Source: Bacillaceae bacterium (GTDB lineage Bacteria > Bacillota > Bacilli > JACDOE01). Taken from it: a stretch of 51,346 nt of DNA. The stretch spans positions 1 to 51,346 of the forward strand of contig JACDOE010000014.1 of assembly GCA_017656255.1 (NCBI GenBank), in the 5' to 3' direction. The notes below the pieces were generated by a model. The model did not search any database and was not told the origin of the DNA. It worked only from the letters and a program-made list of their open reading frames with translations. Both the position numbers and the translations under genes were made by a program. Positions 1-51,346 of this stretch are shown one piece after another. Each line of letters begins with the position of its first letter. The stretch's first letter is position 1.

Positions 1-77
1 TGTCGCTTTTAAGAAGCCGAAGCGCGATACGCAGATCTGGTTTTCAGGGAATGACCAAGAACCAAATACCCTGTTGA

Positions 78-152
78 TCCGCAGTAGCTCAATGGTGGAG
101 CAACCGGCTGTTAACCGGTAGGTTGCAGGTTCGAGTCCTGCCTGCGGAGCCA
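78..152 (+). tRNA. tRNA-Asn (GTT)
   Basis: The acceptor arm TCCGCAG pairs with CTGCGGA, and the anticodon stem ACCGG/CCGGT encloses a loop with anticodon GTT. A TTCGAGTCC T-loop and an encoded CCA end are present. It is the first of five tRNA genes in the same direction. The 77 bases upstream show no gene that I can recognise. Confidence 0.97.
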
Positions 153-155
153 TGT

Positions 156-232
156 GGCCCGTTGGTGAAGTGGTTTAACACACCAGCCTTTCACGCTGGC
201 ATGCAGGGGTTCGAATCCCCTACGGGTCACCA
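156..232 (+). tRNA. tRNA-Glu (TTC)
   Basis: Acceptor GGCCCGT pairs with ACGGGTC with one G-T pair. The anticodon stem CCAGC/GCTGG carries a loop with TTC, and CCA is encoded. Only three bases separate it from tRNA-Asn, so the two are certainly cotranscribed. Confidence 0.97.
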
Positions 233-240
233 TCTTTCTA

Positions 241-340
241 GAAATGAGAAATGGGAAGTGAGAAGTGGGACAGATGAAAGAAATCGACAGAGTCGATTTC
301 AACGACTAATCTCACATCACACCTCACACCTCTCACATCC
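241..340 (+). repeat. tRNA-spacer hairpin repeat, copy 1
   Basis: A purine-rich left half (repeats of the type GAAATGAGAAATGGGAAGTG) faces a pyrimidine-rich right half (TCTCACATCACACCTC). The exact core hairpin GAAATCGAC-AGA-GTCGATTTC sits at 280-300. The whole spacer can fold into one long imperfect hairpin. A second, diverged copy occupies the next tRNA spacer at 431-531. No coding potential is apparent. Confidence 0.8.
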
Positions 341-345
341 AGTAT

Positions 346-421
346 GGACGGTTAGCTCAGCTGGGAGAGCACCTGCCTTACAAGCAGGGGGTCGGCGGTT
401 CGATCCCGTCACCGTCCACCA
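346..421 (+). tRNA. tRNA-Val (TAC)
   Basis: Acceptor GGACGGT pairs with ACCGTCC. The anticodon stem CCTGC/GCAGG holds TAC, and CCA is encoded. It lies between the two hairpin repeats of the tRNA cluster. Confidence 0.97.
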
Positions 422-430
422 TATTTTAGA

Positions 431-531
431 TATGAGAAATGAGACGTGAGAAATGGGAAAAGATGAATGAAATCGACGCAGTCGATTTCAAACAGAAAAT
501 CTCACCTCCCACATCCAACCTCTCACTTCTA
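431..531 (+). repeat. tRNA-spacer hairpin repeat, copy 2
   Basis: This spacer resembles the one at 241-340: a purine-rich left arm, the same exact core stem GAAATCGAC/GTCGATTTC at 469-489 with loop GCA instead of AGA, and a pyrimidine-rich right arm. The stem is conserved while the loop differs, which suggests that the fold matters or that the element was duplicated as a unit. Confidence 0.8.
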
Positions 532-539
532 ACTAACAC

Positions 540-616
540 GGAGCTGTGGTGAAGCTGGAGTTCACGCCGGTCTGTCACACCGGAGGTCGCGGGTTCGAGT
601 CCCGTCAGCTCCGCCA
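540..616 (+). tRNA. tRNA-Asp (GTC)
   Basis: Acceptor GGAGCTG pairs with CAGCTCC. The anticodon stem CCGGT/ACCGG encloses GTC, and CCA is encoded. Confidence 0.97.
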
Positions 617-644
617 TTTTTATAATTTCAAAATTAACTAATGT

Positions 645-720
645 GGTTCGGTAGCTCAGGTGGTAGAGCAGAGGACTGAAAATCCTCGTGTCGGCGGTTC
701 GAATCCGTCCCGAACCACCA
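645..720 (+). tRNA. tRNA-Phe (GAA)
   Basis: Acceptor GGTTCGG pairs with CCGAACC. The anticodon stem GAGGA/TCCTC encloses GAA, and CCA is encoded. It is the last tRNA of the cluster and is followed by a strong terminator. Confidence 0.97.
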
Positions 721-755
721 TTTTTTTGTTTGAATTCAACTTAGCCGATTCACAT

Positions 756-791
756 AAAAAAAGAGGTGCACATAATTTGCACCTCTTTTTT
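756..791. terminator. Bidirectional terminator between the tRNA cluster and the DJ-1/PfpI gene
   Basis: A perfect stem AGAGGTGCA/TGCACCTCT has a 7-base loop and is flanked by A and T runs on both sides. It can end both the tRNA transcript and the convergent gene at 802-1353. Confidence 0.9.
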
Positions 792-801
792 GCGTGTAAA
801 T

Positions 802-1353
802 TTAAAGTTGTTTCAAGAATTCCCTCATAAAACCGGGAAGATCCGGCCATGCATGTCCGGAGACGAGATTGTCATGAACATGGAGTGTTTCTGTTATATA
901 GGTACCTCCGCAGGCTTCCACGTCCGGACGGCAAGCTTGATAAGCCGTCATTTCTCTTCCTTCCAGATGTTCACGTGCCAGGGCAGAAAGAACTTGAATG
1001 CCGTGACAGATTGAACCAATCGGTTTTCCTGTCTCAAAAAAGTGTTCTACAATAGGCTTTAATTGTGAATGCAAACGAATGTATTCAGGAGCACGTCCCC
1101 CGGGTATAATCAGTCCGTCAAATTCTTCCGGATTGACTTCGGCAAAAGAGACATGGGATTCCAGACGATAAGCGGGTTTTTCGGTGTAAGTTTCGGCATG
1201 ATCTTCAAAATCGTGGCACACGGTATACAGTTTTTTGGGTGTTGGAGAAGCAATCACTGCCTGGTATCCTTCCTCCAGACAACGGTAATACGGGTAGAAA
1301 ACTTCAAGCGCTTCAACAGCATCACCAGTCACAATCAACACTTTTTTGGACAT
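802..1353 (-). CDS. DJ-1/PfpI family protein
   Basis: This 183-residue protein is a complete DJ-1/PfpI (class I glutamine amidotransferase-like) domain. It starts with MSKKVLIVTGDAVEALE and has the nucleophile elbow SICHG with Cys116. The segment IIPGGRAPEYIR at about 82-93 is typical of the superfamily. Members include intracellular proteases, glyoxalases/deglycases and chaperones; which activity applies here cannot be decided. The start has a GGGAGG ribosome site. The gene stands alone, convergent with the tRNA cluster and divergent from the yvcD block. Confidence 0.9.
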   Translation of the reverse strand: MSKKVLIVTGDAVEALEVFYPYYRCLEEGYQAVIASPTPKKLYTVCHDFEDHAETYTEKPAYRLESHVSFAEVNPEEFDGLIIPGGRAPEYIRLHSQLKPIVEHFFETGKPIGSICHGIQVLSALAREHLEGREMTAYQACRPDVEACGGTYITETLHVHDNLVSGHAWPDLPGFMREFLKQL

Positions 1354-1580
1354 AGCCCAGCCTCCCTTTTTTAATTTCCCAGGATAAATATTATTAAGAG
1401 TGTTTTTGAATTATGCGTATGATAAAAGGGGTTGCCGCTACAAATCAAACTTTTTTAAACGACTTGCAGGAAATATGTAAGTTTGATTAATATGTGAAGT
1501 GATGATATTGTAACAACTGAACAAGAAAAATATTGATTTATAATGCTGGAGAATGGTCAAAAATTGAAGATCCCCTTTTT

Positions 1581-1609
1581 GGGACAGAGATACTTATGTA
1601 TGATATACT
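1581..1609 (+). promoter_or_regulatory. Likely sigma-A promoter of the yvcD gene
   Basis: GGGACA and TATACT are separated by 17 bases, about 50 bases upstream of the chosen start at 1659. A second TATAAT at 1539-1544 has only a weak -35 match. The 300 bases between 1354 and 1658 hold nothing else that I recognise. Confidence 0.5.
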
Positions 1610-1658
1610 TAAAAAAACATAATGAGACAGACATTTTAAAGAGAAAATGGAGGATCAT

Positions 1659-4429
<2,771 letters not shown>

Positions 4430-4540
4430 AAAACAATTGTTACACGGTTTTAACGTGTTTGTAACATGTTTGAAATATTTATGGGGTACATTAAAGATAG
4501 TTAATGACCCCCTTTTTTAAAATATAAATCCCTTGATTCG

Positions 4541-4564
4541 GAGGCCGTCAGGCCTCTTTTTTTT
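4541..4564 (+). terminator. Intrinsic terminator after trxB
   Basis: The stem GAGGCC-GTCA-GGCCTC is followed by eight T. It separates trxB from the yvcI-rapZ-yvcK-whiA operon. Confidence 0.92.
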
Positions 4565-4596
4565 GTATGGTGACAACCCCCTTTTCAGATGTTTAG

Positions 4597-4625
4597 TTGT
4601 TGCCCGTTTGAATTGGTGGTATCCT
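4597..4625 (+). promoter_or_regulatory. Likely sigma-A promoter of the yvcI-rapZ-yvcK-whiA operon
   Basis: TTGTTG and TATCCT are separated by 17 bases. The position, between the trxB terminator and the yvcI start, supports the call more than the sequence match does. Confidence 0.5.
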
Positions 4626-4645
4626 AAAGAATAGAGGTGACAGGG

Positions 4646-5134
4646 ATGAAACGCGTAACCAACTGCATCCTGAGGGATCAGGATCGCATCCTGATGCTGA
4701 AGAAACCATCCCGTGGATGGTGGGTGGCTCCCGGAGGAAAAATGGAACCGGGAGAGACCATCACGGAATCCATGGTTCGTGAATATCGTGAAGAGACGGG
4801 ACTCTATCTGCTGAACCCTCAACTGAAGGGTGTGTTTACCATCATGGTGGAATCCGGGGGTCAAATCGAGGAAGAATGGATGATGTTCACCTTTTTGGCC
4901 GATTCCTACACCGGTCGATTGTTAAAAGAATCACCGGAAGGGGAACTGGAATGGATACCGGTTGAAGACGTGAAGAAGCTTCCCACGGCAAAAGGGGATC
5001 AATATTTTCTGACGCCGATCGCACAGGGGTCGGACATGCTGGTGGGGCGTTTTCATTATACATCAGATTATGAACTGCTCTCTGTTCAGATGGACAGGGC
5101 GCTGGACGGGCCGAAGATGGCCCCGGGAGTGTGA
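4646..5134 (+). CDS. yvcI: Nudix hydrolase, YvcI/MutT-like
   Basis: A 162-residue protein with a complete Nudix box, GX5EX7REUXEEXGU, spanning about residues 29-51 ([14 protein letters not shown], then REYREETGL). The family cleaves nucleoside diphosphates linked to another moiety; the substrate here is unknown, although B. subtilis keeps a Nudix gene at the same place. ATG 4646 is chosen over the GTG at 4637 because AGAGGTGA lies just before it. The stop overlaps the start of rapZ by four bases, implying translational coupling. Confidence 0.93.
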
Positions 5135-6006
5135 ATACAGGCGTGAATCAGATTCAATTGTTGATTATCAGCGGCATGTCGGGTGCGGGGAAAACCGTTG
5201 CTGTACAGAGTCTGGAGGATATGGGCTTTTTTTGTATTGATAACCTGCCTCCGGTTTTGATTCCCAAGTTTGCGGAGATGATTGAGCAATCCGGCGGCCG
5301 TATCGAAAAAGTGGCGCTGGTGATTGACCTGCGTGGCAGGGAGTTTTTTGATCACCTTTCCGACGTGATTGATCGGCTTCGGGAGATCGAAAATATTCGC
5401 TACCAGATTTTGTTTCTGGATGCGGATGATCGGGTGCTGGTTCGTCGATATAAAGAGACGCGTCGCCGTCATCCACTGGCACCGGACGGGATGTTGCTTG
5501 ACGGAATCAAGGCGGAGCGAAAATTGCTTGAACCATTAAAAGCGCGCGCTGATCTGATCGTGGATACCAGTCTGTTAAAGCCGACCCAGCTTAAAGAGAA
5601 AATTGCCGGGTTGTTTTCCAATCTGGAAGGACAATTAAGAGTTAATTTTATGTCATTCGGATTTAAATACGGGATTCCGATTGATGCCGATCTGGTATTG
5701 GATGTAAGATTTTTACCCAATCCCCATTATATTGATAATCTCCGCCCGCTCACCGGAAAAGAGGGGGAAGTGGCGGAGTATGTGTTTAAGTGGCCGGAAA
5801 CTCAGGAATTTATGAAACGGTTGATTGATCTGCTGGAGTTTACGATTCCGCAGTACAAAAAAGAGGGAAAAAGCCAGTTAATTGTCGGGATCGGGTGTAC
5901 AGGAGGCAAACACCGTTCCGTTGCGGTAGCGGAAAAACTGGCAACCCTTTTTAAAAAGGAATATCCGATTCAGGTCAGTCATCGGGATGTGGAGAGGGAC
6001 AGGTAA
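5131..6006 (+). CDS. rapZ: RapZ/YvcJ nucleotide-binding protein
   Basis: A 291-residue P-loop protein of the RapZ (YvcJ) family. The Walker A GMSGAGKT lies near residues 15-22, and the conserved C-terminal [12 protein letters not shown] is intact. In Enterobacteria RapZ controls GlmS mRNA decay; in B. subtilis YvcJ binds and hydrolyses nucleotides and affects competence, so the name reports homology only. Start codon is uncertain: GTG 5131 overlaps the yvcI stop, and GTG 5143 is an alternative. It is followed after 12 bases by yvcK. Confidence 0.95.
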
Positions 6007-6018
6007 CGAGGTGTACAC

Positions 6019-6990
6019 ATGAAGTCATATCCAGAGGAGAAACCACAGGTTGTCGTGATCGGGGGAGGAACGGGTTTATCCGTGCTGCTCAGAGGATTGA
6101 AAGAAAAACCGCTGGACATCACGGCCATTGTAACCGTGGCTGATGATGGAGGCAGTTCCGGACGACTGCGTAACGAGATGAAAATGCCTCCTCCCGGTGA
6201 CATACGGAATGTCATCGTGGCGCTGGCCGATACCGAGCCTCTTTTAAGCAGACTGTTACAACATCGGTTTGCCAACGGTGGATTGGCCGGGCACAGCCTG
6301 GGAAACTTAATCATAGCAGCCATGCAGGAGATCACCGGTGATTTTGTTCATGCGGTGAGGGAAATCAGCCGCGTTCTGGCGGTTAGGGGAAAAGTATTTC
6401 CTGCTGCCAATCAGGGCATTGTCCTTCACGCTGAAATGGATGACGGGTCGATTATATCCGGAGAATCCCGAATCCCCCTGGCCGGCAAAAAAATCAGGCG
6501 GGTTTTTCTGGAACCGGAGGATGTCCAGCCGCTCGATGACGCTATTCAATCCATCGAGCAGGCCGATATGATCCTGATCGGGCCGGGAAGCCTGTATACG
6601 AGCATTCTTCCCAATCTGCTGGTACCGGGTATCGTCGATGCGATTCGGAGATCACGGGGTGTTAAAACCTATATCTGCAATGTGATGACCCAGCCCGGGG
6701 AAACCGATGGTTATACGGCTGCCGATCATATTCAGGCGATTATCGACCATGTCGGCAATCACCTGTTTCAGTATGTGATTGTCAATGACAGCCGGATCCC
6801 GGAGCCTGTCCGGAAACAGTATGCGGCGAAAGGAGCGGCGCCGGTTCGATTTGATCGTGAGCGACTGGAGGATATGGGACTCACCATTGTGGCCGATTCC
6901 CTGATCCAGTATGAAACCTACCTGCGCCATGATACACAGCGTCTCAGTGAAATCATTGTAGAATTATTAGATCAATCGGGTAAAAATTGA
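6019..6990 (+). CDS. yvcK: YvcK gluconeogenesis/cell-shape factor
   Basis: A 323-residue member of the CofD/YvcK fold family. The glycine-rich N-terminal motif [13 protein letters not shown], then [12 protein letters not shown] and GDIRN, are characteristic. In B. subtilis YvcK is required on gluconeogenic carbon sources, binds UDP-sugars and localises in a helical pattern; it is a Ser/Thr kinase substrate in related species. Start follows GAGGTG with seven-base spacing. Fixed order rapZ-yvcK-whiA is conserved across Firmicutes. Confidence 0.96.
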
Positions 6991-7027
6991 ATTAAACAAT
7001 AAAATAAGGATAAGTGAGGTGAATCCC

Positions 7028-7954
7028 ATGTCCTTCGCCTCGCAGACCAAAAAGGAACTGACACAACTGCCGATACGTTCATCATGTTGCGGTCGGGCGG
7101 AATTGTCTGCCCTTGTGCGGATGAACGGATCTGTGAATTTTGGAGGACAAAAATTCGTCATTGATGTACAGACGGAAAATGCAGCGATTGCCAGACGCAT
7201 CTATTTGCTGGTCAAAGAAATCTTTCAGGTGCATGCCGAACTTCTGGTACGCAAAAAGATGCGATTAAAGAAAAACAACGTCTATATTGTCCGGATCACT
7301 CAGAAAGGGAAAGACATTCTCAAAGATCTGGGAATTCTGGTTGACGGCGAGTTCCGCCATGATGTCGGTGATGCTATCATCAAAAAGTCATGTTGTAAAC
7401 GGAGCTACCTGAGAGGGGCTTTTCTCGCCGGGGGTTCCGTCAATCATCCGGAGTCCACCAATTATCACCTGGAAATCTTCACGTCTTACGAGGAGCATTG
7501 CCAGGCACTGGGTGAACTGGCCAATCATTTTGAACTGAATGCCCGCTGTATTGAACGAAAAAAAGGGTATGTCATGTATATTAAAGAAGGGGAAAAGATC
7601 ACCGAGTTTTTAAATATCATCGGGGCTCACCAGGCACTTCTCTTTTTTGAAGATGTGCGGATTGTCAAGGATATGCGGAATTCCGTCAACCGGCTTGTAA
7701 ACTGTGAAACGGCTAATTTGAACAAGACGGTGGATGCCGCGATGAAACAGATCGAGAACATCCGGCTGATTGAGAGGGAAATGGGACTGGATCAACTGCC
7801 GGACCGTTTGCGTGAAGTGGCTGAAATGAGATTGAAGCACCCCGATATGAATCTGAAGGAACTGGGCGAGCTTCTTCCCAGCGGCAGGGTCAGCAAATCC
7901 GGGATTAACCACAGGATGCGAAAAATTCAAGAAATAGCTGAGAAGCTGAAATAA
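7028..7954 (+). CDS. whiA: WhiA DNA-binding protein
   Basis: A 308-residue WhiA homologue. The N-terminal half ([10 protein letters not shown], then [12 protein letters not shown]) is a degenerate LAGLIDADG homing-endonuclease fold, and the C-terminal [20 protein letters not shown] is the helix-turn-helix. In Streptomyces it controls sporulation septation; in B. subtilis it affects division and chromosome segregation. ATG 7028 is chosen because GAGGTGA at 7016-7022 is correctly spaced; the GTG at 7019 lies inside that site. Confidence 0.96.
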
Positions 7955-7960
7955 AAAAAG

Positions 7961-7988
7961 TTGGACTCTCCCGGAATCATGGTATAAT
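7961..7988 (+). promoter_or_regulatory. Sigma-A promoter of crh
   Basis: TTGGAC and a perfect TATAAT are separated by 16 bases, beginning six bases after the whiA stop codon. This gives crh its own transcript in addition to any readthrough. Confidence 0.75.
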
Positions 7989-8025
7989 GTTAGAAAATGG
8001 ACGGATGCCGATAGGAGGTTCATAG

Positions 8026-8292
8026 ATGGTCGAAGAAAAAGTAACCGTAAAACTCAAGACAGGTCTTCAAGCTCGTCCCGCAGCACAATTTGTACAAGAG
8101 GCCAATCGTTTTTCTTCTCAGATTTATCTGCAGAAAGACGAGAAGAAAGTGGACGCCAAGAGCATCATGGGTGTGATGAGCCTGGCCGTAGCCAGCGGCA
8201 CGGAAGTGACCATTGTTGCAGACGGTCCGGACGAGGAGAAAGCGGTGGAAAGCCTTTCTGCTCTGATCAGCCGTGAAGATGACGGCCGTTAA
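8026..8292 (+). CDS. crh: Crh, catabolite repression HPr-like protein
   Basis: An 88-residue HPr-fold protein. The motif GLQARPA carries Gln15 where HPr has the PTS-phosphorylated His15, and Ser46 is present in AKSIMGVMSL. This pattern defines Crh: it cannot carry PTS phosphate but can be phosphorylated at Ser46 by HPr kinase and then act as a CcpA corepressor. The start follows AGGAGG. Crh after whiA is the normal Bacillus order. Confidence 0.97.
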   Translation: MVEEKVTVKLKTGLQARPAAQFVQEANRFSSQIYLQKDEKKVDAKSIMGVMSLAVASGTEVTIVADGPDEEKAVESLSALISREDDGR

Positions 8293-8316
8293 GGACATCA
8301 TATGACCTGGAAAACT

Positions 8317-8343
8317 ACCCCCGACCTCGGTTCGGGGGTTTTT
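8317..8343 (+). terminator. Intrinsic terminator after crh
   Basis: The stem ACCCCCGA/TTCGGGGGT is followed by a short T run. It ends the rapZ-crh block. Confidence 0.88.
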
Positions 8344-8376
8344 GTATATCAAGCTTATCATTCAACCTGACACGTG

Positions 8377-8417
8377 TTTTTAGAATTCCATATCATCTCT
8401 TGCCAAAATTCTAAAAA
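8377..8417 (+). other. AT-rich inverted repeat in the crh-activator intergenic region
   Basis: TTTTTAGAATT and AATTCTAAAAA form exact 11-base arms around 19 bases. It is too AT-rich to be a confident terminator and may be an operator or chance. The 294 bases from 8344 to 8637 contain this, the dyad at 8507, a promoter at 8536 and a hairpin at 8564, and no gene. Confidence 0.35.
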
Positions 8418-8506
8418 TTTTATAAACTTTATTGTAAAATTTTATTGAATTTCCAGGTAGCCTTTTTCCTCTGCGGTAGTCATTGCGGATCAATCTAGTA
8501 CACAAA

Positions 8507-8522
8507 ATGTGTATTCACACAT
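8507..8522. promoter_or_regulatory. Candidate operator upstream of the sigma-54 activator gene
   Basis: The perfect dyad ATGTGT-ATTC-ACACAT lies 13 bases upstream of the probable -35 of the activator gene. Its TGTG/CACA half-sites recall Crp/Fnr-type sites, but the spacing is shorter than theirs. The regulator is unknown. Confidence 0.4.
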
Positions 8523-8535
8523 TAACCCCGATGCG

Positions 8536-8562
8536 TTGAGAAGGATTGCGCCATGATACAAT
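8536..8562 (+). promoter_or_regulatory. Possible sigma-A promoter of the activator gene
   Basis: TTGAGA and TACAAT are separated by 15 bases, which is short. It is the best match between the crh terminator and the gene start. Confidence 0.4.
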
Positions 8563-8563
8563 G

Positions 8564-8597
8564 AAGGTAACTCTGTACGGGTTGCCTTTCTTTTTTA
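8564..8597 (+). terminator. Terminator-like hairpin in front of the activator gene
   Basis: AAGGTAAC pairs with GTTGCCTT (one G-T pair) and is followed by TTTCTTTTTT. It lies about 40 bases upstream of the coding start. It would stop transcripts arriving from upstream; a transcript from the promoter at 8536 would start inside its left arm and escape. Confidence 0.45.
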
Positions 8598-8637
8598 TAA
8601 GTATGCAAACGTATATATAAAAGGGGGGATCGTCCGT

Positions 8638-10353
8638 ATGATCACACAGTTGATGAATCAAGCCTGGGACGAAATTTTTGAATCAATCTACAATGGGATT
8701 GTGATCGTAAACCGGGATGGCATCGTGATTAAATGCAATCAGTCGGGAACTGAATTAATCGGTTTGCCGAGGGAAAAAATTCTGGGCAGGCATATAACCG
8801 ATGTGGTGAAAGGAGCGGAACTGCATGAAGTTGCCCGGGACGGTGTGGCAAGGCATAACCAGCAGCTTCGTATTCGGGACCGTATTGTGCTTGCCAATCG
8901 ATCCCCGATTTATAAAGAGGGAAAATTAATCGGAGCGATTTCAGTTTTTCAGGATATCACGGAATTGGAACGCGCCCTGAGCCAGCTGGATGAAAAAGAG
9001 AAAGAAGTGCTACATTTTAAAGAAATCCTGGAGCTTCTATACGATGGGATCTTGCTGGTGGATGAAAACGGGTATGTGCAACTGATCAACCAGACTTATT
9101 GTGACTTCCTCGGGGTTAAAATGGAGGAAGTTATGGGAAAGCACTGTACGGAGGTCGTTGAAAATTCGAGGATGCACATTGTGGCCAAAACCGGTCAACC
9201 GGAAGTGGGGCATGTCCAAAAGGTCGGAGATAAGGAAATTGTGGTCACACGTCTTCCTGTTCGTAAAAATGGTAAAGTTGTCGGGGCGATCGGAAAGGTC
9301 CTGTTCAGTGATATTTATGAATTAAAGACGCTGGCCCAGCGTTTGAACCTTGTAGAAAGCAAGCTCGATTATTATAAAAAAGAATTGAAAAGAGTTCAGG
9401 GAGCCCGCTATACCTTTGAACAAATCATCGGTGAATACGGTCCGATGAAAGAGGCGAAGGAACTGGCGGCAAAAGTGGCGAAGAGCCGTTCCACGGTTCT
9501 GATTCGGGGAGAGAGTGGAACGGGAAAAGAACTCTTTGCCCATGCCATTCATGAAGCCAGCGATCGTTCGGAAGGCCCGTTTGTTCGGTTGAACTGTGCT
9601 GCGATTCCCCCGGATCTGATGGAAGCAGAATTATTCGGATATGAAGAAGGGGCTTTTACCGGTGCTAAAAAAGGGGGGAAGCCGGGTAAGATTGAACTGG
9701 CCCAGGGGGGAACCCTTTTTCTGGATGAAATCGGGGATATGCCGCTCAATATGCAGGCGAAATTGCTGCGCGTCCTGCAGGAAAAAGAAGTAGAACGGGT
9801 CGGGGGGACCCAGTTAAAGCAGGTGGATATCCGGATCATTGCCGCAACCAATCGACCACTGGAGGACATGGTGAAAAAGGGGGAATTCCGGGAGGATCTC
9901 TATTACAGGCTGAATGTGTTTCACGTTCGCATTCCTCCGCTCAGGGAGCGGGGAGAAGATATCCTGACGACTGCCCGTTTTATCCTCGGCCAGTTAAATC
10001 AGGAACTGGAAACCAACGTAACTGAATTTCATCCTGATGTGGAAAAATTGTTCATGGGATATCACTGGCCGGGGAATGTCAGAGAGTTACAAAATGTGAT
10101 TGAACGAGCGATACATATGGCGGAAGGGTCACAGATTGGTCTGGAGCATTTGCCGCCTTATCTGACCGAAATGGCAGAAGAAACCGTCAACTTTTCAACT
10201 TTTTCACTGGACCGGGAAGTGGAAAAAGCGGAGGTCCGGGCCATCAAACGAGCTTTAAAGGCTTCCGGGAACAATCGTTCGGAAGCGGCTGAACTTCTGG
10301 GAATTCATCGAGCCAGTCTGTATCGGAAAATTGAGAAATACGGGATTGAATAA
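8638..10353 (+). CDS. PAS-domain sigma-54-dependent transcriptional activator
   Basis: A 571-residue bacterial enhancer-binding protein. Two PAS domains lie at about 8-110 and 125-230. The AAA+ domain has Walker A GESGTGKE (291-298), the sigma-54 contact loop GAFTGA (338-343) and Walker B FLDEIGD (361-367). A Fis-type helix-turn-helix (SEAAELLGIHRASLYRKIEK) ends the protein. No receiver domain is present, so control is through the PAS sensors rather than phosphorylation. A -24/-12 promoter lies 187 bases downstream in front of 3-hydroxybutyrate dehydrogenase, its evident target. I recall that a sigma-54 activator (HbcR) drives the equivalent gene in B. thuringiensis. The partner rpoN is at 13556. 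Confidence 0.96.
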   Translation: MITQLMNQAWDEIFESIYNGIVIVNRDGIVIKCNQSGTELIGLPREKILGRHITDVVKGAELHEVARDGVARHNQQLRIRDRIVLANRSPIYKEGKLIGAISVFQDITELERALSQLDEKEKEVLHFKEILELLYDGILLVDENGYVQLINQTYCDFLGVKMEEVMGKHCTEVVENSRMHIVAKTGQPEVGHVQKVGDKEIVVTRLPVRKNGKVVGAIGKVLFSDIYELKTLAQRLNLVESKLDYYKKELKRVQGARYTFEQIIGEYGPMKEAKELAAKVAKSRSTVLIRGESGTGKELFAHAIHEASDRSEGPFVRLNCAAIPPDLMEAELFGYEEGAFTGAKKGGKPGKIELAQGGTLFLDEIGDMPLNMQAKLLRVLQEKEVERVGGTQLKQVDIRIIAATNRPLEDMVKKGEFREDLYYRLNVFHVRIPPLRERGEDILTTARFILGQLNQELETNVTEFHPDVEKLFMGYHWPGNVRELQNVIERAIHMAEGSQIGLEHLPPYLTEMAEETVNFSTFSLDREVEKAEVRAIKRALKASGNNRSEAAELLGIHRASLYRKIEKYGIE

Positions 10354-10385
10354 AACGTATATATAGTGTGTCTCAATTACAAGAC

Positions 10386-10405
10386 ATGTCGCAAAAACGC
10401 AACAT
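10386..10405. promoter_or_regulatory. Candidate activator-binding dyad, distal copy
   Basis: The dyad TGTCGC-N6-GCAACA is extended to ATGTCGC/GCAACAT with one mismatch. It repeats at 10457-10480 with the same N6 spacing. The centres are 73 bases apart, close to seven helical turns, so both lie on the same DNA face. It lies roughly 170 bases upstream of the predicted transcription start. Confidence 0.55.
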
Positions 10406-10438
10406 CCATAAAGATCATTAATCCTGTTTAAAACTTTT

Positions 10439-10453
10439 TTTAAACGCTTTCAT
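10439..10453 (-). promoter_or_regulatory. Possible cre (CcpA) site
   Basis: On the minus strand the sequence reads ATGAAAGCGTTTAAA, matching the cre core TGNAARCGNWWW with a mismatch at the conserved C near the end. It lies between the two activator dyads, so CcpA with HPr or Crh could limit the sigma-54 promoter. Confidence 0.35.
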
Positions 10454-10456
10454 TCA

Positions 10457-10484
10457 AACTGTCGCATAATCGCGACAGTTTTTT
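10457..10484 (+). promoter_or_regulatory. Proximal activator-binding dyad and/or terminator of the activator gene
   Basis: Perfect arms AACTGTCGC/GCGACAGTT surround ATAATC and are followed by six T. The T run makes it a good intrinsic terminator for the activator transcript. The core TGTCGC-N6-GCGACA also matches the dyad at 10386, so it may serve as an upstream activator sequence. Both roles are possible. Confidence 0.6.
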
Positions 10485-10539
10485 CTTTGTGACATGGTCA
10501 TAATTTTCTCAACTGTTGTCACCCCACCATTTTTTAAAA

Positions 10540-10555
10540 TGGCACAGTTTTTGCA
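10540..10555 (+). promoter_or_regulatory. Sigma-54 (-24/-12) promoter
   Basis: TGGCAC-N5-TTGCA matches the sigma-54 consensus exactly. The GG at 10541 and the GC at 10553 have the required 12-base offset. Transcription should start near 10567 and cover the dehydrogenase gene. Confidence 0.93.
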
Positions 10556-10760
10556 ACAGAAATAGCCGCAGAGTCATGATTGGACACGAGATGATTAATT
10601 TAACAAGGAGCGCCATATTATCCGGTCTGCTTATCTTCTGGAAGAGCCGGGCGATCTGTCGGCACTAGAAAATCCGCATACTCTGGAAACGTTCCACTCA
10701 TTTTGTCGGTCGAAAAACATCGTCAAAGCACAAATTAGAAGGGCTAGGAGGATGAGAGCA

Positions 10761-11534
10761 ATGGGAGAAAACAAGCGTATTGTGATCGTAACCGGAGCAG
10801 CACGGGGAATCGGCTTTGCTGCGGCTGAAGCTTTTGCCAAAAAAGGGGACCAGCCTGTTATTGTCGATCTGGATCCGCAGGGGGTGGAACAGGCAACGGA
10901 AAAGCTGGCTACTCAGTATTCCTGTGATCGGGCCGGTTATGTCACGGATGTAACGAATGCCGGTGCTGTCAAACAGATGGTGGATCAGGTTGTCACCCGT
11001 TACGGACGTGTGGATGTGGTGATCAACAATGCGGGATTGCAGTATGTAGCACCGGTAGAAGATTTCCCGGTGGAAAAATGGGAGTTATTAATCGGGGTTA
11101 TGTTGACAGGACCGTTTTTGTTAACTAAATATGCCGTACCTTATATGAAAAAACAGAAATATGGCCGGATTATCAATATTTCGTCGGTTCACGGTCGGAC
11201 AGCATCTCCGTATAAATGTGCCTATATTTCCGCAAAACACGGTGTGGTGGGGCTTACAAGAACCGTTGCAATAGAAGTGGCCGAAGACAACATCACAGTC
11301 AATGCGGTGATGCCGGGAACCGTTCAGACGGAATTGATCGAGAATCAATTGCAGAAACTGGCGGAAGAAGATGGCATCACAGAGGAAGAAGCCCTTCAGA
11401 AACATCTGTTAACCAAGCAGGCGATCAAGCGTTTTATCCAGCCGGAAGAAGTGGCGGAACTGTGTGTTTATCTGGCGTCGCCTGAAGCGTCGATGATTAC
11501 AGGGGAGACCATCGGGATTTCGGGTGGATGGTAA
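10761..11534 (+). CDS. bdhA: 3-hydroxybutyrate dehydrogenase (SDR family)
   Basis: A 257-residue short-chain dehydrogenase. The cofactor motif TGAARGIG is near residues 11-18, NNAG follows, and the catalytic set Ser (ISSVHG), Tyr and Lys (YISAK) is complete. The segments INNAGLQYVAPVEDFP and AYISAKHGVVGLT are typical of D-3-hydroxybutyrate dehydrogenases, which convert 3-hydroxybutyrate and NAD to acetoacetate and NADH in use of polyhydroxybutyrate stores. ATG 10761 is placed 10 bases after AGGAGG; ATG 10752 is too close to it. The frame remains open upstream to 10599. Expression is predicted to need sigma-54 and the adjacent PAS activator. Confidence 0.93.
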   Translation: MGENKRIVIVTGAARGIGFAAAEAFAKKGDQPVIVDLDPQGVEQATEKLATQYSCDRAGYVTDVTNAGAVKQMVDQVVTRYGRVDVVINNAGLQYVAPVEDFPVEKWELLIGVMLTGPFLLTKYAVPYMKKQKYGRIINISSVHGRTASPYKCAYISAKHGVVGLTRTVAIEVAEDNITVNAVMPGTVQTELIENQLQKLAEEDGITEEEALQKHLLTKQAIKRFIQPEEVAELCVYLASPEASMITGETIGISGGW

Positions 11535-11567
11535 CATGATAGACATCAGGCTATTTTCCCGTTATGT

Positions 11568-11602
11568 AAAATGCTCAGGACTAACTTGATCCTGAGCATT
11601 TT
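11568..11602 (+). terminator. Intrinsic terminator after bdhA
   Basis: A 13-bp perfect stem AAAATGCTCAGGA/TCCTGAGCATTTT encloses a 9-base loop. The T run is short but part of the stem. Confidence 0.8.
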
Positions 11603-11700
11603 GACTTCATATCTTGAATAAAAAATTGCTGTAAAAATGCAACGATCGGGCGGGGAAAAACGTTTAATGAAGTAAGAAGAGAAAACAGGTGTGTGATCTA

Positions 11701-12186
11701 ATGATTCAAAGGTATGTAATCCGCTTCGGTGTCTTGATTATGCTGTTCATTCTGGTTTGGACGACCGGTTGTCAGTCCGGTGATCCGGTTACTTCCGATA
11801 CGTCTGTTGATGAACCGGAATCCCGGCCGTCGTCATCCGCTTCCCTGCTGGCAGCTCTGACCGTATCTGATGAAAATATGGAACATGATGAAATTGCAGA
11901 TGAGTTGTTTCGACGTTACCTGGCAGGTTTTATGGATCCGGCTCTTCCAGCCGACCGGCGGATTCGGGATTTCATCATCGAATCCATAGAAGTCCGGGAG
12001 CAAAATGAGAACGGATTTCAATTTCTCGTGACGTATTCCGTCCTTCCGGATCAGGAGGAAGATTATGTTCTGGCCGGAAACGGCAGAGTAAGAGATGACG
12101 GCTGGATTACCAACCGGACCTATTTTGCCGATGTGCGGCAGGATGGGGAACGGTACTATCTTACAAATGTCGGAACCGGACCTTAA
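11701..12186 (+). CDS. Small predicted lipoprotein
   Basis: A 161-residue protein with an N-terminal signal (IRFGVLIMLFILVW) ending in the lipobox-like TTGC, so it is probably a membrane-anchored lipoprotein outside the cell. The mature part is acidic and soluble (a Ser/Asp/Glu-rich linker followed by a mixed alpha/beta segment). No family is recognised. ATG 11701 follows AGGTG; the GTG at 11689 lies within the ribosome site. A second lipoprotein follows after 39 bases and is probably cotranscribed. Confidence 0.75.
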   Translation: MIQRYVIRFGVLIMLFILVWTTGCQSGDPVTSDTSVDEPESRPSSSASLLAALTVSDENMEHDEIADELFRRYLAGFMDPALPADRRIRDFIIESIEVREQNENGFQFLVTYSVLPDQEEDYVLAGNGRVRDDGWITNRTYFADVRQDGERYYLTNVGTGP

Positions 12187-12225
12187 CCGGTATTCCGAGA
12201 CTATTTCCGGAGAGGGGAGAACAGG

Positions 12226-12669
12226 ATGGCCCGTTTCTTTATGTACCTGCTGCCGCTTCTGCTGATCTCAGCGGGTTGCAGCACGGATGAGGCAGGGAGT
12301 CTACAGCTTCAGCCTCCCATACCCATGGTTACCGCCATGGATCAACAACTGAAGGTGATTCAGGGAAGCTATTGCTGGCAGGCCTTCGGAAAGGGCGAGT
12401 GTGCTGATACAGCGGCACCGCCAGCTCTGGTGAAAGGACATATGCCACTGGAAGCAAGTCCGGGCTCTGCAGTAAATATTTCCTTTCATTATGAACCGGA
12501 TACGATGGAGGTCCGTCTATGGGAGGATGATGATACCATTCCCGTTACGCTTGATCAAGGAAAGACGTTTGTCCTTCCTGAACAGCCCGGCTACTACATC
12601 TACAGCATTCACGGCCAGTGGCCGGAAGGTGATGCTTCATATGCCTTCGCCGTGAGGGTGATCGATTAA
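12226..12669 (+). CDS. Small predicted lipoprotein
   Basis: A 147-residue protein whose first 18 residues form a lipoprotein signal with lipobox ISAGC. The rest is a compact beta-rich domain (SYCWQAFGKGECADTAAPP, then a segment with FHYEPDTMEVRLWEDD). This outline is seen in small secreted proteins of Bacillus with unknown function. It shares no obvious sequence with its upstream neighbour except the lipoprotein design. A bidirectional terminator follows, with convergent clpP behind. Confidence 0.78.
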   Translation: MARFFMYLLPLLLISAGCSTDEAGSLQLQPPIPMVTAMDQQLKVIQGSYCWQAFGKGECADTAAPPALVKGHMPLEASPGSAVNISFHYEPDTMEVRLWEDDDTIPVTLDQGKTFVLPEQPGYYIYSIHGQWPEGDASYAFAVRVID

Positions 12670-12683
12670 TCCTGAACCTATAA

Positions 12684-12722
12684 AATAAGACCGATGCCGT
12701 CAACATTCGGCTCGGTCTTATT
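12684..12722. terminator. Bidirectional terminator between the lipoprotein gene and clpP
   Basis: AATAAGACCGA pairs with TCGGTCTTATT, with an inner CCG/CGG pair. It lies 14 bases from one stop codon and 8 from the other. Confidence 0.85.
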
Positions 12723-12730
12723 CATTAACA

Positions 12731-13330
12731 TTATTTCGTTTCGGCTTTCGGTGCGTTCTCGATCACATCGTCTACCAGGCCGTATTCCTTGGCTTCCTGG
12801 GCTGACATGAAGAAATCACGGTCGGAATCTTTTTCGATCTTCTCAAGGGGCTGACCGGTACGCTCGGCCAGAATATGATTGATCTTATCCTTGATTTTCA
12901 AAATGCGTTCCGCCCGGATCTTGATGTCGCTGGCCTGGCCTTCGGCGCCTCCCAGCGGCTGGTGAATCATCACTTCACTGTTGGGGAGAGCGAAACGTTT
13001 TCCTTTCGCACCGGCTGCCAGCAGGAACGCACCCATGGAAGCCGCCAGTCCCACACTGATGGTGGATACGTCCGGTTTAATGTATTGCATGGTGTCATAG
13101 ATGGCCATTCCGGCTGAAATGGACCCACCCGGACTGTTAATATATAAATGAATATCCTTATCCGGATCTTCCGCTGCTAGAAACAGAAGTTGTGCGACAA
13201 CCGAGTTGGCTACCTGATCATCAATCGGTGTTCCCAGAAAAATAATGCGGTCTTTCAAGAGCCTGGAGTAGATATCATAAGCTCTTTCTCCACGATTCGT
13301 CTGTTCAATGACAGTTGGAATTAAGTTCAT
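12731..13330 (-). CDS. clpP: ATP-dependent Clp protease proteolytic subunit
   Basis: A 199-residue ClpP with the full catalytic triad: Ser98 in GLAASMGAF, His123 in MIHQPLGG and Asp172 in DSDRDFF. The N-terminal [11 protein letters not shown] includes the normal short propeptide. It forms the tetradecameric peptidase that works with ClpC, ClpX and ClpE. The gene is alone on the minus strand, with a CtsR operator over its promoter. Confidence 0.98.
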
Positions 13331-13359
13331 CTGTTGATTTCCCCCTTTCTTATACTTCT

Positions 13360-13388
13360 ATCATAACGCAAAGGTCAAAAAAGGTCAA
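13360..13388 (-). promoter_or_regulatory. Sigma-A promoter of clpP
   Basis: On the minus strand TTGACC (13383-13388) and TATGAT (13360-13365) are separated by exactly 17 bases. The -35 lies inside one heptad of the CtsR box. Confidence 0.85.
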
Positions 13389-13389
13389 A
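13373..13389. promoter_or_regulatory. ctsR box: CtsR operator of clpP
   Basis: The sequence GGTCAAA-AAA-GGTCAAA is the exact CtsR tandem heptad. It covers the -35 and spacer of the clpP promoter, so bound CtsR would block polymerase and release it on heat or protein stress. Confidence 0.95.
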
Positions 13390-13403
13390 CCAAAAGATTC
13401 GTG

Positions 13404-13432
13404 CAGACAAATCATGCTGTATTCGGTATAAT
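13404..13432 (+). promoter_or_regulatory. Possible sigma-A promoter of rpoN
   Basis: CAGACA and a perfect TATAAT are separated by 17 bases. The leader to the rpoN start would be about 115 bases. It lies back to back with the clpP promoter. Confidence 0.5.
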
Positions 13433-13555
13433 AACATTGTAAGGCTTTTCATTGCGAATCATTCAATTTATTTCATTTCCCCATCAAGTTTTGAATATTC
13501 TTACAATAAATCCACATCCGGATTCGATAAAAAGTCTGGAAAGGTGATATTTTTT

Positions 13556-14962
13556 ATGAATATGAATTTCGGACTTCAGCAAATCCAGACTCAGAAATTG
13601 GTGATGACGCAGGAACTGCGCCAGGCCATTTCCATTCTTCAGTATTCATCGCTCGAACTTGCGGAATACTTGCATCAGCAGGCTCATGAAAACCCGCTTA
13701 TCGATATACAATCTGTGGATCGGCTGAACCGGCAGCAGACGGAAACGCCTTCGACCGAACAGGGACCGAAGGAGATTGACTGGGAAGAATATCTGCGCTA
13801 TCGGGCCAGCGGCGAGGATAACAGTTACCGGTTTTTTGACAGAGAACCGGAGGAAGGCCATCCGGTTGACCGGGTGACCTGCCGGCGCAGAGAGAGCATG
13901 GAACATGATCTGCGGGAACAGATCAATCTCATGACCGGACTCGACCCTGAACGACGGAAAATCGCCGGTTATTTGCTCGGTAATCTGGACGAACGGGGTT
14001 ATCTTGATGTTTCGCTGGAGGAAGTGTCGGCGCATTTGCAGGTTCCGGTCCATCAAGTGGAAAAAGCACTTGAGATTGTGCAAGCCCTGGAGCCGGCCGG
14101 TATCGGGGCGAGGAACCTCGGAGAATGTCTGACCCTGCAATTGAAACGGGCCGGAGAAACGGATCCGCTTTTATATGACGTGATTGAACATCATCTGGAA
14201 GACCTGGCCGCCAACAAATATCAGAAAATCGCATCCGCTCTCCATGTGGATACCGGCAGGGTGCAACGGGTGGTGGATGTGATACGCTCACTCAACCCCA
14301 AACCCGGTTCCTTCTTCTATCAGGAAGCTCCCCGTTTCATTATCCCGGACGTGACGGTGGAAAAGGTGGAAGGCGACTATGTGGTGGTCGTGAATGAACA
14401 GTCGACGCCGAGGCTGTCCATCAACCGATATTATGAGAACCTGTTGCGACAACAGGCGGGTCATGATGATGCCAGACAGTTTATTCACCAGAAGCTTAAT
14501 TCTGCTCTATGGCTGATCCGCAGCCTGGAACAGCGGCGGGTGACGCTGTATCGGGTGACGGAAGCCATTATGAAAGTACAGCGGGGTTTTCTGGAGCACG
14601 GTGTGAGCCATCTGCGTCCGCTCACACTGCGGCAGATTGCCGAAGAACTGGATCTGCACGAGTCCACCATCAGTCGGACGACCAATAACAAATACGTGCA
14701 AACGCCACGCGGCCTTTACGAACTGAAATACTTTTTCACTTCGGGCATCAACCGGCAGGACGGAAGCGCTCTGTCATCGGAAAGCATCAAACTGATGATG
14801 AAAAACGTCATCGAACGGGAAGATAAGCGTAAGCCCCTTTCGGACCAGCGTATTGCGGAACAGCTGAAGCAGCAGGGGATCACCATATCCCGTCGCACCG
14901 TGGCCAAATATCGAGAAGAACTGAATATCCCGTCATCCTCGCGGCGAAAGCGCCTCGGCTGA
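13556..14962 (+). CDS. rpoN: RNA polymerase sigma-54 factor (SigL/RpoN)
   Basis: A 468-residue sigma-54. The glutamine-rich region I reads LQQIQTQKLVMTQELRQAISIL. The core-binding and helix-turn-helix regions follow (LTLRQIAEELDLHESTISRTT). The RpoN box SRRTVAKYREELNIPSS is at the C-terminus. It recognises -24/-12 promoters and needs an AAA+ activator, one of which is encoded at 8638. Start ATG 13556 follows AAAGGTGAT; the GTG at 13544 is inside that site. A strong terminator separates it from gapA. Confidence 0.98.
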   Translation: MNMNFGLQQIQTQKLVMTQELRQAISILQYSSLELAEYLHQQAHENPLIDIQSVDRLNRQQTETPSTEQGPKEIDWEEYLRYRASGEDNSYRFFDREPEEGHPVDRVTCRRRESMEHDLREQINLMTGLDPERRKIAGYLLGNLDERGYLDVSLEEVSAHLQVPVHQVEKALEIVQALEPAGIGARNLGECLTLQLKRAGETDPLLYDVIEHHLEDLAANKYQKIASALHVDTGRVQRVVDVIRSLNPKPGSFFYQEAPRFIIPDVTVEKVEGDYVVVVNEQSTPRLSINRYYENLLRQQAGHDDARQFIHQKLNSALWLIRSLEQRRVTLYRVTEAIMKVQRGFLEHGVSHLRPLTLRQIAEELDLHESTISRTTNNKYVQTPRGLYELKYFFTSGINRQDGSALSSESIKLMMKNVIEREDKRKPLSDQRIAEQLKQQGITISRRTVAKYREELNIPSSSRRKRLG

Positions 14963-14983
14963 GGATAAGATTGGCGGACTGTG

Positions 14984-15013
14984 GGACTCTATAAAGGATA
15001 GAGTCCTTTTTTT
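14984..15013 (+). terminator. Intrinsic terminator after rpoN
   Basis: The 9-bp stem GGACTCTAT/ATAGAGTCC has a 5-base loop and is followed by seven T. It isolates rpoN from the glycolytic operon. Confidence 0.95.
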
Positions 15014-15057
15014 ATGCCGATTTTGATACAAAAACAGGACAAACAGGAATCGTCTGA

Positions 15058-16077
<1,020 letters not shown>

Positions 16078-16103
16078 AAGGTAGAATATTGTAGGTGGGA
16101 TGT

Positions 16104-16146
16104 AAGGGGGGAGTTTAAATCTCCTCTTTTCGCTGTGAATGAGGAG
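16104..16146 (+). promoter_or_regulatory. Alternative hairpins in the gapA-pgk spacer
   Basis: CTCCTC at 16121-16126 can pair with the upstream GGGGAG at 16108-16113 (a stem extendable to 10 pairs with wobbles, followed by TTTT) or with the pgk ribosome site GAGGAG at 16141-16146. The two pairings exclude each other. The first is terminator-like and frees the ribosome site; the second hides it. Confidence 0.4.
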
Positions 16147-16155
16147 GATTGGAGA

Positions 16156-17352
16156 ATGAACAAGCAAACGATTCGTGATATTGATGTTAAAGGAAAAAAA
16201 GTGTTCTGCCGGGTGGATTTCAATGTTCCGCTTCACGACGGAAAGATCGATGATGATACCCGGATCCGGGCGGCGCTTCCGACGATTCAGAATCTGGTGG
16301 ATCGGGGAGCCCGATTGATCCTGGCCAGCCATCTGGGACGTCCGAAAGGCGAAGTGGTGGATGAACTTCGGATGGATCCGGTGGCTGAGAGATTGAGCGA
16401 ACTCCTGAACAAGCCGGTTCAGAAAATGGATGAAGCAGTGGGAGAAAATGTGGAAAAAGCGGTGGCAGCCATGCAGGATGGCGACATCGTCCTGCTGGAA
16501 AATGTCCGTTTCTATCCCGGGGAGAAAAAGAACGATCCCGATCTGGCGAAGCAGTTTGCCGGACTGGCTGATATATATTGCAATGATGCATTTGGTACGG
16601 CACACCGGGCGCATGCTTCCACTGCGGGCGTAGCGGAATATCTGCCGTCCGTTGCCGGCCTGTTGATGGAAAAAGAACTGGAAGCACTGGGCAATGCCCT
16701 GGAAAATCCGCAGCGTCCATTCACCGCCATCATCGGCGGAGCCAAGGTCAAGGACAAGATCGATGTCATCGCCAATCTGCTCAATAAAGTAGACAATCTG
16801 ATTGTCGGTGGCGGACTGGCCAACACCTTCGTCAAGGCGCAGGGATACGAGGTGGGTGCTTCCCTGATGGAAGAAGAGAAAGTGGAAACAGCCCGTTCTT
16901 TTATGGAACAGGCGAAAGCAAACGGGGTCAACTTTATGATTCCCCTCGATTTTGTGGTGGCGGACCGGTTTGCGGAAGATGCCGAAAGCAAAGTGGTGGA
17001 TGCGGACTCGATTCCGGAAGGCTGGATGGCGCTGGATATCGGGCCGAAAACGGTTGAAGCCTACAAGAAAGTGATTGCCGATTCCCGAATGATCTTCTGG
17101 AACGGACCGATGGGTGTCTTTGAAATGGAACCTTTTTCCCGCGGCACCACGGAGATTGCCAGAAGTATGACGACCGTTGATGGAACGACGATCATCGGCG
17201 GGGGAGATTCCGTATCGGCTGTGGAAAAAGCGGGTGTTACAGACAAGATTTCGCATATTTCCACCGGGGGTGGTGCATCCCTTGAGTTAATGGAAGGAAA
17301 AGAACTGCCCGGCATTGCGGTACTGGCGGATCGGGAAAAAGCAAGTCAGTAA
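16156..17352 (+). CDS. pgk: Phosphoglycerate kinase
   Basis: A 398-residue PGK that makes ATP from 1,3-bisphosphoglycerate. Signatures: [14 protein letters not shown] near the N-terminus, [21 protein letters not shown] in the middle and the nucleotide-site [11 protein letters not shown] near the C-terminus. Length is normal. ATG 16156 follows GAGGAGG with eight-base spacing; the frame is open to 16135 without a site. It is the second gene of the gapA-pgk-tpiA-gpmI-eno operon. Confidence 0.98.
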
Positions 17353-17382
17353 TCAGATTCATATAAAAAGCAGGTGATGAGA

Positions 17383-18153
17383 TTGGGTTTGAGGAAACCG
17401 ATCATAGCGGGAAATTGGAAAATGCACAAGACCAACCGGGAAGCCGTTCAGTTTTTGCGTGAGATCGAGGGTCACGTCCCTGCAGATGGGGTGGATACGG
17501 TCCTGTGTGCCCCGTTTACGGCACTGAGTGACCTGACCCGGGCTGCTGAGGGGACACCGGTTCAGATCGGGGCCCAGAACATGCACTGGGAAGAAAATGG
17601 GGCGTTTACCGGGGAAGTAAGCCCGGTGATGCTCCGCGACCTCGGTGTTACATATGTGATCATCGGCCATTCCGAACGGCGACAGTATTTTAACGAAACG
17701 GACGAAACGGTCAATCAGAAGGTGAAGGCAGCCTTTGCCCATGATCTCTTTCCCATCGTTTGTGTCGGGGAAAATCTGGAGGAACGGGAAGCCGGCCGAA
17801 CCGAAGCGGTGATCAGCGGACAGACGGAAGCAGCACTAAAAGACATCCGTGCGGAACAGTGTGCGCGGATGGTCATTGCCTATGAGCCGATCTGGGCCAT
17901 CGGAACGGGGAAATCGTCTTCAGCGGATGATGCCGGCCGACAGATTGCCACAATTCGGCAGGTGGTTCGCGATTTGTATGGCAGTGAGACGGCAGACAGA
18001 ATCAGAATCCAGTATGGCGGCAGTGTCAAACCGGAAAACATCGACGCGTTCATGGCAGAGCCTGAGATTGACGGGGCGCTGGTCGGTGGTGCCAGTCTGA
18101 AGCCGGATTCGTTTCTGGCATTAATCGAAGCAGCAGCAAAGGAGAGGAAGTAG
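17383..18153 (+). CDS. tpiA: Triosephosphate isomerase
   Basis: A 256-residue TIM barrel. Catalytic Lys in GNWKMHK, His in IGHSERRQ and Glu in [14 protein letters not shown] are all present, as is the phosphate-binding YGGSVKPEN. It interconverts dihydroxyacetone phosphate and glyceraldehyde 3-phosphate. The start is ambiguous: AGGTGA fits TTG 17383 best; ATG 17377 and TTG 17389 (giving MRKP as in B. subtilis) are alternatives. Six bases separate its stop from gpmI. Confidence 0.97.
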
Positions 18154-18159
18154 ACAAAA

Positions 18160-19695
18160 ATGAGTGACTATCAACCGGTTGCACTGATTATTCTGGATGG
18201 ATTTGCACGCAGGGAAGAAACGCGCGGGAATGCCGTGGCCCAGGCCAATACCCCCAATTTTGACCGTTACTGGAACCAGTATCCGCATACGACTTTGAAA
18301 GCGAGCGGAACGGCGGTGGGCCTGCCGGAAGGGCAGATGGGAAATTCGGAAGTGGGACACCTTAACCTCGGTGCGGGCAGGGTCGTGTATCAGGATCTGA
18401 CCCGGGTGACCCGTTCGATCAAGAGTGGCGAATTCTTTGAGAACGAGACGTTTCAGGGAGCCATCCGGCATGTGAAGCAGAAGGGCAAGAAACTGCACCT
18501 GTACGGATTACTTTCGGACGGCGGCGTCCACAGCCATATCGATCACCTGTTTGCGCTTCTGGAACTGGCGAAAAAAGAGCAGGTGGAAGAGGTCTATGTT
18601 CACGCCTTTCTGGACGGACGGGACGTGGCGCCGGACAGTGCCGTCGGCTATATCGAGCAAACACTGGACAAGATGAACGAGCTGGGCGTCGGGAAGTTTG
18701 CCACGGTGCAGGGACGCTATTATGCCATGGACCGTGACCGTCGCTGGGAGCGCACGGAAAAGTCTTACCGGGCTATGGTGTACGGGGAAGGACCGACCTA
18801 TCAGGATCCCGTACAGGCTGTCAAGGAATCCTATGAAAAGAGCGTCTATGATGAATTTGTCATGCCCACCGTGATTGTGGGCGATGACGGACAGCCGGTG
18901 GCCCTGATCGAAGACGAGGATGCGGTGATCTTCTATAACTTCAGGCCGGACCGGGCGATTCAGATTTCCCAGGCCTTCACCAATCAGCATTTTGAAGGGT
19001 TTGACCGGGGAGAAAACCACCCGACCGATCTCTATTATGTCTGCCTGACCCATTTTAGTGAAACGGTGGACGGCTACGTGGCTTACAAGCCCACCAATCT
19101 GGACAATACTCTGGGAGAAGTGCTGGCCAAAAACGGCAAGAAACAGCTTCGTATTGCGGAAACGGAAAAGTACCCGCACGTCACCTTTTTCTTCAGCGGC
19201 GGCCGGGAAGCTGAATTTGAGGGAGAGACCCGGGTGTTGATCAATTCCCCGAAAGTGGCGACCTACGATCTCAAACCGGAAATGAGTGCCTACGAGGTCA
19301 CGGACGCCTTGCTTGAGGAACTGGATAAACAGGTTCACGATGCGATTATCCTGAATTTTGCCAACCCCGACATGGTCGGCCATTCCGGGAAAATGGAACC
19401 GACGATCAAGGCGGTGGAAGCCGTGGACGAATGTCTTGGCAAAGTGGTGGACAAGATCCTCTCCCAGGGCGGGGTGGCCATTATCACCGCGGATCACGGA
19501 AACGCTGACTATATGATCGATGAGAACGGCAATCCCGTCACCTCCCACAGCACGTTCCCGGTGCCGTTTATTGTGACCCGGGATGGGGTAGAATTGAGAG
19601 ATGACGGTATTCTGGCGGATGTTTCCCCGACCCTTTTAAAACTGTTGAATATCGAACAACCTGCTGAAATGACAGGAAAACCGATTATCAAATAA
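18160..19695 (+). CDS. gpmI: 2,3-bisphosphoglycerate-independent phosphoglycerate mutase
   Basis: A 511-residue alkaline-phosphatase-fold mutase that needs manganese and is pH-sensitive in Bacillus, where it is linked to 3-phosphoglycerate storage in spores. Metal and catalytic motifs are complete: ILDGFARRE, the nucleophile Ser in [35 protein letters not shown] and [10 protein letters not shown]. It sits between tpiA and eno as in other Bacilli. Confidence 0.98.
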
Positions 19696-21000
<1,305 letters not shown>

Positions 21001-21085
21001 TTGAACCGGATGACAATATGTGATAAAGTAATGGAGTGAGAAATTAAGACGGATCTTTTCTCCTTATTGAGGAGGTGTGAGTTTC

Positions 21086-21322
21086 GTGGTTGTTTTGTTT
21101 AAAATCTTGCTTGTTCTTATTTCCCTGGGTCTGATTGCCGTTGTTCTGCTTCAGTCCGGCCGGAGTGCAGGTCTTTCCGGTGCCATCGGTGGAGGAGCCG
21201 AACAACTGATGGGAAAACAGAAAGCGCGTGGTATTGATGCGTTGCTTTCCAAACTTACCGTATTCTTTGCCGTTGCTTTTATGTTACTGGCGATTATCGT
21301 AGCGTATTTTGTGAAATTATAA
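21086..21322 (+). CDS. secG: Preprotein translocase subunit SecG
   Basis: A 78-residue membrane protein with two transmembrane segments (about 2-20 and 55-75) joined by a glycine-rich loop, LQSGRSAGLSGAIGGGAEQL, that is the SecG hallmark. It assists SecYE in protein export. GTG 21086 is chosen because GAGGAGGTG ends eight bases before it; the GTG at 21077 overlaps the site. The secG-esterase-rnr-smpB order matches B. subtilis. Confidence 0.95.
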   Translation: MVVLFKILLVLISLGLIAVVLLQSGRSAGLSGAIGGGAEQLMGKQKARGIDALLSKLTVFFAVAFMLLAIIVAYFVKL

Positions 21323-21338
21323 GAATATCGGAAGAAAA

Positions 21339-21372
21339 AACAGCAAGTATCCTGTATACTTGTTGTTTTTTT
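21339..21372 (+). terminator. Intrinsic terminator after secG
   Basis: A 12-bp stem AACAGCAAGTAT/ATACTTGTTGTT with one wobble is followed by a T run. Confidence 0.88.
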
Positions 21373-21453
21373 ATAAATACGAATACGGATCATACATAAG
21401 GGGCCTTTCATGGGGGCGGAGGCCCGGTGATCATCTGAAGGAAGTGAGCGCCT

Positions 21454-22164
21454 GTGACAACGGGTTGTGTCCTGATACACGGATTTACGGGAAGTCCCTA
21501 TGAAGTGGAGCCGCTTGCCTCCCATTTCAAAAGGAAAGGCTGGCAGATCTACACCCCGACCCTGGCGGGACACGGACGGGATTCCCGTCGGATCAACCAG
21601 GTCAACTGGCAGGACTGGATCGAATCGGCCCGTACCGACGTTGAAGAGGCTGTGGCACAATGTGATACCGTGTATCTGGTCGGTTTTTCCATGGGCGGCC
21701 TGATAGCGTCTCATCTGGCCGTGCAATACCCGATCGAAAAGCTGGTTCTGTTAAATGCCGCCGTCTTTTATTTCAATCCCCGGCAGATGTTACGCAATGT
21801 AACGGGGATGATCCGTGAGAGTTTGCAATCACAGCATAAGGATCCAACATGGAAGCGTTACCGGAGCAAAATGAAAAGTACACCGATCCAGGCGGTCTTT
21901 CAATTTCAACAACTGGTGCGGAAACTGCGTCCGGACATCGCCCGCCTGACGTTGCCTGTTCTAATCGTCCAGGGAGAAAACGATGATCTGGTTCATCCCC
22001 GCTCGCCATGGTATATTTATCACAAAATTCGTTCAAAACATAAGGAGATTCACCTTTTTCCGGAGTCCCGTCATATCATATGCCATGATTGTGAACAGGA
22101 CCGGCTGATCGAGCTCGTTGATGCCTTTCTGGGAAAGGAAATGAGCGGGATTCCAGGATCCTGA
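21454..22164 (+). CDS. Alpha/beta hydrolase, carboxylesterase type (copy 1)
   Basis: A 236-residue serine hydrolase. The oxyanion segment LIHGFTGSPYEVEPLA, nucleophile elbow GFSMGG, acid residue in GENDDLVHP and His in ESRHII form a complete triad. It belongs with small thermostable carboxylesterases such as Geobacillus Est30 and B. subtilis YvaK, which act on short esters; the natural substrate is unknown. Start GTG 21454 follows GGAAGTGAG. Copy 2 follows after 18 bases and is clearly related. Confidence 0.92.
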   Translation: MTTGCVLIHGFTGSPYEVEPLASHFKRKGWQIYTPTLAGHGRDSRRINQVNWQDWIESARTDVEEAVAQCDTVYLVGFSMGGLIASHLAVQYPIEKLVLLNAAVFYFNPRQMLRNVTGMIRESLQSQHKDPTWKRYRSKMKSTPIQAVFQFQQLVRKLRPDIARLTLPVLIVQGENDDLVHPRSPWYIYHKIRSKHKEIHLFPESRHIICHDCEQDRLIELVDAFLGKEMSGIPGS

Positions 22165-22182
22165 TGAAAAGGGGAGAATACG

Positions 22183-22938
22183 GTGACGATCAAACGGGGA
22201 TCACCTGAGTCATTTTTCTTGGAGGGAGATCAAAGTGGACTCTTGCTCGTTCACGGTTTTACCGGCACCACCGCGGAACTGAGACCGATGGGCGAGTATT
22301 TTCACCGGCTGGGAATGACCGTGCATGCACCACTTCTGGCCGGGCACGGAACCACACCGGAAGAGATGGCGCAGACCACGTGGAAAGACTGGTGGTGCAG
22401 CACCGTCAATGGTTACAAAAGGCTGATGGAATACGGCTGTACCCATGTGTACGCCGCCGGTTTGTCCATGGGCGGCCTGCTGGCATTGAACCTGGCCTAC
22501 AATTACGAAATCCGGGGAGTGGTTTCGATGTGTGCCCCGGTGTTTTTAAAAGATCCGCGGATTCACCTGACCCCGATCCTGCAAAAATTCATGACTTATT
22601 CGGACCGGGATGAAAAAAAACAGCCCCATATTGAAAAAGAGATTTTTCCCTATGAGCGGACGCCGATTGCATGCATCGCCAGTCTGTATCAGTTCATCCG
22701 GATCGTCAAAAAAAGGATTCCACAGATTACGACACCGGTGCTGGTCGCCCAGGGCCGAAAGGATGAAACCGTCCGACCGCGAAGTGCCCGCTACATTTAT
22801 AACAAAATCGGTTCGCCGATCAAAGAAATCAAATGGTACGAAAATTCTTCCCATATCATCACCCTGGACGATGAAAAGGGAGAATTGTTTGAAGATGTCA
22901 GGGTGTTTATGGAAAAATTAGAACAAAAGGATGCTTGA
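22183..22938 (+). CDS. est: Carboxylesterase, Est30/YvaK type (copy 2)
   Basis: A 251-residue carboxylesterase. Motifs: [20 protein letters not shown], nucleophile in GLSMGG, acid in GRKDETVRP and His in [11 protein letters not shown]. It is closer to the classical Bacillus enzyme than copy 1 and holds the position between secG and rnr. Tandem arrangement implies an old duplication. Its end overlaps the open frame leading into rnr by a few bases. Confidence 0.94.
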
Positions 22939-22991
22939 ACCAATCATGGTTAAGATGGAGGTCTGTTTCGAGCATAAAGGAGTTGTCACGT

Positions 22992-25301
22992 TTGATAGAT
23001 GAAAAGAAATTGCTGGATTTTATGAAAGAAACGGCGTATCGCCCCATGACCGTACAGGAGCTGGAAAAAGAGTTTCAGATTGAAACGGCTGCTGAATTTA
23101 AAGAACTGGTCATTTTGTTGAATCAGATGGAAGAAACAGGGAAGGTTGTACGGACCCGGACCAACCGGTACGGCGTTCCGGAGCGGATGAACCTGATCCG
23201 GGGAAGATTGCAGGCCCACGCCAAAGGATTCGGGTTTGTGATTCCGGAATCCGGGGAAGGGCAGGATATCTATATTCACGCCTCGGATATGAACACCGCA
23301 ATGCACGGGGATGAAGTACTGGCCCGTATCAATCGTCGGTCTGACGGCGCCCGCATGGAAGGGGAAATCGTGCGGATAATCCGGCGGGCCAATGCGGAGG
23401 TGGTTGGGACCTTCAAGGAAAGCCGCGCCTTCGGTTTTGTCATCCCCGATGAAAAACGGCTCAACCGGGATATTTTTATCCCGAAAGAAGCGTCTAACGG
23501 GGCGGTTGAGGGGCACAAGGTCGTGGTCAAAATCACCCGTTTTCCGGAAGATGCCCGGGCCAATCCGGAAGGGGAAGTAATCGAGATCCTGGGTCATCAG
23601 AATGACCCGGGTGTTGATATTCTCTCGATCATCCGGCGCCACGGTTTGCCGGAAGAGTTTCCGCAGGAAGTGCTGGATGAAGCCCAGTCCATTTCCGACG
23701 AGATCGCACCGGAAGATCTGAAAGGCCGGCGCGATCTGAGAGATAAAAAGATGGTCACCATCGATGGGGCCGATGCGAAGGATCTGGACGATGCCGTCTC
23801 CATTGAGCGGCTGGATAACGGAAATTATCTGCTCGGTGTACATATTGCGGATGTCAGCTATTATGTGAAGGAAGGTTCTTTTCTTGATCAGGAAGCTTAT
23901 CGCCGGGGGTGCAGTGTGTATCTGGTGGACCGGGTGATCCCGATGCTGCCGCATCGCCTGTCCAACGGAATCTGCAGTCTGAATCCTCAGGTGGATCGAC
24001 TGGCGATGAGCTGTGAAATGGAGATTAACGCGAACACGCTGGAGGTTGAGGATTACGCTATTTTCACCAGTGTGATCAAGACCAATGAGCGGATGACCTA
24101 TGCCGATGTGAACAAAATTCTGGTGGAGGATGACCCGGAACTGAAGGCGCGGTATCAGGATCTGGTGGAAGATTTCCGGCTGATGGAAGAGCTGGCGATG
24201 AAACTTCGCCGAAAGCGGATGCAACGGGGCGCCATTGATTTTGATTTTCAGGAAGCGAAAATCCTGGTGGACGAAGAGGGCAAACCGACGGATATCGTGC
24301 TTCGGGAACGTTCTGTTGCCGAGCAGTTGATTGAAGAGTTCATGCTGGCGGCCAATGAGACGGTGGCGGAACATTTTCACTGGTTAACCGTTCCGTTTAT
24401 TTTCCGGATCCACGAAGATCCGGACCAGGGCAAACTGCAGTCTTTTCTGGAGTTCGTCACCAATTTCGGTTATGTGGTGAAAGGGACGGCTCAGTCCATT
24501 CATCCCCGGGCCCTGCAGCAGTTGCTGGAGAAGATCAAAGGGGAACCGGAGGAAGTGGTGGTGAGCACGGTGATGCTCAGGTCGATGCAGCAGGCGAAGT
24601 ATGCGGCCGAGAGCCTGGGTCACTTCGGGCTGGCGACCGAGTTTTATACCCATTTTACCTCGCCGATCCGCCGATATCCGGACTTGATCGTTCATCGTCT
24701 GATCCGGAGCTGGCTGGATGGCACGCTACATGATGAGGAAGAGGAATGGAAAGAGAAGTTACCGGGTATTGCCCGGCAATCCTCGGAACGTGAACGAATT
24801 GCCGTGGATGCGGAGCGGGAAACGGATGATCTGAAGAAAGCGGAATTTATGCTGGACAAGATCGGTGAGGAATTTGACGGGATCATCAGTGGGGTGACGT
24901 CCTTCGGGATGTTTGTGGAACTGCCCAATACGGTGGAAGGCCTGGTTCACATCAGTTATCTGACGGACGATTATTATCATTATCACGACCGTCAGTATGC
25001 GCTGATCGGGGAACGGACGGGTAAAATGTTCCGTATCGGGGATGAAGTGACGGTCCGCGTGATTAATGTGGACCTGGATGAAAAGTCGGTGGACTTTGAA
25101 GTGGTGGGCATGAAGCCGCCCCGTAAGAAGCGGGAACAGGAAGTGCGTGTGATTGAAGGCGGGGCGACGAATGGTGTAAAACGGAATAAGCCAAAGAAGA
25201 AGGGGGAACCGAAGAAAAAGTTCTTTGAGGAACTGGAGAAAAAGTCGGGAAAGAAAAAGAAAGCGAGGCGTTCCCGCACTTCCAGAAAAAAGCGTAAATA
25301 A
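22992..25301 (+). CDS. rnr: Ribonuclease R
   Basis: A 769-residue 3'-5' exoribonuclease that degrades structured RNA and, with SmpB/tmRNA, the messages of stalled ribosomes. Order of domains: N-terminal helix-turn-helix ([10 protein letters not shown] type), two cold-shock domains ([19 protein letters not shown] and [12 protein letters not shown]), the RNB catalytic domain with [13 protein letters not shown], an S1 domain ([20 protein letters not shown]) and a lysine-rich tail. TTG 22992 is chosen because AAAGGAG precedes it by nine bases; the frame extends up to 22935 without a site. Confidence 0.96.
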
Positions 25302-25305
25302 GCTG

Positions 25306-25335
25306 TTGACGGACAGGCTCCCGATTTGCTATATT
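25306..25335 (+). promoter_or_regulatory. Promoter for smpB
   Basis: TTGACG and TATATT are separated by 18 bases, just after the rnr stop. A second candidate, TTGCTA with TATACT, lies at 25326-25356 with a 19-base spacer. Confidence 0.55.
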
Positions 25336-25343
25336 TATCTCTA

Positions 25344-25412
25344 GCGTGTGTATACTGATTCGGGATCATCCCCAGGCGGTATATGCACGCTTGTTTAGCC
25401 TCTAGGGGTTTT
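25344..25412 (+). promoter_or_regulatory. Structured smpB leader, possible attenuator
   Basis: A 12-pair stem can form between GCGTGTGTATAC (25344-25355) and GTATATGCACGC (25379-25390), with an inner GGG-ATCAT-CCC hairpin. Alternatively CCCCAGGC (25370-25377) pairs with GCCT-CTA-GGGG (25398-25408), followed by six T, which looks like a terminator. The two folds share bases and exclude each other. Confidence 0.45.
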
Positions 25413-25449
25413 TTGAAGAAAGTCACCGGGAAACAGGGAGGTGGGCACA

Positions 25450-25917
25450 ATGGGGTCCAACCCGGGAGTTAAGATTGTAGCACAGAATAAAAAGGCAAGG
25501 CATGATTATTTTATTGAGGAGACGTTTGAAGCCGGTATTGTGCTCACCGGAACGGAAATCAAGTCGATTCGTGCCGGGCGGGTGAATTTAAAGGATAGTT
25601 TTGCCCGTATTCATAACGGGGAAGTGTTTCTGCATAATATGCACATCAGTCCTTATGAAAAGGGGAATCGGTTTAATCATGAGCCGCTACGAACCCGTAA
25701 GCTATTGCTGCATCGCAAACAGATCGACAAGCTGATCGGAATGACGAAGGAAAAAGGGTATTCGCTGGTTCCGCTGGATATTCATCTGAATCGCGGGTAT
25801 GCTAAGATTAACCTTGCTCTTGCCAAAGGTAAGAAGTTGTATGACAAGCGGGAGAGCATGAAGAAGCGGGATGCGAAGCGTGAGATTGAACGTGCTTTTA
25901 AGGAACGGATGCGGTAG
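25450..25917 (+). CDS. smpB: SsrA-binding protein SmpB
   Basis: A 155-residue SmpB. Typical motifs are [39 protein letters not shown] and the basic tail [21 protein letters not shown]. It binds tmRNA and places it in the decoding site of stalled ribosomes. ATG 25450 follows GGGAGGTG; the GTG at 25441 lies within the site. The tmRNA gene itself is 140 bases downstream. Confidence 0.98.
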
Positions 25918-25974
25918 GACGGGATTTCGGGTATCGCGCAGATCTGTGTTTGCCTGGATGGCAGGGATTGTGTG

Positions 25975-26003
25975 TTTAAAATGTTCGTGTTTTGTGTTAT
26001 ACT
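25975..26003 (+). promoter_or_regulatory. Promoter of ssrA
   Basis: TTTAAA and TATACT are separated by 17 bases, with an extended -10 (TGT before TATACT). The start would be about 50 bases upstream of mature tmRNA, leaving a 5' leader for RNase P to remove. Confidence 0.75.
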
Positions 26004-26058
26004 GAATAGTGCTTTATCAGATGCTATCTGATGTTTGCAAAGCCCTTTTAGGATCCAT

Positions 26059-26421
26059 GGGGGCGTTCTGGATTCGACGGGGGTCGATCGAGCATCAGTT
26101 GCGAGTCGGGGGGTTGCGTACCCGTTAACAACGCAAGCGTAAATATAAACGCTAAAAACAACAATCAAGTAGCTCTGGCTGCGTAAATAGCCGAGCACTC
26201 CGCTATACCATCGCCCATGTGGTGTAGTCGGGGTTCATCAGCAGTGGGCTACGGCGGCAGGCTTTCGTCTGGAGTCTGACGCAGGAGATCAAACAGACTA
26301 GCTTATCGGATCGTGGGTTGCCTGGCAGTCCGATAGGCGAATCAAATACAGGTAACTACGCTCGTAGACGCTGATGTGGCGAGGTCTCCGGACGTGGGTT
26401 CGATTCCCACCGCCTCCACCA
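26059..26421 (+). ncRNA. ssrA: Transfer-messenger RNA (tmRNA)
   Basis: The 363-base RNA begins GGGGGCGTTCTGGATTCGACG and ends GGGTTCGATTCCCACCGCCTCC-ACCA in two parts: a T-arm and an acceptor strand that pairs with GGGGGCG. The internal reading frame at 26151-26186 reads AKNNNQVALAA and stop, preceded on the peptide by the charged alanine. The ALAA end is the usual ClpXP degron. Pseudoknot sequences follow. It rescues ribosomes together with SmpB. The AT-rich accessory segment begins immediately after it. Confidence 0.98.
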
Positions 26422-26444
26422 AAATTGATTGGTGGGTTTTTTTT
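26416..26444 (+). terminator. Terminator of ssrA
   Basis: CCACCAA pairs with TTGGTGG and is followed by GTTTTTTTT. The left arm overlaps the CCA end of tmRNA. Confidence 0.85.
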
Positions 26445-26539
26445 ATTTTTTAACTTGGACCATAAGTTTTTCTGTTTTGGCAAGGTTATGGTTAAAAAAA
26501 CTCATGGCAAACATATGTTTCAAAAATTGTTTTGTGTAG

Positions 26540-26561
26540 AACACCTGGGAAGGTGTTTTTT
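26540..26561 (+). terminator. Terminator-like hairpin downstream of ssrA
   Basis: AACACC pairs with GGTGTT and is followed by a T run. No gene precedes it between 26445 and 26540, so it is either a second ssrA terminator or the end of an unrecognised small RNA. I see no convincing promoter. Confidence 0.55.
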
Positions 26562-26736
26562 GTTTATACTTTTGTGTTACAGCTTTTTATTAAGATAAAC
26601 AATCACCTGATTCTTATTCCACAATTGGGATAGGGTGTATGGTGATTTTTTTGTGGTAAAATATAGTAAAACAATTCGTGCGGAGGATATAAAAATTCTT
26701 AAACTAACGGTGAGGATAAAAGAGGTTGTGGTGAAA

Positions 26737-27144
26737 ATGTCTGTTAAAAGAGATAACATGATTGCGTCACTAAAATCAATTGTAGTTCCTATACTTAGAG
26801 AGAAAGGGTTTAAAGGCTCTTTTCCACACTTTAGAAGAATTACCGATAACAAAATCGACTTAATGACTTTTCAATTCGACAGATATGGAGGAGGGTTTGT
26901 AATTGAAGTAGCAGTATGCTCTCCAAAAGGCTTTACAACTCATTGGGGAGAAGAAATACAACCTAACAAAGTGAAGGCTCATGACTTACATCCTTCAGAT
27001 AGAATGAGGTTAAAAGATAAAGACGGTCAATGGTTTAGGTATGATGAGAACAATTTGTTTGGCAATATATACGACAAGGTTGCTAAAGAAGTTTTAACAC
27101 ATCTAAAAGAAGCAGAAGATTACTGGGAAAATACGAGCATATAA
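26737..27144 (+). CDS. DUF4304 domain-containing protein
   Basis: A 135-residue soluble protein that matches the DUF4304 pattern as I know it: MIASLKSIVVPILREKGFKGS, then FRRITDNKIDLMTFQFDRYGG and a tail with WFRYDENNLF. Function is unknown; such genes are common among orphan immunity genes of polymorphic toxin loci. The start is ATG 26737; GTG 26731 is an alternative closer to AGAGG. Base composition is much more AT-rich than the housekeeping genes upstream, which suggests transfer. Confidence 0.75.
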   Translation: MSVKRDNMIASLKSIVVPILREKGFKGSFPHFRRITDNKIDLMTFQFDRYGGGFVIEVAVCSPKGFTTHWGEEIQPNKVKAHDLHPSDRMRLKDKDGQWFRYDENNLFGNIYDKVAKEVLTHLKEAEDYWENTSI

Positions 27145-27212
27145 TACTAAAACCTTATTATGCTAACGGGATAAGATGAAAATTATCAATCAGGGGTGGG
27201 GTGGTATTTATT

Positions 27213-27638
27213 ATGTATGAACTAGAACTAAAAAACCTTATTGAAAATAAAAGTGTTCATAAATTAACTGGAGCCTCTGAAGAGAAAGTAAAAGAAATTG
27301 AAGATACATTAAATGTGACTTTACCTAACAGTTATAAGTGGCTATTGAAGGAGTATAGTTCAGTTAGTTTTGAGGGTCTAGATATTAATGGTATTGGCTT
27401 GAACGGTGTTCATATAAGTTTAGCAAATACAATGGATTGGAAAGAGTACGATATTCCAGATGGTTATGTTGTAATATTTGAACCAGGAGCCGATTGGATT
27501 TATTGTCTGGATACAACACAACTGGAAAATGGAGAATGTCCTGTTGTTGCATGGTATCAAGGTCAGGATAAAGGTGAAAAAGAAGCTGATAATTTATATG
27601 AATTTATAAAAAAACAATTAGAAGAATTAACTGATTAG
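27213..27638 (+). CDS. SMI1/KNR4 (SUKH) family protein
   Basis: A 141-residue SUKH-superfamily protein. The N-terminal LTGASEEKVKEIEDTLNVTLP and SYKWLLKEYSSVSFEGLDI are the usual family opening, and GDYVVIFEPG-like and YEFIKKQLEEL segments follow. Bacterial SUKH proteins are mostly immunity proteins against secreted nucleases and deaminases, but no toxin is adjacent. ATG 27213 is preferred over GTG 27201. It belongs to an AT-rich cluster of immunity-type genes. Confidence 0.85.
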   Translation: MYELELKNLIENKSVHKLTGASEEKVKEIEDTLNVTLPNSYKWLLKEYSSVSFEGLDINGIGLNGVHISLANTMDWKEYDIPDGYVVIFEPGADWIYCLDTTQLENGECPVVAWYQGQDKGEKEADNLYEFIKKQLEELTD

Positions 27639-27676
27639 GCTTATTCAATTAATGGGGGCAAAGTTTAATAGAGGTT

Positions 27677-28033
27677 GTGATTATTACGGACAAGAAACTA
27701 ACAGAGGTATATGATAATTGGCAAGATAAACTTGATGCAGACGAATGGTATTTTAGTAATGTATTTGAATCAATTTCAGGGAACATGTCCTCTGATACTG
27801 CTTTTAACTATATTCCCGAAGATATATATATACTTTTAGAGTTAGATGAGGATTATTTGATTTATGAAACACTCTATTTTTTAATTGATTTATATAGAAT
27901 TGCTAATACCTCTGAAATACACCCCAAACTTGAAGAGAATTGGGATGCTTTAAGACAACATATAAAAATGTATAAGGATTCATATTCAACTCCTTATCAG
28001 GAATTGAAAAGATTATTAAGGATTAGCAAATGA
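27677..28033 (+). CDS. Small acidic protein of unknown function
   Basis: A 118-residue, acidic, helical protein. Recognisable features are NWQDKLDADEWYFSNVFESI and LLELDEDYLIYETLYFLIDLYR. I do not recognise the family. Size, charge and position between SUKH and barstar genes suggest another immunity-type protein (inference). GTG 27677 has GAGG only two bases upstream, so the start is not secure. Confidence 0.6.
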   Translation: MIITDKKLTEVYDNWQDKLDADEWYFSNVFESISGNMSSDTAFNYIPEDIYILLELDEDYLIYETLYFLIDLYRIANTSEIHPKLEENWDALRQHIKMYKDSYSTPYQELKRLLRISK

Positions 28034-28099
28034 AGGTTTAATACACTTTTATTTTTTTCGGCAAACTTATTGTTCATTTATTTGATTTTGAAGAAATAT

Positions 28100-28128
28100 T
28101 TGTAAGGTGTCAAATCCCGGGTTATAAT
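28100..28128 (+). promoter_or_regulatory. Promoter of the candidate antitoxin RNA
   Basis: TTGTAA and a perfect TATAAT are separated by 17 bases. It points towards the terminator at 28171-28217, giving a transcript of about 80 bases with no reading frame. Confidence 0.7.
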
Positions 28129-28134
28129 ATAGAT

Positions 28135-28217
28135 AATCCCCAGAGTGGACTGGCTCAAGGTATTCCTATCGAAAATAGACCGGTATCCTCAGCTCAAGGG
28201 CGGTCTATTTTCTTTTT
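28135..28217 (+). ncRNA. Candidate antisense antitoxin RNA
   Basis: The predicted RNA runs from just after the promoter at 28100 to the terminator at 28217. It overlaps the 3' end of the oppositely oriented 22-codon toxin frame, including its last codons and stop. Overlap at 3' ends is the arrangement of B. subtilis type I pairs such as txpA/RatA and bsrG/SR4. The exact ends are estimates. Confidence 0.6.
28171..28217. terminator. Shared terminator of the toxin-antitoxin candidate
   Basis: A 12-bp perfect stem GAAAATAGACCG/CGGTCTATTTTC surrounds an 18-base loop. On the plus strand it is followed by TTTTT. On the minus strand it lies right after the toxin stop codon and can end that message too. 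Confidence 0.82.
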
Positions 28218-28273
28218 AGTATTGAAACAATTAGCATCCCGAACATTAACAAAAGGGATAATAACACCGTCAT
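28205..28273 (-). CDS. Candidate type I toxin, small holin-like membrane peptide
   Basis: A 22-residue peptide: MTVLLSLLLMFG followed by the membrane-type stretch MLIVSIL and a basic end KRK. It fits the pattern of annotated holin-like type I toxins of Bacillus (start M-x-V, LMxxFG core, basic tail). A very strong ribosome site, AAGGGGGTGAG, lies five bases before ATG, and it is buried in a long hairpin (28275-28310), as in type I toxin messages. An antisense RNA overlaps its 3' end. It is too short for ordinary gene finding. Confidence 0.68.
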   Translation of the reverse strand: MTVLLSLLLMFGMLIVSILKRK

Positions 28274-28274
28274 A

Positions 28275-28310
28275 GGTCTCACCCCCTTTTAAGAGGGGAT
28301 GAGCCAGACC
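28275..28310 (-). promoter_or_regulatory. Hairpin that sequesters the toxin ribosome site
   Basis: On the minus strand GGTCT-GG-CTCATCCCCT pairs with AGGGGGTGAG-ACC (one wobble, small bulge), leaving an AT-rich loop. The right arm contains the ribosome site of the toxin frame. A possible minus-strand promoter, TTCAAC-N16-TACACT, lies upstream near 28340-28370. Confidence 0.6.
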
Positions 28311-28517
28311 ACCCTTGAGGAGCCGTTACCCCTAAATAGTGTAAAGACGAATGTTACCGGTTGAAACATGATATTTATCTAACACTAATTCTAACTGATT
28401 CGGTAAGACTCTGTACCTATTTCTTGCATTCTATATATTTTTACTTACAGAAGACAGCGGGGAACCTGTTACATATTTTTAATGCTATTTTTAATTTTAT
28501 AAATCGGAGGTCGGCGA

Positions 28518-28997
28518 ATGGAGTTGTGGAGACAATTATTATTAAATGGAGCAATAAAGTTGTTTTGGAGTAAAGATGTTTTAGAGGATTATATAAATGA
28601 AATAACAAAAGAAAAATTTAATATCTATAGTCTTGATTGTTCTAAGTGGAACTTAAAAAATTACCATGAGTATTTGGCATCTTCACTTCACTTTCCAGAT
28701 TATTATGGTAAGAATTTAGATGCTTTTAACGACTGTTTATCTGATATGATTCCAGAAGGGATAGGTATCTGTTTGGTGTTTAGGAACTATGAGTTTTTTT
28801 CCAGAAATTATCCAGAAGATGCATATCATATTTTAGATATAATACAGCGCAACTCCTGGCGTTTTTTACTTCTTGAGGATAGAAAACTAATTGCTTTTGT
28901 GCAATCCAATGACCCAACAATTGGCTTTACAAACTTGGGTGGAATGTCTGCGGAATGGAATAATGAAGAGTGGCTAAACAAAGCCCGGGGTATATAA
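28518..28997 (+). CDS. Barstar family protein
   Basis: A 159-residue protein with a barstar domain from about residue 34: FNIYSLDCSKWNLKNYHEYL, then the signature FPDYYGKNLDAFNDCL. Barstar proteins inhibit barnase-type ribonucleases, and homologues serve as immunity proteins for secreted RNase toxins. The first 30 residues are an extra helical part. The start follows CGGAGG. No barnase-like gene is seen in the window, so it appears to be an orphan immunity gene. Confidence 0.88.
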   Translation: MELWRQLLLNGAIKLFWSKDVLEDYINEITKEKFNIYSLDCSKWNLKNYHEYLASSLHFPDYYGKNLDAFNDCLSDMIPEGIGICLVFRNYEFFSRNYPEDAYHILDIIQRNSWRFLLLEDRKLIAFVQSNDPTIGFTNLGGMSAEWNNEEWLNKARGI

Positions 28998-28999
28998 TA

Positions 29000-29190
29000 A
29001 AACAATAATATATTCGAGGGTCATGTTTAAATCTTTGGTTATAATTGAGTTGCTGCAACCGTACTCTCGGTAACAAATTGAACACCAAGTTTTCACCAAA
29101 AATGGTTCTCGGTGAAAAGTCTGATTTTATATCCCTCTTACTGGAGCCTCCTAGAGTGATTAACATAAACACATTCAAAAAGGAACTGAC
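29000..29190. other. Intergenic region with an inverted repeat
   Basis: No gene is seen between the barstar gene and the aldehyde dehydrogenase remnant. The region holds TTTTCACC (29090-29097) facing GGTGAAAA (29111-29118), and a stem ACTGACAC-CAA-GTGTCAGT (29185-29203) that is probably the relic terminator of the dead gene. Confidence 0.5.
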
Positions 29191-29204
29191 ACCAAGTGTC
29201 AGTC

Positions 29205-29370
29205 CCTCCGAAATCACTGACATTGGCTGCTTCAATCGCTTCTTTTTCCGTCTTGAACGTGATAATGGGAACGACCGAAGCAAACGTATCTTCTGAGACG
29301 ATTTTTATATCCGGACTAATATCCATTAAAACAGTCGGGGCACAGAAAGAAGCCCTGTTTAAATTCTCTT
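29205..29370 (-). pseudogene. Remnant of an aldehyde dehydrogenase gene
   Basis: The fragment encodes MDISPDIKIVSEDTFASVVP and FKTEKEAIEAANVSDFG, closely matching DINPDMKIVSEETFGPVVP in the intact dehydrogenase at 31326-32771. At nucleotide level it parallels about 31545-31700. Both ends of the gene are gone, and the conserved Gly-Pro before VVP is changed to Ala-Ser. It marks a former second copy, now mostly deleted. Confidence 0.85.
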
Positions 29371-29380
29371 CGATTCACTC

Positions 29381-29629
29381 CTATTTCATCACACGAATAT
29401 AGAAATGGATGTCCTGTCCCATCTTTTTAGGTTCGCTGATAAGTTCATAGCCATGTCTAACGACCTCTTCGGGGACACTGCGGGATGATTGCGGACAATC
29501 GGCAATGACTTGCAAGACTTGACCGGCTTTCATTGTTTTTAGCGCATCCAGCGCATAAATGACGGGATAAGGTCATGGCTCGCCACGAATATCCAGGATA
29601 TAATCTATTTTGCCAATCACCTGTGACAT
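29381..29629 (-). CDS. TusA-like sulfur/selenium carrier with in-frame TGA at the CPxP cysteine (candidate selenoprotein)
   Basis: Reading through one TGA gives 82 codons from ATG 29629 to TAG 29381. The product starts MSQVIGKIDYILDIRGEP, then the TGA codon (29573-29575), then PYPVIYALDALKTMK and VIADCPQSSRSVPEEVVRHG. TusA/YeeD proteins have the active cysteine exactly there, in CPYP. The frame stays open and family-like after TGA. A hairpin GCGC-TGGAT-GCGC lies 19 bases downstream, with GG in the loop, as a bacterial SECIS needs. The gene begins two bases after the YeeE/YedE-like gene, a pair proposed for selenium or thiosulfate uptake. The alternative is a nonsense mutation in a decaying operon, since the upstream gene is frameshifted. 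Confidence 0.72.
29542..29554 (-). promoter_or_regulatory. SECIS-like hairpin
   Basis: GCGC-TGGAT-GCGC on the minus strand, with further TTT/AAA pairs beyond a 2x2 internal loop. There are 23 bases between TGA and the loop GG, within the spacing of bacterial SECIS elements, and a G falls in the first two loop positions. The stem is short, so this is suggestive only. Confidence 0.5.
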
Positions 29630-29631
29630 GT

Positions 29632-30860
29632 TTATGCCTCCTTTGTTCTGTGAGAAAGTTGGTTCGTATCGGGCTTTTTAAACCCGCTGCCATAACGGTA
29701 TCGGTTTTCCCACCAATTGGAGAGTAAAAACCAGACAAGAAGCATCGCAATCGTACCCAACAGCGCTCCTGTTGATCCCCACACATTAATTAAGTTTACA
29801 GGAGTCCACGATTTAACCAGTGCATCGAAAATGCCAAAGTGATCCCAGCCATATGCCAGTACAGTTGCCCCTACAACATTGCCTATCCCCACGACCCAGA
29901 ACAACAATTGTCCTTCCATGGCACGGTACATCATACCGGTTTCACATCCACCCGCTAAAACAATGCCAAATCCGAAAAGCAATCCTCCGATAATCGTACT
30001 GGGAGCGGCTACTTTAATGAGGGCAGCGGACCCAGTCTGTATGTAAAAAAACGTAACGACGACACTAATCATCATTCCAACGGCGATCGCTTTGGACATA
30101 ACGGCACGTCCACTCACCCACAAATCACGAAACGCTGACGTAAAGCAAATTTGTCCGCGTTCGATAAGAATTCCGAAAACAGCTCCTGCAACACTTGCGA
30201 TAGCCAAAAGCGGCTTTCCGACAGCGATGAAGTAGAAACAATACCCATGTAAAGGAATGCGACCAACAAACCTATAATGGGTTGTATATTCATGCTGTTA
30301 GAATCTTTGGTAACAATGGGTTGTGAAGTTCCTTTCTTCAAATCCGGTTTTCCGAGCCACCATCTCGTATTTACAACTTTAACACCCAGGAAGGTTCCAA
30401 TGGCTGTTGTAACCATGAAGATCCATGAATGAAATGAAAACTGGGGGACACCAGTAAAAAATGCAGCCAGGTTACAACCAAGTGCAAGACGTGCTCCAAA
30501 CCCCGCTATAATACCACCAATAAAACCCTGTACCAGGCGGCGCTTTTGTCTGGGGACACGAATCTTAAAATTATTGCTCAGTAAAATAGTAACAAGTGCT
30601 CCAATCAACATGCCGATAACAATCCATCCATCTGTTCGCTCCAGGGGTGTTCCTTGCATTCCAACGAGTTCAAAATACGCCCACTGAGAAACATCGACCC
30701 CAAACCATTGTAAAATGTGTCCACCGAATCTGGTAAATTCTCCAGTAACCGCCCAAACTGTGCCGGTTAGACCAAAATACAACGCACTAACTAACCCGGC
30801 TATGCTGATGGCCACATAGGGGTTCCAATATTCCCGGAAAATTTTCTGGGAAAGATTCAT
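29632..30860 (-). pseudogene. YeeE/YedE-type transporter gene with a frameshift
   Basis: Two overlapping frames together make one YeeE/YedE (sulfur/selenium transport) membrane protein. The first (30860 to about 30240) has repeated transmembrane segments and GFGARLALGCNLAAFFTG; the second (about 30240 to 29632) has LLAIASVAGAVFGILIERGQICF and LAGGCETGMMYRAMEGQ. The join near 30240 reads GTTTCTAC on the minus strand; one more T would restore YMGIVFYFIAVGKPLLA. This is a true frameshift, a sequencing error or, less likely, programmed slippage. The two conserved cysteine motifs are intact. It is followed by the TusA-like gene. Confidence 0.85.
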
Positions 30861-30878
30861 AAAGATTATCCACTCCTT

Positions 30879-30911
30879 ATAACTAATAGTTATATATTTA
30901 ATAATTATATA
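30879..30911. promoter_or_regulatory. AT-rich palindromes upstream of the transporter gene
   Basis: ATAACT-AAT-AGTTAT (30879-30893) is a perfect dyad immediately upstream of the ribosome site, and TATATA arms (30891-30896, 30906-30911) form a second one. Such sites suit ArsR-family sulfur sensors, which control related operons, but no regulator gene is nearby. Confidence 0.45.
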
Positions 30912-31275
30912 TTATAACAAGAGTGGGCTATTCACCACCTTTTTTAAATCATAAAATGTGCTTTATTAGCCCGTTGTGCAGCACGAAATCCCATTGGATC
31001 ATTAGATAAGCGTAACATGCATGGCTTTAAATAATCAGCGTAACTTGACTTCCTTCAATTTTTTTTGGACGGCTTCGTGAAGCATTACGGGGTTTAACAA
31101 CAAATTGCCGATTGGAGTTTATTTTGAAGCAATACCTGATACTGTTTAGCTTCAATTAATTCTTTAAAAAAATAATTTATTTATTCGATTGGATGCAAGT
31201 GGGAGTTCCTCAGGAGAAAATGGCGATGTAGGGGTTTCCCCAGACCCATGGAGATGCATGGTTACTTACACTAAA
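30912..31275. other. Intergenic region without an intact gene
   Basis: No intact gene or structured RNA is recognised. On the minus strand a short open stretch ends with DPMGFRAAQRANKAHFMI, upstream of which stop codons interrupt. It could be a worn gene remnant, but I cannot assign a family. Confidence 0.3.
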
Positions 31276-31311
31276 ATAAAAAAGGAACTAACCACAGCGT
31301 GTTAGTTCCTT
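31276..31311 (-). terminator. Terminator of gabD
   Basis: AAGGAACTAAC pairs with GTTAGTTCCTT; on the minus strand a T run follows. It lies 15 bases after the gabD stop. A similar hairpin flanks the dead copy at 29185. Confidence 0.88.
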
Positions 31312-31325
31312 GATATTTAACATGG

Positions 31326-32771
31326 CTAAATCCCATACGAAACAAACTTCGTTTCCAAAAATCCTTCGATGCCCCATTTTCCGCCTTCACGGCCAAAGCC
31401 GCTCTCTTTGAAACCGCCGAACGGTGCCTGGGTCTGGGTCGGAGAACCGTCATTGACACCCACGATGCCGTACTCCAGTTTTTCAGGAACACGCAGACAT
31501 CTGCTAACGTTTTGGGAGTACATATATGCCGCCAGTCCGAAATCACTGGCATTGGCTGCTTCAATTACTTCTTCTTCCGTTTTGAACGTGATAATCGGTA
31601 CGACCGGGCCAAACGTTTCTTCTGAGACGATTTTCATATCCGGATTAATATCCGTTAAAATTGTCGGGGCACAGAAGAAACCCTGATCATATTCTCCACC
31701 AGTCAGGCGATGACCGCCGGTCAAGACTTTCGCCCCTTTGGCTTTCGCATCTTCAATATGATCCAGTACTTTGTCCAGGCCCGCCTGATTGACCAGGGGT
31801 CCAATCTCAGTTTCAGGATTGCGCCCATCACCAACAACCGCTTTTTGCGTACGTTCAACCAGTTTTTGTGCAAATTCATCGGCCACAGATTCATGAACAT
31901 ACAGACGGTTTGTACAGATACACATTTGGCCGGCATTGCGGTATTTACTTTCAAACAGGCCGTTTGCGGCAGCGTCGAGGTCGGCATCTTCAAATACAAT
32001 AAACGGTGCATGTCCACCGAGCTCAAAAGATACCCGTTTCATCTGATCAGCCGCCTGTCTCATTAACAATTTCCCGACAGCTGTGGAACCGGTGAAGGTG
32101 ACTTTGCGTACCTTTTTGTTTGCCATGATTTCAGCTCCGACCTTTTGCGGTTCGCCCAGTACCAGATTGACGACTCCTTTCGGAAAGCCGGCTTCTTCAA
32201 TTAGTTCAAACACTCGAACAGAGGTTAGAGGAGTAGCCTCGGCCGGTTTTAAAAGGACCGTACATCCGGCTGCCAGTGCCGGCGCAATTTTGCGGGCCGC
32301 CATGTTGATCGGGAAGTTCCAGGGAGTAATCGCTGCTGTCACCCCGACCGGCTGTTTCATGACATGGATGCGTTTATTGGGGAAAGTCGAAGGAACGGTC
32401 TCGCCGTAAACACGTTTGGCTTCTTCCGCGTACCAGGCAAAATTGTCGGCTGCACCCAGTACTTCACCTTTGGCTTCACGAATTGGTTTTCCCAGCTCTG
32501 CCGCAATGATTTCCGCTAATTCGTTACGGTTTTTGTGAATCAATGCGGAAAGTTCGGACAGGTATTTGGACCGTTCACGGGCTGTTGCCGATCCCCATTC
32601 CTTAAAAGCCGCATCGGCGGCATCGATTGCTTTTTTGGTATCTCTTCCATCTCCATACGTAATAACGCCAATCAATTCGCCTGTGGCCGGACTTTTCACT
32701 TCCAGCGTATTGCCTGACTCTGCTTCTACCCATTCACCATTGATATACATGCGTTTTATTTGTTCTGTCAT
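31326..32771 (-). CDS. gabD: Succinate-semialdehyde dehydrogenase
   Basis: A 481-residue aldehyde dehydrogenase. The fold motif TPWNFPINMAARK, cofactor FTGSTAVGK, general base Glu250 in SFELGGHAP and catalytic Cys284 in NAGQMCICTNR are intact. The neighbouring cysteine in CIC and the overall sequence are typical of GabD-type enzymes that oxidise succinate semialdehyde in GABA breakdown, although other aldehydes are possible. No GABA transaminase is adjacent. A remnant of a second copy lies at 29205. Upstream are phased tandem repeats at 32873. Confidence 0.92.
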   Translation of the reverse strand: MTEQIKRMYINGEWVEAESGNTLEVKSPATGELIGVITYGDGRDTKKAIDAADAAFKEWGSATARERSKYLSELSALIHKNRNELAEIIAAELGKPIREAKGEVLGAADNFAWYAEEAKRVYGETVPSTFPNKRIHVMKQPVGVTAAITPWNFPINMAARKIAPALAAGCTVLLKPAEATPLTSVRVFELIEEAGFPKGVVNLVLGEPQKVGAEIMANKKVRKVTFTGSTAVGKLLMRQAADQMKRVSFELGGHAPFIVFEDADLDAAANGLFESKYRNAGQMCICTNRLYVHESVADEFAQKLVERTQKAVVGDGRNPETEIGPLVNQAGLDKVLDHIEDAKAKGAKVLTGGHRLTGGEYDQGFFCAPTILTDINPDMKIVSEETFGPVVPIITFKTEEEVIEAANASDFGLAAYMYSQNVSRCLRVPEKLEYGIVGVNDGSPTQTQAPFGGFKESGFGREGGKWGIEGFLETKFVSYGI

Positions 32772-32827
32772 CGGGTTGTTCCACTCCTATCCTTTGAGAA
32801 TTCAGATTAAAACTTATTATCCCGCTC

Positions 32828-32833
32828 ATTATA
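32828..32833 (-). promoter_or_regulatory. Probable -10 of gabD
   Basis: A perfect TATAAT on the minus strand. No good -35 is found at 16-18 bases, as expected for an activator-dependent promoter. Confidence 0.4.
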
Positions 32834-32872
32834 TATACTAAACCAACCTGTTATGAAAATAAAGAGATTTAG

Positions 32873-32902
32873 TTAGTTTATGTTAGTTTATATTAGTTTA
32901 TG
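32873..32902. repeat. Three phased direct repeats upstream of gabD
   Basis: TTAGTTTA occurs three times in succession with a 10-base period (32873, 32883, 32893); a partial fourth, TTAATCCG, follows. Repeats one helical turn apart upstream of a promoter with a weak -35 suggest cooperative binding of an activator. Confidence 0.6.
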
Positions 32903-32977
32903 TTAATCCGCTTTTATGAAGATCTCAGGCAGGAAATTTGTATCAAAGATAAAAATTAATCTAATGGAGGTGATGTT

Positions 32978-33496
32978 TTGAAGCGGATCATGGTCATTGG
33001 CGTTTCAGCCGGTGCAGGAAAATCTACATTTGCACAGAAACTGGGAAAAGCCTTAGGTATAAGGGTCTATCATTTAGATACTTTATACTGGAAACCCGGG
33101 TGGATTGAAGCTTCGCTAGAAGAGTTTTCAACCAAACAGAAGGAAATTGTCAATAAAGAAAAATGGATCATTGAAGGGACCTATACGAGTACTTTTCATA
33201 TTCGGACGGAAAAATGTGATACGGTCATTTATTTAGAACTTCCGTTATTTGTCTGTCTTTATCGCGTTGTGAAAAGGTGGATCTCGAACATTGGCAAAAC
33301 GCGACCGGACATGGGGAAAGGATGTAAGGAAAAATTAGATTGGAAATTTATTAAGTTCATTTTAACCACATACCATTCCCGCAAAAGAAAAATGGCAGAT
33401 ATATTATGGGATCTTGAAAAGTCGGGTAAAACGGTGATTGCGTTAAAAAGTAAACGAGAAATTAATAGATACCTGAATCATATTGAAAGACAGTAA
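32978..33496 (+). CDS. P-loop ATPase, topology-modulation/adenylate-kinase-like
   Basis: A 172-residue P-loop protein. Walker A GVSAGAGKST is at 8-17, followed by HLDTLYWKPGW and WIIEGTYTSTFHIRTEKCDTV, a pattern found in proteins annotated as DNA topology modulation protein FlaR or shikimate/adenylate kinase-like. The substrate is unknown. The TTG start follows the perfect ribosome site GGAGGTGAT. It opens an accessory run of unrelated single genes. Confidence 0.82.
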   Translation: MKRIMVIGVSAGAGKSTFAQKLGKALGIRVYHLDTLYWKPGWIEASLEEFSTKQKEIVNKEKWIIEGTYTSTFHIRTEKCDTVIYLELPLFVCLYRVVKRWISNIGKTRPDMGKGCKEKLDWKFIKFILTTYHSRKRKMADILWDLEKSGKTVIALKSKREINRYLNHIERQ

Positions 33497-33551
33497 AAGT
33501 TTTACCCATATATTTTATTCAGGATTATGATGAAGATCAGGAGGTTTAATC

Positions 33552-34124
33552 ATGAATGAAGCACCATTGATTCAGGGAAACAGGGTGATATTACGTCAGC
33601 CCGTCGACTCCGATATTATGGACTATTTAAATGTTGAACCCAATAAAGAGCTTGTCAGAATGTATGGTGGAGACACCAGAAATATAGAACCTAAGACACT
33701 GGAAAAGGCTAAAAAATTCATCGAGGCGATTCGAGCCAATAAACTTGAATGGTGTGTAGAATTTGAAGGGCGATGTGTCGGTCAGGCAAGGCTGACAGTG
33801 AATGAAATCGATAATCGTGCCCGCTATGCGGTTGGTCTTTTTGACCCGTCTGTCTGGGGAAAAGGATTAGGGACTGAGATCACACAATTGGTTTTACAAT
33901 ACGCGTTTGACGTGCTTCATCTCCATCGTGTGGATTTGCGGGTTCTCGAATATAACAAACGGGCGATAAGGTGTTATGAAAAGTGCGGGTTCGTCCGGGA
34001 AGGTGTAGAAAGAGAAGGCGCTCTTATCGAAGGGAAATACGAAACAGATGTATTGATGAGTATCCTGGATAGAGAATACAATTCAATAAAGCATACCTTT
34101 GTAAGGATGAGGTTACATAACTGA
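33552..34124 (+). CDS. GNAT acetyltransferase, RimJ/RimL type
   Basis: A 190-residue GNAT protein. The acetyl-CoA loop VWGKGLGTEITQLVLQYAF and the C-terminal LEYNKRAIRCYEKCGFVREG are characteristic of the RimJ/RimL group, which acetylate ribosomal proteins, amino acids or small amines. The substrate cannot be predicted. The start follows AGGAGG. It probably shares a transcript with the P-loop gene 55 bases upstream. Confidence 0.9.
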   Translation: MNEAPLIQGNRVILRQPVDSDIMDYLNVEPNKELVRMYGGDTRNIEPKTLEKAKKFIEAIRANKLEWCVEFEGRCVGQARLTVNEIDNRARYAVGLFDPSVWGKGLGTEITQLVLQYAFDVLHLHRVDLRVLEYNKRAIRCYEKCGFVREGVEREGALIEGKYETDVLMSILDREYNSIKHTFVRMRLHN

Positions 34125-34304
34125 AAAAGAGCAACGGTAATCCTTCCATCACTCTTCCTGATCTTTTATCCCAAGGTTTGTGACACCTTCCCGTTTTTGA
34201 ACCATCAGACCTCAAGCGCTGAGATATTTACAAACTCACAGGAATTATAATAATATATTCACGAACATACATTCGGTAAACTCATAAAGATCAGGGGGAT
34301 CCCA

Positions 34305-34790
34305 ATGAATGTAATTGAGGTCGAGTTAAAGCGATATGAAAAAAAGTATTTTAAAATATTAAAGAACTTTACGTTACCCGCAGAACAAGAACAATTTACG
34401 GCCCTGCCAATTGAATTATTGAGAGAAAATCTAGAAGAAAAACATGATCAGCATGGTATCGTCATACTGAGTGATCATGAACCTGTCGGTTTTTTTGTAT
34501 TGCATTCAAGTGACAGGGTGAAAGAATATACGGATAATCCAAACGCCATGTTACTTGCCGCCCTCTCCATTAATTATTCCCAGCAGGGAAAGGGATTTGC
34601 ACAAAAAGGAATGAAACAATTGAAGTCTTTCATAAAAAAAGAATTTCCTGCGTGCAATGAAGTCGTATTGGCCGTTAACCACAAAAACATTCCTGCACAA
34701 CAGTTATATAAGAAGGTCGGCTTTAAAGATACGGGTCGTCGGAAGATCGGAAAAATAGGAGAGCAACTGATTCTAAGCTTAACTGTATAG
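34305..34790 (+). CDS. GNAT acetyltransferase
   Basis: A 161-residue GNAT protein with the cofactor loop INYSQQGKGFAQKGMKQL and the C-terminal VNHKNIPAQQLYKKVGFKDTG. Its substrate is unknown. It is not closely similar to the GNAT gene upstream. ATG follows AGGGGGATC. The 180 bases before it contain no gene. Confidence 0.88.
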   Translation: MNVIEVELKRYEKKYFKILKNFTLPAEQEQFTALPIELLRENLEEKHDQHGIVILSDHEPVGFFVLHSSDRVKEYTDNPNAMLLAALSINYSQQGKGFAQKGMKQLKSFIKKEFPACNEVVLAVNHKNIPAQQLYKKVGFKDTGRRKIGKIGEQLILSLTV

Positions 34791-34955
34791 ATCATTCTTT
34801 CCCCGTGTTAGTTAATTATCTGGACAACTAATTTCATTCATTCCTGTATAAAAATAAATGTCGTTCGTTTTCATCAATTAACGTGCGTAAAGGTAAAGAG
34901 GGTTTTTGAAAAAAGCATTCAGTGATTTATATAAAAATTGGCAAAATGAGTCAGT

Positions 34956-34985
34956 AAAAAAGCATTACTCCACATAGAGTAATGC
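34956..34985 (-). terminator. Terminator of the small membrane protein gene
   Basis: GCATTACTC/GAGTAATGC is a perfect stem; on the minus strand it is followed by six T. Confidence 0.88.
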
Positions 34986-34997
34986 CCCTCAAACTGG

Positions 34998-35177
34998 TTA
35001 TTTATTTTGCTTTTCCATCAATTCGATCAGTTGATCCAGTTTCTTTTCTATCTGTCTAAGTTGATTCACTTTTTCTGTTGAATTCACAAGCAATCTTCTG
35101 ATAAAAAGGGTAAACGAAATGACAAACAAAATGACAAGCGCTATGACGACAATTTGAGAAATAATAACGTCGATCAT
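34998..35177 (-). CDS. Small membrane protein, DUF4083-like
   Basis: A 59-residue protein with one transmembrane helix (IVVIALVILFVISFTLFI, residues 9-26), then RRLL and an amphipathic coiled-coil-like tail ending KLDQLIELMEKQNK. Such a layout is typical of DUF4083 proteins of Bacillus. Function is unknown. AAGGAG precedes ATG by nine bases, and a terminator follows 12 bases after the stop. It was found by reading the intergenic region. Confidence 0.8.
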   Translation of the reverse strand: MIDVIISQIVVIALVILFVISFTLFIRRLLVNSTEKVNQLRQIEKKLDQLIELMEKQNK

Positions 35178-35239
35178 GTTAGATACTCCTTCCTGTCAAA
35201 AATGACGGAAATTTCTCCTATACATATTTTACTATTATC

Positions 35240-36526
35240 TTACTTCCTGCGAGCCCAGATCACAACCGGAATAAGCACCAGTGAAAGGATGCCGCCGGCC
35301 AGTGAAAGTGTCGCGTAACTTGACTGGGCGACAACCATCCCGGACATGGCGCCTCCGGATGCCCCGGATAAAGCAATCAAAACATCCACCGTTCCCTGCG
35401 TTTTGGCCCGGGTTTTGGGATCGGTTGAATCGACGATAAGGGCTGTGCCGCTGATTAAACCAAAGTTCCACCCCAGTCCAAGTAAAGCGAGTGCGATGAC
35501 AAGTAACGGCATGGAGTCAACAGGGGCGAACCCTCCCAGAACACCGGCGGCAAGCAGGGTAAAACCGGAAGCGACCGCCATCGCCGTACGCCCGATTTTA
35601 TCCACCAGGATACCGGTCAACAGAGAGGGCAAGTACATGGCAGCGACATGAATCCCGATGACCATCCCGATCTCCGACAGGCCATGTCCATGATGCATCA
35701 TATGAATCGGTGTCATGGTCATAATCGCAACCATGACCATCTGGGTGAGAACCATGATGGTTGCCCCAACCACGACGCCCCGTTGATTGATAGCCGGTTT
35801 TTCAGATGCCTCTTCTGAAAGGGTTTCGTCCGCTCCCAGCTGTTCAGCGATGCTTCTTGCGACTACGAAGGGATCAGGTCGGAGAAAAGCCAGTATCACA
35901 AGGCCGGCCAGGATGTAAGCGGCAGCGGCCAGGATGAACGGACCGGACAGTTCGGGGACCCCGATTGATTGGGCAAACTGCCCCATCGTATCACCCAGGT
36001 TTGGTCCTGCCACCGCACCGAAGGTGGTGAATACCATGGCAATACTAATAGCGGTAGCACGCTGGTCCGGCTTCGCCAGGTCAGTTCCAGCATAGCGAGC
36101 CTGCAAATTGGTTGATGTACCGGCGCCATAGATGAAAAGGGCAGTAAAAAGAAGAAAAAGACTATTCATGAGTGCAGCCAGCACAACGCCGATGGCCCCG
36201 ATACCACCGACCAGAAACCCTGCCGAAAGCCCGAACCGGCGTCCAAAACGCTGGGAGATTCGCCCTACCAGAAACGCCGACAGGGCAGACCCCAGTGTGA
36301 AGAGGGCAGCTGGAATCCCGGCAATCCCTTCTGTATGCGACATGTCCTGTGCCAGAAGTCCGCCAACCGTAATACCCGCTGCCAGTCCGGCGCCGCCGAA
36401 AATTTGGGCAATGACTACGGTTTTCAATGTCCGTTTATATAACGTCTTTTGTTTGTCAGGTGAATCAACATAACTTTGTAACCAGTCAGGTTGATGATCC
36501 GTCACGACTGAAACATCTGCTTTCAT
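35240..36526 (-). CDS. MFS transporter
   Basis: A 428-residue major facilitator with about 12 hydrophobic segments and the loop 2-3 motif GRISQRFGRRFGLSAGF. Further segments such as TNLQARYAGTDLAKPDQRATAIS are typical of uncharacterised drug-efflux-like MFS proteins in Bacillus. The substrate is unknown. The start follows GGAGGACACC. It is a single-gene unit. Confidence 0.93.
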   Translation of the reverse strand: MKADVSVVTDHQPDWLQSYVDSPDKQKTLYKRTLKTVVIAQIFGGAGLAAGITVGGLLAQDMSHTEGIAGIPAALFTLGSALSAFLVGRISQRFGRRFGLSAGFLVGGIGAIGVVLAALMNSLFLLFTALFIYGAGTSTNLQARYAGTDLAKPDQRATAISIAMVFTTFGAVAGPNLGDTMGQFAQSIGVPELSGPFILAAAAYILAGLVILAFLRPDPFVVARSIAEQLGADETLSEEASEKPAINQRGVVVGATIMVLTQMVMVAIMTMTPIHMMHHGHGLSEIGMVIGIHVAAMYLPSLLTGILVDKIGRTAMAVASGFTLLAAGVLGGFAPVDSMPLLVIALALLGLGWNFGLISGTALIVDSTDPKTRAKTQGTVDVLIALSGASGGAMSGMVVAQSSYATLSLAGGILSLVLIPVVIWARRK

Positions 36527-36678
36527 GGTGTCCTCCTGAAATGTTGGGAATTTTGAATAGCATCATTATAACGCATTTAAAAAGAGTCTGCCTTGATAAA
36601 GAACTGATTTTTTGTCGCAAAGGCTGATAAACTGAAACCAGGATGTCCTGTTAATCGTCTAAAAGATGGAGGTGTATG

Positions 36679-37446
36679 ATGAAAAAAGTTAATATGGGGA
36701 TAATTTCTCTTATCCTGGTAGCTTTGTTGTTCGGATGTACGAAGGAAGAAAAGGGGCAATTAACCCGTGTCGATGCTCAAAAGATGAACCCCGATGGACG
36801 TTATAGTGATAGCGTCATGATCACCGACACGGAATCTGTAGCATTACTGAGAACGGCTTTTGATAACGTCAAATGGTCTCCCGGCACCGTTCCTAATATG
36901 GCGAGAAAAGCAGATGTGAAAGCCACGTTATTTTTTCAATTTGATCAAAATATGCCTGAGAGACTGTATCATTACGAGATCTGGTTTAATGAGAACGCAG
37001 GCACGGCCAACATCATCAGTGATCATGAAAATGAGGGTTATGGTGAACTGGGCAAAGAGCATGCTATTGCTTTAAAGAGCACATTGATGAACAAATTGAC
37101 TGACTGGGAAGTGCGACATGAATATATAGAAGGAGATCAATTAATCTTCCGCCTATCGCCGGACCCGGAACTTTCCGCGGGTAAACCTTACGGATATCTG
37201 TTCAATTTTCGAGAGCCGTTTTATGTGTATCAGGGAAAAAAATTGGCGATGTATGCCTATCATCAGGACACGGGACAGCGTGTCACAGCGCTGTCGCCAC
37301 AGGTGATTAATGAACCGACTCCCGGTTATCCCACTTTAAGCCGTTTTGTGACCGAGTTCGAACTTCCTGTCGGTGGTTTGTGGCGAATAGAAGTGTTTCT
37401 GGATGGACGCCTTTATGGAGATGTGATTGTGAATGTGAAAGCGTAG
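36679..37446 (+). CDS. Predicted lipoprotein
   Basis: A 255-residue protein with a lipoprotein signal ending in LLFGC (Cys about 20). The mature part is mostly beta and polar (NAGTANIISDHENEGYGELG, then RLSPDPELSAGKPYGYLF). The family is not recognised. ATG 36679 is chosen since GGAGGTG precedes it by four bases; ATG 36676 is nearer. A small membrane protein gene follows after 36 bases. Confidence 0.82.
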   Translation: MKKVNMGIISLILVALLFGCTKEEKGQLTRVDAQKMNPDGRYSDSVMITDTESVALLRTAFDNVKWSPGTVPNMARKADVKATLFFQFDQNMPERLYHYEIWFNENAGTANIISDHENEGYGELGKEHAIALKSTLMNKLTDWEVRHEYIEGDQLIFRLSPDPELSAGKPYGYLFNFREPFYVYQGKKLAMYAYHQDTGQRVTALSPQVINEPTPGYPTLSRFVTEFELPVGGLWRIEVFLDGRLYGDVIVNVKA

Positions 37447-37482
37447 TCTTTAATACAAGGTTTTGTCTGGAGGTTATTTTGG

Positions 37483-37695
37483 ATGGATAAAAACTTCAAA
37501 AATATTATCGTGGCCTTTGCAGGGTGGTTATTTTATCAAGCCGGTGTCATTATCTATAATATCAATGCTGTTTCTGGTTTAGCGGAACTTTTAGGTTTTC
37601 TCATTCAATTTTTTGGTACAGTCACGATATTGGTTTTTACCATCCCGATTTTGGCTGAAGGGTGGAAGGAAATTCGAAACAAATATTCAAAATAG
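37483..37695 (+). CDS. Small two-helix membrane protein
   Basis: A 70-residue protein with two probable transmembrane segments (about 8-26 and 38-58) and a charged C-terminus EIRNKYSK. No family is recognised. The start follows GGAGGTT with normal spacing. It lies between a lipoprotein and a GNAT gene and is likely cotranscribed with them. Confidence 0.65.
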   Translation: MDKNFKNIIVAFAGWLFYQAGVIIYNINAVSGLAELLGFLIQFFGTVTILVFTIPILAEGWKEIRNKYSK

Positions 37696-37731
37696 ATTGA
37701 GTATCGTCAACGAAGCTGAGGAAGTGATAAG

Positions 37732-38271
37732 ATGAGATTTCCGGAATTGCAAACGGAACGGCTGATGCTGGTTCAAGTTCAGAAAGAACATGCCGAGAGT
37801 TTTTACGCTATCATGTCCAGAGATGAGGTAACCCGCTATTATGGCATGGACAGTTTGAACAGCTTGGATGAAGCTGTGAAAATAATAGAGTCCTTTCAGG
37901 ATACGTTCGAAAGCAAAATGGGGATCCGATGGGGCATTGTATTGAAAGAGACCGGTGAATTTGTTGGTACAGTGGGATTGAACCATCTCAGTCTATGGAA
38001 CAAAAGGGCGGAGGTTGGTTTTGAATTGCATCCTTCGCACTGGCATAAAGGGATTGCAACGGAAGCCGTTAAAGAAGTGATACGATATGCTTTTGAGGAT
38101 CTGGGTTTGTTCAGGATCGGAGCAGTCACTTACCCGCAGAACGAACCATCGATTCAACTGTTAAAGCGGCTGGGTTTTAGCAAGGAAGGTTTGCTGAGGG
38201 GGTATCTTTATCAACATAATCAGTCTCATGACGCTTTGCTTTTTTCGGTGTTGCGAACAGAGTGGAAGTGA
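37732..38271 (+). CDS. GNAT acetyltransferase, RimJ/RimL type
   Basis: A 179-residue GNAT protein. LQTERLMLVQV at the N-terminus, the cofactor loop SHWHKGIATEAVKEVIRYAF and EPSIQLLKRLGFSKEGLLRG near the end place it in the RimJ/RimL group. The substrate is unknown. GAGGAAGTGA provides the ribosome site. Confidence 0.92.
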   Translation: MRFPELQTERLMLVQVQKEHAESFYAIMSRDEVTRYYGMDSLNSLDEAVKIIESFQDTFESKMGIRWGIVLKETGEFVGTVGLNHLSLWNKRAEVGFELHPSHWHKGIATEAVKEVIRYAFEDLGLFRIGAVTYPQNEPSIQLLKRLGFSKEGLLRGYLYQHNQSHDALLFSVLRTEWK

Positions 38272-38304
38272 AAGTGAATGACTTTTAAAAAGGAATTATG
38301 ATGG

Positions 38305-38623
38305 ATGAGAATTATTGTAAAAGCAGGATTAATTGTCGCGTTCTGTCTCTATCTCATGATCCTTTCAAAACTGATTTTATTCAAATCCCCCCTTACAATT
38401 TCGGAAATCAAATAAATCTTCAGGTTTTAAACAGGTTGTTGTCGCCACATTTTGTTTAAGCCTGACATTCGAACTTTTGCAACTGTTGTTTAGGTTTGGA
38501 AGCTTTGACGTTGACGATTTGATTTTAAATACATTCGGGGGAATGCTTGGATACGGGATGATCAAACTTATTGGTTACATATCAGGTTACAGGCGGAAAG
38601 ATAAGGTTGTGTCGGGTCAATAG
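38305..38623 (+). pseudogene. VanZ-like gene, disrupted
   Basis: The first frame (MRIIVKAGLIVAFCLYLMIL, then LFKSPLTISEIK and stop) and a later frame (VATFCLSLTFELLQLLF, then FGSFDVDDLILNTFGGMLGY) are the N- and C-terminal parts of a VanZ-like membrane protein. The middle is missing and the frames do not join, so the gene has suffered an internal deletion. It directly precedes the 34-bp element at 38626. Confidence 0.82.
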
Positions 38624-38625
38624 GT

Positions 38626-38659
38626 TGTTACAAACATACTCGTAGGTATGGATGTAACA
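38626..38659 (+). repeat. 34-bp inverted element, copy 1
   Basis: TGTTACAAACATACT-CGTA-GGTATGGATGTAACA. The flanks form an 11-of-13-pair hairpin. The copy at 44013-44046 is its reverse complement except for the four central bases. It lies three bases after the VanZ-like stop codon. Confidence 0.85.
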
Positions 38660-38675
38660 GGGATGTTGCATGACG

Positions 38676-38719
38676 GACTGATGAAGGGCTGATAACGGTG
38701 CCCTTTATCAGTCTTTTTT
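38676..38719 (+). terminator. Intrinsic terminator after the VanZ-like remnant
   Basis: A 14-bp stem GACTGATGAAGGGC/GCCCTTTATCAGTC with one wobble is followed by six T. Confidence 0.9.
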
Positions 38720-38799
38720 AATGGGGAGTGGACTGTGGATAAGGGATATCCGGTGTTAAAACGGCTCATACTATACGAAAAAAAGAAGGAGGTCGCCCT

Positions 38800-39015
38800 G
38801 TGAAACTGATTGCCGTGCGTAAGAATGATCAGGGTGAGATTACGCATTTTCTGACGGATCATCACCGCGTGATCTCATTTGCGGAAGCGAAGCGGATGGT
38901 GGAGGAGGGGAAAATTGACTCATTGACGGATATACGGGCGGATGGCACCTGGATGATTGATGACAGGGGGCAGCATCTTTCCGGGACCAATCTGGATGAT
39001 TTGCCGGAATTTTGA
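38800..39015 (+). CDS. DUF3892 domain-containing protein
   Basis: A 71-residue protein. MKLIAVRKNDQGEITHFLTD, then FAEAKRMVEEGKID and ADGTWMIDDRG, match the small DUF3892 family common in Firmicutes. Function is unknown. GTG follows AAGGAGGT with eight-base spacing. It forms its own unit between two terminators. Confidence 0.82.
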   Translation: MKLIAVRKNDQGEITHFLTDHHRVISFAEAKRMVEEGKIDSLTDIRADGTWMIDDRGQHLSGTNLDDLPEF

Positions 39016-39069
39016 CGGGAGGCGGGGATTTTAAATGGTCGTCTTTTTTTAATGTGGTATGGAAAAATA

Positions 39070-39098
39070 GTACCCCTCCTTAGAAACAGGAGGGGGTA
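39070..39098 (-). terminator. Terminator of the coat protein gene
   Basis: TACCCCTCCT faces AGGAGGGGGTA (one bulged base); on the minus strand the stem is followed by a T-rich stretch. It can also serve the convergent DUF3892 gene. Confidence 0.65.
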
Positions 39099-39123
39099 TA
39101 AACAGGCGTAAGGGGATGTAAAA

Positions 39124-39705
39124 TCAAACCATGTGGTGAGTGCCATAAGCGTTTCCCGCAGCGGCCGGTTGAAACGTCTGTGTCACGGTTTTTACCGTTG
39201 TCATCGGAACAGATGGTGCTTCATAATAGCCTCTGGTGTTCATGTACTGCCAGATTTCATAAGCCATCTGCTGGCAATTGTTTGCACTCATGACGTGCAG
39301 TCCCCGAACATCGGGATCGACGCACTCATTGGCCCAGACCATGCCGAACATAGCGCCTGCTTTATGCGTATTTAAAATGAGGGTACCGATTGTCATATCG
39401 TTGAATCGTGTCGCATTTGGATTTGGAGCAGGCATCACATGCGGATTCTCGATTCCCACATGCGGATGGCGGTGTCCATGCATGTGGTAAAAATCGGCCC
39501 CTGTGTTCAACCCCTTGTTCTGAAGCAGGTTGATTCCCTGATGATAAGTGTTATCCATCGTCTCGATATGGCGTCTCAGTATGCTTTTTAATTCTTGATC
39601 AGTGGTCATTTCAGAACATAAGGCGTGAAGTTCAATGTCAGCTGTCAGTTTTCTCAACAATTCTGTTGTTTCAAGCAGTTCATGGGCGGCCCAGTTTCTT
39701 GCCAT
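39124..39705 (-). CDS. CotF-like spore coat protein
   Basis: A 193-residue protein with a coat F domain: NWAAHELLETTELLRKLTAD, the four-helix ferritin-like segments and QQMAYEIWQYMNTRGYYEA. A histidine-rich linker (FYHMHGHRHPHVGIENPHVM) separates the halves. Proteins of this family are incorporated in the spore coat, so the gene supports a spore-forming host. The start follows GGAGGATAC. Mother-cell sigma factors would be expected to control it; I cannot confirm a promoter. Confidence 0.9.
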   Translation of the reverse strand: MARNWAAHELLETTELLRKLTADIELHALCSEMTTDQELKSILRRHIETMDNTYHQGINLLQNKGLNTGADFYHMHGHRHPHVGIENPHVMPAPNPNATRFNDMTIGTLILNTHKAGAMFGMVWANECVDPDVRGLHVMSANNCQQMAYEIWQYMNTRGYYEAPSVPMTTVKTVTQTFQPAAAGNAYGTHHMV

Positions 39706-39896
39706 TCTAAAGTATCCTCCTCTACTTATACATGATATTGAAACATGACTTATTATGGGTTGGTGTCGTTTTTTTATACATCTTTATCAATGGTTATCAG
39801 ATTAATTATTTTTCCATCATTTTCACTGTGTAACGTACCTTAACCCAAAGTAGTCTAAACAATAGGTGATGACAGACTCAATGGAGGTTAAATTGC

Positions 39897-41060
39897 TTGA
39901 AAACCAGGGCTGAACAAGTACAGATGCAAATTTATGAAAATGGAGACAAAAGGGCAACCCTTCTCCCGGTATCATTTGAAGATTGGGAAAGAAAGGCTAA
40001 AGATACTCTGGCCGCCGGTCCTTTTGATTATGTACACGGTGCGGCCGGGGCGGGTGATACGCTAAAAGCGAATCTCAATGCGTTTCAAAGGTATCGCATA
40101 CGGCCACGTGTCTGTTGTGCTGTAGAAAAACGGGACCTGAGCGTGAACCTATTCGGGTCGGAAATGCCAGTCCCTTTCTTACTCGCCCCGATCGGAGTCA
40201 ATTCCATCCTTCATTCTGAGGCTGAGACAGCACCTGCCAGAGCGGCGGCTGAATTAGGTGTGCCTTATGTGTTGAGCCAGGTCTCGACGAAATCCATGGA
40301 AGAGGTAGCGGATGTGATGGGAGAGGGGACAAGATGGTTTCAATTATATCCGCCCCGGGATCACGAATTAACGAAAAGCTTTCTTGGGCGGGCGGAAGCA
40401 GCTGGTTATCAGGCGATCGTGGTGACAGTTGATTCTCCATTACTTGGCTGGCGGGAAAAAGATTTGAACAATGCCTATTTGCCTTTCTTAAAAGGAGAAG
40501 GATGCGGCAATTATTTTTCAGATGAGGTGTTCCTTTCCAGGTTAGAACAGCCTCCACAAAAAGATGTCAAAGCAGCGGCAGTCAAAGCGCTGGAAGAAGG
40601 GAACCACAAAGCTTTTACGTGGAAGGAATTTGAATTTATTCGTCAACAAACATCGTTACCTCTGTTAATTAAGGGAGTTACCCATCCTGAAGACGCAGCA
40701 CTGGCTATTGAACATGGGGCTGACGGCATCATCGTGTCCAATCACGGAGGCAGGCAATTGGACGGTGCCATTGCGACTCTGGAAGCGTTACCTTCCATTC
40801 GGGATCGTGTTGATGGTCGGGTTCCGATTTTGATGGACAGTGGAATAAGGCGAGGCGCAGACATCTTGAAGGCAATTGCGCTTGGTGCTACCGCGGTGCT
40901 TATCGGCCGTCCGTATGCCTATGCGTTGGCTGTGGCCGGAGAGTCAGGCGTAAAAGAAGTAATGAAACATCTGATTGCAGAATTGGAGCTGGAATTAGCC
41001 CTTTCCGGGCGCGGATCAATCAAGGAGGTAGACGAATCTCTGATCATGAAAGTGGATTAG
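39897..41060 (+). CDS. FMN-dependent alpha-hydroxy-acid oxidase, lactate 2-monooxygenase type
   Basis: A 387-residue TIM-barrel flavoprotein. FDYVHGAAGAGDTLKAN, FLLAPIG, WFQLYP, the catalytic-His segment SNHGGRQLDGA and GIRRGADILKAIALGATAVLIGRPY are diagnostic of the lactate oxidase/glycolate oxidase group. The insert with LPFLKGEGCGNYFSD resembles lactate 2-monooxygenases, which give acetate and CO2; lactate oxidase is the alternative. TTG 39897 follows GGAGG. Confidence 0.88.
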   Translation: MKTRAEQVQMQIYENGDKRATLLPVSFEDWERKAKDTLAAGPFDYVHGAAGAGDTLKANLNAFQRYRIRPRVCCAVEKRDLSVNLFGSEMPVPFLLAPIGVNSILHSEAETAPARAAAELGVPYVLSQVSTKSMEEVADVMGEGTRWFQLYPPRDHELTKSFLGRAEAAGYQAIVVTVDSPLLGWREKDLNNAYLPFLKGEGCGNYFSDEVFLSRLEQPPQKDVKAAAVKALEEGNHKAFTWKEFEFIRQQTSLPLLIKGVTHPEDAALAIEHGADGIIVSNHGGRQLDGAIATLEALPSIRDRVDGRVPILMDSGIRRGADILKAIALGATAVLIGRPYAYALAVAGESGVKEVMKHLIAELELELALSGRGSIKEVDESLIMKVD

Positions 41061-41190
41061 AAGTGCAGGAAAGGAAAATCCATACATGTGACGAATTCTA
41101 TAAAATAACGGGGCGGGGCTTGAGGATTTTTTTGAACGCTTCGCCCTTCCCCAAAATGGAGATCTCACCTTTATGGAGGAACTTATCAAT

Positions 41191-42003
41191 ATGATGGGTT
41201 TCACATGGGACGCCTGCCCATCGGGCATACGAAAATTTGTCCATGATGTTCTGCATGACACGAAAATCATCACAAAGGATGATATGAGCGGTTTCTATAT
41301 CCATGGTTCACTGGCAATGGGAGGGTTTAACCCCCGGAGGAGTGATATTGATGCGTTAGTGGTCACGACGACACCCCTGACAGTTCAACAAAAACGCATG
41401 TTAGCCGGGGTTTTTTTACGTTATTCCAAACAGCCATATCCGCTGGAAGTTCATTTTTTGCATGAAAAGCAGTTGGAAAATTGGCGCCATCCCTGTCTCT
41501 ATGACTTTCATTACAGTGAACACTGGCGGAACCGATATGAGAAAGAATTAATGGAAGGGACTCATGATTATTTAAATGACGAAGAGAAAAGAGATGCGGA
41601 TCTGGCTGCTCATATCACGGTGATAAACCACCGGGGCGTTTGTGTTACAGGGAAGCCGGTTCAACACGTGTTCCCTTCTGTTCCCCGTGCTCATTACATC
41701 TCGTCTATCATGAATGATTTTCGGGATTGTCTGGCGAATATTGTTCAGCATCCGGTGTATGCTACTTTGAATATGTTGAGAGTATACAAGTATTTAAAAG
41801 AAGGAACGATTTCCTCCAAACAAGAAGCAGGTGAATGGGGGCTAATCGAACTTCCGTCTGAATATCAATCAACAATTAAAAAAGTGATGCGAAGTTACAC
41901 AAGAGAAAAGGATGACTCTTTTGATACGAATGCATTACGGGAATTGAAAGACTATCTCATGAAAGCTGTGCAAAAAAGGGTGGGAGAGGTTAACGATGCG
42001 TAA
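41191..42003 (+). CDS. Aminoglycoside nucleotidyltransferase-like protein (AadA/ANT type)
   Basis: A 270-residue protein. The nucleotidyltransferase motif GSLAMGGFNPRRSDIDALVV (with DxD metal ligands) is followed by an AadA-like C-terminal domain (NMLRVYKYLKEGTISSKQEAGEWGL). AadA-type enzymes adenylylate streptomycin or spectinomycin; chromosomal homologues often have unproven activity, so resistance is not established. ATG 41191 is taken as start, ATG 41173 being inside the ribosome site region. The stop overlaps the next start by eight bases. Confidence 0.85.
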   Translation: MMGFTWDACPSGIRKFVHDVLHDTKIITKDDMSGFYIHGSLAMGGFNPRRSDIDALVVTTTPLTVQQKRMLAGVFLRYSKQPYPLEVHFLHEKQLENWRHPCLYDFHYSEHWRNRYEKELMEGTHDYLNDEEKRDADLAAHITVINHRGVCVTGKPVQHVFPSVPRAHYISSIMNDFRDCLANIVQHPVYATLNMLRVYKYLKEGTISSKQEAGEWGLIELPSEYQSTIKKVMRSYTREKDDSFDTNALRELKDYLMKAVQKRVGEVNDA

Positions 42004-42703
42004 ATTTAATAAAGGCTGGAAAATCAGTGCTGCGATCTTGATCTTGCTTGTTCTTGTCCCCTTTTTGTATATCCAAATCAACAAGATCGTCTATGAAAAG
42101 CGCGTAACGGATTACCTGATAGAAGAAAAGGGGTACAGGGGTGAGGACATCCAATCGGTCACAGGAAAATGGGGATTTAAACTGCCGCCTTTTTATACGG
42201 AAGTGGTGTTTAGAGACGAACCGGATGTGGCCTACATCTACTTTGCCCACAATGACGTGAAACAGTTTGATTATCACATACCGGATGAGGAAAAACAGGG
42301 GATTTCGGAATCGGCCTTGAAACATTTGGAGTCTGTGAGCCGTACCAGCGCGATATTGCCGGTGAAAGCATTGAGCAAGATTGATGCCTCCCTGTTGCAG
42401 GATCGGGACGCCCTTATCGCCAGGGGAAAGACCATGGATGACTACATCGGGATTGAGGTCACGCAAGAGGAACTGGTTTCCCTGGCTGAAAACAAGGCCT
42501 ATCAGGATTATAAACAGGTGTTGTTGACGTTTGTGGAAGAACGCCTGGGACTTGCGGTGGATACATTTCAAACGATTCAGCAATCAGAGAACCAACGGTG
42601 GCTCCTGGTGACCACCAGGACGCAAAATGTGTTGAAGATCAGCATGACCCGGTGGCCGGAGCATAACCATATCTGGACGGTTGAAGCGGTGGGAGCGTTC
42701 TAG
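41996..42703 (+). CDS. DUF3139-like membrane-anchored protein
   Basis: A 235-residue protein with one N-terminal transmembrane helix (AAILILLVLVPFLYIQI) and an external domain. The part GYRGEDIQSVTGKWGFKLPP and FRDEPDVAYIYFAHND resembles DUF3139 proteins. Function is unknown. Start overlaps the stop of the nucleotidyltransferase gene by eight bases, so translation is coupled. Confidence 0.78.
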   Translation: MRKFNKGWKISAAILILLVLVPFLYIQINKIVYEKRVTDYLIEEKGYRGEDIQSVTGKWGFKLPPFYTEVVFRDEPDVAYIYFAHNDVKQFDYHIPDEEKQGISESALKHLESVSRTSAILPVKALSKIDASLLQDRDALIARGKTMDDYIGIEVTQEELVSLAENKAYQDYKQVLLTFVEERLGLAVDTFQTIQQSENQRWLLVTTRTQNVLKISMTRWPEHNHIWTVEAVGAF

Positions 42704-42757
42704 CATTTTTGGTCCATGCCTGTGAATGGCTGTCCATAACATAAGGGTGGTGAGAGG

Positions 42758-43531
42758 GTGAACAATCTGTATAACAGGATCGCGATGTTGTATGATTGTG
42801 ATAACCGCCGTATCTTTTCAGCTGATATCCCTTTTTATAGAGAACGAGCAAAAAAGTCGGGTGGACATGTCCTTGAATTAGCCTGTGGAACAGGAAGAAT
42901 TACAATCCCCCTGGCTGAAGCGGGAATCAACATTCAGGGGCTCGATTACTCGGAAAGTATGTTGGAAGTCCTGGAGGAAAAGGTCCGAAAACAACCTCAG
43001 ATCATCCGGTCGTATCTTCGCTTTGTTCATGGAGATATGAGAGACTTTGCGCTTCCAGACACGTTTAAACTTATTTTTATCGCATTTCGAAGCTTTCAAT
43101 CTTTGAAGACGGATGAAGAGGCACAAAAATGTCTGGCCTGTGTCCATAAACATATGGAAGATGACGGGGAATTTATGATCAATGTATTTAAACCATTAAA
43201 AGAAATGGGGGACTGGTGGGTCAATCATCAGGAACAGCTGGACTTTCAATCCACGCTTGAAACGGGTGAAAAAGTAACCAGACATTCAATCAGGAGGGCT
43301 ATTGATACCGAGCGGCGCCTGCTTTATACAGACTATATTTACCGGATATATCATCACGACGGTTCGGTGGAGGCATTAAAAGATCGTATCCGGTTGAGAT
43401 ATTTTTATGGGGATGATTTACGAGGATTACTGCAAAATGCCGGTTTTAAAATTGCGGAAGAATACGGATGGTATGATGGCACGCCGGTTGATGAAGGATC
43501 GGAGTTCATCTTTGTTTGCCAAAAGGCGTAA
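42758..43531 (+). CDS. Class I SAM-dependent methyltransferase
   Basis: A 257-residue Rossmann methyltransferase. Motif I is [18 protein letters not shown], motif [13 protein letters not shown], and [13 protein letters not shown] follows. The rest fits general small-molecule methyltransferases of unknown substrate. GTG follows GGTGGTGAGAGG. The next gene starts 45 bases downstream. Confidence 0.93.
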
Positions 43532-43575
43532 GCATTCTTCAGCAGTGGCACCCATTCGTAAAGGAGAGGAAAACC

Positions 43576-44004
43576 ATGCAAATGAAAGAGCTCGTCACCA
43601 GAGAAGAATGGGAAAAGGCATTTCCCATCATGAATCAGCTGAGAACGAACATCACCTGTGAGGAATTTCTCGCTCTGGGAAAAGACATGAGCGAACAGGG
43701 GTATAAACTGTTTGCCCTGATTGATGAAGATCACATAGTCACGCTGGCCGGGGTTATCGTCCTGACAAATTTTTATTACAAAAAACATGTCTGGGTGTAT
43801 GATCTGGTCACCGATCAAACCAGACGCTCGAAAGGATACGGGGAAAAACTTTTGCAGTACATTGAAACGTGGGCGAAAGAACAGGGGTGTGAGACGGTGG
43901 CGCTCTCATCCGGCTTACAACGGCGTGATGCGCACCGTTTTTATGAAGACAAAATGAAATATAATAAATCCAGTTTTGTTTTTCAGAAAGGTTTGTCTGA
44001 GTAG
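43576..44004 (+). CDS. GNAT acetyltransferase
   Basis: A 142-residue GNAT protein with [22 protein letters not shown] (cofactor loop split here as [11 protein letters not shown]) and [19 protein letters not shown] near the end. Substrate unknown. ATG 43576 is chosen: AAGGAGAGG precedes it, whereas the frame's first ATG at 43516 is inside the methyltransferase gene. The 34-bp element lies eight bases after the stop. Confidence 0.9.
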
Positions 44005-44012
44005 AACGGTTG

Positions 44013-44046
44013 TGTTACATCCATACCCGTCAGTATGTTTGTAACA
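44013..44046 (-). repeat. 34-bp inverted element, copy 2
   Basis: Reads TGTTACATCCATACC-CGTC-AGTATGTTTGTAACA on the plus strand. It is the reverse complement of copy 1 at 38626-38659 except for the four central bases. Together the two copies bracket a 5.4-kb segment in inverted orientation. Confidence 0.85.
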
Positions 44047-44085
44047 GAGGGCAGGTCTGAACCAGATTATCGATCATATAATAAA

Positions 44086-44137
44086 TCCGGCCCCAATCCC
44101 TTCAATTCAGGGGTATTGGGGCCGGAATCTTTTTTTT
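44086..44137. terminator. Strong bidirectional terminator
   Basis: A 12-bp GC-rich stem TCCGGCCCCAAT/ATTGGGGCCGGA is followed by a run of seven T. It ends the GNAT operon and can serve the convergent giant gene. Confidence 0.92.
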
Positions 44138-44148
44138 ACAGAACTTTG

Positions 44149-47100
44149 TTAAGGCTGATCCTGTACAATCTCACGAACAGAAAACACTGCCATTGGCAAC
44201 TCCGCTATATAGTCACGGACAAACTGGGGCAGCTGCAAATGCAACGCCCAGAAGATGGCAGGTTCTGTCTCTTCCCAGGTAAACCAGTCGGTCGGAGCTG
44301 TCATATGGCGTAAGATACGCAGTTTGAATTGTAGACCTTCGGGGATGCCGATTGTTTCTCTGATCCAGTCCCTGAGGTCGTCACCTCCCAGGTATCGCAG
44401 AGCCGGACTGACACCGACAATGGCATCCACCGCCCGTTCCAGTTGCCCGCCGTAAAATTCGACTTTGACCGATTCCCAGTCTTCTTTGCGTGTTGCCAGC
44501 GGTGCCCCGTCCAGGTTCAAGGTGATCCAATCGTCAGGGAAATCGATATTCGCCGCAGAAGCTGCCAGTAAATCGACTTTGATCAGTTGTCCTCTCAGCA
44601 CCCCTTTCATGGTCGGTCCCTCTTTCTGTTCCCCGTCAACCTGATATATCCCTTTTGCTTCATACTCCACTTCTCCGTATTGCAGTAACTTGAAGAAAGA
44701 TTCCAGATCCGTTGGGGACGGAACGGCAAGGTCAGGTCCGCTGTCTTCAGTTGGAAATTTAAAACGAATTTTCCACGTGTCCGTCGGCTGCTTCCAGTAG
44801 GGTTCTGAACTTTCTACGTTGCGCAGTTCCGGGAACTCCGTCAGGTAAAGCACGACACCGCGGTCATAGGGGTTCTCTGCAGGAAGCTGGTCGGGTACCG
44901 GGTATCCGTTTTCTCTCAGATAATCGGCGAGCGAACGGGCTTCCCCGACGGCTTCTATGGTGTAAGAGATAAATTCATTGCCATCGATCCTGGCACTGGC
45001 AATACCGGCATCACGCAGATACGTGAGTATGGACTGCGTGCGATCCCAGGCCAGATCTTCATTATGAGATCTTGAACCGGTTTTGCTGGTGTAACCTGAT
45101 GCTTGATAAATACCCAGGGCGTCATTCATTGTCATCAACTGGGTCAACTCACGCAATCCTTCTAGGTGTCCGTCTTTCAATTCCGCTTTATCCACTGCAA
45201 AATTTATAAAGATATATTCATAGGCGTTGTCGCCGACCTGGCGTGAAAAGTAGTGGGGAGCCGATTCTTCAAGTTGTCTCTGCCGCTCCCGTTCTTCTGC
45301 CTCTTTTGTGCTCTGTGTGCCATCCGGATATTGTTCGGCGTTATGCAACCTTTTTCTGGCCAGTGACTTGTCAGCATCACTCATATTGGAATCATCGATA
45401 GCCTGGGCGTGATCACGGATGCGGACCGGATCATTTTGCCGGTAAGCCTGATTGGCTGATTGCTGGGCTTTCTGGCGGGCCAGTCTCACCTGATCCCTGG
45501 CTGCGGACAGCGCCTGTCTTGAATTTTTGTCCGTTTGTTTCTGTTCTGCGTTTGTTAACAGTTGCTCCAGGGCTTCCAGGGCGGCCCGCTGAGCTTCCCC
45601 GGATTCGCTGAGTGCCTGTCTGGCAAGTGCGCTGGCCGCACTCACCGTTTCTGAGCCCAGTGACATGTCGCGGAAGATATCCCCTGACGCAAGTAATCCC
45701 AGGGTTCCACTCATACCGGTCGGGTCCGGAGCCGCAGGCGCATTTTGAATATTAATGGAAGATCCCGGGACGCCGGACGGTTGTAAATCCATAGCAGCAT
45801 GGCGGCTCCCGGGCGTAATGCCTGAAATATCCGGGGCGTGAATATCGTCGCCTTCCCCGACATCGATTACGCGGTTGATATCCCGCATTTCGGTGGCATT
45901 ACATTTGGATAGCAGGGTTTCCGCATAGACCCCCCGTGTCGGGATGCTGATCAACTTTTCATTTTTGTGTGCCACAGTTTTGAACAGGCCGTGATCCTGA
46001 CTGAGCGTGTCCTTCTGATACTGGTCGTTCAGAGGAAAGGCAATCTGATTACCGATGATGCCCACCGGCCGGTTTTCAATGAGATTCATCAGCGGAACCG
46101 GTTGCGTGTCGCCGTACTCATTTTCATAGGGATAGACATACTGTTCGAAGCGCAGGGCTCGACGGTCCGGGTCTTCGGTGAGCCAGAGCGTGCGCAGGTA
46201 AGCCATACGGTGGGCTTTAATATGGTTGACCATGCTTTCTACTTTTTGATAATCCTTGTAACGCAGGCTTCGGGTTAATAAGAGATCGATTTCCGGTGTT
46301 TTGGCTGTAAAAGATGTGGACGGATTGTCCGCCGTCAGGTCGTCCTGGCCGTTCCGGGTGATGTCCAGCAGTTCATAAGATTTGGTATGAAGCAGATAAC
46401 GTGACGGATCGGTATGGGCGACCACACGCAGGCGTGTCAGGTCATACGTGTTCATGACATTTAATTCTTCCCTGACCACGTTTTCCATCGAATCGGGAAG
46501 CAGGCCGAGAACGGTGTCTCCCACGATCCCGAATTGGCTGGATACTCTGGAAAGAATGGATTTTTTCGCTTTTTCCGGGGCATAAATGACCTCTATTTTC
46601 TCGATGGACGTGACGTTGACGGGCGATGAGGTAAAGGTATTGATCGCCGATCCTTCCTGATGGTCGGCATGTTTTAACGTGACAGTCTGGCCATCCTTGG
46701 TGTGAACGACAATGGAAAGGCCCGGTCGCCAGCCCTCACGCAGTTCGATGGTCCACCTTGAGACCGTAACAACCGGCGTATCCGTTTCATAGATTTCCGG
46801 GGTCCTGACCAGGCGGTACAGCGCGTCGATGCCGTCTTGATGTTCGTACGGGAGGAACGGTTTCAAGGTTTCACCATATTGATCGAGCCACTCAACCAGT
46901 TCGGATTGCTCGAGGAGGGGATGGTTCCCTTCCAGTTCGACAGGTTCTTCAACCACCACTTCTTCATACCGGGGGCTGCTCCATGGCCAGAATCCATTGA
47001 CGCGTCTTCGGATGACCCGGCGCCGGGTGGGCAGAAGGAATTTTGTAAACGGAGGCAATTCGTCCCATAAGGCATCGGGAACTTCATACGGGATCAGCAG

Positions 47101-48426
47101 GACATCAAGCTGGTCATGCAGTTCCGTTTTTACCGCATAATGTTCCAGAACCTGAAAATACTCGACGGTGAGGGCATGATTCAAATTCCGGTTGCGGACG
47201 ATTCGGGTTGTGATGTTTTCCTGTTCCGCTTCTGCGGACTGGGTGACGACCATGGAATAGAGGGAGCGGAGTCGGGTGCTGCGCTGTACAATCTGGTCGG
47301 CCAGATTTTGAATCGTACTGGCCGTGACCGTCCGGTGCCCCTCAGAAAAACTGTCGGATGATGCGGCACTTCCGCCGATACTGAGTCCGACGGCACCCAT
47401 GATTCCTTTGAAAATACCACTGATACTTCCCGTCAGGCCGCCGCCACCTTCCACGTGGCTGCTGTTACCCTGCTGAATTTCATCCACGGTGCCTTCTACA
47501 ATCTCTTCAATAATCCGGTCTCGTAAAAATTGATGGTCAAGCTGTTCGTGAGCCCGGTTCGCTTCGCGGCGCCGCCCGTATTGCTGACGGGCCCATTCGA
47601 TCACCGCAATTTTCGTTTCTTCACGCGGTGCGAGGGCCAGGGAGTAAAGTAATTTGCCAATACCGTGCCCAACACGGGTCCAGGACTGTTTGTAGAGATT
47701 CAGTTTTCCAAGCGTAGGGGTTCTTACAGGAGTTCCGTTGTTGTTCGTGGTTTCAAAATCAAACGAAATCGGATTGGAGATATAGGATTGCGATTTGGAG
47801 CGCGGTTCACCTTTTCGCACAATCTGGTTGAAGTAAAATTGCCGGCTCTCCACAATGGCTTTAAAGTCGAGGGAGCAATTGCCGTCTTTTTCAATGACAG
47901 ACGGCTGGAACAATTCCGGTGCCTGCAGAACGTCATCAACATCCGGTGGTTCCGGAAACAGGTTCAAATCCAGATCAGGCAGTTTGGGGAGCCATGATTC
48001 AAGTCCGTCAAACTGAATCGTCCCGATGTCGTTGAGATCAGGGAGGTCCACTTCATAGACCATGTCACCGGTGATGTCCTTGATGTCGGGTACGACTTTT
48101 AACTTCACACCGGCGTCCTGTTCCAGATCCACAGGAAAATCGGTGGAAAGATAACCGGTCGGGCCGGTTTTTAGTGTTTTTTCAGCCAGCTTTTCACCGT
48201 CTTTTAACACCATCAACCGCATCGGGACGGAACTTAAGGGATATCCGTCACGATTCATGACGCGAAAGCGTATTTTTTCCGGATTTTTCAGGGGAATCAT
48301 CTCTCCGGAATCCGTCAAGTGTACGGGAGGGCGAAGGGCCATCCAGGGCTTTCCCTTTACGACGGATGGACGAATGGGATCCAAAAATTCGAAGGGCTCA
48401 GACTTCTTTTTGTGGTGATCGGACAC
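44149..48426 (-). CDS. Giant OmpA-domain protein of unknown function (1425 residues)
   Basis: I recognise no characterised family for the whole. From the N-terminus: an Ig/carboxypeptidase-regulatory-like beta domain (about 50-130, MNRDGYPLSSVPMRLMVLKDG); an alpha-rich region (250-440) with LLYSLALAPREETKIAVIEW, a glycine-rich hydrophobic patch (327-355) and RSTRLRSLYSMVVTQSAEAE; RRRVIRRRVNGFWPWSSP; an Ala/Gln-rich coiled coil (about 930-1050); and an OmpA-like domain from 1068 (YIFINFAVDKAEL, then EDLAWDRTQSILTYLRDAGI). No signal peptide is seen. OmpA-like domains usually bind peptidoglycan, so an envelope or exported structure is possible (inference). GTG start follows AAGGAGG. Confidence 0.85.
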   Translation of the reverse strand: MSDHHKKKSEPFEFLDPIRPSVVKGKPWMALRPPVHLTDSGEMIPLKNPEKIRFRVMNRDGYPLSSVPMRLMVLKDGEKLAEKTLKTGPTGYLSTDFPVDLEQDAGVKLKVVPDIKDITGDMVYEVDLPDLNDIGTIQFDGLESWLPKLPDLDLNLFPEPPDVDDVLQAPELFQPSVIEKDGNCSLDFKAIVESRQFYFNQIVRKGEPRSKSQSYISNPISFDFETTNNNGTPVRTPTLGKLNLYKQSWTRVGHGIGKLLYSLALAPREETKIAVIEWARQQYGRRREANRAHEQLDHQFLRDRIIEEIVEGTVDEIQQGNSSHVEGGGGLTGSISGIFKGIMGAVGLSIGGSAASSDSFSEGHRTVTASTIQNLADQIVQRSTRLRSLYSMVVTQSAEAEQENITTRIVRNRNLNHALTVEYFQVLEHYAVKTELHDQLDVLLIPYEVPDALWDELPPFTKFLLPTRRRVIRRRVNGFWPWSSPRYEEVVVEEPVELEGNHPLLEQSELVEWLDQYGETLKPFLPYEHQDGIDALYRLVRTPEIYETDTPVVTVSRWTIELREGWRPGLSIVVHTKDGQTVTLKHADHQEGSAINTFTSSPVNVTSIEKIEVIYAPEKAKKSILSRVSSQFGIVGDTVLGLLPDSMENVVREELNVMNTYDLTRLRVVAHTDPSRYLLHTKSYELLDITRNGQDDLTADNPSTSFTAKTPEIDLLLTRSLRYKDYQKVESMVNHIKAHRMAYLRTLWLTEDPDRRALRFEQYVYPYENEYGDTQPVPLMNLIENRPVGIIGNQIAFPLNDQYQKDTLSQDHGLFKTVAHKNEKLISIPTRGVYAETLLSKCNATEMRDINRVIDVGEGDDIHAPDISGITPGSRHAAMDLQPSGVPGSSINIQNAPAAPDPTGMSGTLGLLASGDIFRDMSLGSETVSAASALARQALSESGEAQRAALEALEQLLTNAEQKQTDKNSRQALSAARDQVRLARQKAQQSANQAYRQNDPVRIRDHAQAIDDSNMSDADKSLARKRLHNAEQYPDGTQSTKEAEERERQRQLEESAPHYFSRQVGDNAYEYIFINFAVDKAELKDGHLEGLRELTQLMTMNDALGIYQASGYTSKTGSRSHNEDLAWDRTQSILTYLRDAGIASARIDGNEFISYTIEAVGEARSLADYLRENGYPVPDQLPAENPYDRGVVLYLTEFPELRNVESSEPYWKQPTDTWKIRFKFPTEDSGPDLAVPSPTDLESFFKLLQYGEVEYEAKGIYQVDGEQKEGPTMKGVLRGQLIKVDLLAASAANIDFPDDWITLNLDGAPLATRKEDWESVKVEFYGGQLERAVDAIVGVSPALRYLGGDDLRDWIRETIGIPEGLQFKLRILRHMTAPTDWFTWEETEPAIFWALHLQLPQFVRDYIAELPMAVFSVREIVQDQP

Positions 48427-48430
48427 GCAA

Positions 48431-48684
48431 AAACCTCCTTGAAATTTAAATGCAGGCCCGTGACTGACTGACGTTTACATCAAATCATTTTTTCAGAATA
48501 TAATCCCTTCCCTTCAGTCATTAAAAATGTATGCCTACCACTTCGATGGTTTACCTTATATTTCCTTTTAATTTTAGTAAAATTTAACCCATTATTAGAC
48601 TGAATATTTATATTATTTAGATAATATAGTAAACTGAGAGATGATATGAACAAAAAATGGAGGAAGGAAAGGGTGGAGGTATGT
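48431..48684. other. Divergent AT-rich intergenic region
   Basis: This region separates the giant gene from the reductase operon and should hold both promoters. An AT-rich stretch with TTAGAC near 48596 and GATAAT near 48620 may serve the reductase operon. Nothing stronger is visible. Confidence 0.35.
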
Positions 48685-49443
48685 ATGAGATTTGCAGACA
48701 GAGTTGCTTTCGTAACAGGTGGCAGCCGTGGTATTGGAAAAGCAATCGTGGAGAAGTTTGCCGGGGAAGGCGCAAAGGTCGCGGTTATCGACATCAATGA
48801 AAGGGCGCTCCATGACACGACACAGGCCCTGCGTGAACAGGGATACGAGGTGTTCGGCACAGTAGCCGATGTTACTGACCGGAAGCAGGTGGAACAGGCC
48901 GTGGCCGAAACGGTCGATCGGTTCGGGCGGGTGGACATTCTGGTCAATAATGCCGGCGTCATCCGGGACAACCTGCTGTTTAAGATGACGGATGAAGACT
49001 GGCAAACCGTAATGAATGTTCACCTGACGGGGGCGTTTAATGCCGCGCGAGCTGTCCAGAAGGATATGGTGGACAACGGGTATGGCCGGATTATCAATAT
49101 TTCGTCTACATCCGCCCTGGGGAACCGGGGGCAGGCCAACTATTCCACGGCAAAAGCAGGCCTGCAGGGCTTTACCAAAACGCTGGCTATTGAACTCGGA
49201 AAATTCGGGATCACCGTCAACGCTGTTGCTCCGGGCTTCATTGAAACAGATATGACCCGAGCCACGGCAGAACGTATCGGAATCTCGTTTGAAGAACTGG
49301 TGAAACATAGTGTCAGTCAGATTCCGGTCGGGCGCAGTGGGAAGCCGGAGGATATCGCCAATGCTGTTGCCTTTTTTGCCGATGAAGCTTCCTCGTTTGT
49401 TAACGGACAGGTTCTGTATGTGGCGGGCGGCCCGAAAAATTAA
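48685..49443 (+). CDS. FabG-like 3-oxoacyl reductase (SDR family)
   Basis: A 252-residue short-chain dehydrogenase. VTGGSRGIGKAI, NNAGVIRDN, the catalytic Ser in ISSTSALGN, Tyr and Lys in YSTAKAGLQG, and APGFIETDMT are the FabG pattern. It likely reduces a 3-oxoacyl thioester to the 3-hydroxy form. ATG 48685 follows GGAGGT. Two hotdog dehydratase subunits follow at once, so the operon can catalyse reduction and dehydration of one acyl chain. Confidence 0.92.
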   Translation: MRFADRVAFVTGGSRGIGKAIVEKFAGEGAKVAVIDINERALHDTTQALREQGYEVFGTVADVTDRKQVEQAVAETVDRFGRVDILVNNAGVIRDNLLFKMTDEDWQTVMNVHLTGAFNAARAVQKDMVDNGYGRIINISSTSALGNRGQANYSTAKAGLQGFTKTLAIELGKFGITVNAVAPGFIETDMTRATAERIGISFEELVKHSVSQIPVGRSGKPEDIANAVAFFADEASSFVNGQVLYVAGGPKN

Positions 49444-49460
49444 AAAGGGGTGAGATAGAC

Positions 49461-49913
49461 GTGTTTGGCGATTTTGTTGGAAAACGGTCGGATCGAGTCA
49501 AGAACATTGTCGAGCGGGGAGCGGTCAAAAAGTTTGCCGAAGCCATCGGCGACCCGCATCCGATTTTTGTGGATGAAGTATATGCGGCGAAGACACGGTT
49601 CAAGCGTAACCTGGCGCCTCCTACTTTTCCGAGGGTGTTTGATTACGGCAGGATTGAAGGGTTTCCTTTTCCCGTCGACGGCCTGATTCACGGGGAACAG
49701 TCTTTTTATTATGAGCGACCGCTTTATGTGGGGGAGCAGCTGTACTGTTACGCGGAAGTGGATGATTATTATGAAAAAACGGGAAAATCGGGAACACTGG
49801 GTTTTCTGGTGTTAAAAAATTACGGCGAAGATCTGGCCGGGGAGAAGATATTTAATGCCACCATGGTCATTATTATCACGGAGGCGGTCCGAAAGGAGTT
49901 GGCCGTAAAATGA
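49461..49913 (+). CDS. FAS1-like/MaoC-N dehydratase subunit
   Basis: A 150-residue hotdog protein of the MaoC N-terminal type (GAVKKFAEAIGDPHPIFVDE, FERPLYVGEQLYC-like core, LGFLVLKNYG). Like HadA/HadC of mycobacteria it lacks the full catalytic dyad and would pair with the next gene. Overlap with that gene is four bases (ATGA). GTG start follows GGGGTGA. Confidence 0.88.
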   Translation: MFGDFVGKRSDRVKNIVERGAVKKFAEAIGDPHPIFVDEVYAAKTRFKRNLAPPTFPRVFDYGRIEGFPFPVDGLIHGEQSFYYERPLYVGEQLYCYAEVDDYYEKTGKSGTLGFLVLKNYGEDLAGEKIFNATMVIIITEAVRKELAVK

Positions 49914-50308
49914 AGCTCGATCAACTGAATCATGGCGACGTTTTGCAGGAGATCGAACTTCCGCCGGTGACACGCCTGGACCTGATTAAATATGCGGGAG
50001 CATCCGGCGACTATAATCCGATCCACACCATCGATGAAGAAGCGAAAAAAGCCGGCCTACCGGGCATCGTTGCCCACGGCATGTGGACAATGGGAAATCT
50101 GGCGAAATTGTTTACCCCTTTTTATGAAGAAGGATATATAGAGAAATACCGGGTTCGGTTTGTCGGGATGGTGTTTCTGGGCGATGTGATCCGGTTGCAG
50201 GGGAAATTGATGGAGCATGCGGGTGACAGGATGGTGTTTGAGGTCAGGGCGGTGAACCAGAAGGATCAGGCGGTGATCACAGGGGAAGTCGTTTTTAAGA
50301 GATATTGA
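49910..50308 (+). CDS. MaoC-family dehydratase, catalytic subunit
   Basis: A 132-residue hotdog protein. The hydratase signature YAGASGDYNPIHTIDEEAKK, with catalytic Asp and His, then PGIVAHGMWTMG are present. With the preceding subunit it should form an (R)-3-hydroxyacyl dehydratase/hydratase, comparable to HadAB. The acyl carrier (CoA or ACP) is unknown. A terminator follows. Confidence 0.92.
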   Translation: MKLDQLNHGDVLQEIELPPVTRLDLIKYAGASGDYNPIHTIDEEAKKAGLPGIVAHGMWTMGNLAKLFTPFYEEGYIEKYRVRFVGMVFLGDVIRLQGKLMEHAGDRMVFEVRAVNQKDQAVITGEVVFKRY

Positions 50309-50339
50309 TCGTGTGATAGAGAAAGTAGAGAAACACTTG

Positions 50340-50376
50340 AACCGGGACAACCTTTTGAGGTTGCCGGTTTTTTTTA
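50340..50376 (+). terminator. Intrinsic terminator of the reductase-dehydratase operon
   Basis: AACCGG-GA-CAACC pairs with GGTTG-CCGGTT (two bulged bases) and is followed by a T run. Confidence 0.88.
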
Positions 50377-50446
50377 TTTCGGGGAGAATAGGTAGGAGAC
50401 GCATTCAAATGAAGGATTAAAATCATAGCTTAGAGGAGTGATGATC

Positions 50447-51190
50447 GTGAACCCCGTTATCGATCTATTAAAAAAACACCGTTCGATTCGCAAATTCTCT
50501 GATAAGGAAATAGCCGATGAAGTACTCGATCAGATTCTGGAGGCCGGGCAGTGGGCGGCTACTTCAAATAACTTGCAGGCCTATTCCGTAATTAAGATCA
50601 GAAATCAGGATAAAAAAGATGAACTGGCCCGTTTGAGCGGGGGACAGCAACATGTCCGTGACTGTCAGGTGTTTCTGGTATTCTGCGCCGATATGAGCCG
50701 GATTCATCTCAGCAGCCGGATGCATGAGGTACCGGCTCATCTGGACACGGTGGAACCGCTTCTGGTGGCGGTGGTGGATACGGCACTGATGGCGCAGAAT
50801 GTGATGGTGGCAGCGGAATCCTGTGGCATCGGCGGGACCTATATCGGCGGGATTCGCAACCAGATCCGGGAAGTAAGTGACTTGCTGAAGCTTCCGGATT
50901 ATGTATTTCCGGTGTTCGGTATGGTTCTGGGCTATCCGGACGAACAGCAGATACCGGCGCAAAAACCCCGTTTGCCCCGTGAGGCGGTGGTGCATGAAGA
51001 GGCGTATCAGGCGGATCGGCAACCGAAAGCTATTGAATCTTATGATCGTGTGATGAAAGCCTATTATGAGGAGCGGACCGGTGGAGAAACGTCTACCACC
51101 TGGTCGGAGTATGTGAGCCGAATATATCGGGAGCCGAGAAGGGTGCATTTGCGGGGATTTCTGGAGGAAAAGAAGTTTGGGTTTAAGTGA
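50447..51190 (+). CDS. nfrA: NADPH-dependent FMN nitroreductase, NfrA/NfsA type
   Basis: A 247-residue nitroreductase-fold protein. The FMN-binding opening LLKKHRSIRKFSDKEI, QWAATSNNLQAYSVI, the segment AESCGIGGTYIGGIRN and the C-terminal arginine region REPRRVHLRGFLEEKKFGFK match the oxygen-insensitive NfrA/NfsA/Frp group. These enzymes reduce nitroaromatics, flavins and quinones. GTG 50447 is chosen, eight bases after GAGGAG. Confidence 0.93.
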   Translation: MNPVIDLLKKHRSIRKFSDKEIADEVLDQILEAGQWAATSNNLQAYSVIKIRNQDKKDELARLSGGQQHVRDCQVFLVFCADMSRIHLSSRMHEVPAHLDTVEPLLVAVVDTALMAQNVMVAAESCGIGGTYIGGIRNQIREVSDLLKLPDYVFPVFGMVLGYPDEQQIPAQKPRLPREAVVHEEAYQADRQPKAIESYDRVMKAYYEERTGGETSTTWSEYVSRIYREPRRVHLRGFLEEKKFGFK

Positions 51191-51238
51191 GGTTGATGTG
51201 TGAGGGGCCGGTGAGTGGTGGATGAGCGTTAGGAGAAA

Positions 51239-51290
51239 AGTGTTCCGTTATTCTTTGTTTTGGGGGATTTTCTCCGAAATAGCGGAAACC
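51239..51290 (+). other. Imperfect hairpin after nfrA
   Basis: GTGTTCCGTTATT faces AAATAGCGGAAAC across an AT/G-rich loop. It has no T run, so it is not a clear terminator; it could be an extragenic palindrome. The last 156 bases of the window hold no gene that I can see. Confidence 0.35.
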
Positions 51291-51346
51291 CTGGACCTCT
51301 GTAAAGAAAGTAGACATCCCGCAACGTAAATTTTTAAACAACCTCA

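Follow-up and report, generated by a model that had tools for sequence, protein, structure and literature searches.

The locus analysed here raises the question of whether the TGA codon inside a small gene for a TusA-like protein is a nonsense mutation or encodes selenocysteine (Sec). The gene lies in a 51,346-nucleotide stretch of DNA, hereafter the window, from a draft genome of a Bacillaceae bacterium (3.41 Mb, 36 contigs). An earlier note, made from the sequence alone, had proposed a selenoprotein gene at 29381–29629. These coordinates were right; the strand, on which the note was silent, is the minus strand, and the gene runs from 29629 to 29381 with 82 codons when TGA is translated as U. 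The features of the locus are as follows.

29381–29629, minus strand: yedF/fdhU-like candidate selenoprotein gene of 82 codons, from ATG at 29629 to a TAG stop at 29383–29381 (family matches).
29573–29575, minus strand: in-frame TGA, the putative Sec codon, residue 19, at the CPxP cysteine position (translation and homologue alignment).
29540–29557, minus strand: SECIS-like hairpin, its GCGC/GCGC core pairing 29554–29551 with 29545–29542 (comparison across relatives).
29637–29642, minus strand: AGGAGG ribosome-binding site, 7 nt before the yedF ATG and within the 3' end of yedE (direct sequence reading).
29632–30860, minus strand: yedE/fdhT, selenium metabolism membrane protein of family NF033796, with ATG at 30860 and TAA at 29634–29632 (family match).
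30225–30240, minus strand: single-base frameshift in yedE at about 30235, one base missing (comparison with Mesobacillus maritimus).

Read with TGA as U, 29629–29381 gives the product:
MSQVIGKIDYILDIRGEPUPYPVIYALDALKTMKAGQVLQVIADCPQSSRSVPEEVVRHGYELISEPKKMGQDIHFYIRVMK*

As the note had observed, a single TGA (codon 19) takes the place of the CPYP cysteine, and translation confirmed 63 codons between it and the normal TAG stop. The claim that a conventional gene caller misses the gene also held: the list of open reading frames contained no ATG-, GTG- or TTG-initiated frame of at least 80 aa covering yedF in frame, and a stop-free alternative to readthrough was rejected on this ground. The protein scored 71.4 bits against the Pfam TusA model (PF01206) and, with C for U, 99.5 bits against the NCBIfam YedF model NF008242 (cut-off 79). 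Its scores against the TusA sulfurtransferase model NF001423 (37.2 bits, cut-off 78) and the TsuB/YeeD model NF041048 (30.5 bits, cut-off 147.5) were too low for membership. By these profile scores the protein is a YedF/FdhU protein rather than a generic TusA, so that the label TusA-like was correct at the Pfam level and can be narrowed; the predicted TusA fold is set by family membership. Its best match among solved structures was PDB 1je3, which we take to be Escherichia coli YedF, the name being read from the amyA–fliE position of the entry. Beyond the TGA, the gene showed strong purifying selection against those relatives for which it was computable (dN/dS about 0.05–0.12), and no further lesion was seen in the window yedF.

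Other features were observed in the same window. The minus strand at 28116–28337 matched the BsrG type I toxin RNA family (70.3 bits, gathering threshold 55), and a 25-aa open reading frame at 28205–28282 on that strand could encode its small hydrophobic peptide. A run of immunity-like genes on the plus strand (26635–28997) comprises a DUF4304 gene, a SUKH family gene, an unmatched 118-aa open reading frame and a barstar gene; no toxin gene was seen beside it.

An alignment of relatives, which the earlier note had called for, showed TGA exchanged with TGC or TGT at exactly the same codon. Family and order searches returned the genome of the window alone, so a named genome collection and a class sample were used. 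The scan of the collection gave 51 related loci, with TGA at this codon in 38 and TGC or TGT in 13. The class sample of 399 genomes contained 30 with a match, five of which repeated genomes of the first set with identical positions and sequences; reading of each site gave 17 TGA and 13 Cys forms. One locus, L105, was considered as a TGA form and rejected, as the TGA there is the gene's own stop and the gene is a Cys form. Counting distinct loci in distinct genomes, the window included, 51/76 carry TGA and 25/76 carry TGC or TGT. TGA forms occur in Neobacillus, Cytobacillus, Mesobacillus, Schinkia, Siminovitchia, Calidifontibacillus, Brevibacillus massiliensis, Aneurinibacillus and Tumebacillus, and Cys forms in Paenibacillus, Cytobacillus gottheilii, one Aneurinibacillus, Pelosinus and others. 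A second cysteine, residue 45, is conserved in both. A tree of 69 proteins, whose forks are poorly resolved, needed three changes between the TGA and Cys states. Within one genus (code g14), two loci (L107 and L108) and a third (L090) represent two Sec-YedF subtypes, NLEGEPU and DIRGEPU, which suggests paralogues or transfer.

The Sec elongation factor SelB followed the TGA forms closely. In the first set it was found in 37 of 38 TGA genomes versus 2 of 12 Cys genomes (locus L081 left out), and in 12 of 13 versus 2 of 12 among the further genomes of the class sample, in which SelB occurred in 84/399 genomes overall. Taken together, 49/51 TGA genomes and 4/24 Cys genomes tested carried SelB (Fisher p 2.6e-12, with counts that are not independent of descent). 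The two TGA-form genomes in which SelB was not found were G035, a metagenome-assembled genome with its yedF locus on a short contig, and G155. The latter (locus L101) has a tRNA-Sec and is a draft rated 100% complete, in which the absence of SelB reflects either a missing contig piece or a recent loss.

The hairpin was as the earlier note had described it, GCGC-TGGAT-GCGC with 23 bases between TGA and the GG of the loop. The loop, UGGAU at 29550–29546, begins after a spacing of 22 nt; below the core lie two A-U pairs, with one unpaired U at 29555. The published bacterial SECIS model has a stem of 4–16 bp, a loop of 3–9 nt, a G in the first two loop positions and a distance of 16–37 nt from UGA (PMC13188914). 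With its 4-bp core stem, 5-nt loop, G in second position and 22 nt, the window hairpin fits this model; the model's energy limit of -7.5 kcal/mol was narrowly missed on folding 37 nt (-7.3) and reached on folding 60 nt (-9.7). The folding energy of the single window sequence was not significant (z -1.6 and -0.11), and the case for a SECIS is for this reason built on comparison. Every TGA form carries GCGC-UGGAN-GCGC or ACGC-UGGAN-GCGU 18 nt after the UGA, and none of the 44 distinct TGA sequences lacks any of the four core pairs (176/176 cells). Four rows of two lineages have A-U in place of G-C as the outermost core pair, a coupled change: L061 and L062 (Schinkia type), and L101 and L103 (family code f36, as Tumebacillus). 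The two substitutions, at the first base of post-Sec codon 7 (Ala to Thr) and at that of Leu codon 11 (CTN to TTR), occur jointly in these rows. The core pairings are mostly absent from the 24 distinct Cys forms. TGA forms keep fixed codons under the hairpin, with GCG, CTG and GCG wherever Ala, Leu and Ala are kept, and the same residues elsewhere in these genes use many codons; the mean share of the commonest codon is 0.92 under the hairpin versus 0.59 in the rest of the gene. By this fit and these coupled changes, the hairpin is judged a bacterial SECIS, as proposed. One Cys-form gene in a SelB-bearing genome (L116, genome G267) keeps three of the four core pairs (ACGC-UGGAG-GCGC), possibly a relic or a precursor of a SECIS.

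A search of the window's genome for selA, selB, selC and selD, also suggested by the note, recovered all four. SelB scored 379 bits, over its cut-off, and a tRNA-Sec with anticodon tca was present; selA, selD and mnmH lie in one region of contig C8 together with a selenate-type ABC transporter binding protein (TIGR04553). Since selA, selB, tRNA-Sec and selD are present, the genome has every part needed for decoding UGA as Sec. Its SelD itself has an in-frame TGA (SKSG-U-GCKIG; locus L027, about 7347–8422 of contig C8, plus strand) and would be cut short by a plain gene caller, because the listed open reading frame starts after the TGA. The formate dehydrogenase alpha subunit FdhA likewise has one in-frame TGA (locus L119, contig C9:22083–24101), giving at least three candidate selenoprotein genes (yedF, selD and FdhA). 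Elsewhere in the sample, genomes G169, G188 and G289 each gave two over-cut-off tRNA-Sec matches, the second being weaker at 50–53 bits.

Because the TGA is conserved and exchanges with Cys, is accompanied by a SECIS, and stands in an operon of a genome with Sec machinery, the UGA of yedF is very probably decoded as Sec to give a Sec-containing YedF/FdhU. Sec insertion in the cell, which we infer from sequence, is near certain. The two findings that the note had named as fatal to its proposal were a genome without selB or selC and random nonsense decay of the gene; neither was encountered, the machinery being present and yedF free of other lesions.

The adjoining gene bears on whether the system is still in use in this strain. 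The note had called the upstream neighbour YeeE/YedE-like; NF033796 identifies it as YedE/FdhT, and not as a YeeE of the thiosulfate type. Its stop lies 2 bases from the yedF ATG. Missing from the note's description was a one-base frameshift near 30235, which splits yedE into two frames, 30114–30860 and 29632–30207. Both halves match NF033796 (the whole yedE of Siminovitchia fortis, L073, scores 553 against a cut-off of 350) and are 75% identical to Mesobacillus maritimus yedE on either side of the frameshift; no other lesion was seen in the window yedE. In the relatives examined, yedE precedes yedF in the same orientation, and in nearly all it is one open frame; Neobacillus piezotolerans (L079) has a yedE likewise split, at a different place. 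The gene order in S. fortis is selA-selB-yedE-yedF(U)-LysR_Sec_metab, and Brevibacillus massiliensis (L063) has LysR_Sec_metab-yedE-yedF(U) with selB within 6 kb. The frameshift may stem from a mistake in the assembly at this point or from a mutation of recent date, in which case the yedE-yedF pair may no longer be functional in this strain. A recent mutation would mean that UGA encodes Sec in the relatives and that the operon was lately disabled here, leaving yedF(U) freshly orphaned. This is possible, if on the unlikely side: the rest of both genes is undamaged and conserved, the distal gene yedF is preceded by an AGGAGG site of its own, and in a draft of 36 contigs an assembly error of one base would give the same picture.

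On the favoured reading, the 82-aa TusA-fold Sec-YedF/FdhU would be expressed from an operon shared with the membrane protein YedE/FdhT. The hairpin, whose loop begins 22 nt past the UGA, would direct SelB and Sec-tRNA(Sec) to place Sec at residue 19, where members of the family have their carrier cysteine. Delivery of a selenium species to the inner membrane face is probably the task of YedE; there the YedF selenolate probably takes the selenium over as a perselenide or selenosulfide and probably hands it on to users such as SelD. TusA is characterised as a carrier, as is the fused TsuA-TsuB, whose structure 8k1r was among the structure matches, and the membrane protein encoded together with yedF belongs to the same transporter family. 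Both points speak against Sec-YedF being a redox enzyme or a selenium-detoxifying reductase instead of a selenium carrier, an alternative that we regard as doubtful. It draws on the conservation of Cys 45 in TGA and Cys forms and on the proposal that YedF acts in selenium-related redox processes (PMC5322559). The co-occurrence of yedE and yedF with selD has been described (PMC5322559), and FdhT and FdhU control formate dehydrogenase activity in Campylobacter jejuni (PMC4178425); deletions in Methanococcus maripaludis tied no tested transporter, YedE included, to selenium species (PMC11097638). Because of the association of YedE/YedF with selD, the C. jejuni FdhT/FdhU pair and the design of TsuA-TsuB, we favour with moderate confidence a role of Sec-YedF as a selenium carrier.

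Two further readings deny that UGA encodes Sec. Decay of yedF through a nonsense mutation, to which the frameshift in the adjoining yedE lends something, is very improbable: the TGA is old because it is common to 51 loci of many genera, the 63 codons past it are under strong purifying selection with no other lesion, the hairpin codons are frozen, and yedE is open in nearly all relatives. It is scarcely credible that another tRNA reads UGA (by suppression or as Trp) or that UGA is a regulatory stop with restart at an ATG 14 codons on, since that ATG, invariant in TGA forms, has a methionine counterpart in 76% of Cys forms, a restarted product would be without the carrier residue, the codon exchanges with Cys alone as expected for Sec, and the SECIS-type hairpin accompanies TGA forms only.

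The Sec-containing YedF proposed here resembles several known systems. Like YedF itself (NF008242; 1je3), it has a single TusA-fold domain with a CPYP motif and is encoded beside yedE, but known YedF carries Cys, whereas the window form would carry Sec from a UGA with its own SECIS. The C. jejuni FdhT/FdhU pair, in which FdhU has Cys, also joins a membrane protein to a TusA-like partner, and the window neighbour matches the YedE/FdhT family; the window pair differs in being a Bacillales operon with a Sec form, and the likeness is one of description rather than of sequence alignment. TIGR03527 (selenium_YedF) shares an N-terminal TusA domain and a link to selD, but it is a two-domain model of 194 positions with a DsrE-like half, against which the window protein scored 26 (cut-off 110). 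TsuA-TsuB thiosulfate uptake (YeeE-YeeD; PDB 8k1r) has the same architecture of transporter and TusA-like acceptor; it is a sulfur route using Cys, and the window pair scored far below the TsuA and TsuB cut-offs. A Sec-containing YeeE/YedE transporter family protein (GUxSG; PMC13188914) is a selenoprotein of the same transporter superfamily, with Sec in the transporter and not, as in the window form, in the small partner.

Supplements aside, no TusA/SirA/YedF selenoprotein appears among the prokaryotic selenoproteins tabulated in a 2026 review (PMC13188914), in a 2022 review (PMC9312934), or in PMC12013277 or PMC5029168; nor does one appear among the families of Haft and Tolstoy 2025 as summarised in PMC13188914. 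The available portion of a 2008 study of selenium metabolism (PMC2432076) reports no Sec form of SirA-like proteins. The literature on TusA, SirA or YedF as a selenoprotein yielded no Sec form, a comparison that covered publications rather than RefSeq annotation, and the window protein's matches in NCBIfam release 20 included no dedicated Sec model. A prior mention in literature or databases may exist; Sec-YedF nevertheless appears to be an uncatalogued selenoprotein within the route by which the cell supplies itself with selenium, with TGA and hairpin in about 50 genomes.

The donor system that supplies selenium to SelD is described as incompletely elucidated (PMC13188914), and no dedicated selenium transporter is known in any organism according to the M. 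maripaludis study (PMC11097638). YedE and YedF are standing candidates for selenium import and hand-over to SelD. Sec at the proposed carrier residue points to selenium chemistry there and offers a labelled handle for direct tests. The gene is small and widely conserved, and annotation based on stop codons would truncate or overlook it. We give an even chance to the broader proposal of a class-wide Sec-YedF family in which the selenium-delivery carrier itself contains Sec and two supply steps depend on their own product. If it is true, Sec-SelD and Sec-YedF would be two successive supply steps, each requiring the product that it helps to make, and such a self-reinforcing loop could act as an on/off switch for selenium use.
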